Origin: Aldrovandia affinis
Taxonomy: Eukaryota > Chordata > Actinopteri > Notacanthiformes > Halosauridae
Length of the DNA: 64,000 bases
Assembly: GCA_029706075.1 (NCBI GenBank)
Contig: JAINUG010000114.1
Coordinates: 2,170,001 to 2,234,000, forward strand
Reading direction: 5' to 3'
The notes beneath the pieces are model-generated. The model was not told the origin of the DNA. It did not search any database and saw nothing but the letters and a program-made list of their open reading frames with translations. Made by a program: the position numbers and the translations under genes. Shown here piece after piece: positions 1 through 64,000 of this stretch; within the stretch, counting starts at the first letter, position 1; each line of letters begins with the position of its first letter.

Positions 1-31
1 GAGGAAGACCACCGGATGGCTGTTCAGGCAG

Positions 32-257
32 GGCAGCATGGTGCCTTCAGCTGGCCCCACTGGACAGCATGCCAATTGTGAAGCGCTGTGTGACAACCTG
101 TTTGTAAATGGCGCTATACAAAAATAAAGATTGATTGATTGATTGACAAGGCAACATGGGGGCCTCAGCTGGCCCGATGGGACAAGGCAACATGGGCGCC
201 TCAGCTGGCCCCACAGGACAAGGCAACATCGGGACCACCAGCAGACCCTCTGGACAG
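32..257. repeat. 36-bp minisatellite, interrupted
   Basis: Four 36-bp units are visible at 32-67, 150-185, 186-221 and 222-257, each running from GGCA(A/G)CAT to GGACA(A/G). Between the first and second unit sits a foreign segment (68-149) ending in TTGA repeats. Read on the minus strand a unit encodes a 12-residue repeat (PMLPCP.GPAEA), so the array may be the repeat part of the decayed acidic reading frame that follows. Confidence 0.8.
68..149 (+). mobile_element. 3' tail of a LINE or SINE with (TTGA)n end
   Basis: The segment holds a short hairpin-like GCGCTATACAAA motif, then AATAAAGA and three to four TTGA repeats. This is the usual 3' end of a family of fish L2-like LINEs and their SINE partners. 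It lies exactly between two 36-bp minisatellite units, so it looks like a heavily 5'-truncated insertion. The clade is not certain from 80 bp. Confidence 0.5.
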
Positions 258-887
258 AGCAGTGAGGTGACATTGGCTGGGCCCTCCAGTTTGTCATCAT
301 CTGTGCAAAATGCTGTCACAGGCTCAACTGGTTCAGATTCGGATTCTGCCTCAGCCTTGATCTCAGCTTGCTCGGGCTCTGCGATTGGCACAGCTTCCAG
401 GACAGGCTCAAGGGCAATTTCCGATTCCTCTGTTTATGGCAGGGCGAGTCTGGCCAGCACAGGCTCCTCCACGACAGGGGAAGGAACTTCCTCCTGACCA
501 GGTTCTAGGGCTTCCTCCTCAGCTTTTGTTTCAGGCTCCAGAATGGGCTCTGGATCTGCTAGGTCAGGCTCTCTGGGTTGAACGACAGTCTCTGATTCTG
601 GCTCTGGTTCTGGTTCTGGTTAAGTTTCGGGCACCGGGGTCATCTTGGGTTCTGTAGCTGTAATCTCTTCTGTAGTTGCAGGGACCTCAGCACTTACCAT
701 CTCCTGGACACCCTCCTGCACCACCTCAGTTACCACGGCTAACACTACAACATCATCTTCCACCTTTTCTGCTGCGGGGACCTCAACTGCAGGTGTTTCA
801 TCTACTACAGCTGGTGCTTCTACTACTGCCGCTGGCGCTGGTTCCTCAGTCACTGTGGGCAGTGCCTCTTCTACTTTCCTTTCACTT
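150..887 (-). pseudogene. Decayed Glu/Val/Pro-rich reading frame, unrecognised
   Basis: On the minus strand an acidic, low-complexity frame starts at about 887. It runs through Val/Ala/Glu-rich sequence, meets an in-frame TAA at 620-622, then continues in the same frame as a PEPEPEPE tract and a Glu/Pro-rich stretch to another stop near 437. A shifted frame carries on (47-391) into the 12-residue repeat encoded by the 36-bp minisatellite. Amino-acid bias persists across both stops, which suggests former coding sequence and not chance. I do not recognise the protein. Its upstream end abuts a Tc1 transposase fragment at about 887. It could instead be a simple-sequence-derived open frame. Confidence 0.4.
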
Positions 888-1434
888 TCCTGTTCTTAGC
901 TGACAGGAGTGGAACCCGGTGTGGTCTTCTGCTGCTGTAGCCCATCCACTTCAAGCTTCCATGTGTTGTGCATTCAGAGATGCTCTTCTGCATACCACTG
1001 TTGTAACACATGGTTATTTGAGTTACTGTTGCTTTCCTGTCAGCTTGAACCAGTCTGGCCATTCTCCTCTGACCTCTCTCATTAACAAGGCATTTTCGCC
1101 CACAGAACTGCCACTCACTGGATGTTTTTTGTTTTTCGCACCATTCTCTGTAAACTCTAGAGACTGTTGTGCGTGGAAAATCCCATGAGATCAGCAGTTT
1201 CTGAGATACTCACACCACCCTGTCTGGCACCAACAATCATTCCACAGTCAAAGTCACTTAGATCACATTAGATCACTTAGATCACATTTTCTTCCCTCTT
1301 CTGGTCTGAACAACAACTGAACCTCTTGACCGTGTCTGCATGCTTATATGCATTGAGTTGCTGCCACATGATTGGCTGATTAGATAATTGCATTAATGAG
1401 CAGGTGTACAAAAATAAAGTGGGCACTGAGTGTA
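888..1434 (-). mobile_element. Tc1-like transposon, 5' half only
   Basis: The outer end lies at about 1432, next to TA, and the element reads towards lower coordinates. The frame at 871-1062 gives the DNA-binding half of a Tc1-like transposase: MARLVQADRKATVTQI, then a second helix-turn-helix region ending RRPHRVPLLSAKNRK. This closely matches a very common fish Tc1 family that I recognise. The catalytic DDE half and the other terminal repeat are absent; the copy stops at about 887. A small internal expansion, three copies of TTAGATCAC, lies at 1258-1285. Confidence 0.8.
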
Positions 1435-2573
1435 TATATGTGTATACGATGTGAGGTCAGTCAGTTTTATGTTTATGCGTTATTATGGACCCACTTCAGT
1501 CATAAGAGGCTATTTAGTTTGCCATTGAGTAGGAGTCCTTGGAGAGGTTTGCATGATTCATCATGAATCCTGTGAGTGAAATGTGCTGCCGTCATTTGGC
1601 AGGGACGTCATTCGTCAAGGATCATAAAAATGTGTATGTGAACTGTTCTCATTTCTGTTTAATGCAGATGGCACAGAACATTTTCTTGCTATGTGAACAT
1701 TTACACATGCTGGCATTTCCATCATGCAAATTCAGTTGTCTGGAATGTAAACACACTGTCAGCTTAGCAAAAACCAAAATATGGTACATACTTTCATTAA
1801 AGAATGAAATATAGGATCCATTGATAAGCTATTACAAACAAATTATGATGCATTGATAGGCCATTAAACAAAATATGAACACAATTATGTCCAGGTACTA
1901 ATGACTTTCCGATATCCACGGCTTTCAGAATAACAAACATTTCAACCCCATCATTTCCCCTCTTGTGACAGTAACAGAGAATTGAATATTGGAATACAAT
2001 TTTAGTGTGGTTGTTTAATTAATCGGCAGTTGTGTTTTTAAAGAATCTGCAAAGATTTATGAGCAGCAGCAGGTAATTATAGTTAATGATTAATCCATAC
2101 TGTGATGGCTAAAGGAACGAAGGCAGTGACTGAATAAAACATGAATGTTAATCATCACTTTTTAATCTTTATTGTACACAATTCACAAGACTAGATAACA
2201 TCTAGAAATAGTTTTTTTCAGATTATTTGTTACAGATTTAATAGATGCATGTTCCTTTAGTTAAATATGAGTAAATCCCTGACAAATCCCTGCTTTCTCC
2301 ACTATTCCAGAGGTGTTTGTGCACTTCTTTTTTTAAACCAACAGCTGATGGAAAAATTGTCATATTCAATGTTTAGTTCTAACAGTGTTAAAATAAAAAT
2401 AATAGAGGAGTCATTTTAGCTGCAAGAGTTGTGACTTTTGTCCCAAATTTCCCTAAATCCAGTTTTGTACCTCTTCTTCCTCAAAATTCTTCACATACAC
2501 ATTTCTATGTTGCGTCTCCTAAATGCACATGAATTATTGATGTCTGAAGGGCACAGCCTTAAACTATAATTAG
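1435..2573. other. No gene seen
   Basis: AT-rich sequence with only short chance reading frames. I see no repeat family, terminal repeat or splice-bounded coding block here. Confidence 0.6.
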
Positions 2574-2639
2574 TCATGCCAAACACCTTGTGTCACATTG
2601 CATTTCATGAAAATGCAGGGGGGTGCATTGTTTCTTTAA

Positions 2640-3170
2640 GACAGAAATTCTCAAGAGCAGAGAAGAAAGCCAATGAGAGACAGAGTGTACAGAAAGAGTT
2701 GGTGACACCTTGGTGTGTGTAGTCAAGCGAGAGAGAGGAGAGAGAGAGAAACACAGAGAGAAAGAGACAGGGAGAGAGAGTGCAGGAGCTGCTGGCTTCA
2801 GCAGAGAATGCCACTGTGATGAATGTTTACAGCACTTTTTTGAGAGCCAATTATCCGCTTCTGTGTGAGTCATAGAGATCATTTAGGCTGGTAGCATGCA
2901 CACTGCAACGCCAGAGCTCTCTCACACTCGCACAGGCGATGGAAATCGAGAGAGGAGCAGGAAGCTTCTTCACTGGCAGGTAAGGACTGCTGCAGCTTTG
3001 CAGTTTCTCTCTGCATTGTCTCTCTGCGACGGAGGGCGAGGGGGAATCTCCCGGCTCCTGCCAGATGAAAGCTACGGAGCTGCTGAGCATTTGAAGTTTT
3101 GCTGGAGAGACAGCAGGAAGCATTTCCCTCCTGCTGTTTTAGAGAGCTGTCTGTCTCCAGATTAGGTAGC
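2640..3170 (+). promoter_or_regulatory. Candidate 5' UTR exon or promoter block
   Basis: A GA-rich tract (2726-2780) is followed by a stretch with about ten CpG dinucleotides between 2900 and 3080, well above the AT-rich surroundings. A consensus splice donor CAG/GTAAGG lies at 2977-2985. A short frame begins with ATG at 2896 and reads across the donor to 3165, so any protein use is uncertain. These features together resemble the first non-coding exon of a vertebrate gene transcribed on the plus strand. No downstream exon can be assigned in this window, and no TATA box was identified. Confidence 0.35.
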
Positions 3171-4569
3171 CTTTTTGAATTAAATTAAGCCAGATATGTG
3201 TGTGGAGATATCAGAGTTGTATGAGGTATCAGTTATCCTTTCATTCGGACGCCATTTGTTTGTTTATTTCTGTCTCTGTCTGCTGTGTGTTCATTGTTTT
3301 ACACATTGTTGGTGTTTCTGCTGGGTAGAAATAAGCGTGGTGCTGGTGCCATGGGAATAGATGGAAGTTTTGAGCTGGTTTCTGTGGTAGGGCTGGAGAT
3401 TGATGAGTCCCAGTCTTCTGTGGGATTATCAGCTGTAAATCTGAAAGAATTAGGTCATACTGGGTCAGGCTGTTTTTTATAAAGGTTTGCTGGTGCACAT
3501 GATTACTCTGAACAGAGAAGAATCTGAGGGTGGAGCTCTGTGAAACTTTAGACTTTTATGCCTGTTAGTTGATGAATTGTATGCAATGTCTGCTGATGTT
3601 GGCAATGTTTGTCTATTGAGTTGAAAAACAGCCCTGCTTTGTTTTAATCAGGCAGTAGGTCTTAGTAATTGTTATAATTAAATTAAACTTCCCGATCAAG
3701 GTTGCTATGGAATGAATCTGCCAGTGACATGCAATATGAACAAAAATTCAGATCTGCAAAAAATGTGGAAGGCAATCATTATGTGAGAATGGTATTGTAG
3801 AGTGTGTGTGTGTGTGTGTGTGGGGGGTTGCTTAAAGACCAAAGTGAAAGTTTATAAGAGACTGATAAGTTAATATGTTTTTGAGAAGTTTTGGCACTGA
3901 AGCTGTAGAAAATAAATAAAATATTTTGTGATGGGAAAATGAAAAGAGATTTAGCTGATGATGTTTTCATTTGTTTTCATGGAATCCACCAGTTAAACCA
4001 CTGCAACTACCGGAGGACTGCGCAGCTGATGCAGGCTAGATGCAGATGCCTGATCAAGTAGAAAGTTGCTATTGTCTGATTATGTGGGTAATACCCTGCC
4101 AACTGGCTATGGCCAATAATTAATCATCTTATGGGACTCCTGTCCACAGTCAGTGTTGGCATGGTTTGGGCTTTGATCCGGGCCGTGCGAAACATCTCTC
4201 AACTGCACAAGTGCTTTAGCTGGATTCACCAGTATTTTATTGCATGAAGCACATTCTACAGTGTGATCCATTGTGGATTTATTATATACTGTATATTGCT
4301 GAACTTATCCAAGTAGCTTAATGCTTTGAATCTATACATGAAAGACATGCTTTTAATGGTAAGCTGATAGTATCGGGGTATGTAGATTTGTGTTGGTATC
4401 ACACATTTTCACCTCCATTAATGTGCAGTTAGTTAGTTAGTTAATTTTAAAAAATGAGTGCATGTGTATGCTTGTTTTTGTGATCTTGGTGTCTGTGTGC
4501 GCATGTGTGTGTGCGTGAGCATGTGTCCTGGATTTAGTCCGCATTTTTCCTTAAGTTGACTCGCAATTA
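3171..4569. other. No gene seen; short (GT)n tract
   Basis: AT-rich sequence. A (GT)n microsatellite of about ten repeats lies at 3803-3822, and a weaker GT-rich stretch lies near 4495-4520. No coding or transposon signal is recognised. Confidence 0.6.
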
Positions 4570-4859
4570 AATACAATTATATTAACTCAAACTTTGGTGA
4601 GTTTATTTTGGTGAACGGTGAACTTGCCACTTAAAGTTAAACTTGTTACAAATTTCCCCCCTGCCCATAATAAAAATAAAAATAAAAGCCCTCTTCCCAT
4701 TCCTCCCAATTCCAAGGTGGTGGTATCCAAGTTCCAACATAAATACAAAAAATATGCAGACATACCTATATACATACACACACACACAAAGCATATGTAT
4801 AGCAAAAATGATAAGTGCAATAAATGTAAAATGCGATAGCTATCTCAATGCACTGGTTG

Positions 4860-5527
4860 TATAAGTAGTTTCACATCTGCAAAAGCTTGATTCCAGGCTT
4901 CAATTGTCGACTCCTTAGCACCATGAATTCGAGCTGTTGACAAATCCATAGAAATAATATCAAGCCATTGTTGACATGACAGGGAGTATGAGGAGGGTTC
5001 CAGTGATTTATTAGCATTTGCATTTGCAGCAGTAAGCCCTGCTAACCATATTCTCTTATGTTGTATTGAAAGAGTGAAACCAGGGCGGCGGATAGCGTAG
5101 CGGTCTAATGCACCACACTTTGACTGGTCCGGTGTAGTGGGCGATGCCTGTCAGGGACGCGGTTCGAAACCCACGTCTCTACCAGACTGGCCCTGGTCGT
5201 CTGCCCCGAACGGGGGCGGCATTTAGCTGTCCACCCTAGGGGGAGGGGGGAGGGTGAGCCGGCTCGGGTTCCGCCATGAAGCACGGAAAAGGAGTCTCCA
5301 GAACGTGGGTGGGTGAATTCCGTCTCAGAGGAAAGTGGAGGTCGCTGCCCACAGAGAATAAGCTTGCCTTGTAGAGACGAGCGACGGACCCATTTGGGGA
5401 GAGTAAATTGAAATAAATAGAGGGTGCAATTGGCTACCAAATTGGGAGAAAAATAGGAAAACATCTGAAACCAGAATCATCATATAACAATATCGACAGT
5501 GGGGAGCATAGAATGGTTTAACAGTGA
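4860..5527 (-). pseudogene. L1 ORF2 C-terminal fragment, split by a SINE
   Basis: Removing the SINE and one copy of its target duplication restores a frame containing LLYDDSGFTLSI, RIWLAGLTAANANANKS and later ARIHGAKESTIEAWNQ, ending in a stop at about 4858. The WLAGLTAA block followed by an alpha-helical tail is typical of the ORF2 C-terminus of fish L1-type elements. The frame lacks any reverse transcriptase or endonuclease residues, so it is a relic. Confidence 0.7.
5084..5465 (+). mobile_element. tRNA-derived SINE, full length, with target duplication
   Basis: The head GGCGGCGGATAGCGTAGCGG contains a box A-like element, and GGTTCGAAACCC is a box B-like element. The body is GC-rich, and the 3' part reads ATTGGCTACCAAATTGGGAG followed by an A-rich tail. 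It is flanked by a perfect 9-bp duplication TGAAACCAG (5075-5083 and 5466-5474) and interrupts the L1 ORF2 frame. Related minus-strand copies occur at 46483-46902 and 56687-56838. Confidence 0.9.
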
Positions 5528-5905
5528 GGATAGATCTGGTTCTGTGTGGCTCAGTAGGTAGAGCATGGTGTTGGCAACGCTTAGGTTATGGGTTCAATTC
5601 CCACTGGGATCACATCCATACTCCAAAAATCCATCCATTCACTACTGGTCAAGTCGCGGGGGGCTTGGATCCCAGCAAAGCAGGAATACACCCTGGACTC
5701 GCCAAATGGCACACACCATTCACTCACACACTCATACCTACGGGCAATTTAGACTCTCCAATTAGCCTAACGTGCATGTCCTGTGGGGGAACTTCCAAAA
5801 CCTGGCCGGGGAGAACATGCAAACTCCGCACAGAAATCCCAGAACCCGAGACCTTCTTGTCTGAGGAAGGTTCCCTAAATGGCTGAGACCTGACAAAACC
5901 TGGCA
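5528..5905 (+). mobile_element. Second SINE-like, tRNA-headed fragment
   Basis: TGGCTCAGTAGGTAGAGCAT (box A-like) and GGTTATGGGTTCAATTCCC (box B-like) start the segment at about 5547-5602. A body follows with the widespread vertebrate repeat motif around CAATTTAGACTCTCCAATTAG and GGAGAACATGCAAACTCC. No target duplication was found, and the right edge against the L1 endonuclease is approximate. The family is different from the SINE just upstream. Confidence 0.6.
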
Positions 5906-6250
5906 TAATGTGCAGGTTATGAGCCCTGGAAGGATCTTAATATGTGCTCTCCTACCCTCTGAGTTACCTCCACAATCTATAACAGTCAATTGCAAAGATC
6001 TATGGACTAGAATCAATGTTCCTTTAGTTTTGTTGTCTGCAGTAGATGAAGCAGCAACTTAATAGAATTTGTTATTGCATCTGGAAACATCCTCCTTCTT
6101 TAAATGTGATTCTTGAATTAAGGCTACATCTATCTTCTTTCTATGCAATATATCTAAAAAACCGGGTGCGCTTGGAGGGACCATTCAAGCCATTTATATT
6201 ACAACTTAAGATATACAGGTTAGTCATAACTATCAAAAACAAAATGAGTA
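5906..6250 (-). pseudogene. L1 ORF2 endonuclease N-terminal fragment
   Basis: On the minus strand the frame contains NGLNGPSKRTRFLDILHRKK, then IDVALIQESHLK (the N-terminal AP-endonuclease motif, with the catalytic Glu in QESH), then TKGTLILVHRSL. An in-frame stop lies shortly after the QESH motif. The sequence breaks off into the SINE-like segment before the catalytic Asp/His motifs, so no active enzyme can come from it. Confidence 0.75.
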
Positions 6251-6374
6251 GAGAAAGATACAGATGAAAAAGAAATTAGAAAATGTAGTAAACAGTGATA
6301 CAGCAAGTCTATTGCTCCTTGATATGGTAATCTGCATTGAAAATAAGATTACTTGTCATTAGTATACCACCCCC

Positions 6375-6402
6375 AACCCTAACCCTAACCCTAACCCTAA
6401 CC
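6375..6402. repeat. Interstitial telomere-like (AACCCT)4
   Basis: Four perfect AACCCT units (6375-6398) are followed by a C-run. This is the vertebrate telomere repeat in C-rich orientation, lying between ORF1 and ORF2 of the L1 copy. It is too short to indicate a chromosome end. Confidence 0.85.
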
Positions 6403-6622
6403 CCCCCTAAAAACAAAAAACAAAACATAAGAACCCAACCCAAAGCTAGAACTATTGAATGGTTCTCTGCCCTGCCCGTCTCCTGCCCCTTCACAAATCC
6501 ATGGCATCAACATCGGCCTTGACAGTCAGCACGCCGGTACACCCTCCCCCCCCAAATGCAATTAATTAAGTAAGCAAAAACACTCCCTTTGGATAGCAAT
6601 ATTACAGTAGTGCCATGAAGCC

Positions 6623-6925
6623 TAAAATACAATCGACTCACTTTAGTCCGAATAAAACAGACTTATACCAATAGCCTATTAGAGCATTGATGACCTTGCT
6701 GAAATAATGAATTAGGAGACCAGCTGAAATTCCCAACATAATGTTAGCTAGCAGGCCATAAGTACAGCAAAACATAAAATACCATCGGTTAACTTTGGTC
6801 TGAGCAAAACAAAATTATATCAGTAGCCCATTAGAGAATTGATGACTGAGCTAAAATAAGGAATTAGGAGGACAGCTAAATTCCCAGACACAACGTTAGC
6901 TAGCAGGCTAACTGACTTGGCAAAA
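6623..6925. repeat. 152-bp tandem duplication in L1 intergenic region
   Basis: Two diverged copies lie head to tail, the first starting at 6623 and the second at 6775. Each begins TAAAATAC.ATCG, passes through TAG.C.ATTAGAG.ATTGATGA, and ends near GTTAGCTAGCAGGC. Divergence suggests an old duplication. It may belong to the regulatory region of this LINE family. Confidence 0.7.
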
Positions 6926-7082
6926 TTTAAATAGCTCACAGGAATTGTTTACAATCACGAATGTTGTAAAACAGCAATGTTAGGTAGTGAACAGCCAGAA
7001 ACATATATTCAAACATATTGAAATGGAACTTCAACAAAATGTCGCTAGCATATTACCCTAACTTTAGTTTATTATCCATGGC

Positions 7083-7856
7083 GTCAAAGTTCGCTGCATA
7101 CCCTCAGGCTATGAATCGACTCTGGACACAAGGAACTGGCGAGCTTCCTCCGGGGATCACAGCAAGTGAAATCCCCCCTCGTACGTGACTTTGAGCACAG
7201 CTGGATACTGGAGAAAGTTCTGGATACCTGGTTCTTTCATAGCTCGCCTGACCTGGGTAAAAGCACTCAGTTTCTTCGCTGTAGTGGGCGAAAAGTCCGG
7301 GAAGAAACTGAAGAAGCACTAATCCACCGTTTGTAGAGATATTCCCCTTCTTCCTGCATTTTTGCAGAATTATGTTCCTATCTGTATACCTGAAAAATAT
7401 AAAAATGAAGGGACGGGGCCTGGAATGACCTGTAGAAACCACGAAGTAGACTCTATGAGCCCGCTCGACTTCTATCTCTCGGTTGGCTAATGATGGAAAC
7501 CACTGAGGAATCGAGCGTTTAATAAAGCCCGTCTTTTTCGGAGCCTTCAGGAAGCCCAATGAGATGAAGATTGTTGCATCTGCTTCTGTCCTCCACAACC
7601 TGCTGTTCTAACGTTACCAGCCTGCTTTTGTGGTCGTTGAGTACCCGTTGCTTTTTCCACTGCCACCATTCTTGCATTCTTTGTATGGTTGACATATATA
7701 TGCAGAGAAGCTCCGATATCAGCAGATGTTCCAGAGCCTTGTTAATGGGATTGGCCATATTGGCTAGCTCGGTAGCAGAATTTTCTCTCAGTTTTTTTTT
7801 GGAAGGCGATGCAGCAGGTGATTAGAGATGTAATTTCTTAGGGGTAGCCATCTAAC
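7083..7856 (-). pseudogene. L1 ORF1 (nucleic-acid-binding protein), broken
   Basis: The frame starts with MATPKKLHL at about 7850, hits an early stop, then reads NKALEHLLIS, a helical coiled-coil-like part, and LHLIGLPEGSEKDG. After a frameshift it reads EIERAH-like EVERAHRVYF, then RPRPFIFIFFRYTDRNIIL (RNA-recognition fold region). This matches the order coiled coil, then RRM-type domain, seen in L1 ORF1 proteins of fish. Several frameshifts and stops make it non-functional. The last part, from about 7280 down, has lost similarity. Confidence 0.75.
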
Positions 7857-7960
7857 TGTAATGTTTTATGGCAAAATATGTAGAAAAGAGAGTTAAATAT
7901 ATTGAATCAAATTAATTAGGAGGGTGAGGTAGACGGAGCTCTAACTGCGTGCGTGTAAGC

Positions 7961-9053
7961 CCATGTGCAGGTCACATAATCTCTCTGTATGCATGTATTC
8001 TGTGGAGATCAATTGGACCTGCTGTATGGTAAGGTAATGTGGTATCACTAGTATTATAAGACTGATTTCCCAGGTCAGGAAACCTGTGCCCAATGGCCTA
8101 TTGGCTTAAAGGGAAATCTGTAAACTGTAAAGGAAAATGAATTTAAATTTCAATGGCTAAAGACAGGTTCACATGACATGTGTGACAGCAAGTAATGTAA
8201 CTTGGTTTGCAGTGTGTTTAATAATTGTGTTGAGCATCATAACAGTGACGAACAGTTCAAGGAATGTTTGGGCTAGTCCACAGATATGGGCTCTATTATA
8301 ACAAGTAAATTAGTGGTCATAACTTGACAAACTGCCTGCCCATTGGGAATTAATTTTGTACCTTTGAAGTACATACATCTACCTGTACAGTTCTGACAAG
8401 TCCACCTATTGGGTATGTGCCAGAAGAAAAAGATTAACTCTCAGTAGATAGATTATTTTTTTAGTTCATAGAGTTAGAGTCTTAGTTAATGTAGTTTAGA
8501 TTAGTTCATGGTTGGATTGTTTTTATTTTTGAACTATGGACATAAACAACCATAATTACCACAAATTATTACCACTAATAGTGCTGTGTGGCCTGTGGTT
8601 TGGAAAATATTCACTGGGTCGGAGGAGAGCATGAAATTCAGCTGCAGTGCTCTTGCATGTGAGTTGGCAGTAGAGTGGTGACTTGAGAAGGACAATTGCT
8701 GATTCCAAAGTTTTCTTGGAATAGCAAACTTTCCATAGGAACAGGGACAAGACATTCCAGGAGATCTGTATGGATATGCAGTTGTGTATTCAGTTTAGCT
8801 GTACATATTTTGCAGGTGTTTCTCAGACCTGATGTTGCAGCTGCTTTCAGTTGGTTTGCAAAGAAGGTTAATTTGGGGATTAAGGTTCAGTTTCATCAAA
8901 CATAGAATTTAATAGGATTTTTGAAAAATCCAGATCTTTCATTAACATAACAATTGATAGTGTTACTTTGCGATGGAAGTAGTGGGTGTAGAACTAATTC
9001 ATGGATTAACCTGATAAAGTAAGGATCCAGCGAAAGTTAGGATCATTGGTATA
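7961..9053. other. No gene seen
   Basis: AT-rich, no recognisable coding segment or repeat family. Short reading frames near 8534-8905 overlap on both strands without any conserved motif. Confidence 0.55.
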
Positions 9054-9055
9054 TA

Positions 9056-10308
9056 CAATGGGGGAAATAAGTATTGAACACATCAACATTTTGTCCAGTA
9101 AATGTATTTCCAATGAGCCTATTGACTGGGCCATTCCAACAAGTTGATTTTCTTTCTCTGAAACCAATTGTGAGTTTCCTTTGCTGTATGCTTTGGATCG
9201 TTGTCCTGCTGGAAGGTCCACCAACATCTCATCCTCAGCATCCTGGTGGATGGCAGCAGGTTCATCTCAAGAATCTCTCTGTACATGGCTCCATTCATTG
9301 TTCCTTCATTGATATGAAGTCTTCCAGTACCACGAGAGGAGAAACAGCCCCACATCATGATACTTCCACCTCCAAACTTCACTGTTGGTATAGTGTTATT
9401 CGGGTGATGTGCAGTGCCATTTCTCCTCCAAACATGGTGTGTTGTGTGACAGCCAAAAAGTTCAATTTTGGTCTCATCTGACCAGAGTACATGCTCCCAG
9501 TAGTTCACTGGCTTGTCCAAATGTTGTTTGCCAAACTTTAAATGAGCTTCAACATGTCTTTTTTCAGTAGTGGAGTCTTGCGGGCTGAGCGTGCACAGAG
9601 GCCATGGCGGTGGAGTGCATTGCCTACTGTCCTTTCTGTCACAGTTGTACCTGCTGCCTCCAAGTCTTTCTGGAGCTCTTTCCTAGTGGTCCTTGGCTCT
9701 TTGGCTACTCTTCTAAGTATCCTTCTGACTCCCTGATCAGAAATTTTGCAAGGAGCTCCTGTGCGTGGCCGGTTGATGGTGGAGTGATGTTGCTTCCACT
9801 TACGGATAATGCCCCCAATGGTGCTTACTGGAAGATTCAGAAGTTGTGAAATACGTCTGTAGCCAATTCCATTTTCATGTTTTGCAACAATCTGGTTGTG
9901 AAGGTCTTGAGAGAGCTCTTTGCTTTTACCCATCATTAGATGTTTCTTGTGTGGCACCTTGGTAACAAAAAAAACCTTTTATATCAATATATTCTAACCC
10001 AGCTGACATTAATTAGCACAGATTGGAGGTAGAGTTGCCTCCTAATTAGTTATGGTTTTCAGCTGGTTCCTTGCCTTTCCTTGCTGTGGTGTACTGCTTT
10101 TTCTTAGCGTGTTCAATACTTTTTTCCTGTTTCATTCCACTTTATTACACATAACTTTATTTACATATGGACTTGAATGTTTAGATTTTTTTGTCTGGAT
10201 TTTTTGAGTTAATACCAAAATCTGGTGCAAATTTCACTTGAATAGGCTCATTGGAAATACATTTACTGGACAAAATGTTGATGTGTTCAATACTTATTTC
10301 CCCCATTG
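9056..10308 (-). mobile_element. Tc1-like transposon with TA duplication, C-terminus deleted
   Basis: The ends read CAATGGGGGAAATAAGTATT at 9056 and its inverse at 10308, flanked by TA (9054-9055 and 10309-10310). The terminal inverted repeats extend for about 70 bp (9056-9124 and 10240-10308). The transposase lies on the minus strand. The sequence jumps directly from the end of the QQDNDPKH region into the terminal repeat, so this is an internal deletion derivative that could move only with help from a complete relative. Confidence 0.92.
9119..9933 (-). pseudogene. Tc1-like transposase, frameshifted and truncated
   Basis: Translation most likely starts at [19 protein letters not shown] (9933). 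Two N-terminal helix-turn-helix domains follow ([19 protein letters not shown], then the [14 protein letters not shown] region). A frameshift near 9525-9540 separates them from the catalytic part. That part has the first Asp in [12 protein letters not shown] and the second in [11 protein letters not shown]. It ends WPSQ at the terminal repeat, so the third catalytic residue (in SPDLNPIE in relatives) and about 70 further residues are missing. It cannot be a working transposase. Confidence 0.9.
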
Positions 10309-10514
10309 TAAATATAGACATATATGTATGTAAGCAATAAACCATGACAAGCTGTGCATTCTTAGGATATATACACATTCCTGGGGTGATGTGAGGATGA
10401 GGATGAAAAGTCTTGCTAGAAAAGTTTACCACTAGCTAGCTAGCACTACTCCCAACTTGTTCAGCTAAGGTATGGTCCATTTCCAGCAGAATTTGCTCAA
10501 TATCTCAATATCAA

Positions 10515-10877
10515 TGACACAACCCGGATAGGAACAGAACAGCAGGACAGAGGGATCTGAGTTGACAGTTTGCGGACCAGGTTTTTATTTGTCTCCCGCA
10601 AGGAGAGATAGGGAGAGAGAGAGAGCGAACCGGCACAACAAATAATAAATAAAATAAAATCTTCCATCTTCTCCCACACGGGTTCAGGCTCCAAAACAAT
10701 AAACCAACATAATAAGCTAAACAAAAATAGCCCTTTCGGCAAAACACGAATCACAGGTTACATGTTAGAATTTTTAGAATTGTTAGTCTTTCTTTCCGGT
10801 CATCTCTCTCCGAGTGTTCCGTTCCTGGTTCCAGCCACCTACTGAGAAAGCAGAGCAGATTTAAGCACTGTGGTACA
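10515..10877 (-). repeat. Candidate solo LTR
   Basis: Read on the minus strand the block starts TGTACCACAGTGC and ends GGTTGTGTCA, giving TG...CA termini. It carries a poly(A) signal AATAAA about 70 bases before its end and a GA/CT-rich stretch just upstream. A 4-bp direct repeat TCAA flanks it (10511-10514 and 10878-10881). Because the edges were partly chosen by the match, the call is tentative. No internal retroelement genes are present. Confidence 0.45.
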
Positions 10878-11207
10878 TCAAGAAGATGTCACACAGGTGT
10901 ATGCGCTGGCTGCCCTGCTAGTATGCATGGCCGTTAATCGCTCCAATTCCCCTGTCCAGACCGACATCTTCCACACTCATGTTTATTTTGTTTACTGGCT
11001 GGTCTCTTTGTCCCACTAATGCTGCCATGTACTGTGTAAGTAATGAATGGTTAATCTCTTCCTGAACCTGGGCAAGTGGTGAAGTATAATTCTTGGCAGA
11101 TGAACACATGCAAAATATGATTATTTTTACTTGATAATATTTTTGCATTTTAAGTTTTTTTTGTGTAACCATGGTATAAGTGGGGGAAAAACACTCCAAG
11201 CCATGTG

Positions 11208-11270
11208 TTCTCAGGATATATATGCATTTCTGAGGGGAAACACCTCAGGTTTACATAAATATCCTGAGAA

Positions 11271-11323
<53 letters not shown>
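11208..11323. repeat. 28-bp inverted repeat followed by (AT)n
   Basis: Arms at 11208-11235 and 11243-11270 pair with a few mismatches around a 7-base loop (TCTCAGGATAT... against ...ATATCCTGAGA). An (AT)n microsatellite of about 25 dinucleotides follows at 11273-11322. A partial relative of the arm lies at 10360-10395, just outside the Tc1 element. This may be a MITE remnant. Confidence 0.7.
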
Positions 11324-11325
<2 letters not shown>

Positions 11326-13299
11326 GTATATATAAAGAAAACAGGTAGTATTCTATAGTCATACTTCTTTGGCTTTAAGGCAGTCTTGCTTTATCTTGGT
11401 GGAAGTGTCAATTTAATTGGGCCAATTCAGGTAAGCGTTTTGAAGTTAACAGTGGCAGATTGAACTACTAAGCTGGAGGCTAGTAAGCATATTGCCCTCC
11501 AATGAAACAGGGTGGATTGTTTGGAAAGTGATTACACATTTCCTAGTGCTGAAGATGCATTTATCATCTAGGAGTATTTCTAGGAGGAAGCAATGTTTTA
11601 GCCATTGTAAATGTATTTGATAGGTTTTGTTGAAAAATACTGAGAGAAGATGCCTGTTTGGATGCTTGTTATCCATTGTTGGTATAATGTTACTGTTTGT
11701 TTCAGTAACATTCTGAATTCAATAAAAAGACTGTGCTCCATAATATATACTATAGATATGTTTTTTAACAAATGGACAGAATACAATTATGTATTACACT
11801 TGCCATAAACTGGGGATGTGGAATATTACGATTATTTGAATATGCAACCATTATATTAATAATTAATAAATATGACTATGTCAGTAATTGATTATGTAGT
11901 GGTATGGTAGTTACAAAAATAGAGTTTTATTTTTACCATAACTATTCAGGAAGTATATTGTATTGTTGTGGTGGGTGGGTTTTTACACAAACTGTAAATA
12001 GGCAGGGTCTCATGGAACAAAGTCTCAATGTGTTGTGAATAGTGTATTGTGCATAATGAGAAGTAAATAGTTTTATATACGTATATATTATGGGATAAGG
12101 TGAAATACAGATAATAAAGACATAGCTCTCATGGATTCTCATGCACTTGATAAATCATACCTTTGTACATCCAATATCCGGGGCTGTCTGTTCAAACAAT
12201 TATAATGAGCATATTTGATTCTATATGTTTAATACGATCACATACGCTAAAGTCACATAGTGAAACATCCAACGTTGACAGATTTTAATATCTTTGTGTG
12301 TTTGGGCTGCAGATAGCTAATGTAGTTATGTTCCCCATGTTTTCATTGCCTGGCTGGTTAATATGTGAAGTAACTGGAAAATATACTTCATTTATGTATG
12401 CTCAAAATGTTGATATAACATTTTGTGAACAGAAACAATGACTAGATTAACTGTAGACTGGCCAAATCTCAACCTGAATAAAATGTTGTGTTAAAAATGT
12501 TTTATTTTCCCAAAATTATCTTGCAAAGGAATCAATGGTCACTGTCCTTTTCATGGGAGACAGTACTTGAAAGTGATATCTGGAAAAGGATCAGTGACCT
12601 TTCATAAATAAATATTAGTAAATGTTAATATATTTGCCATGCATTTGATATATGAAAAGAGCACCCTTACCTTAACGACCCAGTGGTTACATGGGTTAGC
12701 TATGGCTGTGCCACAGAAATACTCATGTTTACTGGTGAGTGCTGCAGAATACAAATAGCAAATTACTTTTCGTGGTCAGTTGTTATTACCAGTTAATGTT
12801 GCACTCTGGGATAGCATAGTTTGGACAGTGCTCATTGCTCCTCATTGTTCTTATAAAAGAACAGTGTTCTAAACTGCTAGAAACCATGTAGGAAACTAAG
12901 CTCCAGGCAATAATGTGAAAAATAATTGGATTATTCAAAATGCGGTTGTAATGTGTATACAGATTCCATTTGTTCATATTATATACCATCTCCCATAATT
13001 AAGTGTAATTCCAAATATATTTTTTCAGGCTTTTCTTTTTAATTTTATATAACGTTTAACACCATGTTTTGATACAGTACATATGTGATTGAGCTACTAA
13101 AAATGTTATATATATTTCAGTTCTGATGATATTTGAATTACTCCTTCATAGGGCCCTAGCTGGGGTCTTGCAACTTGTATTACATATTAAGTGTGACAGT
13201 TCTGTTCACATCCAAGGTTTTTACCTTTTTGCAACTCGGCTATGCCCTCCATTCATCCTGTGAATTGGTGTCTGAAGTCATTGAAGTCTATTGCTCAAG
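11324..13299. other. No gene seen
   Basis: Strongly AT-rich. Reading frames here are short, overlap on both strands and carry no motif I recognise. Confidence 0.55.
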
Positions 13300-14258
13300 G
13301 CTTATGTTGAGACCATATGATGTTAAAGGACTAGATCCTGGTGCAGGACGTAGGCCACCCTTCACTCCTCATCGCTGTGGAGATAGCTGCAAAGACATCA
13401 GTGAAGTACCTGGGGTGTGTTTTAGATGACAGTTTGGGTGGGGAGGGAATGGCCTTACAGGTGCTGGGTAAAGTTAACGCCCGCACAAAGTTTCTTGCCA
13501 GAAAGGCCAATCTGCTGGACAGAGAAAGCCTACGTCTACTAGCCAACAGCCTAGTGCAGTGTCATTTTGATTACGCCAGTGTAGCATGGTCAGCAGGTCT
13601 GTCAACCTCATTCAAAAGGAAACTGCAGGTGTCTCAAAATAAGCTAGTTAGGGTTGTGATGGGGCTAGGCCCTCGAGACCATGTTGGAAGGAGGCACTTC
13701 CTAGAGCTCAACTGGCTACCAGTTGAGGCTAGAATGACTCAGCTGAGGCTCAACATGGTACACAAGGTCATTAACAACAGGGCCCCAGTGTACCTAAGCA
13801 GCCATTTTTCCAGCGTTGGGGAATCACACAACCACAGGACTAGGTCCAGCTTAGTCAACCAGCAACCCCTGAGGTGTAGAACCAAAATGGGGCAATGCTC
13901 ATTTGCCTACACAGGAGCACAGGAGTGGAATGAACTGCCTTTGACCATCAAACAGAGCACGAACCCACACAGTTTTAAGGTGAATGTCAGGAAATGGCTA
14001 CTAGCCAAAGTCCAAGAATAGACAGGTAGGGAAGGGAGGGATTGTTAGGATGTGTAAATGATGTATTATGTAGTTTTAGGTATTTATGTATTTATGTGTT
14101 ATGTATCTTTACCTGTTTTTACCTGTTTTAAGTGTCTTACGTATGAATATGTTAAGACCAAGGACCACAACGGAAATAAGTCCACGACTTTTTGTGCTAT
14201 CCTGGACATTGTTTTGATGCATGACTTGCACTGACATGTATTTTAAATTGATATGTCG

Positions 14259-14289
<31 letters not shown>
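13300..14289 (+). mobile_element. 3' end of a LINE with (ACTAA)n tail
   Basis: The frame at 13341-14021 is the C-terminal region of a non-LTR reverse transcriptase protein: VKYLGCVLDDSL, then KANLLDRESLRLLANSLVQ, HFDYASVAW, and the FLELNWLPVEAR and APVYLSSHF blocks, ending in FKVNVRKWL. This is the usual order after the palm domain in elements of the CR1/Jockey group. The catalytic YADD region is missing upstream, so the copy is 5'-truncated. A 3' UTR of about 240 bp ends in five AAACT units (14262-14289), a typical LINE microsatellite tail. Clade not assigned. Confidence 0.8.
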
Positions 14290-14290
<1 letters not shown>

Positions 14291-15469
14291 TGCTGGACCT
14301 GAACAGGAGAGCAATTCCCTGCATCTTTGCTGTGTAAAGTCCTTGACCTTTGCTTTAAAGATGAAGGGTGCAGCATACAGTGTACACATCTTTGTGGATG
14401 GTCAGAACTCAATCGCATCAGTCAAGCACCGTTTAACACATCATTGTGAGGAGATAATGTATATGCATTCTATTCTAGTCTAACTGAGATAGTTGCCCAT
14501 ACCTTCCTGAATACAACACCTACGGTATATCATCTTTTCAATCGTCATTGTCGCTTGGTAAATGCTTCCAGTTTACAACCCAAATCCCCCCAGCTCACAT
14601 ATCCTCTGAATGGCTTTCTCACACCTTTTCATCCTGCCAGAGGATTACCAATGTAGCTTTCTCTGTGTTCTGAGATCGTCTAAGAGGCCTGGACAGTGTG
14701 CGATCTTTAAACAGGAGAATGAAAGCTCAAGCTCCAGTATTGTCCATCATAGGCTATTTATTCAGCTGTATATTTTCCACCATCAAAAGTGGCTGCATTT
14801 TATCTGCTGTTAAAAAGTGCAAAATGTCATGCCCATCATAATTTATCCCTGTGTGCTGTATAGCTGCCATGTTCTTTAGTCCCCTAGGAACAAATTTCCT
14901 ACACAGATGGAAAATGTCATTGAAACGTATTGATTTTTTTGGCGCTCAGGTTCCTGCACATTTGCTCCATAAATAAGGTCATATTCTTCAGTGGGCCATC
15001 TTCACCTCACAATGAAACTCAACTGACCAGCACCTCTGGGTTTTTGGACTTCACTGCCTGAAAAATACAACAAAGTAAGACATCCTAGTTCTGACCTGAT
15101 AATGGCTTTCTGTCTCGGAACACAGTTTCATACATGTTCACAGGTCAAGTCATAAAATTACCAAAAAATGTGTTTCCCTTGCCAGAGTTATTAACTCTGG
15201 GAAATAATCACAATATTTTTCTCTATAGTGTAGGGCAGAAGAAGCCTTGCAGAATTAAAGAAGGAGATGATGTGGGCTATTAGCAGCAACATTGACACAG
15301 GCATATCTGATACAGTGTCTGTGAAATATATTAGCGAATGTTTAGTTGTAACTTGGCATCATTTTGGTATCAGTAATTTGGTACGCAGACCTATTTTAGA
15401 AATTGCCTTTTATGGATGTACAGAGAGTTTATGCTTTGTATAGCATATGCTATAGTTTTTTTCACATTT
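14290..15469. other. No gene seen
   Basis: No conserved coding signal, terminal repeat or SINE promoter found. Confidence 0.55.
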
Positions 15470-15795
15470 ATTTCAGATTTTTTCCTATTTTCTCCCAATT
15501 TAGTAGTCAATTATACCCTCTATTATTTCAACTATCCCCACCCCTCTGTTATGAGTTCACCACTGCAACTCTGGGACCGACAGTGACAAAAGTTAACTGA
15601 ACCGCCTCCTCTGAGATGGAACCCACCAGGCCATTGACCATAACTCCAATACACACAGAGCCGCATGCAAGCAGTGAACTCATGCTTGCTTCCCTCCCCC
15701 CCAGCCAATCTGGAGGAGCTGGTCTCAAACCCCTTGCAGTGGGCAACCTGCACATAGAACAAGTGTCTTTACCGGTTGTGCCACTCAAGGGCCTA
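15470..15795 (-). mobile_element. tRNA-derived SINE
   Basis: In minus orientation it begins GGCCCTTGAGTGGCACAACC with a box A-like TGGCACAACCGGTAAAGACA and a weak box B-like GGTTTGAGACCAG. It ends with the inverse of CTCCCAATTTAGTAGTCAAT, the tail shared by the other SINEs here. Head and tail match the copies at 18182-18366, 18940-19265 and 20520-20840, so these four form one family. No target duplication was found. Confidence 0.75.
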
Positions 15796-16009
15796 CTATA
15801 ACTTTTTTTGAAACATTGAAAATGTTCAGATTAATTTTGTTGGTTCTGCAGATAGGCCCTCCTCATGTGTTAACGAACAAGCATGCCTATATTGGACTAT
15901 ATCATCAAATTATCTGATGAATGGAAATTCTCTCACTCTTGTCCACATGTCACCAGACTCTTGGCCCCCAATTTTCTTGGACCCTGCTTATCCTTGCATG
16001 CAGCTATAT

Positions 16010-16042
16010 TATTATTATTATTATTGTTATTATTATTATATT
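16010..16042. repeat. (ATT)n microsatellite
   Basis: About eleven ATT units with one GTT interruption. Confidence 0.9.
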
Positions 16043-17169
16043 TGTTTATTTTATATGAATTTTAACACATTCTGAGGAGAATATGCTAGTAAATAAATAT
16101 TTTATCAGGACTGGTGGTTTTGTTCCATAAAGTGTTTGGAAGCATTTTCTTTGTAACCTATTCTATTAAGGAGCTCAATGATTAGGAACAAGTCATTAGT
16201 TGTGTACACAATAATTAAAGTTTAAAGTTTAAAGCATTCTGACTTAATTAGCCAACTTAATAATGCATGACAAAATTGCAAATACAGTTAATCTAAAGGT
16301 TTATATAACAGCATATCACCAAATGTTGAAGGTGGTGAAATCTTATTATTCTGGGTAAAAACTTTAGGCATGAAAAAACTAAAATAAACTCCCAGAGCAG
16401 TGAAATAATTCTTATTTATTTTGCAGAGTAGGGGGGTTCTATCCAAATGATTCTTGGACTTCTATGCTATAGCTGCATAAAGAATAGGTAAAATGGCTGC
16501 TGCAATCAACAGCTATTTAAGGAAACTTCAAGTGATGGATTGTGTAACCTTTGTGTTTTTAGTGCAGTTCTGTTACAGTGTCTGACATTCAATATATTAC
16601 TATATGAGATTCAGTGTATATTCAAAGTATATCCAACGCTGATCTTAGACTTGAATTTGCCTGTAGGTGTGCTAGCCTTTCAAATAGGGTTGAGATAGTT
16701 TTTCTCAACCATTACCTGAAAGTCTTTTTATTACTTGTTTTAAGGGAAAACAAACAAAAGATCAATGAATAAGCTTGTTCATTACTCTCATCCATTGAAT
16801 CACTAGCTGATAAATGTTTAAAAAAGAAGATGCACTGTCTGATGGCGTAGCCAGCTAAAGCACTAGGCCTTGCTCTCTAAAATTGACAGAGGATGTACTG
16901 AGGGGATGGGCGAATTCTGAATAAGGAGAAAAAGGAAGAAAAGAATAGAGTACTCTTGATATCTGTGATGTCTGCATGGTGTGTGTTATTGTTGATACAA
17001 CAGGTGCAGTTTTATATCTTTCACAAACAGAATTCATAATCATAATTCTGTTTGTGAAATCATTCATAATCATTCATAATCAGTGTCAAAGCAGAACAGT
17101 TTTTGCTGAACTCATTAAGACTACTTAAAGTTCCATGTAGGCTCAAAAAATTTCTCAATTTTCTCTTTT
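16043..17169. other. No gene seen; perfect hairpin near its end
   Basis: AT-rich. A perfect 16-bp inverted repeat with a 9-base loop lies at 17019-17034 and 17044-17059, followed by repeated CATTCATAAT. The GCGTAGCCAGCTAAAGCACT stretch at about 16845 resembles a SINE box A but has no box B. Confidence 0.6.
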
Positions 17170-17440
17170 TCAAGTGTTTTCATGGTAAACGGCAATAAAT
17201 ACAAAGCCATTCTAACTGATCACCTTCATCCTACAGTTAAGCATTTCTATCCTGATGGGAGTGATCTATTCCAGGATAACAATGTCCCCATCCCCAGGGC
17301 ATGAGTGGTCACTGAATGGTTTGATGAGCATGAAAACGATGTAAACCATATTCCATGGCTATCTCAGTCACCAGATCTGAACCTAATTGAGCACTTATGG
17401 GAGATCCTGGAGTAAAACCTGAGACAGCGTTTCACAAAAT
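17170..17440 (+). pseudogene. Tc1-like transposase C-terminal fragment
   Basis: The frame reads FYPDGSDLFQDNNVPIPRA, containing the second catalytic Asp (QDN), then a stop. Further along, WLSQSPDLNLIEHLWEIL contains the third catalytic Glu. Stops and frameshifts break it. Terminal repeats are not visible, so only the catalytic C-terminal part of a Tc1 copy remains. The family appears to differ from the 9.1-10.3 kb element. Confidence 0.75.
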
Positions 17441-18181
17441 AAATATGATCAAATATGACAAATAAAATCTAGAGCAATTAATCAATGGTCCCACAAGGAT
17501 AACAAAATCCTAAAAGACACAGACATAGATTTTATATTTTCAAATAAACTGGAGTGAATTACTAAAACATATAATTTAATAACTGGGATCTCAGACCATA
17601 ATTTAACACTATTTGCAAGAAAAAATTCTAAATACAGATTCAACCTCAAAATTCCATGAAAGCAAAACAATTATTTTTACTGTACACCTAAGAAAGATCT
17701 AATTCATTTAGAAAAATAATTAAATCAAATTAAATGGGATAATCTTCTGTCCTCAAATGATCTAGAATATTATTGTAATATGCTTACAATAACTCTAGTA
17801 CTAAATCTAAAAGTAAACACAATCTTCCTGGGCTAAATGGCACCTTATGTCAGTTAATAAAAAAAGCACTAAAATCAGGATTATATACTGACTGAATCAT
17901 ATTCAAAGGGCTTAGAAATAAGGTCACTTCAGGATTTAGGAAAGCAAAGGTCAGCTTCTTTATTAACATTATAAATGAGGTGAAGGGCAATTCTAAACTA
18001 ATTTTGAAAAGCATAAGGCAAAGGACATACAAAGGAGATACAACTAAAGGTACAGGGAATACTACTTCAGGATAGATATTCAATTGTCTCAGATTTTCAT
18101 AATTTCTTTATGGATTCTGTTCAAGAGTGAAGTCAAAACTTCATGAGGAGAGAATTGAATAGTATACCAATAATACTTTTT

Positions 18182-18366
18182 ACAGGGATGGCCTTCACAC
18201 TTCTCGGTGAGCTCGTTCCGGCTCTGCCTCCCCCCTCCCCCTGGGGCGGATAGCCAATCGCCACCCCCGATCAGGGCTCCCAGCTAGAGGCAGACTGCCG
18301 CAGCTGGGTTTTGAACCACTTGCTTTCTGGGTGAATTCTTTGACTGTTATGCCACCTGAGGCCCTG
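18182..18366 (-). mobile_element. SINE fragment (5' head part)
   Basis: In minus orientation it begins at about 18366 with GGCCTCAGGTGGCATAACAG, a box A-like start, then a GGTTCAAAACCC-like box B and the GC-rich body with CCCCAGGGGGAG. The tail is missing. It interrupts the decayed LINE between its endonuclease and reverse transcriptase parts. Confidence 0.7.
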
Positions 18367-18939
18367 AAATACATTATTACATCATCTATAATTAATTGAA
18401 TTAATTTATTCCTAAAACATGATGCATTTCTGAATGCAATTGATACCCCTATATACAAGTCTGGAGATACCTCTCTAGTCAGTGACTATAGACCAATTAG
18501 CGTAGTGCCAATCATTTCAAAAGTTGCAGAAAAGGTAGTTGTTGAGCAACTTCCCATTTAAGTACTAGCCATGTTCCTTTGCACCCCAAACAATCTGTCT
18601 TTAGAGCAAACCACTCTACTGAGACAGCAATTTGTTATCTTCTGGAGCAGATTCAATCTAAAATTGACAATGGGGGATGGTTGGTGCCATTTTCTTAGAT
18701 ATGCGAAAAGCATTTGACACTGTCAATCACAAAATCCTCTCAAAATGATCTCAATTTAACTTTTCCTCCAATGCCATCAAGTGTATGAGATCATATTTAG
18801 CTGATAGATTACAGTGTGTCATCTAATTTTTCACCTGGCGTACTGTTTAGAAAGTTGGTCTCAAGCTGGAGAAACTGCAATAAAGCTAAAGAAATATCTT
18901 TATAAATGTACATTTTAGATAAAAAACCTACTCAATGGG

Positions 18940-19265
18940 CCCTCAGGTGGCGTAACGGTAAAGACACTCACCCAAAGTGCAAGTTACCCACTGGGGCCGG
19001 GGTTCGATTCCCTGGCTGTGCCAGCCCGGCTCTGACCGGGAGTCCCATTCTGGGGGCAGCAATTGGCTGTACACCCCAGGGGAGAGGGGAGGGAAGCAGG
19101 CAGGAGCTTGGTGCATATAAGAGTGGCTCTGTGTGTACCGGAGTTATGGTTTGACGGGGTTCCGTCTCAGAGGATGCAGTTTATTTGCCTTTGTCACTGC
19201 TGGAGGATAGTTGAAGTTGAAAGACGGTACAATTGGCTACCAAATTGGGAGAACAAAGAGGAAAA
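18940..19265 (+). mobile_element. tRNA-derived SINE, near full length
   Basis: The head GGGCCCTCAGGTGGCGTAAC runs into GGTAAAGACACTC (box A region), then GGGGTTCGATTCCC (box B), a GC-rich body, and the tail ACAATTGGCTACCAAATTGG followed by A-rich sequence. It is the best preserved member of the family in this window and useful as its reference copy. Confidence 0.85.
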
Positions 19266-19352
19266 AAATATGGGAAAAAAATGCAATACCACCATAACAA
19301 GATACAAATTAAATTTAACTTAATGCATAACTTTAGATTTTTTTCTGATGTA

Positions 19353-19905
19353 CACTACCGTTCAAAAGTTTGGGGTCACCTTCCATCTGGACTATGGCTA
19401 ATCGGGCACTCCTTCATTCTTCAGCAAGATAACGACCCGAAACACACCTTGAAGTTGTGCAAGAACTATCTGGTGAAGGAGGAATGTGAACAACAACTCA
19501 AACTAAAGACCTGGCCTGCCCAGTGTCCAGACCTCAATCCCATAGAACATGTATGGGACAAACTGGAAAGGAAGAGTCAAAGCAAAGCAACCCACAAGTT
19601 TCTCTGGGAATTTCTGCAGGATAGCTGGGAAAACATGTCGGGTGATTTCCTGCTAAAACGTATTAACCGAATGGCCACTGTTTGTGAGGCTATTCTCACG
19701 CCAAAGGGTGACTATTTTGAGGAATCCAAGATTCAATTTTCAATATAATTTTCTTGAACATTTCTTTGATGTTCATTTTGTTCATTGTTACATGTGTTTT
19801 TTGTCATTTTAAAGTATTTACAGAAATGTATACGGTGTAAAGCATTGTCAATTATGAGATAAAAATAGTTTCCAGCAGGTGACCCCAAACTTTTGAACGG
19901 TAGTG
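19353..19905 (+). mobile_element. Tc1-like transposon, internally deleted
   Basis: The ends CACTACCGTTCAAAAGTTTG and its inverse are flanked by TA (19351-19352 and 19906-19907). Inside, the frame at 19410-19745 encodes only the C-terminal part of a Tc1 transposase: the second Asp in [11 protein letters not shown], the third Glu in CPDLNPIEHVW, and an intact C-terminal tail to the stop. The DNA-binding domains and the first catalytic Asp are deleted. It is therefore a short non-autonomous copy of a family distinct from the others here. Confidence 0.92.
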
Positions 19906-20519
19906 TATGTCTAATATTTAAAATTGTTCACAACTTGGCTCCTCTAATTCATTAAGCTATGAGCTGAGTGTTCCAACAGATCTTCAAGAGCCACCTCTAG
20001 AGGAGACTATATCCAAACGCATTTCAAAATGTGGTCAATCCGCATTTTCTATAAAAGCCTTCCCCTTTGCCGATGACTGTAAATCCGAGCTGGAAGAATA
20101 CATACATCACATAAAGAGCGGCAGTTGTGAAATTTCTTTGCTTGAATTTTGGAACAGTTCTGAAATAGGCCAATTACTTCCCCAACTAACATGAATGGCA
20201 AAGCGATATTTATCAGATGTCAACAATTCTGTCCAGAGGAATGTTTCCTCCTATGGATGAGTTTTCATACCACTACGACAGTCCATGACGGAAGAAACAG
20301 CTAATTATCTGACATGGATTAAATTAAACAACAACACATTAAATGTGAGAGGCTCTTTAGTAAATTATGCTTTTTTATTATTCTTTATGAATAGACAAAC
20401 CCACTGTTGATAAAATGGCCTCCAAAGTTTCTGCAATATTAATGTCCATCAAAACTCCTTAACAACCATGCATGTAGAAAAGGCATAGTTACACCAAAAA
20501 TGTACTAATTCCATGTTGA

Positions 20520-20840
20520 AACGCCAGATTCTAAATTGTACCCTCTATTAATTCAATTTCCCAGCCACTACACAGGGACCGTGGGCGGGTGAACCATCTC
20601 CTTCAAGATGGACTCCACCAAGCTGAAGACCATGATTCCGATACCTACTGGGAAGCCTTCTGTACACGTGAGCCCTCCCTGGGGCGGACAGCGAATCGCC
20701 GCCCCCTGAGCAGCACTCTCGGCCAGACCCGGGCTGGCACAGTGCAAGTTGCTCACTGCAGCCGGGGTTTGATTCCTCGGCTGCAGTGGGCAACTTCACT
20801 CTGGGCAAGTGCCTTTACTGTTATGCCACCTGGCGGCCCA
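20520..20840 (-). mobile_element. tRNA-derived SINE
   Basis: In minus orientation it starts at about 20839 with GGCCGCCAGGTGGCATAACA and box B-like GGAATCAAACCC, has the GC-rich body CCAGGGAGGGCTC, and ends near the inverse of AATTGTACCCTCTATTAATT. Part of the head region (GTTGC..ACTGCAGCCG) appears duplicated at 20745-20800. Confidence 0.75.
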
Positions 20841-21012
20841 TATCTGGGGTACATTTAATTACATTTCACTGTGATCAGAAATTACTGGAACTAATTATTA
20901 ATTGAAAAAATACAAGGATGCATAAAAATAAGAATGGGATTTTTTTTTTAAAAATTTTATGCGCAAGGCTTTTGTCCTTTTAGTGGTGCAGCTTAGCTAG
21001 AAATTCCATAAG

Positions 21013-21145
21013 GATTGTGCATTTTGTGATAAAAGCATGAAATTTGGTACACATATAGTTAAAGGCATTCCAAAAAGATTTAGATGTGGAGCCATCATGA
21101 ATTTTCAATATGTCGCCTATGGCAACCAAAATGGCCGCCATTGGT
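21013..21145 (-). repeat. Inverted copy of the 148-bp unit
   Basis: Its reverse complement follows the array unit through GGCCATTTTGGTTGCCATAG, ATTGAAAATTCATGATGGCT and TTTTTGGAATGCCTTTAACT to GCTTTTATCACAAAATGCAC with scattered substitutions. It is a single copy about 2.3 kb from the array. Confidence 0.85.
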
Positions 21146-21809
21146 CACTATTGATAATTTTTTCTGATAAATGTTCTTATCAGGGATGGAAATGTAATGA
21201 TATTGAGGACATAAGCTCAATTTATCTAGTATACATAGTTCTTATTAATTGACATTTGGATAATACAATTTTCAAGATGGCGGCCATGACTGGTATGACA
21301 ATTGTAATTGCAATAAAGTTGCATAGATTATTTTGATATGGATGATCTCGGGGTCAAATTATACATAGGCCTACAATTTTATGATTCAGACTTCAAATTT
21401 GCAACTATAGAATTACAGAGAAGCTGCATTTTATCATATAATTCAAGAAGATCTTTTTTTATGTGGCGGCCAACATAGAAATTGTAATTCCAATAAAATA
21501 ACACGAAAGTCCAATAAACTCACAAGTCTGCAAAATGAAGAATAATTACTGTACATGTGGCTATGTTTTACAGAAAATAGTACAGTAATAGAGTGGATGT
21601 CGAAGCACAGCCAGGGCACACTGGTGACACCACTGCTGTGAAACTCAGCATGGGGTTCAGTGTCAGCTAAATACACTCTACTTTATGCTTTCTGTATCTG
21701 CATGCTGTGATAGTTTAGTAGTAGTGTAGTTTAGTTTCCTAAATGCTATCTAATTTTAGCCCCACATCTACAGTAGTTAATATTATGCATATTTAGATGT
21801 AGTTAGATA

Positions 21810-22105
21810 GCCGGTCGGCACGATGACCTGCTTACCATCGTGAAAAAGCGAAAACTGAGGTGGTATGGACACATCACCAGATCATCAGGCCTGGCAAAGA
21901 CCATCCTGCAAGGCACTGTGCAAGGAGGCAGGAAACGGGGGAGACAAAAGAAAAGATGGGAGGATAACATCCAAGAATGGACTCAATTAAGACTGAGTGA
22001 AACATAGCTGCCGAGGACAGAGAGAGAGATGGAGGGGGCTTGTTGACAGATCGTCTGTGGTGCCCCAACGACCCTCCGGGGTTATGGGATAGGAAGGAAG
22101 GAAGA
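21810..22105 (+). pseudogene. LINE reverse-transcriptase C-terminal fragment
   Basis: The frame reads VKKRKLRWYGHITRSSGLAK, then GGRKRGRQKKRWEDNIQEW and RERWRGLVDRSSVVPQRP before a stop. This RxRWYGH ... GRxxKRW ... RW pattern is the standard C-terminal end of a group of animal non-LTR elements. It is followed by short GGAA repeats (22088-22104), a likely tail. Only the last 90 codons remain, inserted inside the larger element. Confidence 0.75.
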
Positions 22106-22394
22106 TAGCCGCACCTGAATTGACAGGATGTGCCAGCGCGGGAGAGCCGAGCCAAGGGTAACGGGGCTTTACATGACTTTCATATAGTTACCCAGATGGT
22201 GCACAGATCGCACAGGAATTAAATGGCATTGGATGAACGATCGGGCTAGGTGTAGGTTAACTTTCACATCCGAACCTAGTTGTATCCCATACCTGAATGT
22301 GTTTCTCTAAGAAAGAAAAGAAAGGAAAGTGAAGAAGGTAAAATAGGTAAAAGGAGATCCCTTCTGCCTTTACTGTAAGACATTATCAAAGAAA

Positions 22395-23087
22395 ATGTCA
22401 AAGAATTTCAAACTTGTGGAACTTGATGGTCAAGGACCATCAACTTCTTGCCCAGACAAGACTGACTGGAAGCTCTGTATTATATGCCAATAGCAAAAAG
22501 CAGAGGCATTGACATGTTCTTTGCAGTGCACGCGAACAGACAAGGGGAGTGGATACAGTTCAATTGCAGAGCATTTGATCCAGTTCAAAGAACTTGGCCA
22601 GCTCCCTTCAACATTTACACTTGAAAGACTAGATGAGGGCCATGGTATTGAAGCAGCCATGGTTGCAAACAAAGCTCAATACCACAAAACATGTAAGCTC
22701 AAGTACAATGCAACCAAGCTCCAAAGAGCACAAAAGCGAGTACTGGGAACAGATAGTGAAAGTCCTGACCCACAGACAGACTGCAAGCGCACAAGGTCCC
22801 AATCATCAAGTACTTCTGAAATGAGACAAGACACCTGCTTCTTCTGCGGAGAGCCTGCTGGCCATGATGTCCTTCATGAAGCTGCAACATTTAAGTTGGA
22901 CCAACGGGTGCGCAAAAGTGCAACCCTTCTTCAAGACACAGAACTACTACGGCGACTTAGTGCCGGGGACATGGTGGCCACTGAAGCAAAGTATCACACC
23001 AAATGCCTAGTACGTCTGTACAATAATATAAAAAAGAATCGGGCGAGACAAAGACAGCCTCTAAAAAAATATATAACAAAAAAATAA
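22395..23087 (+). pseudogene. Two-module Cys/His protein of an uncharacterised repeat family
   Basis: Starting at ATG 22395 the frame has two similar modules. Module one runs from CIIC (residues 28-31) to YHKTC; module two runs from CFFC to YHTKC. Each spans about 60-90 residues and ends in a basic stretch, a pattern suggesting paired zinc-binding folds. A single TAG at 22491-22493 replaces the codon after CIICQ. The C-terminus is cut off by a 41-bp duplication and A/T-rich insert (23022-23154). Proteins with this pair (also the GSGYSSIAE and RLSAGDMVA blocks) are, to my knowledge, multi-copy in fish and invertebrates and poorly described. Role unknown; I infer DNA binding for a mobile element. 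Confidence 0.6.
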
Positions 23088-23154
23088 AATAAAAATAATA
23101 AAATAATAATAAAAATAATATAAAAAAGAATCGGGGGAGACAAAGACAGCCTCT
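23022..23154. repeat. 41-bp direct repeat around A/T-rich insert
   Basis: Two 41-bp copies, 23022-23062 and 23114-23154, differ at one base and flank a 51-bp A/T-only stretch. The event breaks the C-terminus of the zinc-module frame. It resembles either a replication slippage product or an insertion with a long target duplication. Confidence 0.85.
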
Positions 23155-23413
23155 ACGTGGCCTCCCCTACGAGTAACTTAAAGGCCCAAAAGCGTACAAA
23201 AGTGAAACTAATGTCTTTAACACATCTGCAGACCGCAAAAAGCCAAGCTGGTTTAGCACTACTGCAGCTCAACATTGAAGGCCTTCACGCTGCTAAGGTC
23301 AATGTTATCAAACAGATTGCCGGACCTGGACAATGACACAGTAGCCTGGCTCACCTCAAACGAACAGCAGGTCTAAAAGGCGTACGACAGAAGAAGAAAA
23401 TTGATAAGAAAAC

Positions 23414-24321
23414 AGTTGTCACTGGTGCCCACTGGCGGCCATTTTGAAAAAATGGTTGCATGGGTGACATATTGAAAATTCATGAAGACTCAACAACCAA
23501 ATCTTTTTGGAATGGCTTTGGCTACATGTGTACCAAATTTGATGCTTTTATCATTAAAAAAATGCACAATCGTTGTGGTCATCTGGTGGCCATTTTGAAA
23601 AAATGGTTGCCATGGGCGACATATTGAAAATTCATGATGACTCAATATCCAAATCTTTTTGGAATGTCTTTGGCTACATGTGTACCAAATTTGATGCTTT
23701 TATCAGAAAAAACACAATCGTTGTGGTCATCTGGTGGCCATTTTGAAAAAATGGTTGCCATGGGCGACACATTGAAAATCCATGATGGCTCCACATCCAA
23801 ATCTTTTTGGAATGTCTTTGGCTACATGTGTACCAAATTTGATGCTTTTATCAGAAAAACACAATCGTTGTGGTCATCTGGTGGCCATTTTGAAAAATGG
23901 TTGCCATGGGCGACACATTGAAAATTCATGATGGCTCCACATCCAAATCTTTTTGGAATGTCTTTGGCTACATGTGTACCAAATTTGATGCTTTTATCAC
24001 AAAATGCACAATCATTGTGGTTATCTGGTGGCCATTTTGAAAAAATGGTTGCCATGGGCGACACATTGAAAATTCATGATGGCTCCACATCCAAATCTTT
24101 TTGGAATGTCTTTGGCTACATGTGTACCAAATTTGATGCTTTTATCAGAAAAAACACAATCGTTGTGGTCATCTGGTGGCCATTTTGAAAAAATGGTTGC
24201 CATGGGCGACACATTGAAAATTCATGATGGCTCCACATCCAAATCTTTTTGGAATGTCTTTGGCTACATGTGTACCAAATTTGATGCTTTTATCACAAAA
24301 TGCACAATCATTGTGGTTATC
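23414..24321 (+). repeat. 148-bp tandem array, about six units
   Basis: The GGTGGCC anchor recurs at 23434, 23585, 23733, 23880, 24027 and 24175, spacing 147-151 bp. Two unit variants exist: one with AGAAAAAACACAATCGTTG, one with CACAAAATGCACAATCATTG. In the last four units they alternate, giving a 295-bp higher-order period. The last unit stops at ATCTG followed by unique sequence. Antiparallel frames in the array are chance by-products. Confidence 0.95.
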
Positions 24322-24946
24322 TGCCCCACTATTTATACTATTTGAAAATAAGACAAATGAACTGTCTGATGCACTCCTGCCTGGCAATATTTGCCTGGAA
24401 AGCGAGTGTCGATGAGGATTAAATCCATTTATACAGTATTTGTGTGGGAGAAAAGCTGCACAGATTGTGGACTTCTACTTGTGAGCCATTGGACAGGAGA
24501 TTCATGCAAAGAAGCTTGCTGGGAATACTGTATGTATCACACTTTGTTTGCCAACAAATAAATTAATTACATTTTATTGCAGGAGCACTGCATAGTTCTG
24601 TTAAATATTAATGTGTTCCTCACATTCTTAAAATAAGTATCATTTTCACACACTGACTTTCCAAAATGTACTGTGTACTGGTATTAAACCAAAATAGTGA
24701 AGGAATGAGCAATCTGTATGAAATGGTTCGATACAGCGCTAAAAAAATCTATGAAAACATAAATGCAGATTATGTGTGTCACAATGCCAGGGAAGGGATG
24801 TGGACATGTGACCGTGAGCGAGACAAATCATGCAATGAAAATGAAAATAAAGGAGAAAAAATAACAACACCAATAAAAGACTAAAGGAAAAAATGATCCT
24901 GTTCTGTGAATTCTTAAATGTTCTTGTTTAATTCAAGAATATCTCT
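24322..24946. other. No gene seen
   Basis: AT-rich. A short frame at 24666-24884 has no recognisable domain. Confidence 0.55.
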
Positions 24947-24949
24947 TTA

Positions 24950-25412
24950 AGGGCTATCCTCCTCTATTCGACTGAATGTAATGAGGTCCGGCCCCTCGGG
25001 AATACTCGGCATTGGCTGGATTGGTTCAGGGAGCAGGGCAACAAATTCCTGCGGCCAGGTGTTCCAATCTAAGCTGGCGAGGGTACTGGTGTCCATTTCT
25101 GTAGCAAGAGTGAGAGGGGGAGAGAGAGAGAGAGAGAGACAGAAAGGAGAAGGGGAGAAACCTTTTCCTTTTTCCTGGTACATTGAGCTAATGTAGGCGC
25201 TTCTCCTCGAAGCACAGTGTGCCTCTCCTATTTTGCATCACTTTTTGATTACCAAATGGGAGACAGCCGCTTGTTTGAGGGATTGACTGCAGCTGTCTCC
25301 CTGCTTCAGCACTGGACAGCTGCCCCGCTTTGGTATATGGCTTCCTTTTCTTAATTTGGTGCTTCTTCTGGGGAGCTGTCCTGGGTTCCGGAGGGCCACC
25401 CACTCCTGTGCC
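24950..25412 (-). other. Two short frames behind acceptor-like sites, or LTR plus leader
   Basis: Minus-strand frames at 25403-25188 (lysine-rich, with KKRKPYTK and QNRR) and 25103-24950 (starting MDTSTLASLDWN, ending IEEDSP) are each preceded by a good splice-acceptor pattern. The second has a very strong pyrimidine tract, (CT)n...TTGCTACAG at about 25103-25145. This could be two exons of a small gene. Alternatively, the block starting TGTGGCACAGG at 25420 on the minus strand is the U3 of an LTR and the second frame its leader or gag start. I do not recognise either protein. Confidence 0.3.
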
Positions 25413-25420
25413 ACAATGTG

Positions 25421-26429
25421 ATAGAAAAAGAGTGCAATGGCTGTTGACTGTTGGAACAGGCTTTTGTTGAATTTCTTTCAGTCTGCAGTCATGCTGTATA
25501 CATACTCTCAGGTTGTTAACATAAAGTTAAGATTATTCAGTATCATTTCGTAGTTTGATTGAATAAGCTCTTAAGTGCACTTACTCGAAGGCTGGTCCCT
25601 CAATTGTAAATCCTTTCTGCCTGTAAATCCTATTATCTAAGCAGATTTAGATAATAGGTCCTCCATAATAGACCCCCCATCATATCACATCTTGCCTGGT
25701 GTATCTGCACACAAGGTGTTGATGGAAGTTGCCCTGATAGTAATGTGTTAAAAGTAGACAGAGGCCCTCATAAGTGGCCCTGTACAAAAACGTATTCTAC
25801 ATGTGATGCATCAACATGCCAAACATATGACATGATGTCATGGTAATGGGAAGTTTCACACATGGACACTGTGGACACTGTAATGAAACTTGCTGTGGGG
25901 AAGGACATGTTCCTTCAGTGGGAAGCAGAGTGAAGAGATACTACAATGTGTATTTCATTTGACAGGGAGGACAATAAAGAGGGGACCTGGGGTACGGGGT
26001 GTGTTGGTTAAACCTTGGTCCAGTACACACTATTCTATTCTGTAACTAAAGGGCAGATGGTCAATGAAGAGCCAACTCTTTCATGGGAGTAAATGATTGA
26101 CAGCATATGGAAGCTCCACCCATTGTGGGGTTCATAAAGCCTCACTTTCTCGGATTGGCAAGAAGTTGCAAGGCAAGGGGGTGGGGCGGCAGGGTTACTC
26201 ATGGAAGTGACACACAGGAAGTACTAATCTCATGGCTACCTGTGCGGTTAATTAACGATTTTATTTATTAAGACCTGTCGTTTTTATTACTTTGGACTCA
26301 ATATTTTATTTTGTTATATTTTGAATTTTATTTATGAATGGCTGCTGCTGTCTTGCATTGCCCCCAGGACTCTCAACCAGATACCAAAAGTAGGTCCGGG
26401 GGAAATGTGTGATATGTGAAAAATGTTTA
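25421..26429. other. No gene seen
   Basis: Mixed composition. The last 400 bases may be the 5' region of the LINE that follows, but nothing in them proves it. Confidence 0.5.
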
Positions 26430-27200
26430 AACTGGTTGGTGAGGAAGAGCGAGCACTGAGCTAAGCATTTGTCTGCTTGGACTGTGCCCGTATTGCACAA
26501 CTACAAGAGGATGTCATCAGGTTGCATACAAAGCTCAAGCAGAGGAATAGTCTGATAGACAAACTGTGAGGGCAAAACAAATAGCTGTCCACCCTAAACT
26601 CTACTCTTGATGGGTTTCTGACGAGCAGAGTGCTGTAGAGCCTTTCACAGCTCTGACATCTACTGCCTGCTCAACCGCTCTGGGTGAGATTCGCTGGACG
26701 CATGTCACTCACAGGAAAAGTCAAAAAAGCTATCCAGTGGCATTCACTTTCCATTGCCAGTGAAGGAGGACTCCATCCCCCTGACATCCTCCCGGCTCCT
26801 GCATTGGTAGCCCTAAACACGGTCCATTCTCCATCACAGCCCCGCTCAAATGCCCGCCAGTCCAGACCACAGCACACCATAACTACACAAAGCACACCTA
26901 CACACAGAACTGTGAGTATTGGAGACTCTCTTGTCTGGAATATATCGATATCTGGAGCCGAAACAGTTTGTCATACTGGTGCAGGAGTTAAAGACATTCT
27001 CTGTCAAGCCCCCACAGTCATTGCTCGCATACCGGACCTACAAAAAAATGTCCGTTCACATCGGCACAAATGACATTAGACAACGACAGTCGGAGGCATT
27101 AAATGTGGATTGTATTGAACTGTTGGATATCATTAAGTCTTTCGGCAAACAGATTATTGTCTCAGGCCCACAAGGAGCCTCATTGGGACATAAAACAACA
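26430..27200 (+). pseudogene. LINE ORF1 with SGNH/esterase-like domain, broken
   Basis: The first part reads CARIAQLQEDVIRLHTKLKQ, a coiled-coil-like helix with a cysteine near its start. After a Pro-rich linker comes VSIGDSLVWNI (block I, nucleophile Ser in GDS), then GAGVKDI. After a frameshift near 27030, VHIGTNDIRQRQ (block III, GTND) and a QIIVSGP strand follow. This order is that of the esterase-type ORF1 found in CR1/L2-group LINEs of fish. The catalytic His region is missing, and no ORF2 follows. Confidence 0.65.
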
Positions 27201-28664
27201 TCCTCTTCATGTAGCATTATGTAATATTTTTATTTTTATGTTAATAACTGCACTTAGATTCATGACAAGAAGCACCATATTCGATGACGTATTTAATTCA
27301 TCTGTAAATAAAACACCAAAAGTTAATTTTTTCTCTCTCTTTTACTTCAAATCACTCCCACTGGTGGGAAATGTTACCTGGAGAACTGTAAAAACCCAAA
27401 GCAGAAACATTACTTATCTGCTGTGTTTTCACTGCTGATTGATTGATTGGCCAAAGGCCACTAGTGGTGTCAGTAATGGGGGATGGGGGCCATCCAATTG
27501 TAAAACAAAATGCATATTGCCAGCACAATCTCTCTGCAGACAGGGGAATAAGGGGGTTTTGACTCACACACTGTCAGTATAATGCCTTGTTTCCTGGAAC
27601 AAGAAACATTGGTGTGCAAGGAGAGATTAGTCTGTGCCCAGACCTGCTCTGGCACCAGTTCTGGCCTTTGCTTTGCATCTTTGATGACCAGTACTGGTGA
27701 CAGTCAAAGATCGATAAAATGCATTACCTCCATACCTTGAGAGTCAACGGTCATATGGAGGAGAAGACATACAAAAGTGTGTTTGTATGTTGATGGGGAA
27801 CTCATAACTGTACAGCGTGTGCTTGTTATGTTGTGACATTGAATAAGATTTGAAATAAATAAGTAAAAAGGAAAATGTGTGCTTTGGCTTGGAGTGATAA
27901 TGTTTTCTGCTGCACATTGGAAAGTTCTCTGTGATTTATATTTAAAAAAACATTTCCATTTGAAGGAAGGGGCTGGAAAAAGGTGATTTGTTTGTAAAAA
28001 GGGTAGATCTTCCATTTCAACCTCTGCTTTTGTTGTCTGGACAATAGCAGTCTTTGTATGCTGGGAAATGACATAAAGGACTTCTCCATGTCATGAATAA
28101 CAGCATCTTAGAGGGCTGGGACGAGACTGTCTGTGTTTCCTTTGTCTTGCAGTAGATTTACTGTTTTCATGAGAGTGACATGACCTCCTACGTAAATTAG
28201 GCTAGCTGTTGAAAAGGAGAATCCCAGTGGAGCACGCTGGACTGGGTTTTAAACGATCTGGCCTTCCCCTGGACAAACTGACAGCGGTGGTCTGAGGTGC
28301 AACAGCCCGCATTGTGACAATGAAAGCAGTGCGGATCTCACCAACACCGTGTCTGCGCTGCGCTGTGCAAACCATCCATGTTATAACTTCACTGTAGGTT
28401 GCCTATTATATTCTATTAACTTTATTACTAGAACTGTCTACTGAAGCAAACTTTGAGATAAAAGCAGGGAAACGTCACCCAACATGAAATCAAACATGTA
28501 TTTGCTGACAGAGGGAAATAAATGTAACTTGCAGGGCCAACTCATTTACCCAGTAAGACACCACAGAGCAGTCTGCCGAAATCAAAGAATGCCAAGCGTA
28601 ATATATTCAGGATGTGGAGAATTTAATATATAAAGAGTTGAGTTATGAGTTATGAGTTACCATT
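27201..28664. other. No gene seen
   Basis: AT-rich; reading frames overlap on both strands with no conserved motif. A TGATTGATTGATTGG run at 27436-27450 is the only simple repeat. Confidence 0.55.
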
Positions 28665-28865
28665 TTGATGTTATTCAGAGCAACTTACACAGATCACATT
28701 TTCATATAAATACAGTATCCATTTATACACCTGGATATTTTAATGAAGCAATTCAGGTTATGCTCTTTTCTCAAGAGTACAATGGCTGAGCCCCATCTGG
28801 GAATTAAACCTGCAACTGTATGGTTAAAGCCCTGTTCATTAACCAGCACACCAAGCAGCCATTTT
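28665..28865 (-). mobile_element. Old SINE copy with degraded L2-type tail
   Basis: Its reverse complement has a box B-like GTTGCAGGTTTAATTCCC, then GGGGCTCAGCCATTGTACTC, TGAATTGCTTCATTAAAATA and a remnant of the AAGTTGCTCTG tail. It is a decayed relative of the well preserved copy at 38925-39158. Confidence 0.75.
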
Positions 28866-29887
28866 GGTAAGTGATGGTTTCATACTCTTTCCTCTCAATA
28901 ACCCTGTTTTCTGTATGGTATGTTAGTGTCAAAATGCTCAATGTCTTGTATATTGTAAAATATTCAGAAACACTGGCATTGGAACCAAGTACAGTTAAAA
29001 ATGCCAAGGTAGTGCTACCATTAGTTCACAAAAAATGAACCATTGCTTATATATTCATGAGTTATGAACTATGAATTTAGTAGTACCGATGATCCACTAA
29101 AGGGGCATCGTAGACAGTTATGGACCCTATTGAGTTAATTTCTCTAGGAATTTATGGAAAAATGTTTGAAAGTTTTAATTTTCACTCCTATACTCTGTGT
29201 TTGCCTGGGGGTCTGCTGTAACGAGCAACATCGCCCTTTTCATGGTCATGGCTGGCGTTTAGTCTCACAGCATATCCCCATACCCTGAGGGTGGCTGGGA
29301 AAAATCTGTTAATTGTCTTCCTCTTGTGAACCTCCTCCGGTCTCATTTTAGTGTAATTTAGTTGTGTTTTGCGCAGTGTGGCACCACTGTAGAAGCAGAT
29401 GGGATGAGGAGAGGAAGGAGGCAGTGTGGATCCAGTGGGTTCATCTGTACCACAGAATCGCTCATTGATCCTTTACCCAGCTCAGTTAGGACAGCTAATA
29501 TCTGGTTGTGGACTGATTGAAAAACAAAATCCACTTCAGGGTCTCTGTCGGCACATGATTCCATATTTCAGGGGAGCACTCAAAAAGGCAAAAGTGCCTT
29601 CCACTGTAATTAGTCTGTGAGTATGTAATACATATGAGGGGTTTAGCAGACTGTGGTTTCTCTCCAAAACGGAGGTCCATATCTTCAATATCCAAATTTT
29701 GTGCACTAAGAGGCAACACTGCACATGACCTTCCATGTGCTCGACATGTTCTCAGAAGCAGCCCAGTAGCTTTGGTGGTTTTATTTCATTGTACCCTCAA
29801 TTGTCCTTCTCCTGACTAGTTTATTCTCTCTGGTGTCTCTTACTTATTTATTAAGCTAGGATTGGATGACAAATTGCATCAACTGTT
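28866..29887. other. No gene seen
   Basis: No recognised coding or repeat signal. Confidence 0.5.
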
Positions 29888-29985
29888 CAACATTTTTTAC
29901 ATTTTAAGCATTTAGCAGACGCTCTTATCCAGAGCGACTTACAAGATGTGCATTAATACATGGTAGGAACAAACAGTTTGTTCAA
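29888..29985 (-). mobile_element. L2 LINE 3' end
   Basis: The sequence GCATTTAGCAGACGCTCTTA, TCCAGAGCGACTTACAAGAT, GTGCATTAATACATGGTAGG matches the 3' end of the L2 copy at 48199 onwards almost exactly. Only about 90 bp of 3' sequence remain. Confidence 0.8.
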
Positions 29986-30024
29986 GTATCCAGTCAGCAG
30001 GTGGTTAGAAGGGATTTCTATTTT

Positions 30025-30335
30025 GTACTGCTTTTTCCCCTTTTTATCCCAATTTGGAATGCCCAATTGTATTCTAAGTCACGCTTGCTGCAGCCTCCGC
30101 TGTCAATTCGGGGGGGTGGAACAGGTACATGCTCTTCTCTGAAACATGTGACGTCAGCCAGCACTACTTTTCACAGCAATGAGTCTGAGGAAGACACTTC
30201 ATGGACAGCTTTATACCGGCAGACTGTGGGTTACCGATTGACCAGCAGGGGTAGCTGGGGTATGATGAGACAGGGATAACCCGACCAAATGAATCCCTCC
30301 TTCCCTGGGCGACGCTGCTGCCAATTATGCATTGT
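30025..30335 (-). mobile_element. SINE of a second family
   Basis: In minus orientation it contains GATGCATAAT-like and GGGAGGGATT blocks, GGTCAATCGG, TATAAAGCTG, ACATGTTTCAGAGAAGAGCA and TTGACAGCGGAGGCTGCA, ending in the tail CATTCCAAATTGGGATAAAA. The same blocks in the same order form the plus-strand copy at 52945-53325. The tRNA-like head is not clear in this copy. Confidence 0.75.
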
Positions 30336-30495
30336 CTTGCATGGCTGTTGGAACTTGGATAAAAGGCAGCTCTTGAAAACCTCTTGACTGTGGATCCCCA
30401 GAACTAGGTACAGCTGAGGGTTTAGTTGAACTTTTATGTTGGACCTTACACAGGTGGATTGGTGCAACCCACTTTAGGAGTTTTCCCCATTTTCC

Positions 30496-30600
30496 TATCC
30501 AGATCTCCATACTCCCCTCCAGTGGATCCTATCCTGATTCTCATTCTCCTCTTAAGTGGATCCTATCCAGGTCCCTGCTCTTCTCTCCCAATCTAGATCC
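30496..30600. repeat. 34-bp tandem repeat, three copies
   Basis: Units start TATCC(A/T)G at 30496, 30530 and 30564, and the first two end GTGGATCC. The third is less conserved. Confidence 0.8.
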
Positions 30601-30619
30601 CTACTGTCCTCTCACAAGT

Positions 30620-33247
30620 CATGGTGAGTGCTCAGGTAATTAAGTGACAGCCCCCAGTACCCTTGACGATAGCAGGGAAGCTACCATTAGTTGCTCTAAA
30701 TTATATTTTAAAAATGAATCAATGAACATATAAATGCCATTCAATATTTTGAAGAAGTGCCAACATTTGATGGTCACTTTTGATAAAAGCTGCAACTTAA
30801 TTAATTATGGTAATTGTCAATATGAATTCTATTTAGATAATGTCTAAAAAATATATAGATTTTGTGAAGACTTTAAATTATAAGTGTTTTATTCTCATGA
30901 AAAACACAAAATACATCTCTTGAATCATCATCTACCATTTTTATAGAGAAACAATATTTAAATATCAGAAACATATAATAATAATAATAATAATCCCCAG
31001 GCTAGAGAAAGTGTGATATATTCAGTATGTAAATATGTCCTTGTCATATTGAAGGCCTTTTTAATTAGAAAGAATGCACAGTAAATGTACTGTGATGTGT
31101 TCAGCTGCGTATCAGATATGAAAAGAGGGATTATTTGGTACTGAAGATTTAAAGAAAAGTATTTTGGGGAAGAAAAAAAAATTATCCTGTTCTTATCTTC
31201 ACACACCATTTTTATTTTTATAATTCATTTCTCAGCACAGTGGGAGTCTGTGATTGTGTGACTGTGGAGGTACATTTTCATTCATGGGGAAAAAAGATAG
31301 CCAGCCTAAGAACAACACATCCTGAGAACTGTACTTTACTTTAAAAGAGAATACACTCCTCATATTTAATACTATACAAATCTGTCATAGACTGCTTCTG
31401 GTTTTAATCCTGGGCAGTTTTTATAATTAAAGATTATATGTTTGCACATGTCTTTGCCTAAATTGCATGTTGAGAAGTGTAATCTCACTGTCTACATTCG
31501 CCACCCAGTGCACCTGGAATGAGAATATCCTTTGTGCCCTTGCTATAATGCTCTTATTGTATCAATACAGTGCAGCTTGTCTTGCATTGCAGAGCCCTGT
31601 TATGTGTCAGGGAAAGGTATGCTTCTCACTCTTCTTCATTAGGTAAAAGTAGGTAAAAACAGGTACTACTGGTACAATAAGCACATAATCTTCAGATCAC
31701 CAATATTAGCACTCACAGGCTAATCGTACAGGCTAATCTAATATTTTAAAGTCATTATCTAGATGGAGAAATACGTATTCTGTGAGTTTGGGTGGGCAGG
31801 GTTATCCTAACCCTCTCAGGGAGCAGGTCTCTGTTCACCACCTATCAACTGCCACTATGTTAAATTTGGCCACAGTTGCTTGGCGACCGCGTGCTTCAAC
31901 ACCCTGCCATGTGGTTGGATGTCTATACTGAGGTGAGGCCAACTTGCCTGGCTGGAGATAAGATGCTTAGGTACAGAAAAGTAGCCATCTGTAATTTATC
32001 TAAGGTTTTTTTGTGATTCATATACACTGTTCTAGGAGCAGTGAAGCATTAAATTGCTTTCCTCCGGGAGCAGGTCATATTCAGGGGTCGACAAAGCAGT
32101 GCGATATTCGTGGGGTGCTTTCACTCCTCGCCAAATGTTTCTATGGAGATCTTGGCAGCAACAACCCCCCTCCCCCACCTCAGCGTAATTAGGGTTGGTG
32201 GTTACAGTTGGAGGATACCAAGCCACACAATATTCCCAAGATTTTGAAGGTCAGGGGCCACCTGCCAGATAAGGAGGCTAATGGCATCTCTTAACAGCAT
32301 GCTGCAGTCAGCCTGTGTGTTTGTGTGTGTGTATGTGTGTTATACAATACGTCAAAAAATGATAACAATTGTCTAAGTGATTCAAAATTAATTTCTTCCT
32401 TCATGACCAATAGCTGCAGGCTGTAAATATAGATACAGGTGGTCACTTTTGTGAGAAATAACTATCATACTAGACACTTTAGACGCAACCAAACACTAGC
32501 AGTTCCAGTCTTGTATGGGAAACTGTTTCTGTGCCTTTATTATCCTGGCCTCTTAGTGAGTTCTGGGACAATTTCTTCTTGAAATGACAATGACATTAAA
32601 TCTAAATTTAAATCTTATTTCTTGTCAAGATACATTTTGCCTTCTCCATTGACTTATCCTATTTTGTTTTGAACATGTACAGTATGCAAATATCTCCTTG
32701 ATTCTAATGAGCTCCAATTAGGTCATGTTGCCATTACAGTGACAGTTGTATGCACTGTGTTGAATTAGAAGGTGGCACCTAATCTTGGACTATTGCCAGC
32801 CCAATATGATTTATTACTGCTGTCACTGTTTGTGTGAGTGGGATGTAGCTTGTTATTTTCGCTTACATAATTCAGTTTGTCTTTAAGAAAACATGACAGC
32901 AAATACAAGTGATCTGTCTACAATGTGGTTAAAATGTGAATTAAATGTGAAACTATTTTGTTTTGATTAGTTTGTTTGCACTCAGTCCAGGAAATGTGTA
33001 TTGCTGTGTAATAGGTTATACTAGTCAGAATTATTAATCAGAAATGGGGTTATCAGTTTCAGTCAATGGATAAAAGCCACCATATAATATCGCAATTCAA
33101 TCTTAAAAGAATACTGTTGTTATGTCTATCAATATATGAGCACAATATCATTAGGTAGTGTTCACTGATTCGATATTTTACATAATTACATTTTCCTGGG
33201 GTTTCATCTGGAGACAGGATTTTTCAGTATCTACATCCTCCCAGTAT
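30620..33247. other. No gene seen; (ATA)n and possible conserved non-coding DNA
   Basis: An (ATA)n microsatellite lies at 30976-30993. The stretch 32580-32900 has homeodomain-type TAAT/ATTA sites (CTAATGAGCTCCAATTAGG at 32706-32724) and no repeat or coding signal, which is compatible with an enhancer but is not evidence of one. Confidence 0.45.
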
Positions 33248-33255
33248 GCATATAT

Positions 33256-35035
33256 CAGTGACGTGCGGTGAGGTCAATGGTTGGGGAGGCACTGGATAGT
33301 ACCAGAGCCAGATTTAGGTCTACACACATGAACCCGATAGAGGTCTCTTAAATTCACCATTCAATGGCAGGTTGCGCAATGACTATTGGTTAGGCACCGT
33401 ATGTTTAATATTTCATATCAGCGTTCTTTACAACACACGAATACAGGAAAGTTACGTAGGCCTATTTGGTTCACGTTTTATTTGCCAGCTTTATTTAGTT
33501 GAGCTACCAGTTTCCCCAACACTACCAAAACATAATCAGCAATAGCCGGTGCTCGTCTGTCATCACTCACATCACCAAATCCCAAGAACGCCTCCCTCAC
33601 CTCACAAGTCACCTCAGTTTTAGCCAAATAACGCAAAATTACAGAGATTTTGTTTGTGACATCCGTTGTCTCGTCTACTTCGACTGCAACAAATGGGGCT
33701 GCATTAATCTCCTCTGATATGACTTCTAATTACATCGCCGACTGCTTCGATTAAATCGTTCTGTATTCTGTTTGATAAGTCAGAAAACACAGTGGATGTC
33801 TCCAAATGTCTAGAAAACTTTTCATCTTTGTCAGCAAAAGCATGCAATAGCTCCACATAGTTGCCACGATTAGAAGAGCTTGCACACTCTCATCATTACC
33901 AATGCTAATTCCTGTTTGGCTAGGAAACAGGTTGCATTAATATGGTCTTTTAAAATCTCACGGTTTTCCTTTACCTTAGCATTGTGGATGCTGATATTTA
34001 ATATCCGCTGTTCATTCAAAGCCAGATCTATCCTTGAAGTTCCAAAAGTTTTTAAAGCAATTTGCCTTTGAATGTGAGTTGTCGATCTTTCATGTTTGTT
34101 GAGGCTCCTTGGTAGATTTTTCAAGTCACAAAATCCCGCCTTAGTCCAAACGTTGTCGGTAGTGGAGAACAAAAGTCAGGGAAAGCAGTAAAGGATTCTT
34201 CGTAGCACAGCCAGTCTTTTCGTTGGTACCACTCTATTTTAAACGACCGTGTGATTTTCTGTCTGTTAGTTCGAAGTAGGTCCTTAAACTCAGGCATTGG
34301 TCTTCCATTGTTTATCACTCTGTTTTGATTGAAAGTCCAATTTTTAGATATTTTTAAGGCTAGATATAACGTTTTCCATTTTGCAGCCCATATGATGTAG
34401 AGATATTCAGGATGAACGAAACGAGAGTAATAAAACTAAAGGGAGTTGTAGCCGCAGTGCATTTTTTGCAGCAATTTTTCTAGCTAACGTAGAGGGATAG
34501 CAAGCGTCACCAATTACGTGGGCTCAAGATCGCCCCCCTCAGTGCGGCAGATGTAATTGCTGCCTCACCTGCTGCTTTTTCATTGCAGTTTTATGACGAG
34601 ACCAGCGAGCCTAAATATCTTATACACATACGTGAAATAAGTTACCTAGACTATGGAAGGCGAGGACATGTAATGAAGGGGTCTACAAACATTACATTGA
34701 TGACATACAGAGAAATGGTAACAGGCACGCGCTTATTGTCCGTGCTCCAGCCAGTTTCTAAGGGGTTGCGCAATCAGAGGGGAGGCAGAGCTCGTCGCTG
34801 CCGCACCTCTCGTATCTTCCTGTATTTGCAGCTGAATTCCGCAAATTTGGCGATTTTGACTATAACAAATGATTGGAATCATACAGAAATTACATTTATA
34901 ACACAGATCAGTGGAGACATCTTAATATTTATTTAATTTTATTATTATGTTTTTTTACTTTTCGTAACAGCAATTTTCAATGGAGTATGACAGGTGAGGC
35001 TCTGCCTCCCCTGCCTCCCTGACCGCACGTCCCTG
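33256..35035 (-). mobile_element. hAT transposon, internally deleted, 8-bp duplication
   Basis: The ends CAGTGACGTGCGGTGAGG and CAGGGACGTGCGGTCAGG (the second read from the right) match at 16 of 18 bases. They are flanked by a perfect 8-bp duplication GCATATAT (33248-33255 and 35036-35043). An 8-bp duplication with CAG-type ends is the hAT signature. The minus strand encodes the front half of a hAT transposase; the catalytic core and dimerisation domain are missing. Confidence 0.93.
33500..34330 (-). pseudogene. hAT transposase N-terminal half
   Basis: From about 34320 downward the frame reads GRPMPEFKDLLRTN, then SFKIEWYQRKDWLCYEE. After a frameshift it gives WTKAGFCDLKNLPRSLNKHE (part of a TTF-type zinc finger region), then RILNISIHNAKVKENREILK. 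Further stops follow, with a readable SRHLETSTVF ... RIQNDLIEAVGDVI stretch and a weak VDETTD-like motif. This is the order seen in Charlie-like hAT transposases related to vertebrate zinc-finger MYM proteins. It is truncated before most catalytic residues. Confidence 0.8.
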
Positions 35036-35049
35036 GCATATATGTTTGT

Positions 35050-35484
35050 TAGGGGTGTAACGGTATAGGCTACACGTAATCGTACCGGACCGTTTGGTAA
35101 AGGTCTTTCGTTTGGGTACGTGCTGTGAACCGAACAAATGCAATCTTGCTTTAACGCACGTGCAGAACTTTTTTGTGTGCGGAACTTAATTCAATACTCC
35201 TAGTCCCCGCCACCATACTCCGTTGTCGAGAACACGGGTTTAAAACATATGTTGAAAGTGATTGAGCCCCGCTACGAAGTTCCCTCTCGTCCGCATTTCA
35301 TTACTTTGTTAGTAGCTAAATTATGGCCAATTAGCCACTGTTTACAAAGTTCATAAATGAAAAGCAATTTTATGTTTTGCATTTGTTTTTTTCCCCGCTG
35401 TATCGCAAACATACCAAACTGTGACTTTAAAACCGAGGTATGTAGGCTACCGAACCTAGATTTTTGTGTACCATTACACCCCTA
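35050..35484. mobile_element. hAT MITE, 435 bp, 8-bp duplication
   Basis: The ends TAGGGGTGTAACGGTA and the inverse of GTACCATTACACCCCTA form imperfect terminal repeats. A perfect 8-bp duplication ATGTTTGT flanks it (35042-35049 and 35485-35492). It has no coding capacity. It is a common type of fish non-autonomous hAT element. Confidence 0.93.
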
Positions 35485-35492
35485 ATGTTTGT

Positions 35493-36227
35493 GTGGGCAT
35501 CTTCCCTGTCTGCATGTGTTGTTTTGTATGTCTGTTTTGTAGGGCAAGTAGGGATTTTTCACATTTAGGGTGTGGCAGCTCTGAATCCAGCCAATGTCTA
35601 CTATTAATTATGCTCTTATAACAGGTTACCCCTCTGAAAAATAACTCAAGGGAACAGAAGACTCTGACTAAATGCTGTACATGCACATTTATATCTGACA
35701 CATTTAAATGATTAATTATTACAGATAATTCTAATTTAATCATCCAAATTCATTGATAGGTTAATCAAATTGTGACTGGTGGAACCTACAACTCCAAATC
35801 GGATTAAAGATTAAATATGTTTATGAAACAGATTACACGCAAGACATTGCACAAGAAGCAAAAATATAAATCATACACTCACTTGTGATGGAACTACCAC
35901 AAAACAAAAAAGCAACACTCTTCTCCCAACTTGAGACAAGGTTAATCCAAACTCAAACTAAACTGAACTCAAGCCCTCATCTCCTGTTATATAATTATGC
36001 TACTTCACCTGGTAGGGTGGAAAACCATGACTGGGTGAGGTTAGAGCGTTGAAGGCGTCGGGTTCATTCATGGTTTATCTAAGGTTTTAAAGGTATTTTA
36101 TTTTTATTTTTTAAATCAGGGCTAAGCACCATGATATTATTGTCAAAATATTCACTGTTTAAAGCCCCTTTGAAGGAGATGAAACATAAATAGATTACAA
36201 GGTAATTCCACTTAGTTATAAAAATAC
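35493..36227. other. No gene seen
   Basis: AT-rich, nothing recognised. Confidence 0.5.
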
Positions 36228-36231
36228 CTCT

Positions 36232-36882
36232 TGTGAACGGGTGTGAGGTGACCATCACCAGAGAGAGAGAGAGAGAACAGATGGGAGGCAAAGAAGGTTT
36301 AATATTAAACAGAAAAAAACCTAAACAATAGTATTTTTCCTCTGGCAGGCTCCAAGGGGTTTTCCCACTTGTAGGGGGGCAGCGTACCAAATCACAGCAC
36401 AAAAAAGAAAATAAAACACCAATAATTATACTAAAAATTATTTGCCACACGGCTTTACTAAACAACAAATATAAGCTGTCTACTTTTCTGTATGGCTCCC
36501 CCACGTCTCTCCCGGTCGCCTATGTCTCCGGCCGATTCAGGAAATCGCCTGTTCGTGTTCCCTCGGTCAGGATGGCTGCTGCTGCTAGACGAATCTGGGG
36601 AGGACAGGCGAGGTTAGAAGAGACAACACAGACAGTAGCCAGCTTGTTCAGAATCTCTTTCCTGTTTCCCAGTCTGCTTTTTAAACAGCCGTCCGCTCAC
36701 AGTAATTGCTTTCAGCCGGGGTTTGTCCAATGAGACACAGCTGTCGCTCGTTTCCGCATTTAACCAGCTCCCATCAGAACAATTAGCTGTATCACCCTTT
36801 GTCTCTGTTCGCTGCCCGTTCCTATAGGCAGTCTGGCGGGAGCTGCGGAGCCGCCCATTTTCCGTCTCGTCACCCTGCCACA
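36232..36882 (-). repeat. Solo LTR of a retrotransposon
   Basis: Read on the minus strand it starts TGTGGCAGGGTGACGAGACG and ends CACACCCGTTCACA. It contains a TATA-like TTTAAAAAGC about 200 bp in, and near its 3' end AATATTAAACC with a CT-rich stretch. A 4-bp direct repeat CTCT flanks it (36228-36231 and 36883-36886), and the fifth base also agrees if the boundary moves by one. With no internal genes it is best read as a solo LTR of the Ty3/Gypsy type; that class is inferred. Confidence 0.75.
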
Positions 36883-37159
36883 CTCTTTAAAAAATGGGAA
36901 ATTTACTCCTGCTTTTGAAAATAGAGGTGATGTTTGTAAGTAATAATTGTCATCATGCAAAGAATATTGCATACCGTTGCACTTTTTTCTGGTGCGGCCT
37001 GGAAAATTTCAATTCAAACCTGGGATGCCTCAGCAACTATTACTTACTTGTGATGAAAATATTCAATTGATATTGTCAATTGAACACCACATATAAAAAT
37101 TCCACAATAGGGAACTCAAAATGGACAAATTGTCATCTCTGGATCAAACTGATCACACT

Positions 37160-38549
37160 GGTGCTGTCACGCTAAAATGTGTCCGGGTGCCAAAATGTGT
37201 CCGGGTGACGTCATCGGAATTTTGGACTGTAGTTGCTATGCCAACATGACGAGCGACAAACGAGTGACAAAACCCGGAAGAATGTGTCCAGGGTGTCCGG
37301 GTGATGTCATTTAGCTACCAATAAGCTGTACAGCTAAGTTAGCTGCCTTGCTACGAACATAATTTATGAATTATAATATATAATTATATTATAATTATAT
37401 AGCCAGCTAGCTATGAAGATAATAAAATGCATTGTCTGTTCAGCTGTACAGTTAAGTTAGATGGCTAGCTACGAATATAATATATGGAAGTCATTACATT
37501 ACAGCTAGGTGGCTAGCTACGAATAATCATTGCTTGCTCAGCTGTAAAACTAGCTAGCTGGCTAGCTACGAACATAATAATATGCATTGTCTTTTCAGCT
37601 GTACAGTTAAGTTAGCTGGCTAGCTACAAATATAATATATGGAAGTCATTACATTACAGCTAGGTGGCTAGCTACGAATAACCATTGCTTGCTCAGCTGT
37701 AAAACTAGCTAGTTGGCTAGCTACGAACATAATAATATGCATTGTCTGTTCAGCTGTACAGTTAAGTTAGCTGGCTAGCTACGAATATAATATATGGAAG
37801 TCATTACATTACAGCTAGGTGGCTAGCTATGAATAACCATTGCTTGCTCAGCTGTAAAACTAGCTAGCTGGCTAGCTACAAAGATAATAATATGCATTGT
37901 CTGTTCAGATGTACAGCTAAGTTAGCTGCCTAGCTATGAATAAAATATATGGATCGCCTGCTTAGTTGGCTAGTGAAATACTTGCTAGTGAAATAAAAAT
38001 TGTGTCGTCGGAGACAGATCACTACATCAGATAACCTTTATAATTTCCTTTTTTATAGGCTACTGTGCTTATATTGTGTCTGAACAGACAATGCATATTA
38101 TTATCTTCGTAGCTAGCTGGCTATATAATTCATATATTATGTTCGTAGCTAGCCAGTTAGCTAGTTTTACAGCTGAGCAAGCAATGGTTATTTGTAGCTA
38201 GCCACCTAGCTGTAATATAATGACTTCCATATATTATATTTGTAGCTAGCCAGCTAACTTAACTGTACAGCTGAACAGACAATGCATATTATTATCTTCG
38301 TAGCTAGCTAGCTATATAATTATAATATAATTATATATTATAATTCATATATTATGTTCGTAGCAAGGCAGCTAACTTAGCTGTACAGCTTATTCGTAGC
38401 TAAATGACATCACCCGGACACATTCTTCCGGGTTTTGTCACTCAGGAATGCGAGCTCATCATGTTGGCATAGCAACTACAGTCCAAAATTCCAATGACAT
38501 CATCCGGACACATTATTTTCAGGCGGACACATTTCAGCATGACAGTGCC
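37160..38549. mobile_element. 1.39-kb foldback element with 155-bp internal repeats
   Basis: The left end GGTGCTGTCACGCTAAAATG and the inverse of the right end (GGCACTGTCATGCTGAAATG) pair. Pairing continues inward through GGAATTTTGGACTGTAGTTG, TGCCAACATGA, AACCCGGAAGAATGTGTCC and the AGCTAGCT-rich region, about 500-600 bp per arm. The spacer lies near 37990-38080. The left arm holds three 155-bp units (anchor ATTGTCT at 37431, 37586, 37741, 37896); the right arm has fewer. A 3-bp ACT flanks both ends. No coding capacity. Confidence 0.85.
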
Positions 38550-38552
38550 ACT

Positions 38553-38924
38553 AGGCCACATTCCTAAGTGATCTGGTGTAACCACAATATTAGGCTAATC
38601 TAATATTAGCTTGTCTTTTAGCCGCCCAAGGTGTTCTCTTTGTTGTTTGGGGAGGGGAGAGAGAAAGGTCAGGCAGAAGTTGGAGATTAAAGGTCACTGT
38701 ATGTGTACAATTAAATACTGTAACCCTGAGCCAATAACCTAATATCCACATACTGTCTCTCTCTTGTATACCATATTCTAAAAACTAGGTATCCAACAGT
38801 GTGTGCATTTTCCATGGGAGCACTTGTGTTTACTTTCTTATAAAGCAATTTAAAATGAATGAGGGACTTGATCACAAGACTCAAGCCACTTATAGCACAA
38901 TAATACACTGCCAACATATATACA
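38553..38924. other. No gene seen
   Basis: Short frames only; nothing recognised. Confidence 0.5.
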
Positions 38925-39158
38925 TTTACATTTTACATTTTAGGCATTTAGCAGACGCTCTTATCCAGAGCGACTTACAGAGTTTACATTTCTTTACATA
39001 CAATCCATTTATATAGCTAGATATTTTACTGAAGCAATTCAGGTTAAGTACCTTGCTCAAGGGTACAACAGCAGTGCCCCACCTGGGAATTTAACCTGCA
39101 ACCTCTGAGTTACAAGCCCAGCTCCCTAACCATTACACTACACTGCCAGCTATAACAG
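38925..39158 (-). mobile_element. tRNA-derived SINE with L2-type tail
   Basis: In minus orientation: GCTGGCAGTGTAGTGTAATG then GTTAGGGAGC (box A), AGAGGTTGCAGGTTAAATTC (box B), the body GGGGCACTGCTGTTGTACCC and ACCTGAATTGCTTCAGTAAA, and the tail GTAAGTCGCTCTGGATAAGA followed by GCGTCTGCTAAATGCC and (AAAATGT)n. The tail is the same as the 3' end of the L2 at 48199-51141, the pairing expected when a SINE borrows LINE machinery. Confidence 0.9.
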
Positions 39159-39159
39159 C

Positions 39160-40096
39160 TAAAGTTGATGTATTGTATTAAGTGCCAGTATGTAGGTGAT
39201 TAAGTACCATAGCATGATTTTTAAGCGCCAGTACATGATGTGGCCTAAATGATTAAGTGCTATTTTGCAGGGCTCAAGATTGTATTTCAAGAACGAAAGC
39301 AGAAATTAATTGACCCATCACCCAAACTCACACTCTTCCTGCAGAAATGGTCAAACAATATATTTCTCATTAACTCTATCATCATAAGAAAGGGCCTTTT
39401 AGCTTATCGTTTGCTGTAATAAATCAGTTCTATCTGCTGTATTTGAATAGGCTATCTTAGCTGTGTAGCCCTCATCAAACAGATCTCATTACTTTTCAGG
39501 GCAGGAGAGGGTATGGTCTTCTTAACATTAATTGAATTATGTTTAAGTAGGACGGATATCATAACGAGCTCTGGTGTTCGGCATACGGATCTCTTCCACA
39601 GAGAGAATTATCTGAGGTGAAAAGAGTGTTATTAGTTGAGGGATGGAGACAGTTTTCACCCTCCAAGCTCAGAAGGGAATCTTTGCATCCTCTGATCTGT
39701 GCTGAAGGCACAGGAGTGCCCTCATATGACTACATTGCACATAAAGTGACAGAGTGAGCCTGGGATAAATTTAGTTCAGCCCAATGCAGCTCCATAGCTT
39801 CCAACAACAGTTATCTTTCATTATGAATATACAATGTAGAACTTCATATTAAGTGGTTATTTATAATTGCCGTAAACAGCTCTTGATAGGAAAGTTTTCT
39901 TTTAATAAAAATGATCTACACTCTCTAAATATGTCCACATAAGCTGGTTACGATTGAAGATAATTTTGTTCATTTTTAATATCTTAAAATATAACTGTCA
40001 ACCATCATATAGCCTGTCAAATGGAATACATTTTACTGAATTTAATTTAGGTTATTCACAGGTTTTGCATAAATATGCAGCAGTCTAAATGGCACA

Positions 40097-40130
<34 letters not shown>

Positions 40131-41539
40131 AAGACTTTTGAATCCCCATTTGTTTTTAATAATAGGATTGTCCTATCTCTACAATATCCTCCATCAATTG
40201 ATTTAAGACATAAAGACTAGACTTTGGGAGTCTCTATGTACAGAATCACTACCTAACACCAAGATGCAGAAAAGCAAGAGACAAAAAACTATTTTTGTGT
40301 AACATTTCCAGTAGGCCTCCAATATCTACAATTCCATACATATTATATCACAATGTGAAGAATCTATGCCCTCTGTTACATTCTGTTTAAAGTGTTATTT
40401 TACACTTACCATTTATATTTCTTTCGTAAAATGTAGATTCAGCAAGATCATTGAACCAATTATTTTATAATGGATGAATTTTTCTTCACCTCTACCTAAT
40501 ATTACTATTGTATGCAAAGCAGTATGACTCATCAATTTGGACTAAATGCAGTAGGTTTTATTATCTGTAAAATGAACTCACTTGTGATCTTGGACCACAG
40601 CTCTGGGACAAGGCTTGGCAATGGGTACTCATCCACAATATTACAAGTACATTATTACAATATTTGTAATTAAGCTGACTGGAATTATTGGTGGAACTCT
40701 CCAATCTCACAGCTCTCTTTTTGAAAGTATCTGGCTAATAACATTAGCCTATTATTATTATAACCGTTATTTAATGTAGGATGTTACACTGAGATTTAAT
40801 AATACCTAGCCAAGACAGGGTAAGCACAGCAGAACAGAGAGGCACGAAGTACAAACCATCAGGCCCAAACAATACAAACATGTACAGTGCATAAAATATC
40901 TAGGGACAGGGGACGTGCTGTATGCTATATGTTGCTTTGAGACGTGTACTCTGTAATACTGTATACGGTTTTTCTAATGTGCTTCATCTAGGAGTGTTAA
41001 TAGTTTACCATTTAAACTTGTAAACAATAAGAATGTACTAAACAATTTCAAATTAACATAAATGTTTCAAGACCCACTCCAGTGAAGATTGTGTTTTTCT
41101 GGCTGAAATGTGATTTAGGTGGCATAAATCCTGCAAAGCAAAAGCATTTTTGGTTTAACTGCAACAATTCAAAACAAAAAACAAAAAAGCTAAAACAAAA
41201 AGTGACGTGACATGACATGAGAGTGCCCTGCTGGGTGGCAACATCTCACCGAGTGGGCTGAGTGATTCCCAAGGTGAGCATTGTATTTTATTGGTTTTCC
41301 ATATGTCCTTACATTTTAAAAGTATTTTTCTTTTAAAACTTTACATTTTTAAAGAATAGAGCAAACGTGTGACACAATACATTTTCCACAAAGACAGGGA
41401 TCAGAGAAATACATTCAACATTATAAATGTGATACATATGGGGTCTTGGGGAAAAGGAAATGACAAAAAACTAGACAAGGAAAATAAAGAAATCAACAGA
41501 AATAAACCATTTTGACCAAAATCGAAGAGGAGGATTTTT
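39160..41539. other. No gene seen; (ATT)n
   Basis: AT-rich sequence with an (ATT)n microsatellite of about ten units at 40099-40128. No coding or transposon signal found. Confidence 0.55.
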
Positions 41540-43735
41540 GTTTGAAAAAAAAAAAAGTTCAGTTAGTGGATTGGAGCATGCTTTTTTTTCGGGGTCGGGG
41601 GTGAGTTAGATGATCAGTTCTTTCCAATAGCTCACTCCCCATTTCTCTCTCTCCCTTCTCTCATCCACCAAAACACAGTCTTGGAATAGGTTTTGAAAAC
41701 TCCAACAGAAAGTGACCAGGTCTACTTTTTGTTTTTGGTGGACCTTGATGTTCCTCATCTCCCACAGGACCTGCTTTACAGTGCTGATGATCCTCCACTG
41801 GCAGTGGAGCTCTGGGGTGTTGCAGCCTCCGGATGGACAATAGAGGATGCTCTCAGCTGTCAGCACGGAGCTGTTATAAGAGACAGAAGAGACAACAAGG
41901 CCCTAGACCCATCTGGCAATTGAGCACTCCCAAAACAGATGGTGTACATTTTCTGGGTCAGTGTATCCATGGGGGCAGTTGTCCGTAAGGACTAGGTACC
42001 CTGTAAACATAAATGACCTGGTGAGGAAACAACCATAAACAGACATCCATTTGTGTGAAATATTTTTCCAGACAATTTACAAGCCCAGGGTTAGGCTACG
42101 CCTCGGGTAGGTCATGGTCTCTTTTGATTTTAAAAAGGACATGATATTTTTGTAGGACCTGGAGGGCAGCCTGGTCCTGGATAATCCTGTCCTAAAAGCA
42201 AAAGCCCTCAGGGCTCTCTAGATGTATGGGGGGTCCCAGTTATACAGAATTGTCAGGTCCAGCCCACACAGGTCCATAGACCTCAGAACGGATGAGGGCT
42301 GGAATATAGTCTACCGGGCAAACCTAGTTTTGGCTCGACAGATTTTTTCTGGCCTCTGGCGGAAATGGCGATTTTTCTCCCTCCAGCCCTCATGGCTCCA
42401 GCTCCAGCTCCCCTCGTGTTGGCTTGAAGGTTAACCCCCAGGAGTTTGATGTTGTCTGTATGAACAGGGAAAGGACAGGATAGTGACTCACTCCAAGATG
42501 GTGACAGGAACAGCTTGCTCTTGCCCCCGTTGACCTGTGGCCGCACAGAAGTCTTCCACCACCTTGGTAGCAGTGGTGATGGAGCGACTGTGTCAATGAT
42601 GGTGATGTCGTCCATATACGAGCTGGACGACATCACTCCGAGCTGCTCCCCTCGCCCACCCAGCAGTGGTCAGCCACGGGTGTTGTCATTCTTTCAAATG
42701 CCTTGGAGAAACGGCTCAAGGTAAATGATGTGCAGGAGGGGTGCTAAAAGGCATCCCTATCTGACGCTGGACCTGATGGCGAAGGGGGCAGAGAGGTGTT
42801 TGTTGACAACCACTCTACCCTAGATGTCCTTCAAGCACATCTGGGTCCAGTGCAGGAGATAGCTAGGGAAGTTGAATGTTGAATCATGTCAAAAGCCTTT
42901 TCTTGGTCTAAACTGAAAAGGCTTAAGGAGGACCTACGCTACACGAGGTAAATAATTACATCCCTCACAAGGAGCAGATTGTCATTGATGGACCTCCCAG
43001 GAACACTACATGTCTGGTTGCAGGTGATAATAAGTCTTGGAACTTCCTCATCAGTAACTTAGCCATGATTTTATAGTCCACTGAGAAGAGTTTGATTGGC
43101 TGCCAGTTCTGGAGGTCCTTCAGGCCCCCCTTCTTAGGGACAAGAGCTACTGAGCTTTGTCGCAGGGAATCGCCCAACCGCCCCTCCCTGTATGCATCCT
43201 TGAAAAAGTCTGTATGCATCCTCCTTCAGGAGATCCCAGAAGGTCTAGATATAACTCAGCTGGGATTCTGTCCTTCGGGAGCCGTGTGTTGATTCAGGGA
43301 GCACATAGCCCAGGTCAGCTCCTTGGCGCTCAGCTCTGGTTCCATTCTCTCTTCTCCCTTCTCCCAGGTGCCTGTCCAGGCAGTCCAGGAAACCTCAATG
43401 AGAGCCTCATCCTTGGGTTTGATGGCATACAAGCCCTGAGAGAACTCCCTAGCCACCTACTGGACCTCAGCCTTTTCAGACATCACCCCAACGCTGTTGT
43501 ACAGGGAAGAAATATTAGATTTCTTAGACTGTCCCTTGCAGAAGAAGTAGTGGGTGCATTTCTCATCCTCCTGGAGACCCTGGGGTTTGGAGCAGAAGGT
43601 GTATTTGTTCCGCTCCTCCCGACATATAGTGGAGTGGCGCTGCTTAGCTTCAGCTATTTCCGCACTAACTTCCAGGCCTGGAGGAGACATGACTACATGA
43701 CTAGTCATCCTTATCAGAGCTGGAATTTTGGTGCA
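41540..43735 (-). mobile_element. Tx1/L1-type LINE ORF2, 5'-truncated and decayed
   Basis: In minus order: a linker with KYTFCSKPQGL; VSWTAWTGTWEKGE; reverse-transcriptase start SLRQSSVALVPKKGGLKDLQ with NWQPIKLFSVDYKIMAKLL; a broken LDQEKAFD motif near 42910; the active-site block SSSYMDDITI (YMDD at 42618-42607); KSKLFLSPSW and KLLGVNL; and a C-terminal zinc-knuckle-like CPHGYTDP...HHLFWEC near 41950. Stops and frameshifts are frequent. The copy ends near 41540 close to an A-run (T-run on the complementary strand). YMDD replaces the usual FADD. Confidence 0.75.
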
Positions 43736-43739
43736 CGAT

Positions 43740-46471
43740 TGTAAGAATCATGGCAATCATGCACAGAAATATTCTGCTTGTTAATGCTGCAACAAGCAAG
43801 TTGTTTTATTAAATTCCTACACATAAAATGCTAATATAAGATTTCTAGTGTATATTGTTTGCTAGCTGAATTAAAACGAATGATAGTCTCAAATGATTCT
43901 ATGTAGGAAATATATGTAATAATGATGAATAAGGATAAACTTTTAGCACTCTTAAAAATGTCTTACTTCTTTGCAAATAATGAGTTGGTCAATGTAGGCC
44001 TAAATTTCATGTAGGCCTAACAACTTGTTATGTCTCAAAGTGCAGGCAAGGACCTTTTGTGCATCATTATAAAGGATACAAGGTATGCTGGCCCATTTAC
44101 TATTGTCAATAAAGGGACATTTTTCCTAAATAAATTACCATTATTGTCAATAAAGTGGAAATACAGGACATAATTGCACGCACATTTATGGATGATATAC
44201 CATAGATGTGTTCATTCTACATCAACAGATATAATCTCTAGGTGAGCATCTGTGAGCAAATTATAATTATAAGCAAATTCTCACATTTATGTGGTATTGG
44301 ATAGTAATTCCATTCTTTGAATGTGTTGATATAATTTAAAGAATACACCACCAAGACAATATGATGTATTCAACTTATTCATGCTGACACCTGACCTAAA
44401 GTATTCCAGCAAAGGAACAGTACACTGAATCACGCAGTCATCATTCAGGACTTTGTTACATTACATAATAACATTTAGCAGTTATGTCTGCTTGTGCAAC
44501 ACTCTTAAGCTTAAAATATAATTTAAAAAAACAAAACAGGAAATAAATAAACTGTTTTCTTCAGTTACTTCACCATCTTCCACCCCATGTCAGGGGTATG
44601 AATAAACTGTATACGTTGTAGTGCCTCTTGGGGTGTGGTGACACTCAAGGACCTTTTCAGAGGGCGTAGGCAGTTGAGGCAGTATTCAAAACAAAATGAT
44701 GATTTTATTAAACAGATCTCTTTACAAAACAAAAAAGATGGTTAATCCGGGGAAAAAAAAACACATACAGTCCACAATCCTTTCATTGCCTTTGTGCATA
44801 ATTCAAGTTGTTAATCCAATCCATGTCCTCATACAATCCAAAGTAGATGCACAAACAGGTTTCTCAAAACAATCCAATTCAATTCAAGCCAGTAATCAAT
44901 CCAAACAAAACAATTCTCAACTCTTTCACTCACCAGCACGTTTCCCTTCCGATACTCAGCAATTTGTTTGTCTTCTTCTTTGCTACAGAAAAACAAGTTT
45001 TCAAGTTTTATCAGTGCCTAAAGAATAGCAGCATATTTATTCTAGTGTTCTGGTGTAAATAAGTGCTAGTTTGGCAAACTGTAATGCACACATATGAACA
45101 GATAAGGCAGATAAGCAAGAAATACCCCATAACACAAGACTTATGCTTTGTGGATGTTCTGTATTTTACCTCACCTGAGGCAAATTGTTCAATAAATGAC
45201 TATTTGAAATGCAATTTGTATTCAAGCAAGAAGTTAAATATTTTAACCTTGTAGTTGTCAGGAGTGTTTCAATGAACTTGAATGATCAAGAGACCATCTC
45301 TGTACCTATCAAATTATGTGGCATTTATTCTTCTTAAACCAAACTCTTTTACTACTGTGCCGAAGTTGTACTACCATCTCTTGTCACAGAACTACGGAAA
45401 GGGAGTTGGAAACGCCTTGTGCCTCTTTCCTGAATTAATGCTAGTGTTTGTGCATTATGCTTTGACAATAAGCAGTCTTTAAGTAGCAAACAAACACATT
45501 CTCTTTGCATTGGGAACACTCACTACAAATCCTGAGGTGCAAGAGCTACAGAAAATACACATACCATGCAGCCAATCTGGAAGCAGCAAGTTCACAGCAC
45601 ATCAAACCCAGGACATTTCACCCAATGCTGCCTCACCTCTCTCCAAGACAGCATATTTATTTGGCACAGCATTCAGCATTTTCGTTGGAAAACTGCAATA
45701 CGCTCTAAATTAATTGTACTGTGACTTCAAAGTTGCATCAATGCATACAATTTGGATATATTGGTCTTTCTGTGTGCAGACTGCCCTGAAAACATTTCTT
45801 CTTTCAAGTCAAACACTTTATTATTTTTCTTTAGGGAAGATGATTGCGATGTAGTCTTCCACCTCAGAACTGAACACGGTTGCAAAGCTATAATTGCAGT
45901 CATTTGCCATTTTTCCATCAGTACTGCACAATGTTACCTCACTTTTCCAGATGCACACAACCAAAACAGATCCAAACCATTTATTACTTAGCTTCACTGA
46001 TCATAGCCTATTTCAAAACAATAAGCATGGCACTGTGCACAATTATTACCCTCTTGCTCTCAAAATATCATTCCATTAATTACATACTCCAACAGTTTGT
46101 AATGTTGCTTTAATAAAGCATTATTTTATTCAAGAGATTTGTTAAGGCTTGTCTGTAACATAGCACTTTCAAGTGAGCACAATCAGCAGCAGTGGCTCCA
46201 TCACAAACCCACAGAGCAGTGCAGAGTGATTGACACAAATGCCTGCCTGATTCCAAACCATACCTGAACAGCGAGTTAAAATGTTCAGGTATGGTTTAAC
46301 ATATGTTAGTGCCTATTTATGAATATTTATACAGGAGACTTACTTCAAAGCGCCAACCCCATGATCACACTACACATTTGCGTTTTTGAAAGAAAAAGCG
46401 CAAGAATATGGTAGCAGGTCTTTTTAAAAAACAGTTATGGTAACTCACTTTAAAGCCTCATCAGATGTCCT
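43740..46471. other. No gene seen; possible LTR remnant and a hairpin
   Basis: AT-rich. Minus-strand TAATAAAATCATCATTTTG near 44700 and a TGTCACCACA end at 44634 resemble the last part of an LTR, but no partner end or duplication was found. A perfect 16-bp inverted repeat lies at 46255-46270 and 46282-46297. Confidence 0.5.
46255..46297. repeat. Perfect 16-bp hairpin
   Basis: AAACCATACCTGAACA at 46255-46270 pairs perfectly with TGTTCAGGTATGGTTT at 46282-46297 around an 11-base loop. Confidence 0.9.
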
Positions 46472-46477
46472 CTTTCA

Positions 46478-46482
<5 letters not shown>

Positions 46483-46520
<38 letters not shown>

Positions 46521-46902
46521 TATTTATTTTCAGATTTTTCTCTCAATTTAGTAGCCAATTACACCCTCTATTTATTTCCATTTTACCCTCTCCACACAGG
46601 TCCACTGCTTGTCTCTATGAGGCAAGCTAATTCTCCGTGGGCAGCGAACTCCGCTTCCTTCGAGATGGAATTTGCCCACCCACATTCTGGAGACTCCTTA
46701 CGTGCTTCACGGCTCACCCGAGTCGGCTCACCCTCCCCCTCCTCCTGGGGCAGACAGCCAAATGCCGTCCCCGATCAGGGCTGATGACCAGGGCCAGTGT
46801 GGTAGAGACGCAGGTTTCGAACCACGTCCCTGACAGACAGCGCACACCACATTGGACCAGCCAAAATGTGGTGCGTTAGACCACTACGCTATCCGCCGCA
46901 CC
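46483..46902 (-). mobile_element. tRNA-derived SINE with (AAT)n tail and target duplication
   Basis: In minus orientation the head GCGGCGGATAGCGTAGTGG and box B GGTTCGAAACC match the SINE at 5084-5465, and the 3' tail is (AAT)n (46483-46527). An 11-bp perfect duplication CTTTCATTTTT flanks it (46472-46482 and 46903-46913), fixing both ends. Confidence 0.93.
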
Positions 46903-48198
46903 CTTTCATTTTTATCTCAAGTTCACTCTATGGCTACAGTGAACACATTGCTTACACCCTCTAATGAAATTCTGGCCACATTCAGGGTTATAGTATTGCC
47001 AGAGAAAGTGAGGATATGTGATGTAGTAATGTATGTGTAAAAGGTATTACCAGAGAAAGATGAGGGTATGTTCTAGTAATCTACAGGGGCCCAGATTAGC
47101 GGTCGTCATCTCAGACGACTAAAAATTAAGAAGGACGACCTTCGATTTCCAAGTGATCGTCCTGCTGATGACTGTGAATTTAGGACTTTATTATTTTTTT
47201 AATTAGCTAACTGGAACTATTTATGTTTTACACACATCGTAACAAACACGTCATGCACAGATATTCAAAAATATTCCAAAAGTTCCAAAGTTCCAAATGG
47301 GAAAAGCGGCACATTGTCACTCACATTGTCTGTGCTCACCGCGTTGAGTCTGGCATTGTTGTTGTTGCTATGCCAGACTGCAGCAGTCAAGCAAGTTCGT
47401 GGATTGCGGCACATAGACACAACAGCGAGAACCAGCTAGTTAGTTAGCTAGCTAACGTTAGGGTTCACGGATTTCGGGTATCGATATCTGTTGTTGCTAG
47501 TTGCTTGCTAACACAAGCCTTAGTAAGTGATCATGCATTTATCACTTACAAAGCCTTGAATTAGCAAGCAATATCCATGAACACTAGCTAGCTAGTTACT
47601 GTTTATATTCAGTTCAGTGAGCCCTCCGCCAGGCTGAAGAATCAGTGCGATTTTCCTGCAGTGATTTCTCATCTCCATCCTACAGTCCAAGCACAAATCA
47701 TTCTCACATCCCTGCTCAGTTAAATCTAGGAATTATTAGCTAGCTATTACGTTGGCTGCTATACCACACTAGTTGGGAATGGAAAAATATCTGTTGTTTG
47801 AGTCCCGACTACGTTATGATATACTGTACAGTCAGAACACCAGCTAAGAATGACATGGGCTTTAAAACTTGGTCAACAAAAGGTATTGTAAGATTACGTA
47901 ATCTTTACAATAATAAAACTCTCATGTCATTTGATGAGCTCAAGCATAAATATGACTTACCTCAGCAACATTTTTTTAAATATTTACAGATTAGAAGCTT
48001 TATTCTGACACACCTAAAGAATTCTGTAATATTGCCCCAAATGTACATACTAGAAACATTTACAATGAAGAATTGTGAAGGGAGAGATTTAATTACACAA
48101 TTGTACAATATGTTGGTGGAAAACCATAAGGACAACACTGAAAGGCAGAGACAGGCGTGGACAGGGGATTTACAAGAGGACATCCGAGAGGATGAATG

Positions 48199-51141
48199 CA
48201 TTTACATTTTACATTTTACATTTTACGCATTTAGCAGACGCTCTTATCCAGAGCGACTTACAAGATGTGCATCAATACATGGTAGGAGCAATCACAGTTA
48301 GCGCACGAGATCAGTGCAGGAATACAGCAATAGACATCATTGCAGGCATCTGCGTACCATACCTGTAACACCGGGAAGGAAAAGGTATTTTACAATGTTT
48401 ACAAAATGTACATTTTTTTTATTTTTTTTATAAGAGTATAGTGTTGAACAAGTAGACAGTGGTGAAGACAATTTAGCTAGATGGACAGAGATCAGGGGTA
48501 GTGGAGTCTGAAGAGGTGGGTTTTGAGTCTCTTGCGGAAGATTGGAAGTGATTCCGCAGTCCTGACCAATTGCGGGAGGTCGTTCCACCAACGAGGGACC
48601 AGGACAGAGAAGAGGCGAGACCGCGAGGAGCGGCTGCCAGGCGCCCGGAGGGATGGGGCAGTCAGTCTGCCAGCGGAGGCGGAGCGGAGAGGTCTGGACG
48701 GGGTGTAGGGCGTGATGAGTGACTGGAGGTATGGGGAGCAGTACCTCTGGCCGCTTGAAAAGCAAGCACCAGTGACTTGAATCTGATGCGTGCTGCGATG
48801 GGGAGCCAGTGCAGAGAGGAGAGTAGAGGGGTGACGTGGGTGAACTTCGGCTGGTTGAACACCAGGCGAGCAGCAGCGTTCTGGACTAGTTGCAGTGGCT
48901 TGATGGCACAGGCCGGAAGGCCTGCCAGCAAGGAGTTGCAGTAGTCCAGACGTGAGATCACCAGGGCCTGGACCAGGAGTTGAGTGGCCTCTTGGGTGAG
49001 GAACGGTCGGATCCTCCGGATGTTGTGGAGGGAGAAACGGCAGGTCCGAGTGATCGCTGCAATATGGCTTGAGAAGCACAGCTGGTTGTCCAGGGTTACC
49101 CCAAGACTCCTGGCAGACTGGGACGGAGACACTATGGAGCCTTCCACGGTGATTGATGCATCAATCGTCGGGGAGCCCTTCGCTGGGAGGAAGAGCAGCT
49201 CTGTCTTCCCCAGGTTCAGCTTCAGGTGGTGGGTGGACATCCATGCGGAGATGTCAGCCAGGCATGCAGAGATCCGTGCGGGACCTGGGTATCAGATGGA
49301 GGAAGGAGAGAAACAGTTGAGTGTCATCAGCATAACAGTGATAGGAAAAACCATGAGCAGAAATAACAGAACCAAGTGACTTGGTGTACAGAGAAAATAG
49401 GACAGGGCCTAGCACCGAGCCCTGCGGGACACCAGTAGAGAGGGCGGCGAGAGGAGAGAGGGATCCTCTCCAGGCCACCTGGTAGGACCGGTCAGCCAGG
49501 TAGGACTCAAACCATGTCAACACAGATCCAGAGATTCCCATCTCGACGAGAGATGAGAGCAGGATCCGGTGGTCCACGGTGTCGAATGCTGCCGACAGGT
49601 CGAGGAGAAGGAGGACGGAGCTAAGGGATCGGGACTTAGCGACGTGAAGAGCCTCTGTGACCGCAAGGAGAGCAGTCTCTGTGGAGTGGCCTGCTCTGAA
49701 CCCAGATTGGTTAGGATCAAGCAGGTCGTTCTGTGAGAGATGAGCAGACAGTTGATTATAGACAGCCCGCTCTAACGTTTTGGAGAGGAATGGGAGGAGA
49801 GAGACAGGTCGGTAGTTAGAGATGACAGCAGGATTCAGAGAGGGTTTTTTGAGGAGGGGGACAACCTGAGCGCATTTGAGGGAGGAGGGGACAGAGCCAG
49901 AGGACAGAGAGGAGTTAATGACATTAGAGACAAAGGGGAGGATGTCCATAGCAATGGACTGGAAGAGGGGGAAGGAATGGGATCAAGAGGGCAGGTGGTG
50001 GGACGGTGGGGAGAGAACAAGTTGAAGGATGTCAGAGTCAGGGAGGGGTGAGAAGGAGGACAGAGGAGTGGGAGGTTTAGGTAGCGGGATGGGAGAGGGA
50101 GAGGTTGGGGGGAAGGAGTTGCGAATGACCTCAACCTTCTCGTGAAAAGAAGGATGAGAAGTCATCGGCGGTTATAGAGGAGGGGGTGGGGGAGGAGGAG
50201 GGGTGAGGAGAGAGGAAAATGTAGCATAGAGTTTACGTGGGTTGGAAACAGAGGATTGTATCTTAGAAAGGAAGAATGCAGACTTAGCAGAGGAGAGGTT
50301 AGCGGAGAAGGAAGCCAGGAGTGTGTGGAAGTCAGACAGAGCTGCAGGGGATTTGGATTTTCTCCATTTCCTTTCTGCCGCACGCAGCTTCAGTCGGTTA
50401 GCCCGAATGGAATCGGTTAGCCAGGGGGCGGGGGGCGGAGACGAGCGGGTTTAGCGGATAGAGGACAGAGTAAGTCAAAGGAGGAGGAGAGAGAGGAAAG
50501 TAGGGTGGATGATGCTACTTCAGCAGGTAGCTGAGAGAAGGCATCAGTAGGGGGAAGGGAAGATAGGACAGTAGCTGACAGGGCAGCGGGTGAGAGAGTG
50601 CGGAGGTTGCGACGGACAAGGACAGTGGGAGCAGGTGAAGATGGTTTAGGGACAGAGGGGAGGGGGAGGGAGAAAGACAGAAAGGAATGGTCAGACACAT
50701 GTAGAGGCGATACCGTAATGTTGGGTGAGGCACAGTTCCTGGTGAAGACCAGGTCCAGTTGGTTACCGGCCTTGTGGGTGGATGGGGATTCAGCCATGGT
50801 GAAGTCAAAGGACTGAAGCAGGGGGAGGAATGCAGAGGTCTGGGAGGACTCTAGCTGCAGGTTGAAGTCCCCGAGGAGTAAGACGGGAGTGCCATCCTCA
50901 GGGAAGGCACTGAGTAGGGCATCCATCTCATCTAGGAAACTCCCCAGTGGACCTGGAGGGCGGTAAAGAACAATGATGTGCAGTTTACATGGAACAGTGA
51001 CAGTGACAGCATGAAATTCAAAGGAGGAGGGGGAGAAGTGAGGAAGAGGAACAATACCAAATCTCCACAGGGGGGAGATCAGTATACCTGTCCCTCCACC
51101 TCTACCTGAGGGTCGTGGAGTGTGGGAGAAGGTGTAGGCTA
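48199..51141 (-). mobile_element. L2 LINE, 2.9 kb, well preserved
   Basis: The 3' end (low coordinates) reads GTAAGTCGCTCTGGATAAGA then GCGTCTGCTAAATGCG and (TAAAATG)n. The 5' end is truncated at 51141. A 5-bp duplication GAATG flanks it (48194-48198 and 51142-51146). It contains most of ORF2 with only a few frameshifts. It is higher in GC than its surroundings. Confidence 0.93.
48380..51120 (-). pseudogene. L2 ORF2: endonuclease and reverse transcriptase, few lesions
   Basis: Minus-strand order: endonuclease with ALLSAFPEDGTPVLLLGDFN (GDFN, catalytic Asp) and LDLVFTRN, then VSDHSFLSF (SDH), ending at a stop near 50417. A linker follows. The reverse transcriptase (49949-49254) has NYRPVSLLPFLSKTLERAVY, QSGFRAGHSTETALL, DLSAAFDTVDH (motif A), STGVPQGSVLGP (motif B) and CYADDTQLF (motif C, YADD at 49334-49323). 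A frameshift then leads to LKLNLGKTELLFLP, the thumb and C-terminal SRLDYCNSLLAG and SLHWLPIAARI. All catalytic residues are present. Frameshifts near 49300, 48660 and about 50420-50170 stop translation of a full protein. Confidence 0.88.
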
Positions 51142-52525
51142 GAATGGAGTACTATTTGCTCAAAAGCTCAAACACAAACGATTAATACTAGACTTCGATT
51201 AACACAATTTAACTGGATAATGAGAACTTATATTTCTCCGGAAAAGTTGAACAAATTTGATCCTAATATCCCAGACCAGTGCTATAAGTGTAATACTAAC
51301 TTAGGTACTTTACACCATTGCATGTGGGAATGTGTTGAAATTAAAAAGTTTTGGAACTCAATAGTACGGTATATCTCACAGCTCACATCTACTCCAATAA
51401 CATTGAATCCTAAATTGTGCATTTTGGGCCTTTATCCATCTAACCTCTCTTTGTCTAAAACAGAGCGAAAAATGGTTGACCTCTGCTTACTGCAAGCTAG
51501 ACGCTTGATTGCTCTATATTGGAAGAATACTAGTCCCCTCTCTCTTGCTCAGTGGCTGAAAGAACTATCAGGTAACTTGGCCCTTGAGAAACTCACTTAC
51601 TCAGTGAAAGGTAAATCATCTGAATTCTATAACATTTGGGAGATGTTTGGGGATTTTGTAAGAAATTATAACATTGATGAAGCATTAGAATCCTAAACTG
51701 CTAGGATTGTATCATTCAATATTCAATGCAACAATGTATAGGGGGCTATTTAATGCTTTACTGTACTGTATTTAATTTATTATTATTGAATTGTCTTTTC
51801 TTTTCTTTTCTTGTTTTTCTTTTTTTTTTCTTTTAAATTATTATTATTATTTTTTTATTTTTGTAGTGCCAACTATTTTAAGGGGGGAAGGGTTTAATTA
51901 CTGTGGTGTTGTGCAGCTGTTACACACTTGTTTTGTTCCCAAGCTTGTGTTTTGTATACTGTATAAAACCAATAAAAATATGTTAAAAAAAAAAAGGAAA
52001 AAAAAAGAACACCAGTCGCTAATGCCACCTGCGGGCACCCGTCAGAGCTTCACTGATACACAGTGCAATGAGCACACGCTGCACAAGTCAAACATAAATA
52101 TCCGTGTAGAAAATAAATAGCATTAACCGTCGTATCTATCTTTGGGCTACATACAGTACGACGTAGTGATCGCATTTTCAAAGATGTGGAGATTTATTGA
52201 GGGTGCAAGTCCACCCCCACTAAAAAGGCTAAAACCAAAGAAGATCAGCTAAAAACTCAGCGAAAATGTGATTCAGAGAACAGTGATCACACTTTCCAGG
52301 AAAGTTGGAAGGTGAATAGACTAAGGACAAGTAACTTTTAGGAAGGACAAGTATCTTTTCTAAGATACTTGCCCTTTGACAAGTATGACTTTTACCCCTG
52401 AATCTATGTGTGACAGTTGTCACCAGAGAGAGAATGAAGGTATGTACTGTAGAACTGTATGTGTAAGAGGTGTTCCTATAGAGGGAGGGAGACAGCAGGA
52501 GTGTGTGTGTTTCAGTAAACTATGT

Positions 52526-52944
52526 GTGATAAAGGTGTAGACAAGTAGAGACATGTCTTACATGTCCAGAGCTTTTACCACTTGGACTCTGAGCAAACCC
52601 TCTGCCTCTCGCTGCCCCTGCTGTTTTTATTGAGAAGAAATGAAGAAGTATCTAATTTATTACCCTCCAAGAAGCTCTCTCCCAATCCAAATATAATCCA
52701 GCTGGAGAGGAGCTGGCTTGCGTCCCAGAGCCTGTCAGGCATTTGCCATGACAAGTGTTCCCCCCTAAGATATAACTTTACCCATAGCTGCATACTGAAG
52801 ACTGCACAACACTGGCGCAGCCAATCAGTTTCATGAAAGATCCTAAATATTGAAATATTCACTACCTGTTCTGTTCAATGTGCCATAATCAATTATCGTA
52901 TTTACCTTTGCTTCATTTTATTGAAATTGAATTTATCATTTAAG
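52526..52944. other. No gene seen
   Basis: Unremarkable sequence between the minisatellite and the next SINE. Confidence 0.5.
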
Positions 52945-53325
52945 GGCTGCTGGGTGGCTCATCTTTGATGCACTGTTCTAATGTGTTTGGGTTGGTTTGG
53001 TTTCGAATCCAGACCGTTCAAGTGCTGACTGTGACCAGTAGCCCCATGGGGCGATGCATAATTTGTGGTAGCGTTGTCCAGCGAGGGAGGGATTTAGTCG
53101 GCCAGGTTGTCTGTGTCTTTTTGTACACCAGCGACTCCTTATGGTCAATCGGATGCCCACAGTTTGCTGGTATAAAGCTGCACAGAAGTGTCTTACTTTG
53201 ACTCGGCTGTCATTACATGTGTTGGAGGAGAGCATGTGCTTGTCTATGCTGTCCAGAATTGACAGCGGAGGTTGCAACGAGCCTGGCTTAAGAATACGAT
53301 TGTGCATTCCAAATTACATTTAATT
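52945..53325 (+). mobile_element. SINE of the second family, with tRNA-like head
   Basis: GGCTGCTGGGTGGCTCATC resembles a box A region, and GGTTTCGAATCCAGAC a box B. The body matches the minus-strand copy at 30025-30335 (GATGCATAATTTGTGGTAGC, GGTCAATCGG, TATAAAGCTG, TTGACAGCGGAGGTTGCA), and the tail is GTGCATTCCAAATT. Confidence 0.75.
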
Positions 53326-55140
53326 CAATTAAATGCATTGGCATGCTCTTTTAAGGCAAGTTAAGGCTTTTATTATAGCTAAGCAATTTAATCTTGCCTT
53401 GAGGGAGTTTTTTTTTCTTGGATTTGAAGAGTAAGAGGCAACTTACAGGCGATATGTTGTGCAGTGATTCTGATTGTGACCCTGCCATTGGCATGCCTTC
53501 ACCTTTACAGATATCTGAATGATCCATGTGGTAAATTACTCAGCATGCTATTGTGCATATGTAAATGTAAAAGTTTCCAAACTTCTTAATCATGGAAAAC
53601 CAAACGGAAACGGCAAAGTTATTATTTACAGTTAAGTTCACTGTCTCTCGCTTCCTGAGGGGCTATTTGCTGGTAAGAACCTTCAACAGTGTTGAGAATC
53701 AATAAACAAAATATGCACATACAATCAAGTCTGAAATTATTGAGACCCTGGAAGGGCCAAAGATTGGCAAAAAAAGGTTGCATAAACTAAATAATATAGG
53801 TCATGAGATATATTTAAGGGCATGCGTTTTTCACGAGAAAAACATGAAAAATGACAAGTCACGAGACAGGAACAAATGATCTGATAATGATTCAATTCAA
53901 CAGCAAAATATTAAATATTGTGCTCCCTTAACTGAATTAAAAAAATAACAATAACAATTTTGTTCTTTATATTTTTATTTTGCCTTTAGTTCAAAAAAAC
54001 ATTTTCCTTTTGCTTTCAATAGTTTTTATAAGTTTGATAAATATCCGCCCACTCAGTTTAACATAACAGTTTATTTGTTCCAGGGCGGGCATGATATGTC
54101 CTACAGAAGTGTTAACAGACATATTTTCACAATTTTAAGCAGTAGCCTACTTACAAATCAATCTGTATGATTACATGTGGGTGTGTGCAGTGCCAACTGC
54201 TGAATAGTTGCACCTCATTTGTGGTAATTGAATGACTATTTGAGATTGTAATGTGTTGATTGGTTCACATATAGCTTCAGAAAGTCCTCCATCGAGCTCT
54301 TGGTGTTGGAGGATGGAACTTGAGGTTCCTGACAGGTGGTGAAAAATGTATGCCCTTATCTATATTGTATGCTCAATAGTATTTTATACTATAGGTGCCA
54401 GAGCTTTGAGCACAGGGGTAGTCTCAGAGGCCCAAGGCACAGTCATTCATGGTATTGACAGTGTTTGAGCATCAGGTCAGAAGCTGAAGGACAATATGGT
54501 CACATACTATCTCCCTAACCTTTACGATTTCAGAACTGCACACGGCTATAAATAATTGAATGTGTAAATTAATTGCACTTAAACCACTGGGCAAAACCTA
54601 AAAGTGAAGTGGAACAGATGTTCCCCATGCCACTCTAGTGAGCAGGTTATCTGACTTACTCACATATCACCTGAAAAGACACTCAAATTTAGGATGATGC
54701 ATTACTATGTGGCATGTGGCAAATGGAAACATATGGTACCACAATGGGGAAAGCTTCAATGTCACTAAAAGAGGTAGCAATGCAACCTGAATAACTGAAT
54801 GTCTATCCATGGAAGCATTACCTTTAATGGTGCTGTGATTAACTATGGAATATGTCATATTCAAATCAAATGTAGCATTTTAGAAATGTCATATTTCTGT
54901 ACTGCATAACTTTAAAATCTGTTGGGAAATTACTATGTCTGTTCTTCTGATTTTGATGTATTGAACATAATTTTTTAAGGACATGCAGTTGTAGTGGTAT
55001 ATTGAGATATTATTGGTATGCAATTGGAGTTAGTTAACTTACTTAATCAAAGGCACATCATGTTTCTATTTCTGAAGAGAAAATGTAATTGTGTAAATTT
55101 ATTTTTTATCAGTGGCACCAGTAGGGGGGCAGAAAAGATA
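53326..55140. other. No gene seen
   Basis: AT-rich. A TCTGAAATTATTGAGACCC stretch at 53731 resembles the terminal repeat of some Tc1 families, but no partner was found. Confidence 0.5.
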
Positions 55141-55143
55141 AAG

Positions 55144-56362
55144 GGCCCTATTTTGGTGAATTAGGACGGTGTCGGTAACGCAGACGCAAAGCAAAGACGG
55201 TGGTGCTTTACGGCATGTCTAACGCAATTTCGGTAATTTCGTGATTTAGGATGATAGCGCACCTCCGGCGCAGTTGTAAAAGAGGTTGGATTAAATACAT
55301 GTGGGTGTGGTGGGGGTTTGGCTTCATAATGGCCAATCAGAACAGCTATTTTCTATCCCTTTAAATACCAGTGTGCTAACGCTATAGAAAATTGGCAATT
55401 TCCTGACATGGATGACAGTTTTGCGCGACTGCGCCAGGAGTGCTTCTCAAAAGAGGAGAGGAGAACGAGGAAGTGCGGCGAATCAGAGGGGGAAAACAAG
55501 GCGCACATTAATTTTTTATTTTCATAATTTTTTTATATTTTGAGACCTACATTGTTAATTTGATCTCTTTTTTTATATTTTAGGCTTTCCAACAAAAAAC
55601 AACGTTTCTTTTCTTCTAATGGAATTGTTAAATGGAAAGCAATAAATAACAAACTGTTTTATTTTACTCATGTTCTTTATGCATCCACATTGCGTATAAA
55701 AATCCTGTTTATTCCATTTTCATGTTGGACAAGACTGGAAGAAAATGGAAAGAATACCAAACCCAGGGAATCGCTCACCCTTTCAATTATGTATTCCATG
55801 CAAAATAAGAAAAACAATGTGCATGCAAACATATATTTATTTAACAGGTGTATCTTACTGAACGGTAGCGATGGATGGCCTGCTGGCTTCAGTCTTTCAT
55901 GTCCATGCATTGAATAACCACAAGCTGTGGTGAAATAGTTTTTAGCTTAATTGATTATGCTTTCAAGTTACCCATGGATTGGACAATTTGCCTAACATGG
56001 GGGGAAATTCACAATATTCACAAAACATTCTCATGTGATTTCAGATAACCTTATGTTCATATGTGCGCATCAATAAAGTCACCAAATTGCACAGAGCGCC
56101 AGCGTTTGCGCTAAGAGGTGGTCTAGTTGGACGTTAACTCAAACTCATAATTTGACACCAAACTTGCATAGCGCTGACTGTTTTCATTGTCACACCCCCT
56201 ATTGAGCTGCCCAACCCATAGTCGCGCAAATGCCTTCATTGCGCACAACAAAATTGCCAAACTTGGCGGAGACGGGAAATATTCCGTTTGCAACAGACGA
56301 AACTGGCAATTCGCCTGTGCTAGGGCATAACGCCGCTTAGCGCCGGCACGAAAATAGGGTCC
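55144..56362. mobile_element. Harbinger-like non-autonomous element, 1.2 kb
   Basis: The ends GGGCCCTATTTT and AAAATAGGGTCC are inverse to each other and flanked by AAA on both sides (55141-55143 and 56363-56365). Subterminal regions are GC-rich with repeated GCGC motifs. GGGCCCTATTTT ends with a 3-bp duplication are typical of fish PIF/Harbinger families. No transposase is present; the middle (55500-56000) is AT-rich and non-coding. Confidence 0.75.
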
Positions 56363-56686
56363 AAAGGCTTATATTTGTAGTTCTTGGGGCTCAAGAAAAA
56401 CTGGTATTGTATGGATGTATTGACATGGGAAATGTCAAGCACTTCCTGTATGAAAATGCTGAGTGAAAGCTATGGATGAAATGCTTTAGAATGGTCAGGT
56501 ACTGATGCCAAGATTTACTAAGATAGTCGCAGTGCAAAGACGGCCACCACTATTTTGCAGTCGCAAATAGCGAGACATTTGCGACAAATTTACTAAGACT
56601 AGTTCTAATTGCGCAATCAAAGAAATTAAATGCAGATAATCGTAGTACTCAAAATCACGGTTTTCAGTATATCACGGTATCAGTTT

Positions 56687-56838
56687 CCTTCGAGATGGAA
56701 TTTGCCCACCCACGTTCTGGAGACTCCTTATGTGTTTCACGGCTCACCTGAGCCGGCTCACCCTCCCCCTCCCCCTGGGGCAGACAGCCAAATGCCATCC
56801 CCAACCGGGGCTGATGACCAGGGCCAGTCTGGTAGAGC
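56687..56838 (-). mobile_element. SINE fragment, first family
   Basis: It matches the middle of the SINE at 46483-46902: CTTCGAGATGGAATTTGCCC, GAGACTCCTTATGTG, CTGGGGCAGACAGCCAAATG and CTGATGACCAGGGCCAGTCT. Head and tail are missing. Confidence 0.85.
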
Positions 56839-57442
56839 TAAAAAGCTAAAAAAAGAGATTCACCATAAAAAAAATAAAAACACCATATTCGCTTTTTGGG
56901 GGATTTTTTCTGAATCCAAAGTGAGTCCACACAGAAGAACAATCGTGTTCTAAACAAAACAAAATGCAAGAACAGCCAAAGAGGTGATGGGCTTTTTGGG
57001 GGATATAATTTGTCATCACAGACCACCTCAGCATTGGAATCAGTGGCCTTCTCTGCTGGGACATTACAAGTTTTATCCAAAGGGACTCCAGAGTGTATTT
57101 TCGGAGATTTATGCCTGGAGGCCTTCACAATCCGTTCTAGCATAAAATAAGTGTTGATCAAACTACCTACCAGGGTTGGGAAATGATTGGAGGAGCTGTA
57201 TGATGTAATGTGATTGGTTAAATGCTTTAATATGAAAATACACGTCGTGTTCTAAACAAAACAAAATGCAAGACCAGCCAAAGAGGTGATGGGATTAAAT
57301 TAGAAAACATTTTAGCAGGTCCAGTAGTACTCTTTTGAGGAAAGAAAGGAGGATATTTTTTACAAATAATGGGTTATTTATTTTCCTAAACATTTTTGTA
57401 GGTTATCGGTTGAAATCGGGTTTTTTTTCCCTGCATGAAAAT

Positions 57443-57620
57443 AGTTTGTTTTGCACTTTGTTTATTTATCTTTCTTCAGTCATTTACTATCAGGCGTGAG
57501 ATAATTAGTGATAGTGTTACATTCTAATGTTAGTGATTAGTACTAATTCATATTTTACTATTGTGGTATAAACTGTCATACCAATGAAGAAAGATAAATA
57601 AACAAAGTGCAAAAACAAAC
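57443..57620. repeat. 36-bp inverted repeat (MITE-like)
   Basis: AGTTTGTTTTGCACTTTGTT and following at 57443-57478 pairs almost perfectly with 57585-57620. The spacer of about 106 bp is AT-rich. Confidence 0.85.
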
Positions 57621-59187
57621 CGAACAGACACTCAAAACATAACAATAAGATGGCTTTTATAGCCACTACCCTAGGTCAGGATACACCCCTAGGTAGGATA
57701 CACCCATAAGAAGGGTCTGAACATGGCATGCTCCCACGACCAGATCACACCAAGAAATGGATACACAGCAACCAGGCACAAGTAGCAATGGAACAATGGA
57801 ACAACTTGGAACAAATTTACAGATCAGGAATTAGGGGTATTGGTGAACGAGGTACAGCATCACAACACCGTATTACAGCATAGCAAAACAACACCAACAG
57901 AAAATAAAACAATTTGGAGTGACAAAGAAATTAATTCATTAGGCATAACAAAACGAACAGCAGAGGTAAAGAAAATAAATGACCGATGATGTAAAGAAAA
58001 TATGACATGGCGTTAGGCAACGTACAAAAGAAAAACTTTTCTACAACATAATGGCGGAAAAAGTGATCCAACCAAGGAAAGAATATTAGAATAAGAATAA
58101 AAATGACTAAACTTGTGATGGGAGAAGGCCACAGAGCATCTGAAAGTAAAACTGTATTCACCATTCATTTTATACCCTCCTAACTGCATACGCACAATAA
58201 CATAATTGTTCAAATTTAGAACTGTGTTTTGTGAATTGTGAAATTGTGAAATATCTAGGCCAGTGCCAGTTCTTTCATAATTTAAGATTTTTTTTCATAA
58301 TTTAAGTTCAAAATAGGTTCTTTCAATAAGTCAATAATTTTCCCTTAAACATATTAACACAAAACAGGTTTGCCTCATTTCCTTTAGCATTTTCTTCAAA
58401 TTCTTAATTTTCAACATAGGGTTTAGTTTCAGTGACCAGGTGTCCACACTTTCAGCAATTAGGACCACACTTATTTCACCTGTCAGTCTATAATTGTATT
58501 CATTGTAACCTCTTTCTAAAGAAATCATTTGCCACACAGCACATTACAGAAAACAAAAACATTAGTTTATCTGACTGATTAAGTCCTGGGGTGTGAACAT
58601 TTATGAACATGTATTCTTAATGGCATGTATAGCTATTTCTGAGATAATGTAGCCTTAAGAAGGTAAACCATCCTTCAATAGATGTAAAAAATATATTATT
58701 AATAACAATTACCTGATTGTTACAATTAAGGTGTTACAACTGTGGTTGGAATGAAAAACAGCATGCACAGGGGTCCCCCAGGACCAGGATTGAGAACCAC
58801 TGACCTAGACGATATCAGCTCATAAAATACCGTCTGGTCTCAAAGGAAAGTCGCAAAGTGACATAACCTCCGTAAATTACATCCTAATAGCGATTTGACT
58901 CATTGCGACCATTTAGTCAATCCGACATAGATGTTGCGACTTTGTAGTGAATGCTTTTGCGTTGGAAAAGCAGTTGCAATCCTTCAGTAAATCTGCCTCT
59001 GAGTGTAACATGAAAAGGGACTGAGGTATTGTCACCCTGAAGAGAAACATGGCTGGTTATCAAATGATATTCAAATGTGGATCTGGTTCAGTGCTGGTAT
59101 TTGAGTGGCACATGGAGGATATACATCACTCAGATATGTTGTCAGCCATCAATACTGTAAGAATAAAACATTGCACTGTAATATATA

Positions 59188-60058
59188 CACTACCGGTCAA
59201 AAGTTAAGTCCAGTGAATAACCTGAAATGGTATGAAGGTAAGTGGTAAACTGCCAGAGGTATAAAAAAAAAGTTTAGGTTACCAAAAACTGAAAAATAAT
59301 GTACATTTCAGAGTTATAAAAAAAGGTCCTTTTCAGGGAACAAGTAATGGGTTAACGTGGGTTAACAGTCACTCTGTGCAAGTCGTCGACTCTGGATCCA
59401 GCAAAAGAGCCCCAGACCATCATGCTTCCTCCTCCATGTTTGGCAGTTGGTGTCATACACTGAGGAACCACCCTTTTGCCTACTCGACGGCCTACAAAAA
59501 CCTTTCAAACTATCAAGATTTCACATTTTGATTCATCGGTCCATCAGACCTTCTTCCAGTCTTCAGTAGTCCACTGGCGGTGCTTCATAGTCCAGGCAAG
59601 CCTCTTTTTCTTATTTTGCCATCTTAGCAATGCCTTTCTTACTGCCACTCAACCTGTCAAACCTGCAGCTCAAAGTTTTCTCTTCACAGTTGAAACTGAG
59701 ACTTCCTTACTTCGACCAGTGTTAAGCTGTGCTTGAAGCTGTTGTGCTGTGAGCCACCTATCACGCAAGCTGTTGACTCTCAGAAACTTGTCTTCTGATT
59801 TTGTTGTGGCTTTGGATCTGATAGGCCTCTTCCTGTCAGAGTTTCCTCCAGTTTCCAAGTGCCTTTTGATGGTGTAGGAAACTACTCACAGGCAAAAAAA
59901 ACATAATTTTTTGGTAACCTAAACTTTTTATTTTATTTTACCTCTGGCAGTTTACCGCTTACCTTTGTACCATTTCAGCTTATTCACTGGACTTGAACTG
60001 CTTAAATTTCAGTAAAAACTGGAAAATGGGGGTGTTCTAAAACTTTTGACCGGTAGTG
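59188..60058 (-). mobile_element. Tc1-like transposon, deletion derivative
   Basis: Both ends read CACTACCGGTCAAAAGTT (inverted), flanked by TA (59186-59187 and 60059-60060). The minus strand carries the DNA-binding part of a transposase (RKRPIRSKATTKSEDKFLR, LQAQLNTGRSKEVSVSTVKR) and a stretch with WTDESK, the first catalytic Asp. The rest of the catalytic domain is replaced by the terminal region. It shares this structure with the next copy. Confidence 0.9.
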
Positions 60059-60915
60059 TATTACCGATGTGGGGTAATTGCAGAGAGAAAACTCTGATTG
60101 ATTGTGGTTTTATTCACTACAAGAGAGACATCCCAGATCATTCTTACCGGGAACCTCTGAGGAGCTGAAGTAATGCAACTTTTAATTGGATAAAGGGTTT
60201 GAGTGACCCCCTTTTAAGCCTGCTAACACATATTATCATGTGAAATTTAATGTTTCCATGGTTACATACATTTCCTTGCATGAAGGGGCTTCCTCTGGCC
60301 TGCATCGCTGGCTTCCTCTGCTCAGCAGGCCGGTCCATTATGGGTTAAACCATCCAGACGGATGATAAATCTCCTCCCACTATTTATTTCCTCTTACATT
60401 TTTAATGGTGATGGCCTTGTGAAACAGATGGTGCATTAGCTGTAATAAACTATGGCTGACATCAGAGCTTTTCAATCCAGCTAAGCTAGGTTTTTTTATT
60501 TATTTATTGGATACATTGGTATTGTACTGTATGATTCTGTCTCTTAACTGAGGAAAACTGATCTCACAATTGGTTTCTGAGACAAACAAAAAAAACACAT
60601 TTCGCTTGCAGCTTAAATAGATTTTCTGTGCATGTCAAAGTGTTCCCTTATAACAGTCTTGACTTTTTTCCCCTAAAAATAACCTTAGAGAAGGTTTTGG
60701 AGAACATAGCATATTATAAATGCAATCAAATCCAATACGTTTGCTGAGAGATAGGTTAATGCTGAGCTGGTAATGTAGCCTAAATTCCAGCAGATCAGTG
60801 GTTAGACTGTGTACAAGTACCATTTCCCACACCCTTCTTTGTGTCACTTTAGCACTCTACATCTGCACCAACATTCCCAGGCATCCTCCCCAATCTCACA
60901 TCTCCCACACAAACA
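60059..60915. other. No gene seen; possible conserved non-coding DNA
   Basis: The stretch 60140-60480 is free of repeats, has AATTA/TAAT-type sites and a TTAATTGGATAAAGGG block. This is suggestive only. Confidence 0.4.
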
Positions 60916-60917
60916 TA

Positions 60918-61630
60918 CACTACCGGTCAAAAGTTTCCAGTTTTCCAGTTTTTACTGAAATTTAAGCAGTTCAAGTCCAGTGAATAACCTGAAATAGTAC
61001 AAAGGTAAGCGGTAAACTGCCAGAGGTTAAAAAAAAAAGTTTAGGTTAGCAAAAACTTTTTTTGGCAGTGAGTAGTTTCCTACACCATAAAAAGGCACTT
61101 GGAAACTGGAGGAAACTCTGACAGGAAGAGGTCTGGCAGAACGAAAGCCACAACAAAATCAGAAGACAAGTTTCTGAGAGTCAACAGCTTGCGTGATAGG
61201 CGGCTCACAGGACAACAGCTTCAAGCACAGCTTAACACTGGTCGAATTAAGTCTCAGTTTCAACTGTGAAGAGAAGACTTCGAGCTGCAGATTTGACAGG
61301 TCGAGTGGCAGTAAGAAAGCCATTGCTAATATGGCAAAATAAGAAAAAGAGGCTTGCCAGGGCCATGAAGCACCGCCAATGGACTACTGAATACTGGAAG
61401 AAGTTCCAAAATCTTCGGTTCATAACGCAGGGTTTTTGTATGCTGTCGAGTAGGCGAAAGGATGGTTCCTCAGTGTGTGACACCCACTGTCAAACATGGA
61501 GAAAGAAGCGTGATGGTCTGGGGCTTTTGCTGGATCCAGAGTTGGCGACTTGCACAGAGTGACTGTTAACCCATTACTTGTTCCCTGAAAAGGGCCTTTT
61601 TTTATAACTCTGAAATTGACATTATTTTTC
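60918..61630 (+). mobile_element. Tc1-like transposon, same subfamily, right end missing
   Basis: The left end CACTACCGGTCAAAAGTT (after TA at 60916-60917) and the following 650 bp match the minus strand of the 59188-60058 copy. Broken transposase blocks include RRLRAADLTGRVAVRKPL, KKRLARAMKHRQWTTEYW and a damaged CDTHCQTWRKK region. The first catalytic Asp is lost in a small deletion. After TTTTTTTATAACTCTGAAAT it runs into unique sequence, without a right terminal repeat. Confidence 0.85.
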
Positions 61631-63510
61631 ATTATTTGTCATTCCTGCATAATGACAGTTGCACTTATTCTTTCAATATAAATGTGGATTTTAGACATTT
61701 TTCGTAAATCACCTAATGTAACCATTTCCAGTTGTAATTCTAGTCATGCTGAATACAGCAGTAGCTGAAACATGTAAGCCACATGAGAAAATAATTCAAA
61801 CTTCCAATGAGACCAATACGGTAGATTTGTCATCTGCAATGGAAAAATACTGCCGGTGACAATGCAGAACATATTTGCTGATGAAATAGAAAACTTTTCG
61901 ACATTTACCGTCTACCACAGCGGTACATGACCTACATGTAAGCAATAGAGGTAAATACTTGCTGTTTCTTAATCATAAGTAACACACATCTATTCACAAT
62001 ATTTTTTTAAATGCATATCAATGAAGTACAACACTAAAATAAACCCAAAGTTCATTATTCTGTAAATCCACAACACTGATTTTTCTAACCCTGGTATAGA
62101 CACATTTCCATAAACTTAACCACCTTTGTTTGCCTTCAATATGCTCTGTTGTGCTTTAAGTAGTAGTACGTCAGGAAAACCCCCCAGAATAATCTCCAAA
62201 TAAACATGCAGGTTGTAAAGCACATCTGTTCCTGTGTGTTTACACTGGATTAAACTCGCCATTTGTGATTTTCCATTTGAATGCTTGGACATGGGGATCT
62301 CCATTTAAAAAGGCATCACTGTGTTTTCTCAATATCACTCCAAATGAATTGTGACAGCTGTTGAAGTGTGCACTGGGCAGAGAATATCCTGTGTTCATGT
62401 GTAATGATGATGATTAGGGAGCTGAACAGTGACAGGTTTAGCAGGATTCTCTGTTTGGTGTGTGGAGATTAAAAGTATACTGCATATGCCTCTGGGCACA
62501 TAAACTGGGCATTTTCATGCAGCATATCCAGGAAACCTCTGTACATGGGCATAGTGGGAGGGAAGAATTTTTGTTGTTGTTTTTGTTTTAGAAAATTCGA
62601 AATAATTATATTCTTGATCTATCATATGAATTTGATAATAATTGCATTTCATCATAAGGCTTGATCTGTTTGTCTCTGCATTTCTGTATGTGCACACACA
62701 CATGTGTGTGCTATTAACACATTTGATCATATATATATATATATTTGTACATATGTAACATCTTTAATTTTGTACTGCAAGTGTCAGTTATCTTTACATT
62801 AGTCATTACAGCTGGCAGATATTTTTTGGTGAGTGACTCACCAAAAAAACAAAAAGTTAATATGAAATGCATGGGCGTTTTCTTTGACGACTGAGAGCCT
62901 CGACAGCTCATTGACACTTATGCTGCTTGTGGTGACAAAACAATAGAAGCCAGCATCAGGGCTCACTAATGGATTTTTTGTAAGAATGAATAAATAAATT
63001 GAAGGTGATGGATGCACTGTTTTAATTTTTGGCATCAAGGTTGTATTGATTTTAAAGAGTGAACACATTCATTTACAGTATGCACTCAGAGACTCTCTCA
63101 CACACAGACGGTGCAGAAATGAAGACCAAAAATAAGGAATAAGAAATCCAGATTAATATAAATATAGTTCAATATAAGCAAAAATGAGGGTATCTGCTGA
63201 CAAAGCAATGTGAGTGAACATGCACAGGTCTCACGGCAAAGAGTAGGATCAAATCACATATAATAAATATACATAAACATGTAATAGGCACACAGTATAC
63301 AAAACCATCTTGATATATATAAATATTTGCTGAATCAGCATTTCAGTTTGAGAATGAGCATATTTCATAGCCAGATGTATAACGGCTACAGTCCTGTCTG
63401 CCAGGAGAGCTACCATAAAACATTTTCAGAAACGAAATCTAAGCACATACTGATCTCCATTAATGCAAGTGAGCCGTTTTCACAAGTGCTCAGGTCAAGG
63501 TGCAGTGACC
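61631..63510. other. No gene seen
   Basis: AT-rich with an (AT)n run at 62731-62745. No coding, SINE or terminal-repeat signal. Confidence 0.55.
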
Positions 63511-63516
63511 AGATCA

Positions 63517-63665
63517 GGGGCCGTATTCATGAAACATCTCAGAATAGGAGTGCCACTCTAGGATCTGTTTCCCCTGTCCATATGTTAACCTTATCGATGA
63601 TGAGCTAAAAGTGCAAAATGTATCCTAGATCAGCACTCCTATAATGAGACGCTTTATGAATATCT
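63517..63665. mobile_element. Palindromic MITE, about 150 bp
   Basis: GGGGCCGTATTCATGAAACA, TCTCAGAATAGGAGTGC on the left pairs with GCACTCCTATAATGAGAC and GCTTTATGAATAT on the right. ATCTGATCC-like and TATCCTAGATCAGC blocks make the two halves near mirror images. This is a common short foldback element of fish genomes. The target duplication is not clear. Confidence 0.8.
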
Positions 63666-64000
63666 TCCCAGATATTTGCACACTAGGTTCTCTCCGATGG
63701 TTTGCTCTCTCAAATAGTGTTGGTTTAATAGTCAACAGAATCTCATGTGTAGTTGTATCCTATGCTTGTATTTTTTATTACTGGATATAAATACTGTAAG
63801 TATTCAGTGCCAAATCTCCGCTTGATGGCTATATACTATATAATGTATTTTCCAGGTTGAATTTTAGCATATGCGCATGTGTACAGTACATGTGTGTGTG
63901 TATTTGTGTGTGTGTGAGTGAGTGCTTGTGTCTATGAGTGTACCTGTTAAAGTGTGTGTGTGAGTTTGCATATCTGTTTGCGTATGCGTGTGTGAGTATT
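63666..64000. other. No gene seen; GT-rich tract
   Basis: An imperfect (GT)n stretch lies at about 63886-63960. Confidence 0.6.

Follow-up and report, generated by a model that had tools for sequence, protein, structure and literature searches.

One-sided tandem amplification of a terminal inverted repeat in a DNA transposon family of the halosaurid fish Aldrovandia affinis

Tandem repeats with a single inverted counterpart on the far side of a gene raise the question of whether repeats and gene belong together in one mobile element and, if they do, of what kind that element is. Such an arrangement is found in the genome of the halosaurid fish Aldrovandia affinis, within a window of 64,000 nucleotides (assembly GCA_029706075.1, contig JAINUG010000114.1, positions 2,170,001 to 2,234,000 of the forward strand), to which coordinates refer below unless another locus is named. 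The original prediction, made from the letters alone, had described about six 148-bp units in tandem, one inverted unit about 2.3 kb away and an enclosed gene for two Cys/His modules, and had proposed a DNA transposon of unclassified type with satellite-forming ends. We hold with high confidence that a recently active transposon family is represented at 20981-24331 by a non-autonomous copy with an internal deletion, that the right terminal inverted repeat (TIR) of this family has been tandemly amplified and that the gene corresponds to the N-terminal part of a protein encoded by the element itself.

Anatomy of the element and its copies in the host genome

The stretch 20981-24331 is a DNA transposon with TIRs and a 3-bp target-site duplication, TTT, at 20978-20980 and 24332-24334; its limits are slightly wider than the predicted 21011-24320. 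The left TIR (20981-21178, plus strand), which starts with TAGTGGTGCAG, is single and corresponds to the lone inverted 148-bp unit. The right TIR (23394-24331, plus strand) is tandemly amplified and comprises an inner TIR remnant (23394-23431), six 148-bp units (23432-24323) and the outer right terminus CTGCCCCACTA (24321-24331). Both the six tandem units and the inverted one (21006-21171) are confirmed: the array has a period of 148 bp, 6.0 copies and 95% matches (TRF), and the inverted copy at 21006-21128 shows a complementarity of 88-92% with units 2-6 (107-123 nt aligned) and of 86% with the first unit (100 nt aligned), stretching on to 21171-21178 at 79.6-84% with gaps. The outermost 11 bp of the two ends match with one mismatch, the TIR measures approximately 160-200 bp, and the termini of the family read TAGTGG...CCACTA.

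Between the TIRs lie the N-terminal protein fragment with its two Cys/His modules (22395-23024, plus strand) and a 3′ non-coding part joined on by internal deletion (23025-23393, plus strand). The remaining feature of the interior is a foreign insert of 289 bp (21814-22102, plus strand), not part of the element sequence, placed between the two copies of a 9-bp duplication, AGATAGCCG, at 21805-21813 and 22103-22111. The frame of this later insertion contains a reverse-transcriptase tail (LRWYGHITR...) together with GGAAG repeats, and on this basis the insert reads as a LINE 3′ end; it is missing in 14 of the 20 copies read, all 14 of which span its site. A scan of the window for RNA families gave four matches, none of them inside the element.

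Several other repeats are found in the same window. Three UnaL2 LINE 3′ elements are located on the minus strand (29902-29954, 38938-38991 and 48221-48274), the last of them near LINE-like frames at 48337-51151. The region 37164-38545 is fold-back-like, with 155-bp tandem units in 3.5 copies (37406-37953) and an inverted counterpart at 38127-38545, and the region 59283-61638 holds an inverted pair of approximately 780 bp (59283-60061 and 60915-61638) that is 86% identical. Within 9050-10314 a minus-strand frame (9119-9682), read as a Tc1-like transposase, adjoins a 74-bp inverted pair with 98.6% identity. The Tc1-like and LINE frames and the UnaL2 tails accord with a fish-like vertebrate host.

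The host assembly searched comprises 1.22 Gb in 2,576 contigs. The 148-bp unit gave at least 149 matches at 40 places, these being the best 40 of 110 candidates (best E value 3.8e-70), far more than chance would give. Twenty of these loci, all picked for having an array and hence representative of array-bearing copies only, were read; with the window they make 21 copies. Side and orientation of the single inverted unit agree in 19 of the 20 loci and in the window, and the 19 elements measure 1,711-5,893 bp; at the remaining locus, L014, no left end was present within the 9 kb of sequence examined. All 20 copies with both ends (the window counted) start with TAGTGGTGCAG and finish with CTGCCCCACTA. 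The constant target duplication for which the original prediction had proposed checking the flanks is indeed there: it is 3 bp long and exact in 19 of the 20 two-ended copies, with a sequence that varies between copies, the exception being L011, flanked by CCA and CAA. A 4-bp duplication was found in none of the 20.

Genome-wide, the left end occurs 53 times (49 perfect and 4 with one mismatch, in a pattern search allowing two) and the right end 50 times (a 21-base pattern, exact matches only). Pairing left with right ends yielded 45 elements of 1,302-5,893 bp (median 2,985 bp) and left 8 left and 5 right ends unpaired; at least 35 of the 45 carry arrays among the unit matches listed. The left 199 bp show 99-100% identity in each of the 40 copies scored (the best 40 of 163 candidates), and mean divergence across the 5′ 640 bp of 20 copies is 1.05%, values that indicate recent movement of the family.

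The tandem units are the right TIR duplicated in tandem, the left TIR having stayed single. The left TIR finds its counterpart in the last unit and the outer right terminus taken together, and its inner portion matches the first, partial unit, so that each unit equals the TIR minus its outermost approximately 10 bp; in L017, 17-19 of every 20 bases match per block between left and right ends from position 41 to 160. Repeats at the left end were found in none of the 20 copies with a left end, all repeats being right-sided. The number of units per array varies among the 21 copies: three copies have 2 units, ten have 3, one has 4, three have 5, three have 6 and one has 11. Between copies, the divergence is 0.7% for first units and 1.7% for last units, as against 7.4% between the first and the last unit of one copy; units are thus inherited by position. 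Judged from these divergences, the array predates the burst of copies and the unit number was altered afterwards.

A satellite-like tandem array of variable unit number might also be an independent satellite that the element, or its landing site, has picked up. We regard such an origin as extremely unlikely, because the unit is homologous to both the left TIR and the outer right terminus, the units are inherited by position, and in all 20 array loci read the array lies inside the element and ends in the same right terminus. The 21 arrays read hold 2-11 units, and no satellite arrays of kb size were seen among the best 40 of 110 candidates; long independent arrays may exist beyond these. The earlier proposal of one transposon with satellite-forming ends therefore holds as regards the single transposon, whereas the units prove to be its right TIR and not a separate satellite.

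The zinc-module gene as a fragment of a large protein

The open reading frame at 22494-23087 encodes 197 amino acids from stop to stop. The same frame has an upstream ATG at 22395, but a TAG at 22491-22493 intervenes, so the window copy of the gene is broken; its coding fragment ends at about 23022 through the internal deletion. Two modules are enclosed by the repeats, as predicted, but their motif reads CxxC...HxxC (YHKTC and YHTKC) and not CxxC...HxxxC, and the first CxxC precedes the TAG stop.

In relatives the fragment forms the first approximately 200 residues of a protein of approximately 1,500 amino acids, long frames of which are present in L014 (743 amino acids), L031 (1,164) and L035 (584, 732 and 170). 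The order of parts in this protein is two zinc modules, DDE-like motifs, a nuclease-like C-terminal region and a Cys-rich tail. Comparison with these frames identifies the zinc-module frame as the N-terminal portion of a large protein belonging to the element itself. The absence of a visible transposase, noted in the original prediction, is true of the window copy, the rest of whose own protein was lost by internal deletion; no intact full-length gene was found among the loci read.

Downstream of the zinc modules the motifs VDNID, DQPL and DQAHEQ look like a DDE catalytic set, judged by their appearance. In the C-terminal region E148, D150, D174, D176 and D234 are invariant in six of six aligned rows and are followed by a GKK motif and then by the Cys-rich tail. 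The acids D13, D56, E148, D150, D174, D176 and D234, then GKK (numbering of L030:4874-6106), stand in FEN1 order, the acids of FEN1 being catalytic. This resemblance to FEN1/XPG is a lead at the level of motifs only: alignment of the C-terminal region with the archaeal FEN1 profile (hhalign) gave no signal, scores in six settings being not above those of column shuffles, and the C-terminal profile found no XPG-type structure among solved structures. Searches of solved structures with the parts of the element's protein returned nothing significant. Pfam gave nothing for the C-terminal region, and for the other proteins scanned only sub-threshold matches with no transposase domain above the cut-offs; these included DUF6589 (E 0.03-0.13) and PHD_NSD on the second module (E 0.0037, below cut-off). 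Structure prediction of the window frame gave a mean pLDDT of 34.9 and a pTM of 0.21, values too low for a usable model. Neither the N-terminal nor the C-terminal part had a confirmed relative in viral contigs. In the host genome the N-terminal part has at least 150 protein matches (the best 150 of 252 candidates) and the C-terminal part at least 119 (the best 117 of 1,081 candidates scored), so the wider protein family is large there.

Host-genome protein searches also revealed a sister family (L029 and L030), with 59-60% protein identity in the N-terminal and 74% in the C-terminal part. Its element L030:997-6709 is 5.7 kb long and has TIRs of approximately 250 bp, one per end, with outer ends TAGTAGGGCAGC and TAGTGGGGCGGC similar to the termini of the window family and a 3-bp target duplication, AAG. 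Three overlapping frames across 1466-6106 of L030 extend from the zinc modules through the Cys tail. On both sides (L030 1-996 and 6710-8501) it is surrounded by a satellite of approximately 155 bp that bears no relation to the 148-bp unit. As the sister TIRs are single, the one-sided array looks derived; single TIRs are probably ancestral, to judge from this one complete sister element.

Deletion classes were determined for the 21 copies against two real reference pieces, which were kept separate. A break 979|2736 that joins the zinc modules to the C-terminal tail is common to 8 of the 21 (in L016 at 972), a 5′ break lies at 685 in four copies and at 718 in a fifth, and a break at 1429 is common to two, while L014, L025, L028 and the window each form a class of their own. 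In L018 and L019 (approximately 840-2000 of the element) the C-terminal coding piece is inverted, which makes them a rearranged derivative class. The zinc-module fragment is present in 12 of the 21 copies and missing in 9. Of the 45 paired elements, 17 or more contain it at 80% identity or above, and 7 of the 24 fragments of this kind lie outside paired elements, 5 of these 7 near one end. The original prediction would have been undermined by repeat and gene occurring independently at most loci: 28 of the 45 paired elements do lack the fragment at that identity among the matches listed, but the nine fragment-less copies that were read have the same two ends as the rest.

The fragment could instead be part of a separate accessory DNA-binding gene under selection, as the original prediction had considered, or the fusion frame of one deletion class could be a selected repressor. 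The zinc-module frame is open in short copies (300 amino acids in L010, 327 in L017 and 339 in L023), and the shared deletion of the eight copies fuses the zinc modules with the C-terminal tail, as a repressor of this kind would require. In relatives, however, the same modules open a single long protein, and the fragment is absent from nine of the copies. Across the 12 copies that carry it, the distinct variant codons comprise 3 synonymous, 11 non-synonymous and 2 stop changes, against shares of 0.28, 0.68 and 0.04 expected without selection, a few variants being possibly frameshift-derived. Codon changes so near the neutral expectation mark the window fragment as a decaying passenger, and together with the long proteins of relatives they make an accessory gene or repressor very unlikely.

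A complete gene with the ends of this family would need an estimated 7.5 kb or so, summed from L017, L030 and L014. The largest of the 45 paired elements does not exceed 5.9 kb, though a longer one may lie at one of the 13 unpaired ends. The helper that would supply the protein in trans may be a copy of about 7.5 kb, an unassembled or lost copy, or the sister family.

Superfamily and related repeat-bearing elements

By duplication length, size and motifs, set against published descriptions, the most likely superfamily is Academ, lineage AcademX, an assignment that we favor without regarding it as secure. AcademX elements are described as having 3- or 4-bp target-site duplications and encoding a nuclease (PMC10045372), curated bivalve Academ elements as being 5,565 bp long on average (PMC10294476), and Academ as recorded in teleosts (PMC4746887). 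The window family shares the 3-bp duplication (19 of 20 copies, and AAG in the sister element), the TIRs and, at motif level only, the nuclease-like region, and the 5.7 kb of the sister element compares with the bivalve mean. It differs in the tandemly amplified right TIR, and its nuclease homology is unsupported by profiles. The element is thus probably a new family within the AcademX type rather than the unclassified type of the original prediction; what is unusual about it is the amplification of a TIR on one side only and to variable length.

Target duplications of 3 bp occur also in PIF/Harbinger, CACTA/EnSpm and Zator, and sequence-based membership tests gave no success, so that one of these or an undescribed superfamily has some claim to the element; we consider this unlikely, though worth keeping in mind, and the anatomy would be unaffected by it. 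PIF/Harbinger elements duplicate TWA, whereas TAA or TTA targets were found at none of the 20 copies. CACTA/EnSpm termini are CACTA...TAGTG, the opposite of the TAGTG...CACTA of the window family. No Pfam DDE or other transposase domain exceeded the cut-offs in the proteins scanned. AcademX remains our preferred filing.

The one-sided array was further compared with known elements that carry tandem repeats. In Galileo, a Drosophila element of the P superfamily, the long TIRs contain tandem repeats that add binding sites for the transposase (PMC3688188, PMC3573991). The long, internally repetitive TIRs and the many structural variants are similar, whereas Galileo has a P-type transposase and the window family has repeats at one end only and a 3-bp target duplication; tandem repeats in the TIRs of both ends, the Galileo/Foldback feature, were not seen, the left TIR being single in 20 of 20 copies. 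In the foldback element Tetris (TIR-220) of D. virilis, repeats of approximately 220 bp have been proposed to stem from part of the TIR, with unequal crossing-over altering their number (PMC4079207). There, too, tandem repeats of variable number lie inside TIRs; the Tetris units, in contrast, have 37 bp in common with the TIR end, while here a unit takes in nearly all of the TIR, the units being confined to one end, and kb-size satellite arrays were absent among the matches listed. Oyster Helentron elements with satellite-like arrays (PMC7492417) likewise represent short tandem arrays dispersed by mobile elements. The window family differs from them in having TIRs and a target duplication. Helentrons are of the rolling-circle type.

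Putative mechanism and significance of the one-sided array

For this family it is predicted, from the sequence, that full-length protein supplied in trans would bind the TIR, cut both ends and join the element to the target with a 3-bp stagger. The array units may serve as extra binding sites for this protein: each added 148-bp unit would provide one more and, by the reasoning put forward for Galileo, the protein would be captured more readily by copies with arrays. Shifts in array length could result from slippage or unequal exchange between the units; the internal deletions may stem from interrupted gap repair. It is conceivable, though doubtful, that the one-sided array is adaptive, short passengers out-competing longer copies for the transposase of a related family with a success set by unit number. 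Were this so, the protein with its zinc modules, DDE-like motifs, nuclease-like region and Cys tail would be a poorly described type of transposase that tolerates strongly asymmetric ends.

No description of the window family was found in the literature searched, Repbase and Dfam lying outside that search. Set against Galileo and Tetris, the novelty lies in amplification confined to one end, with a variable number of units, and in units that comprise nearly all of the TIR. The family represents a clear case of satellite-like arrays born from transposon ends, and the same genome holds both a sister element whose TIRs are single and a family whose arrays number 2-11 units; the copies of the latter are approximately 1% apart, and their first and last units can be traced by position. 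The results indicate, moreover, that a set of uncharacterised Cys/His-module proteins, the fish and invertebrate family mentioned in the original prediction, belongs to transposons, a point of use in annotating genomes.
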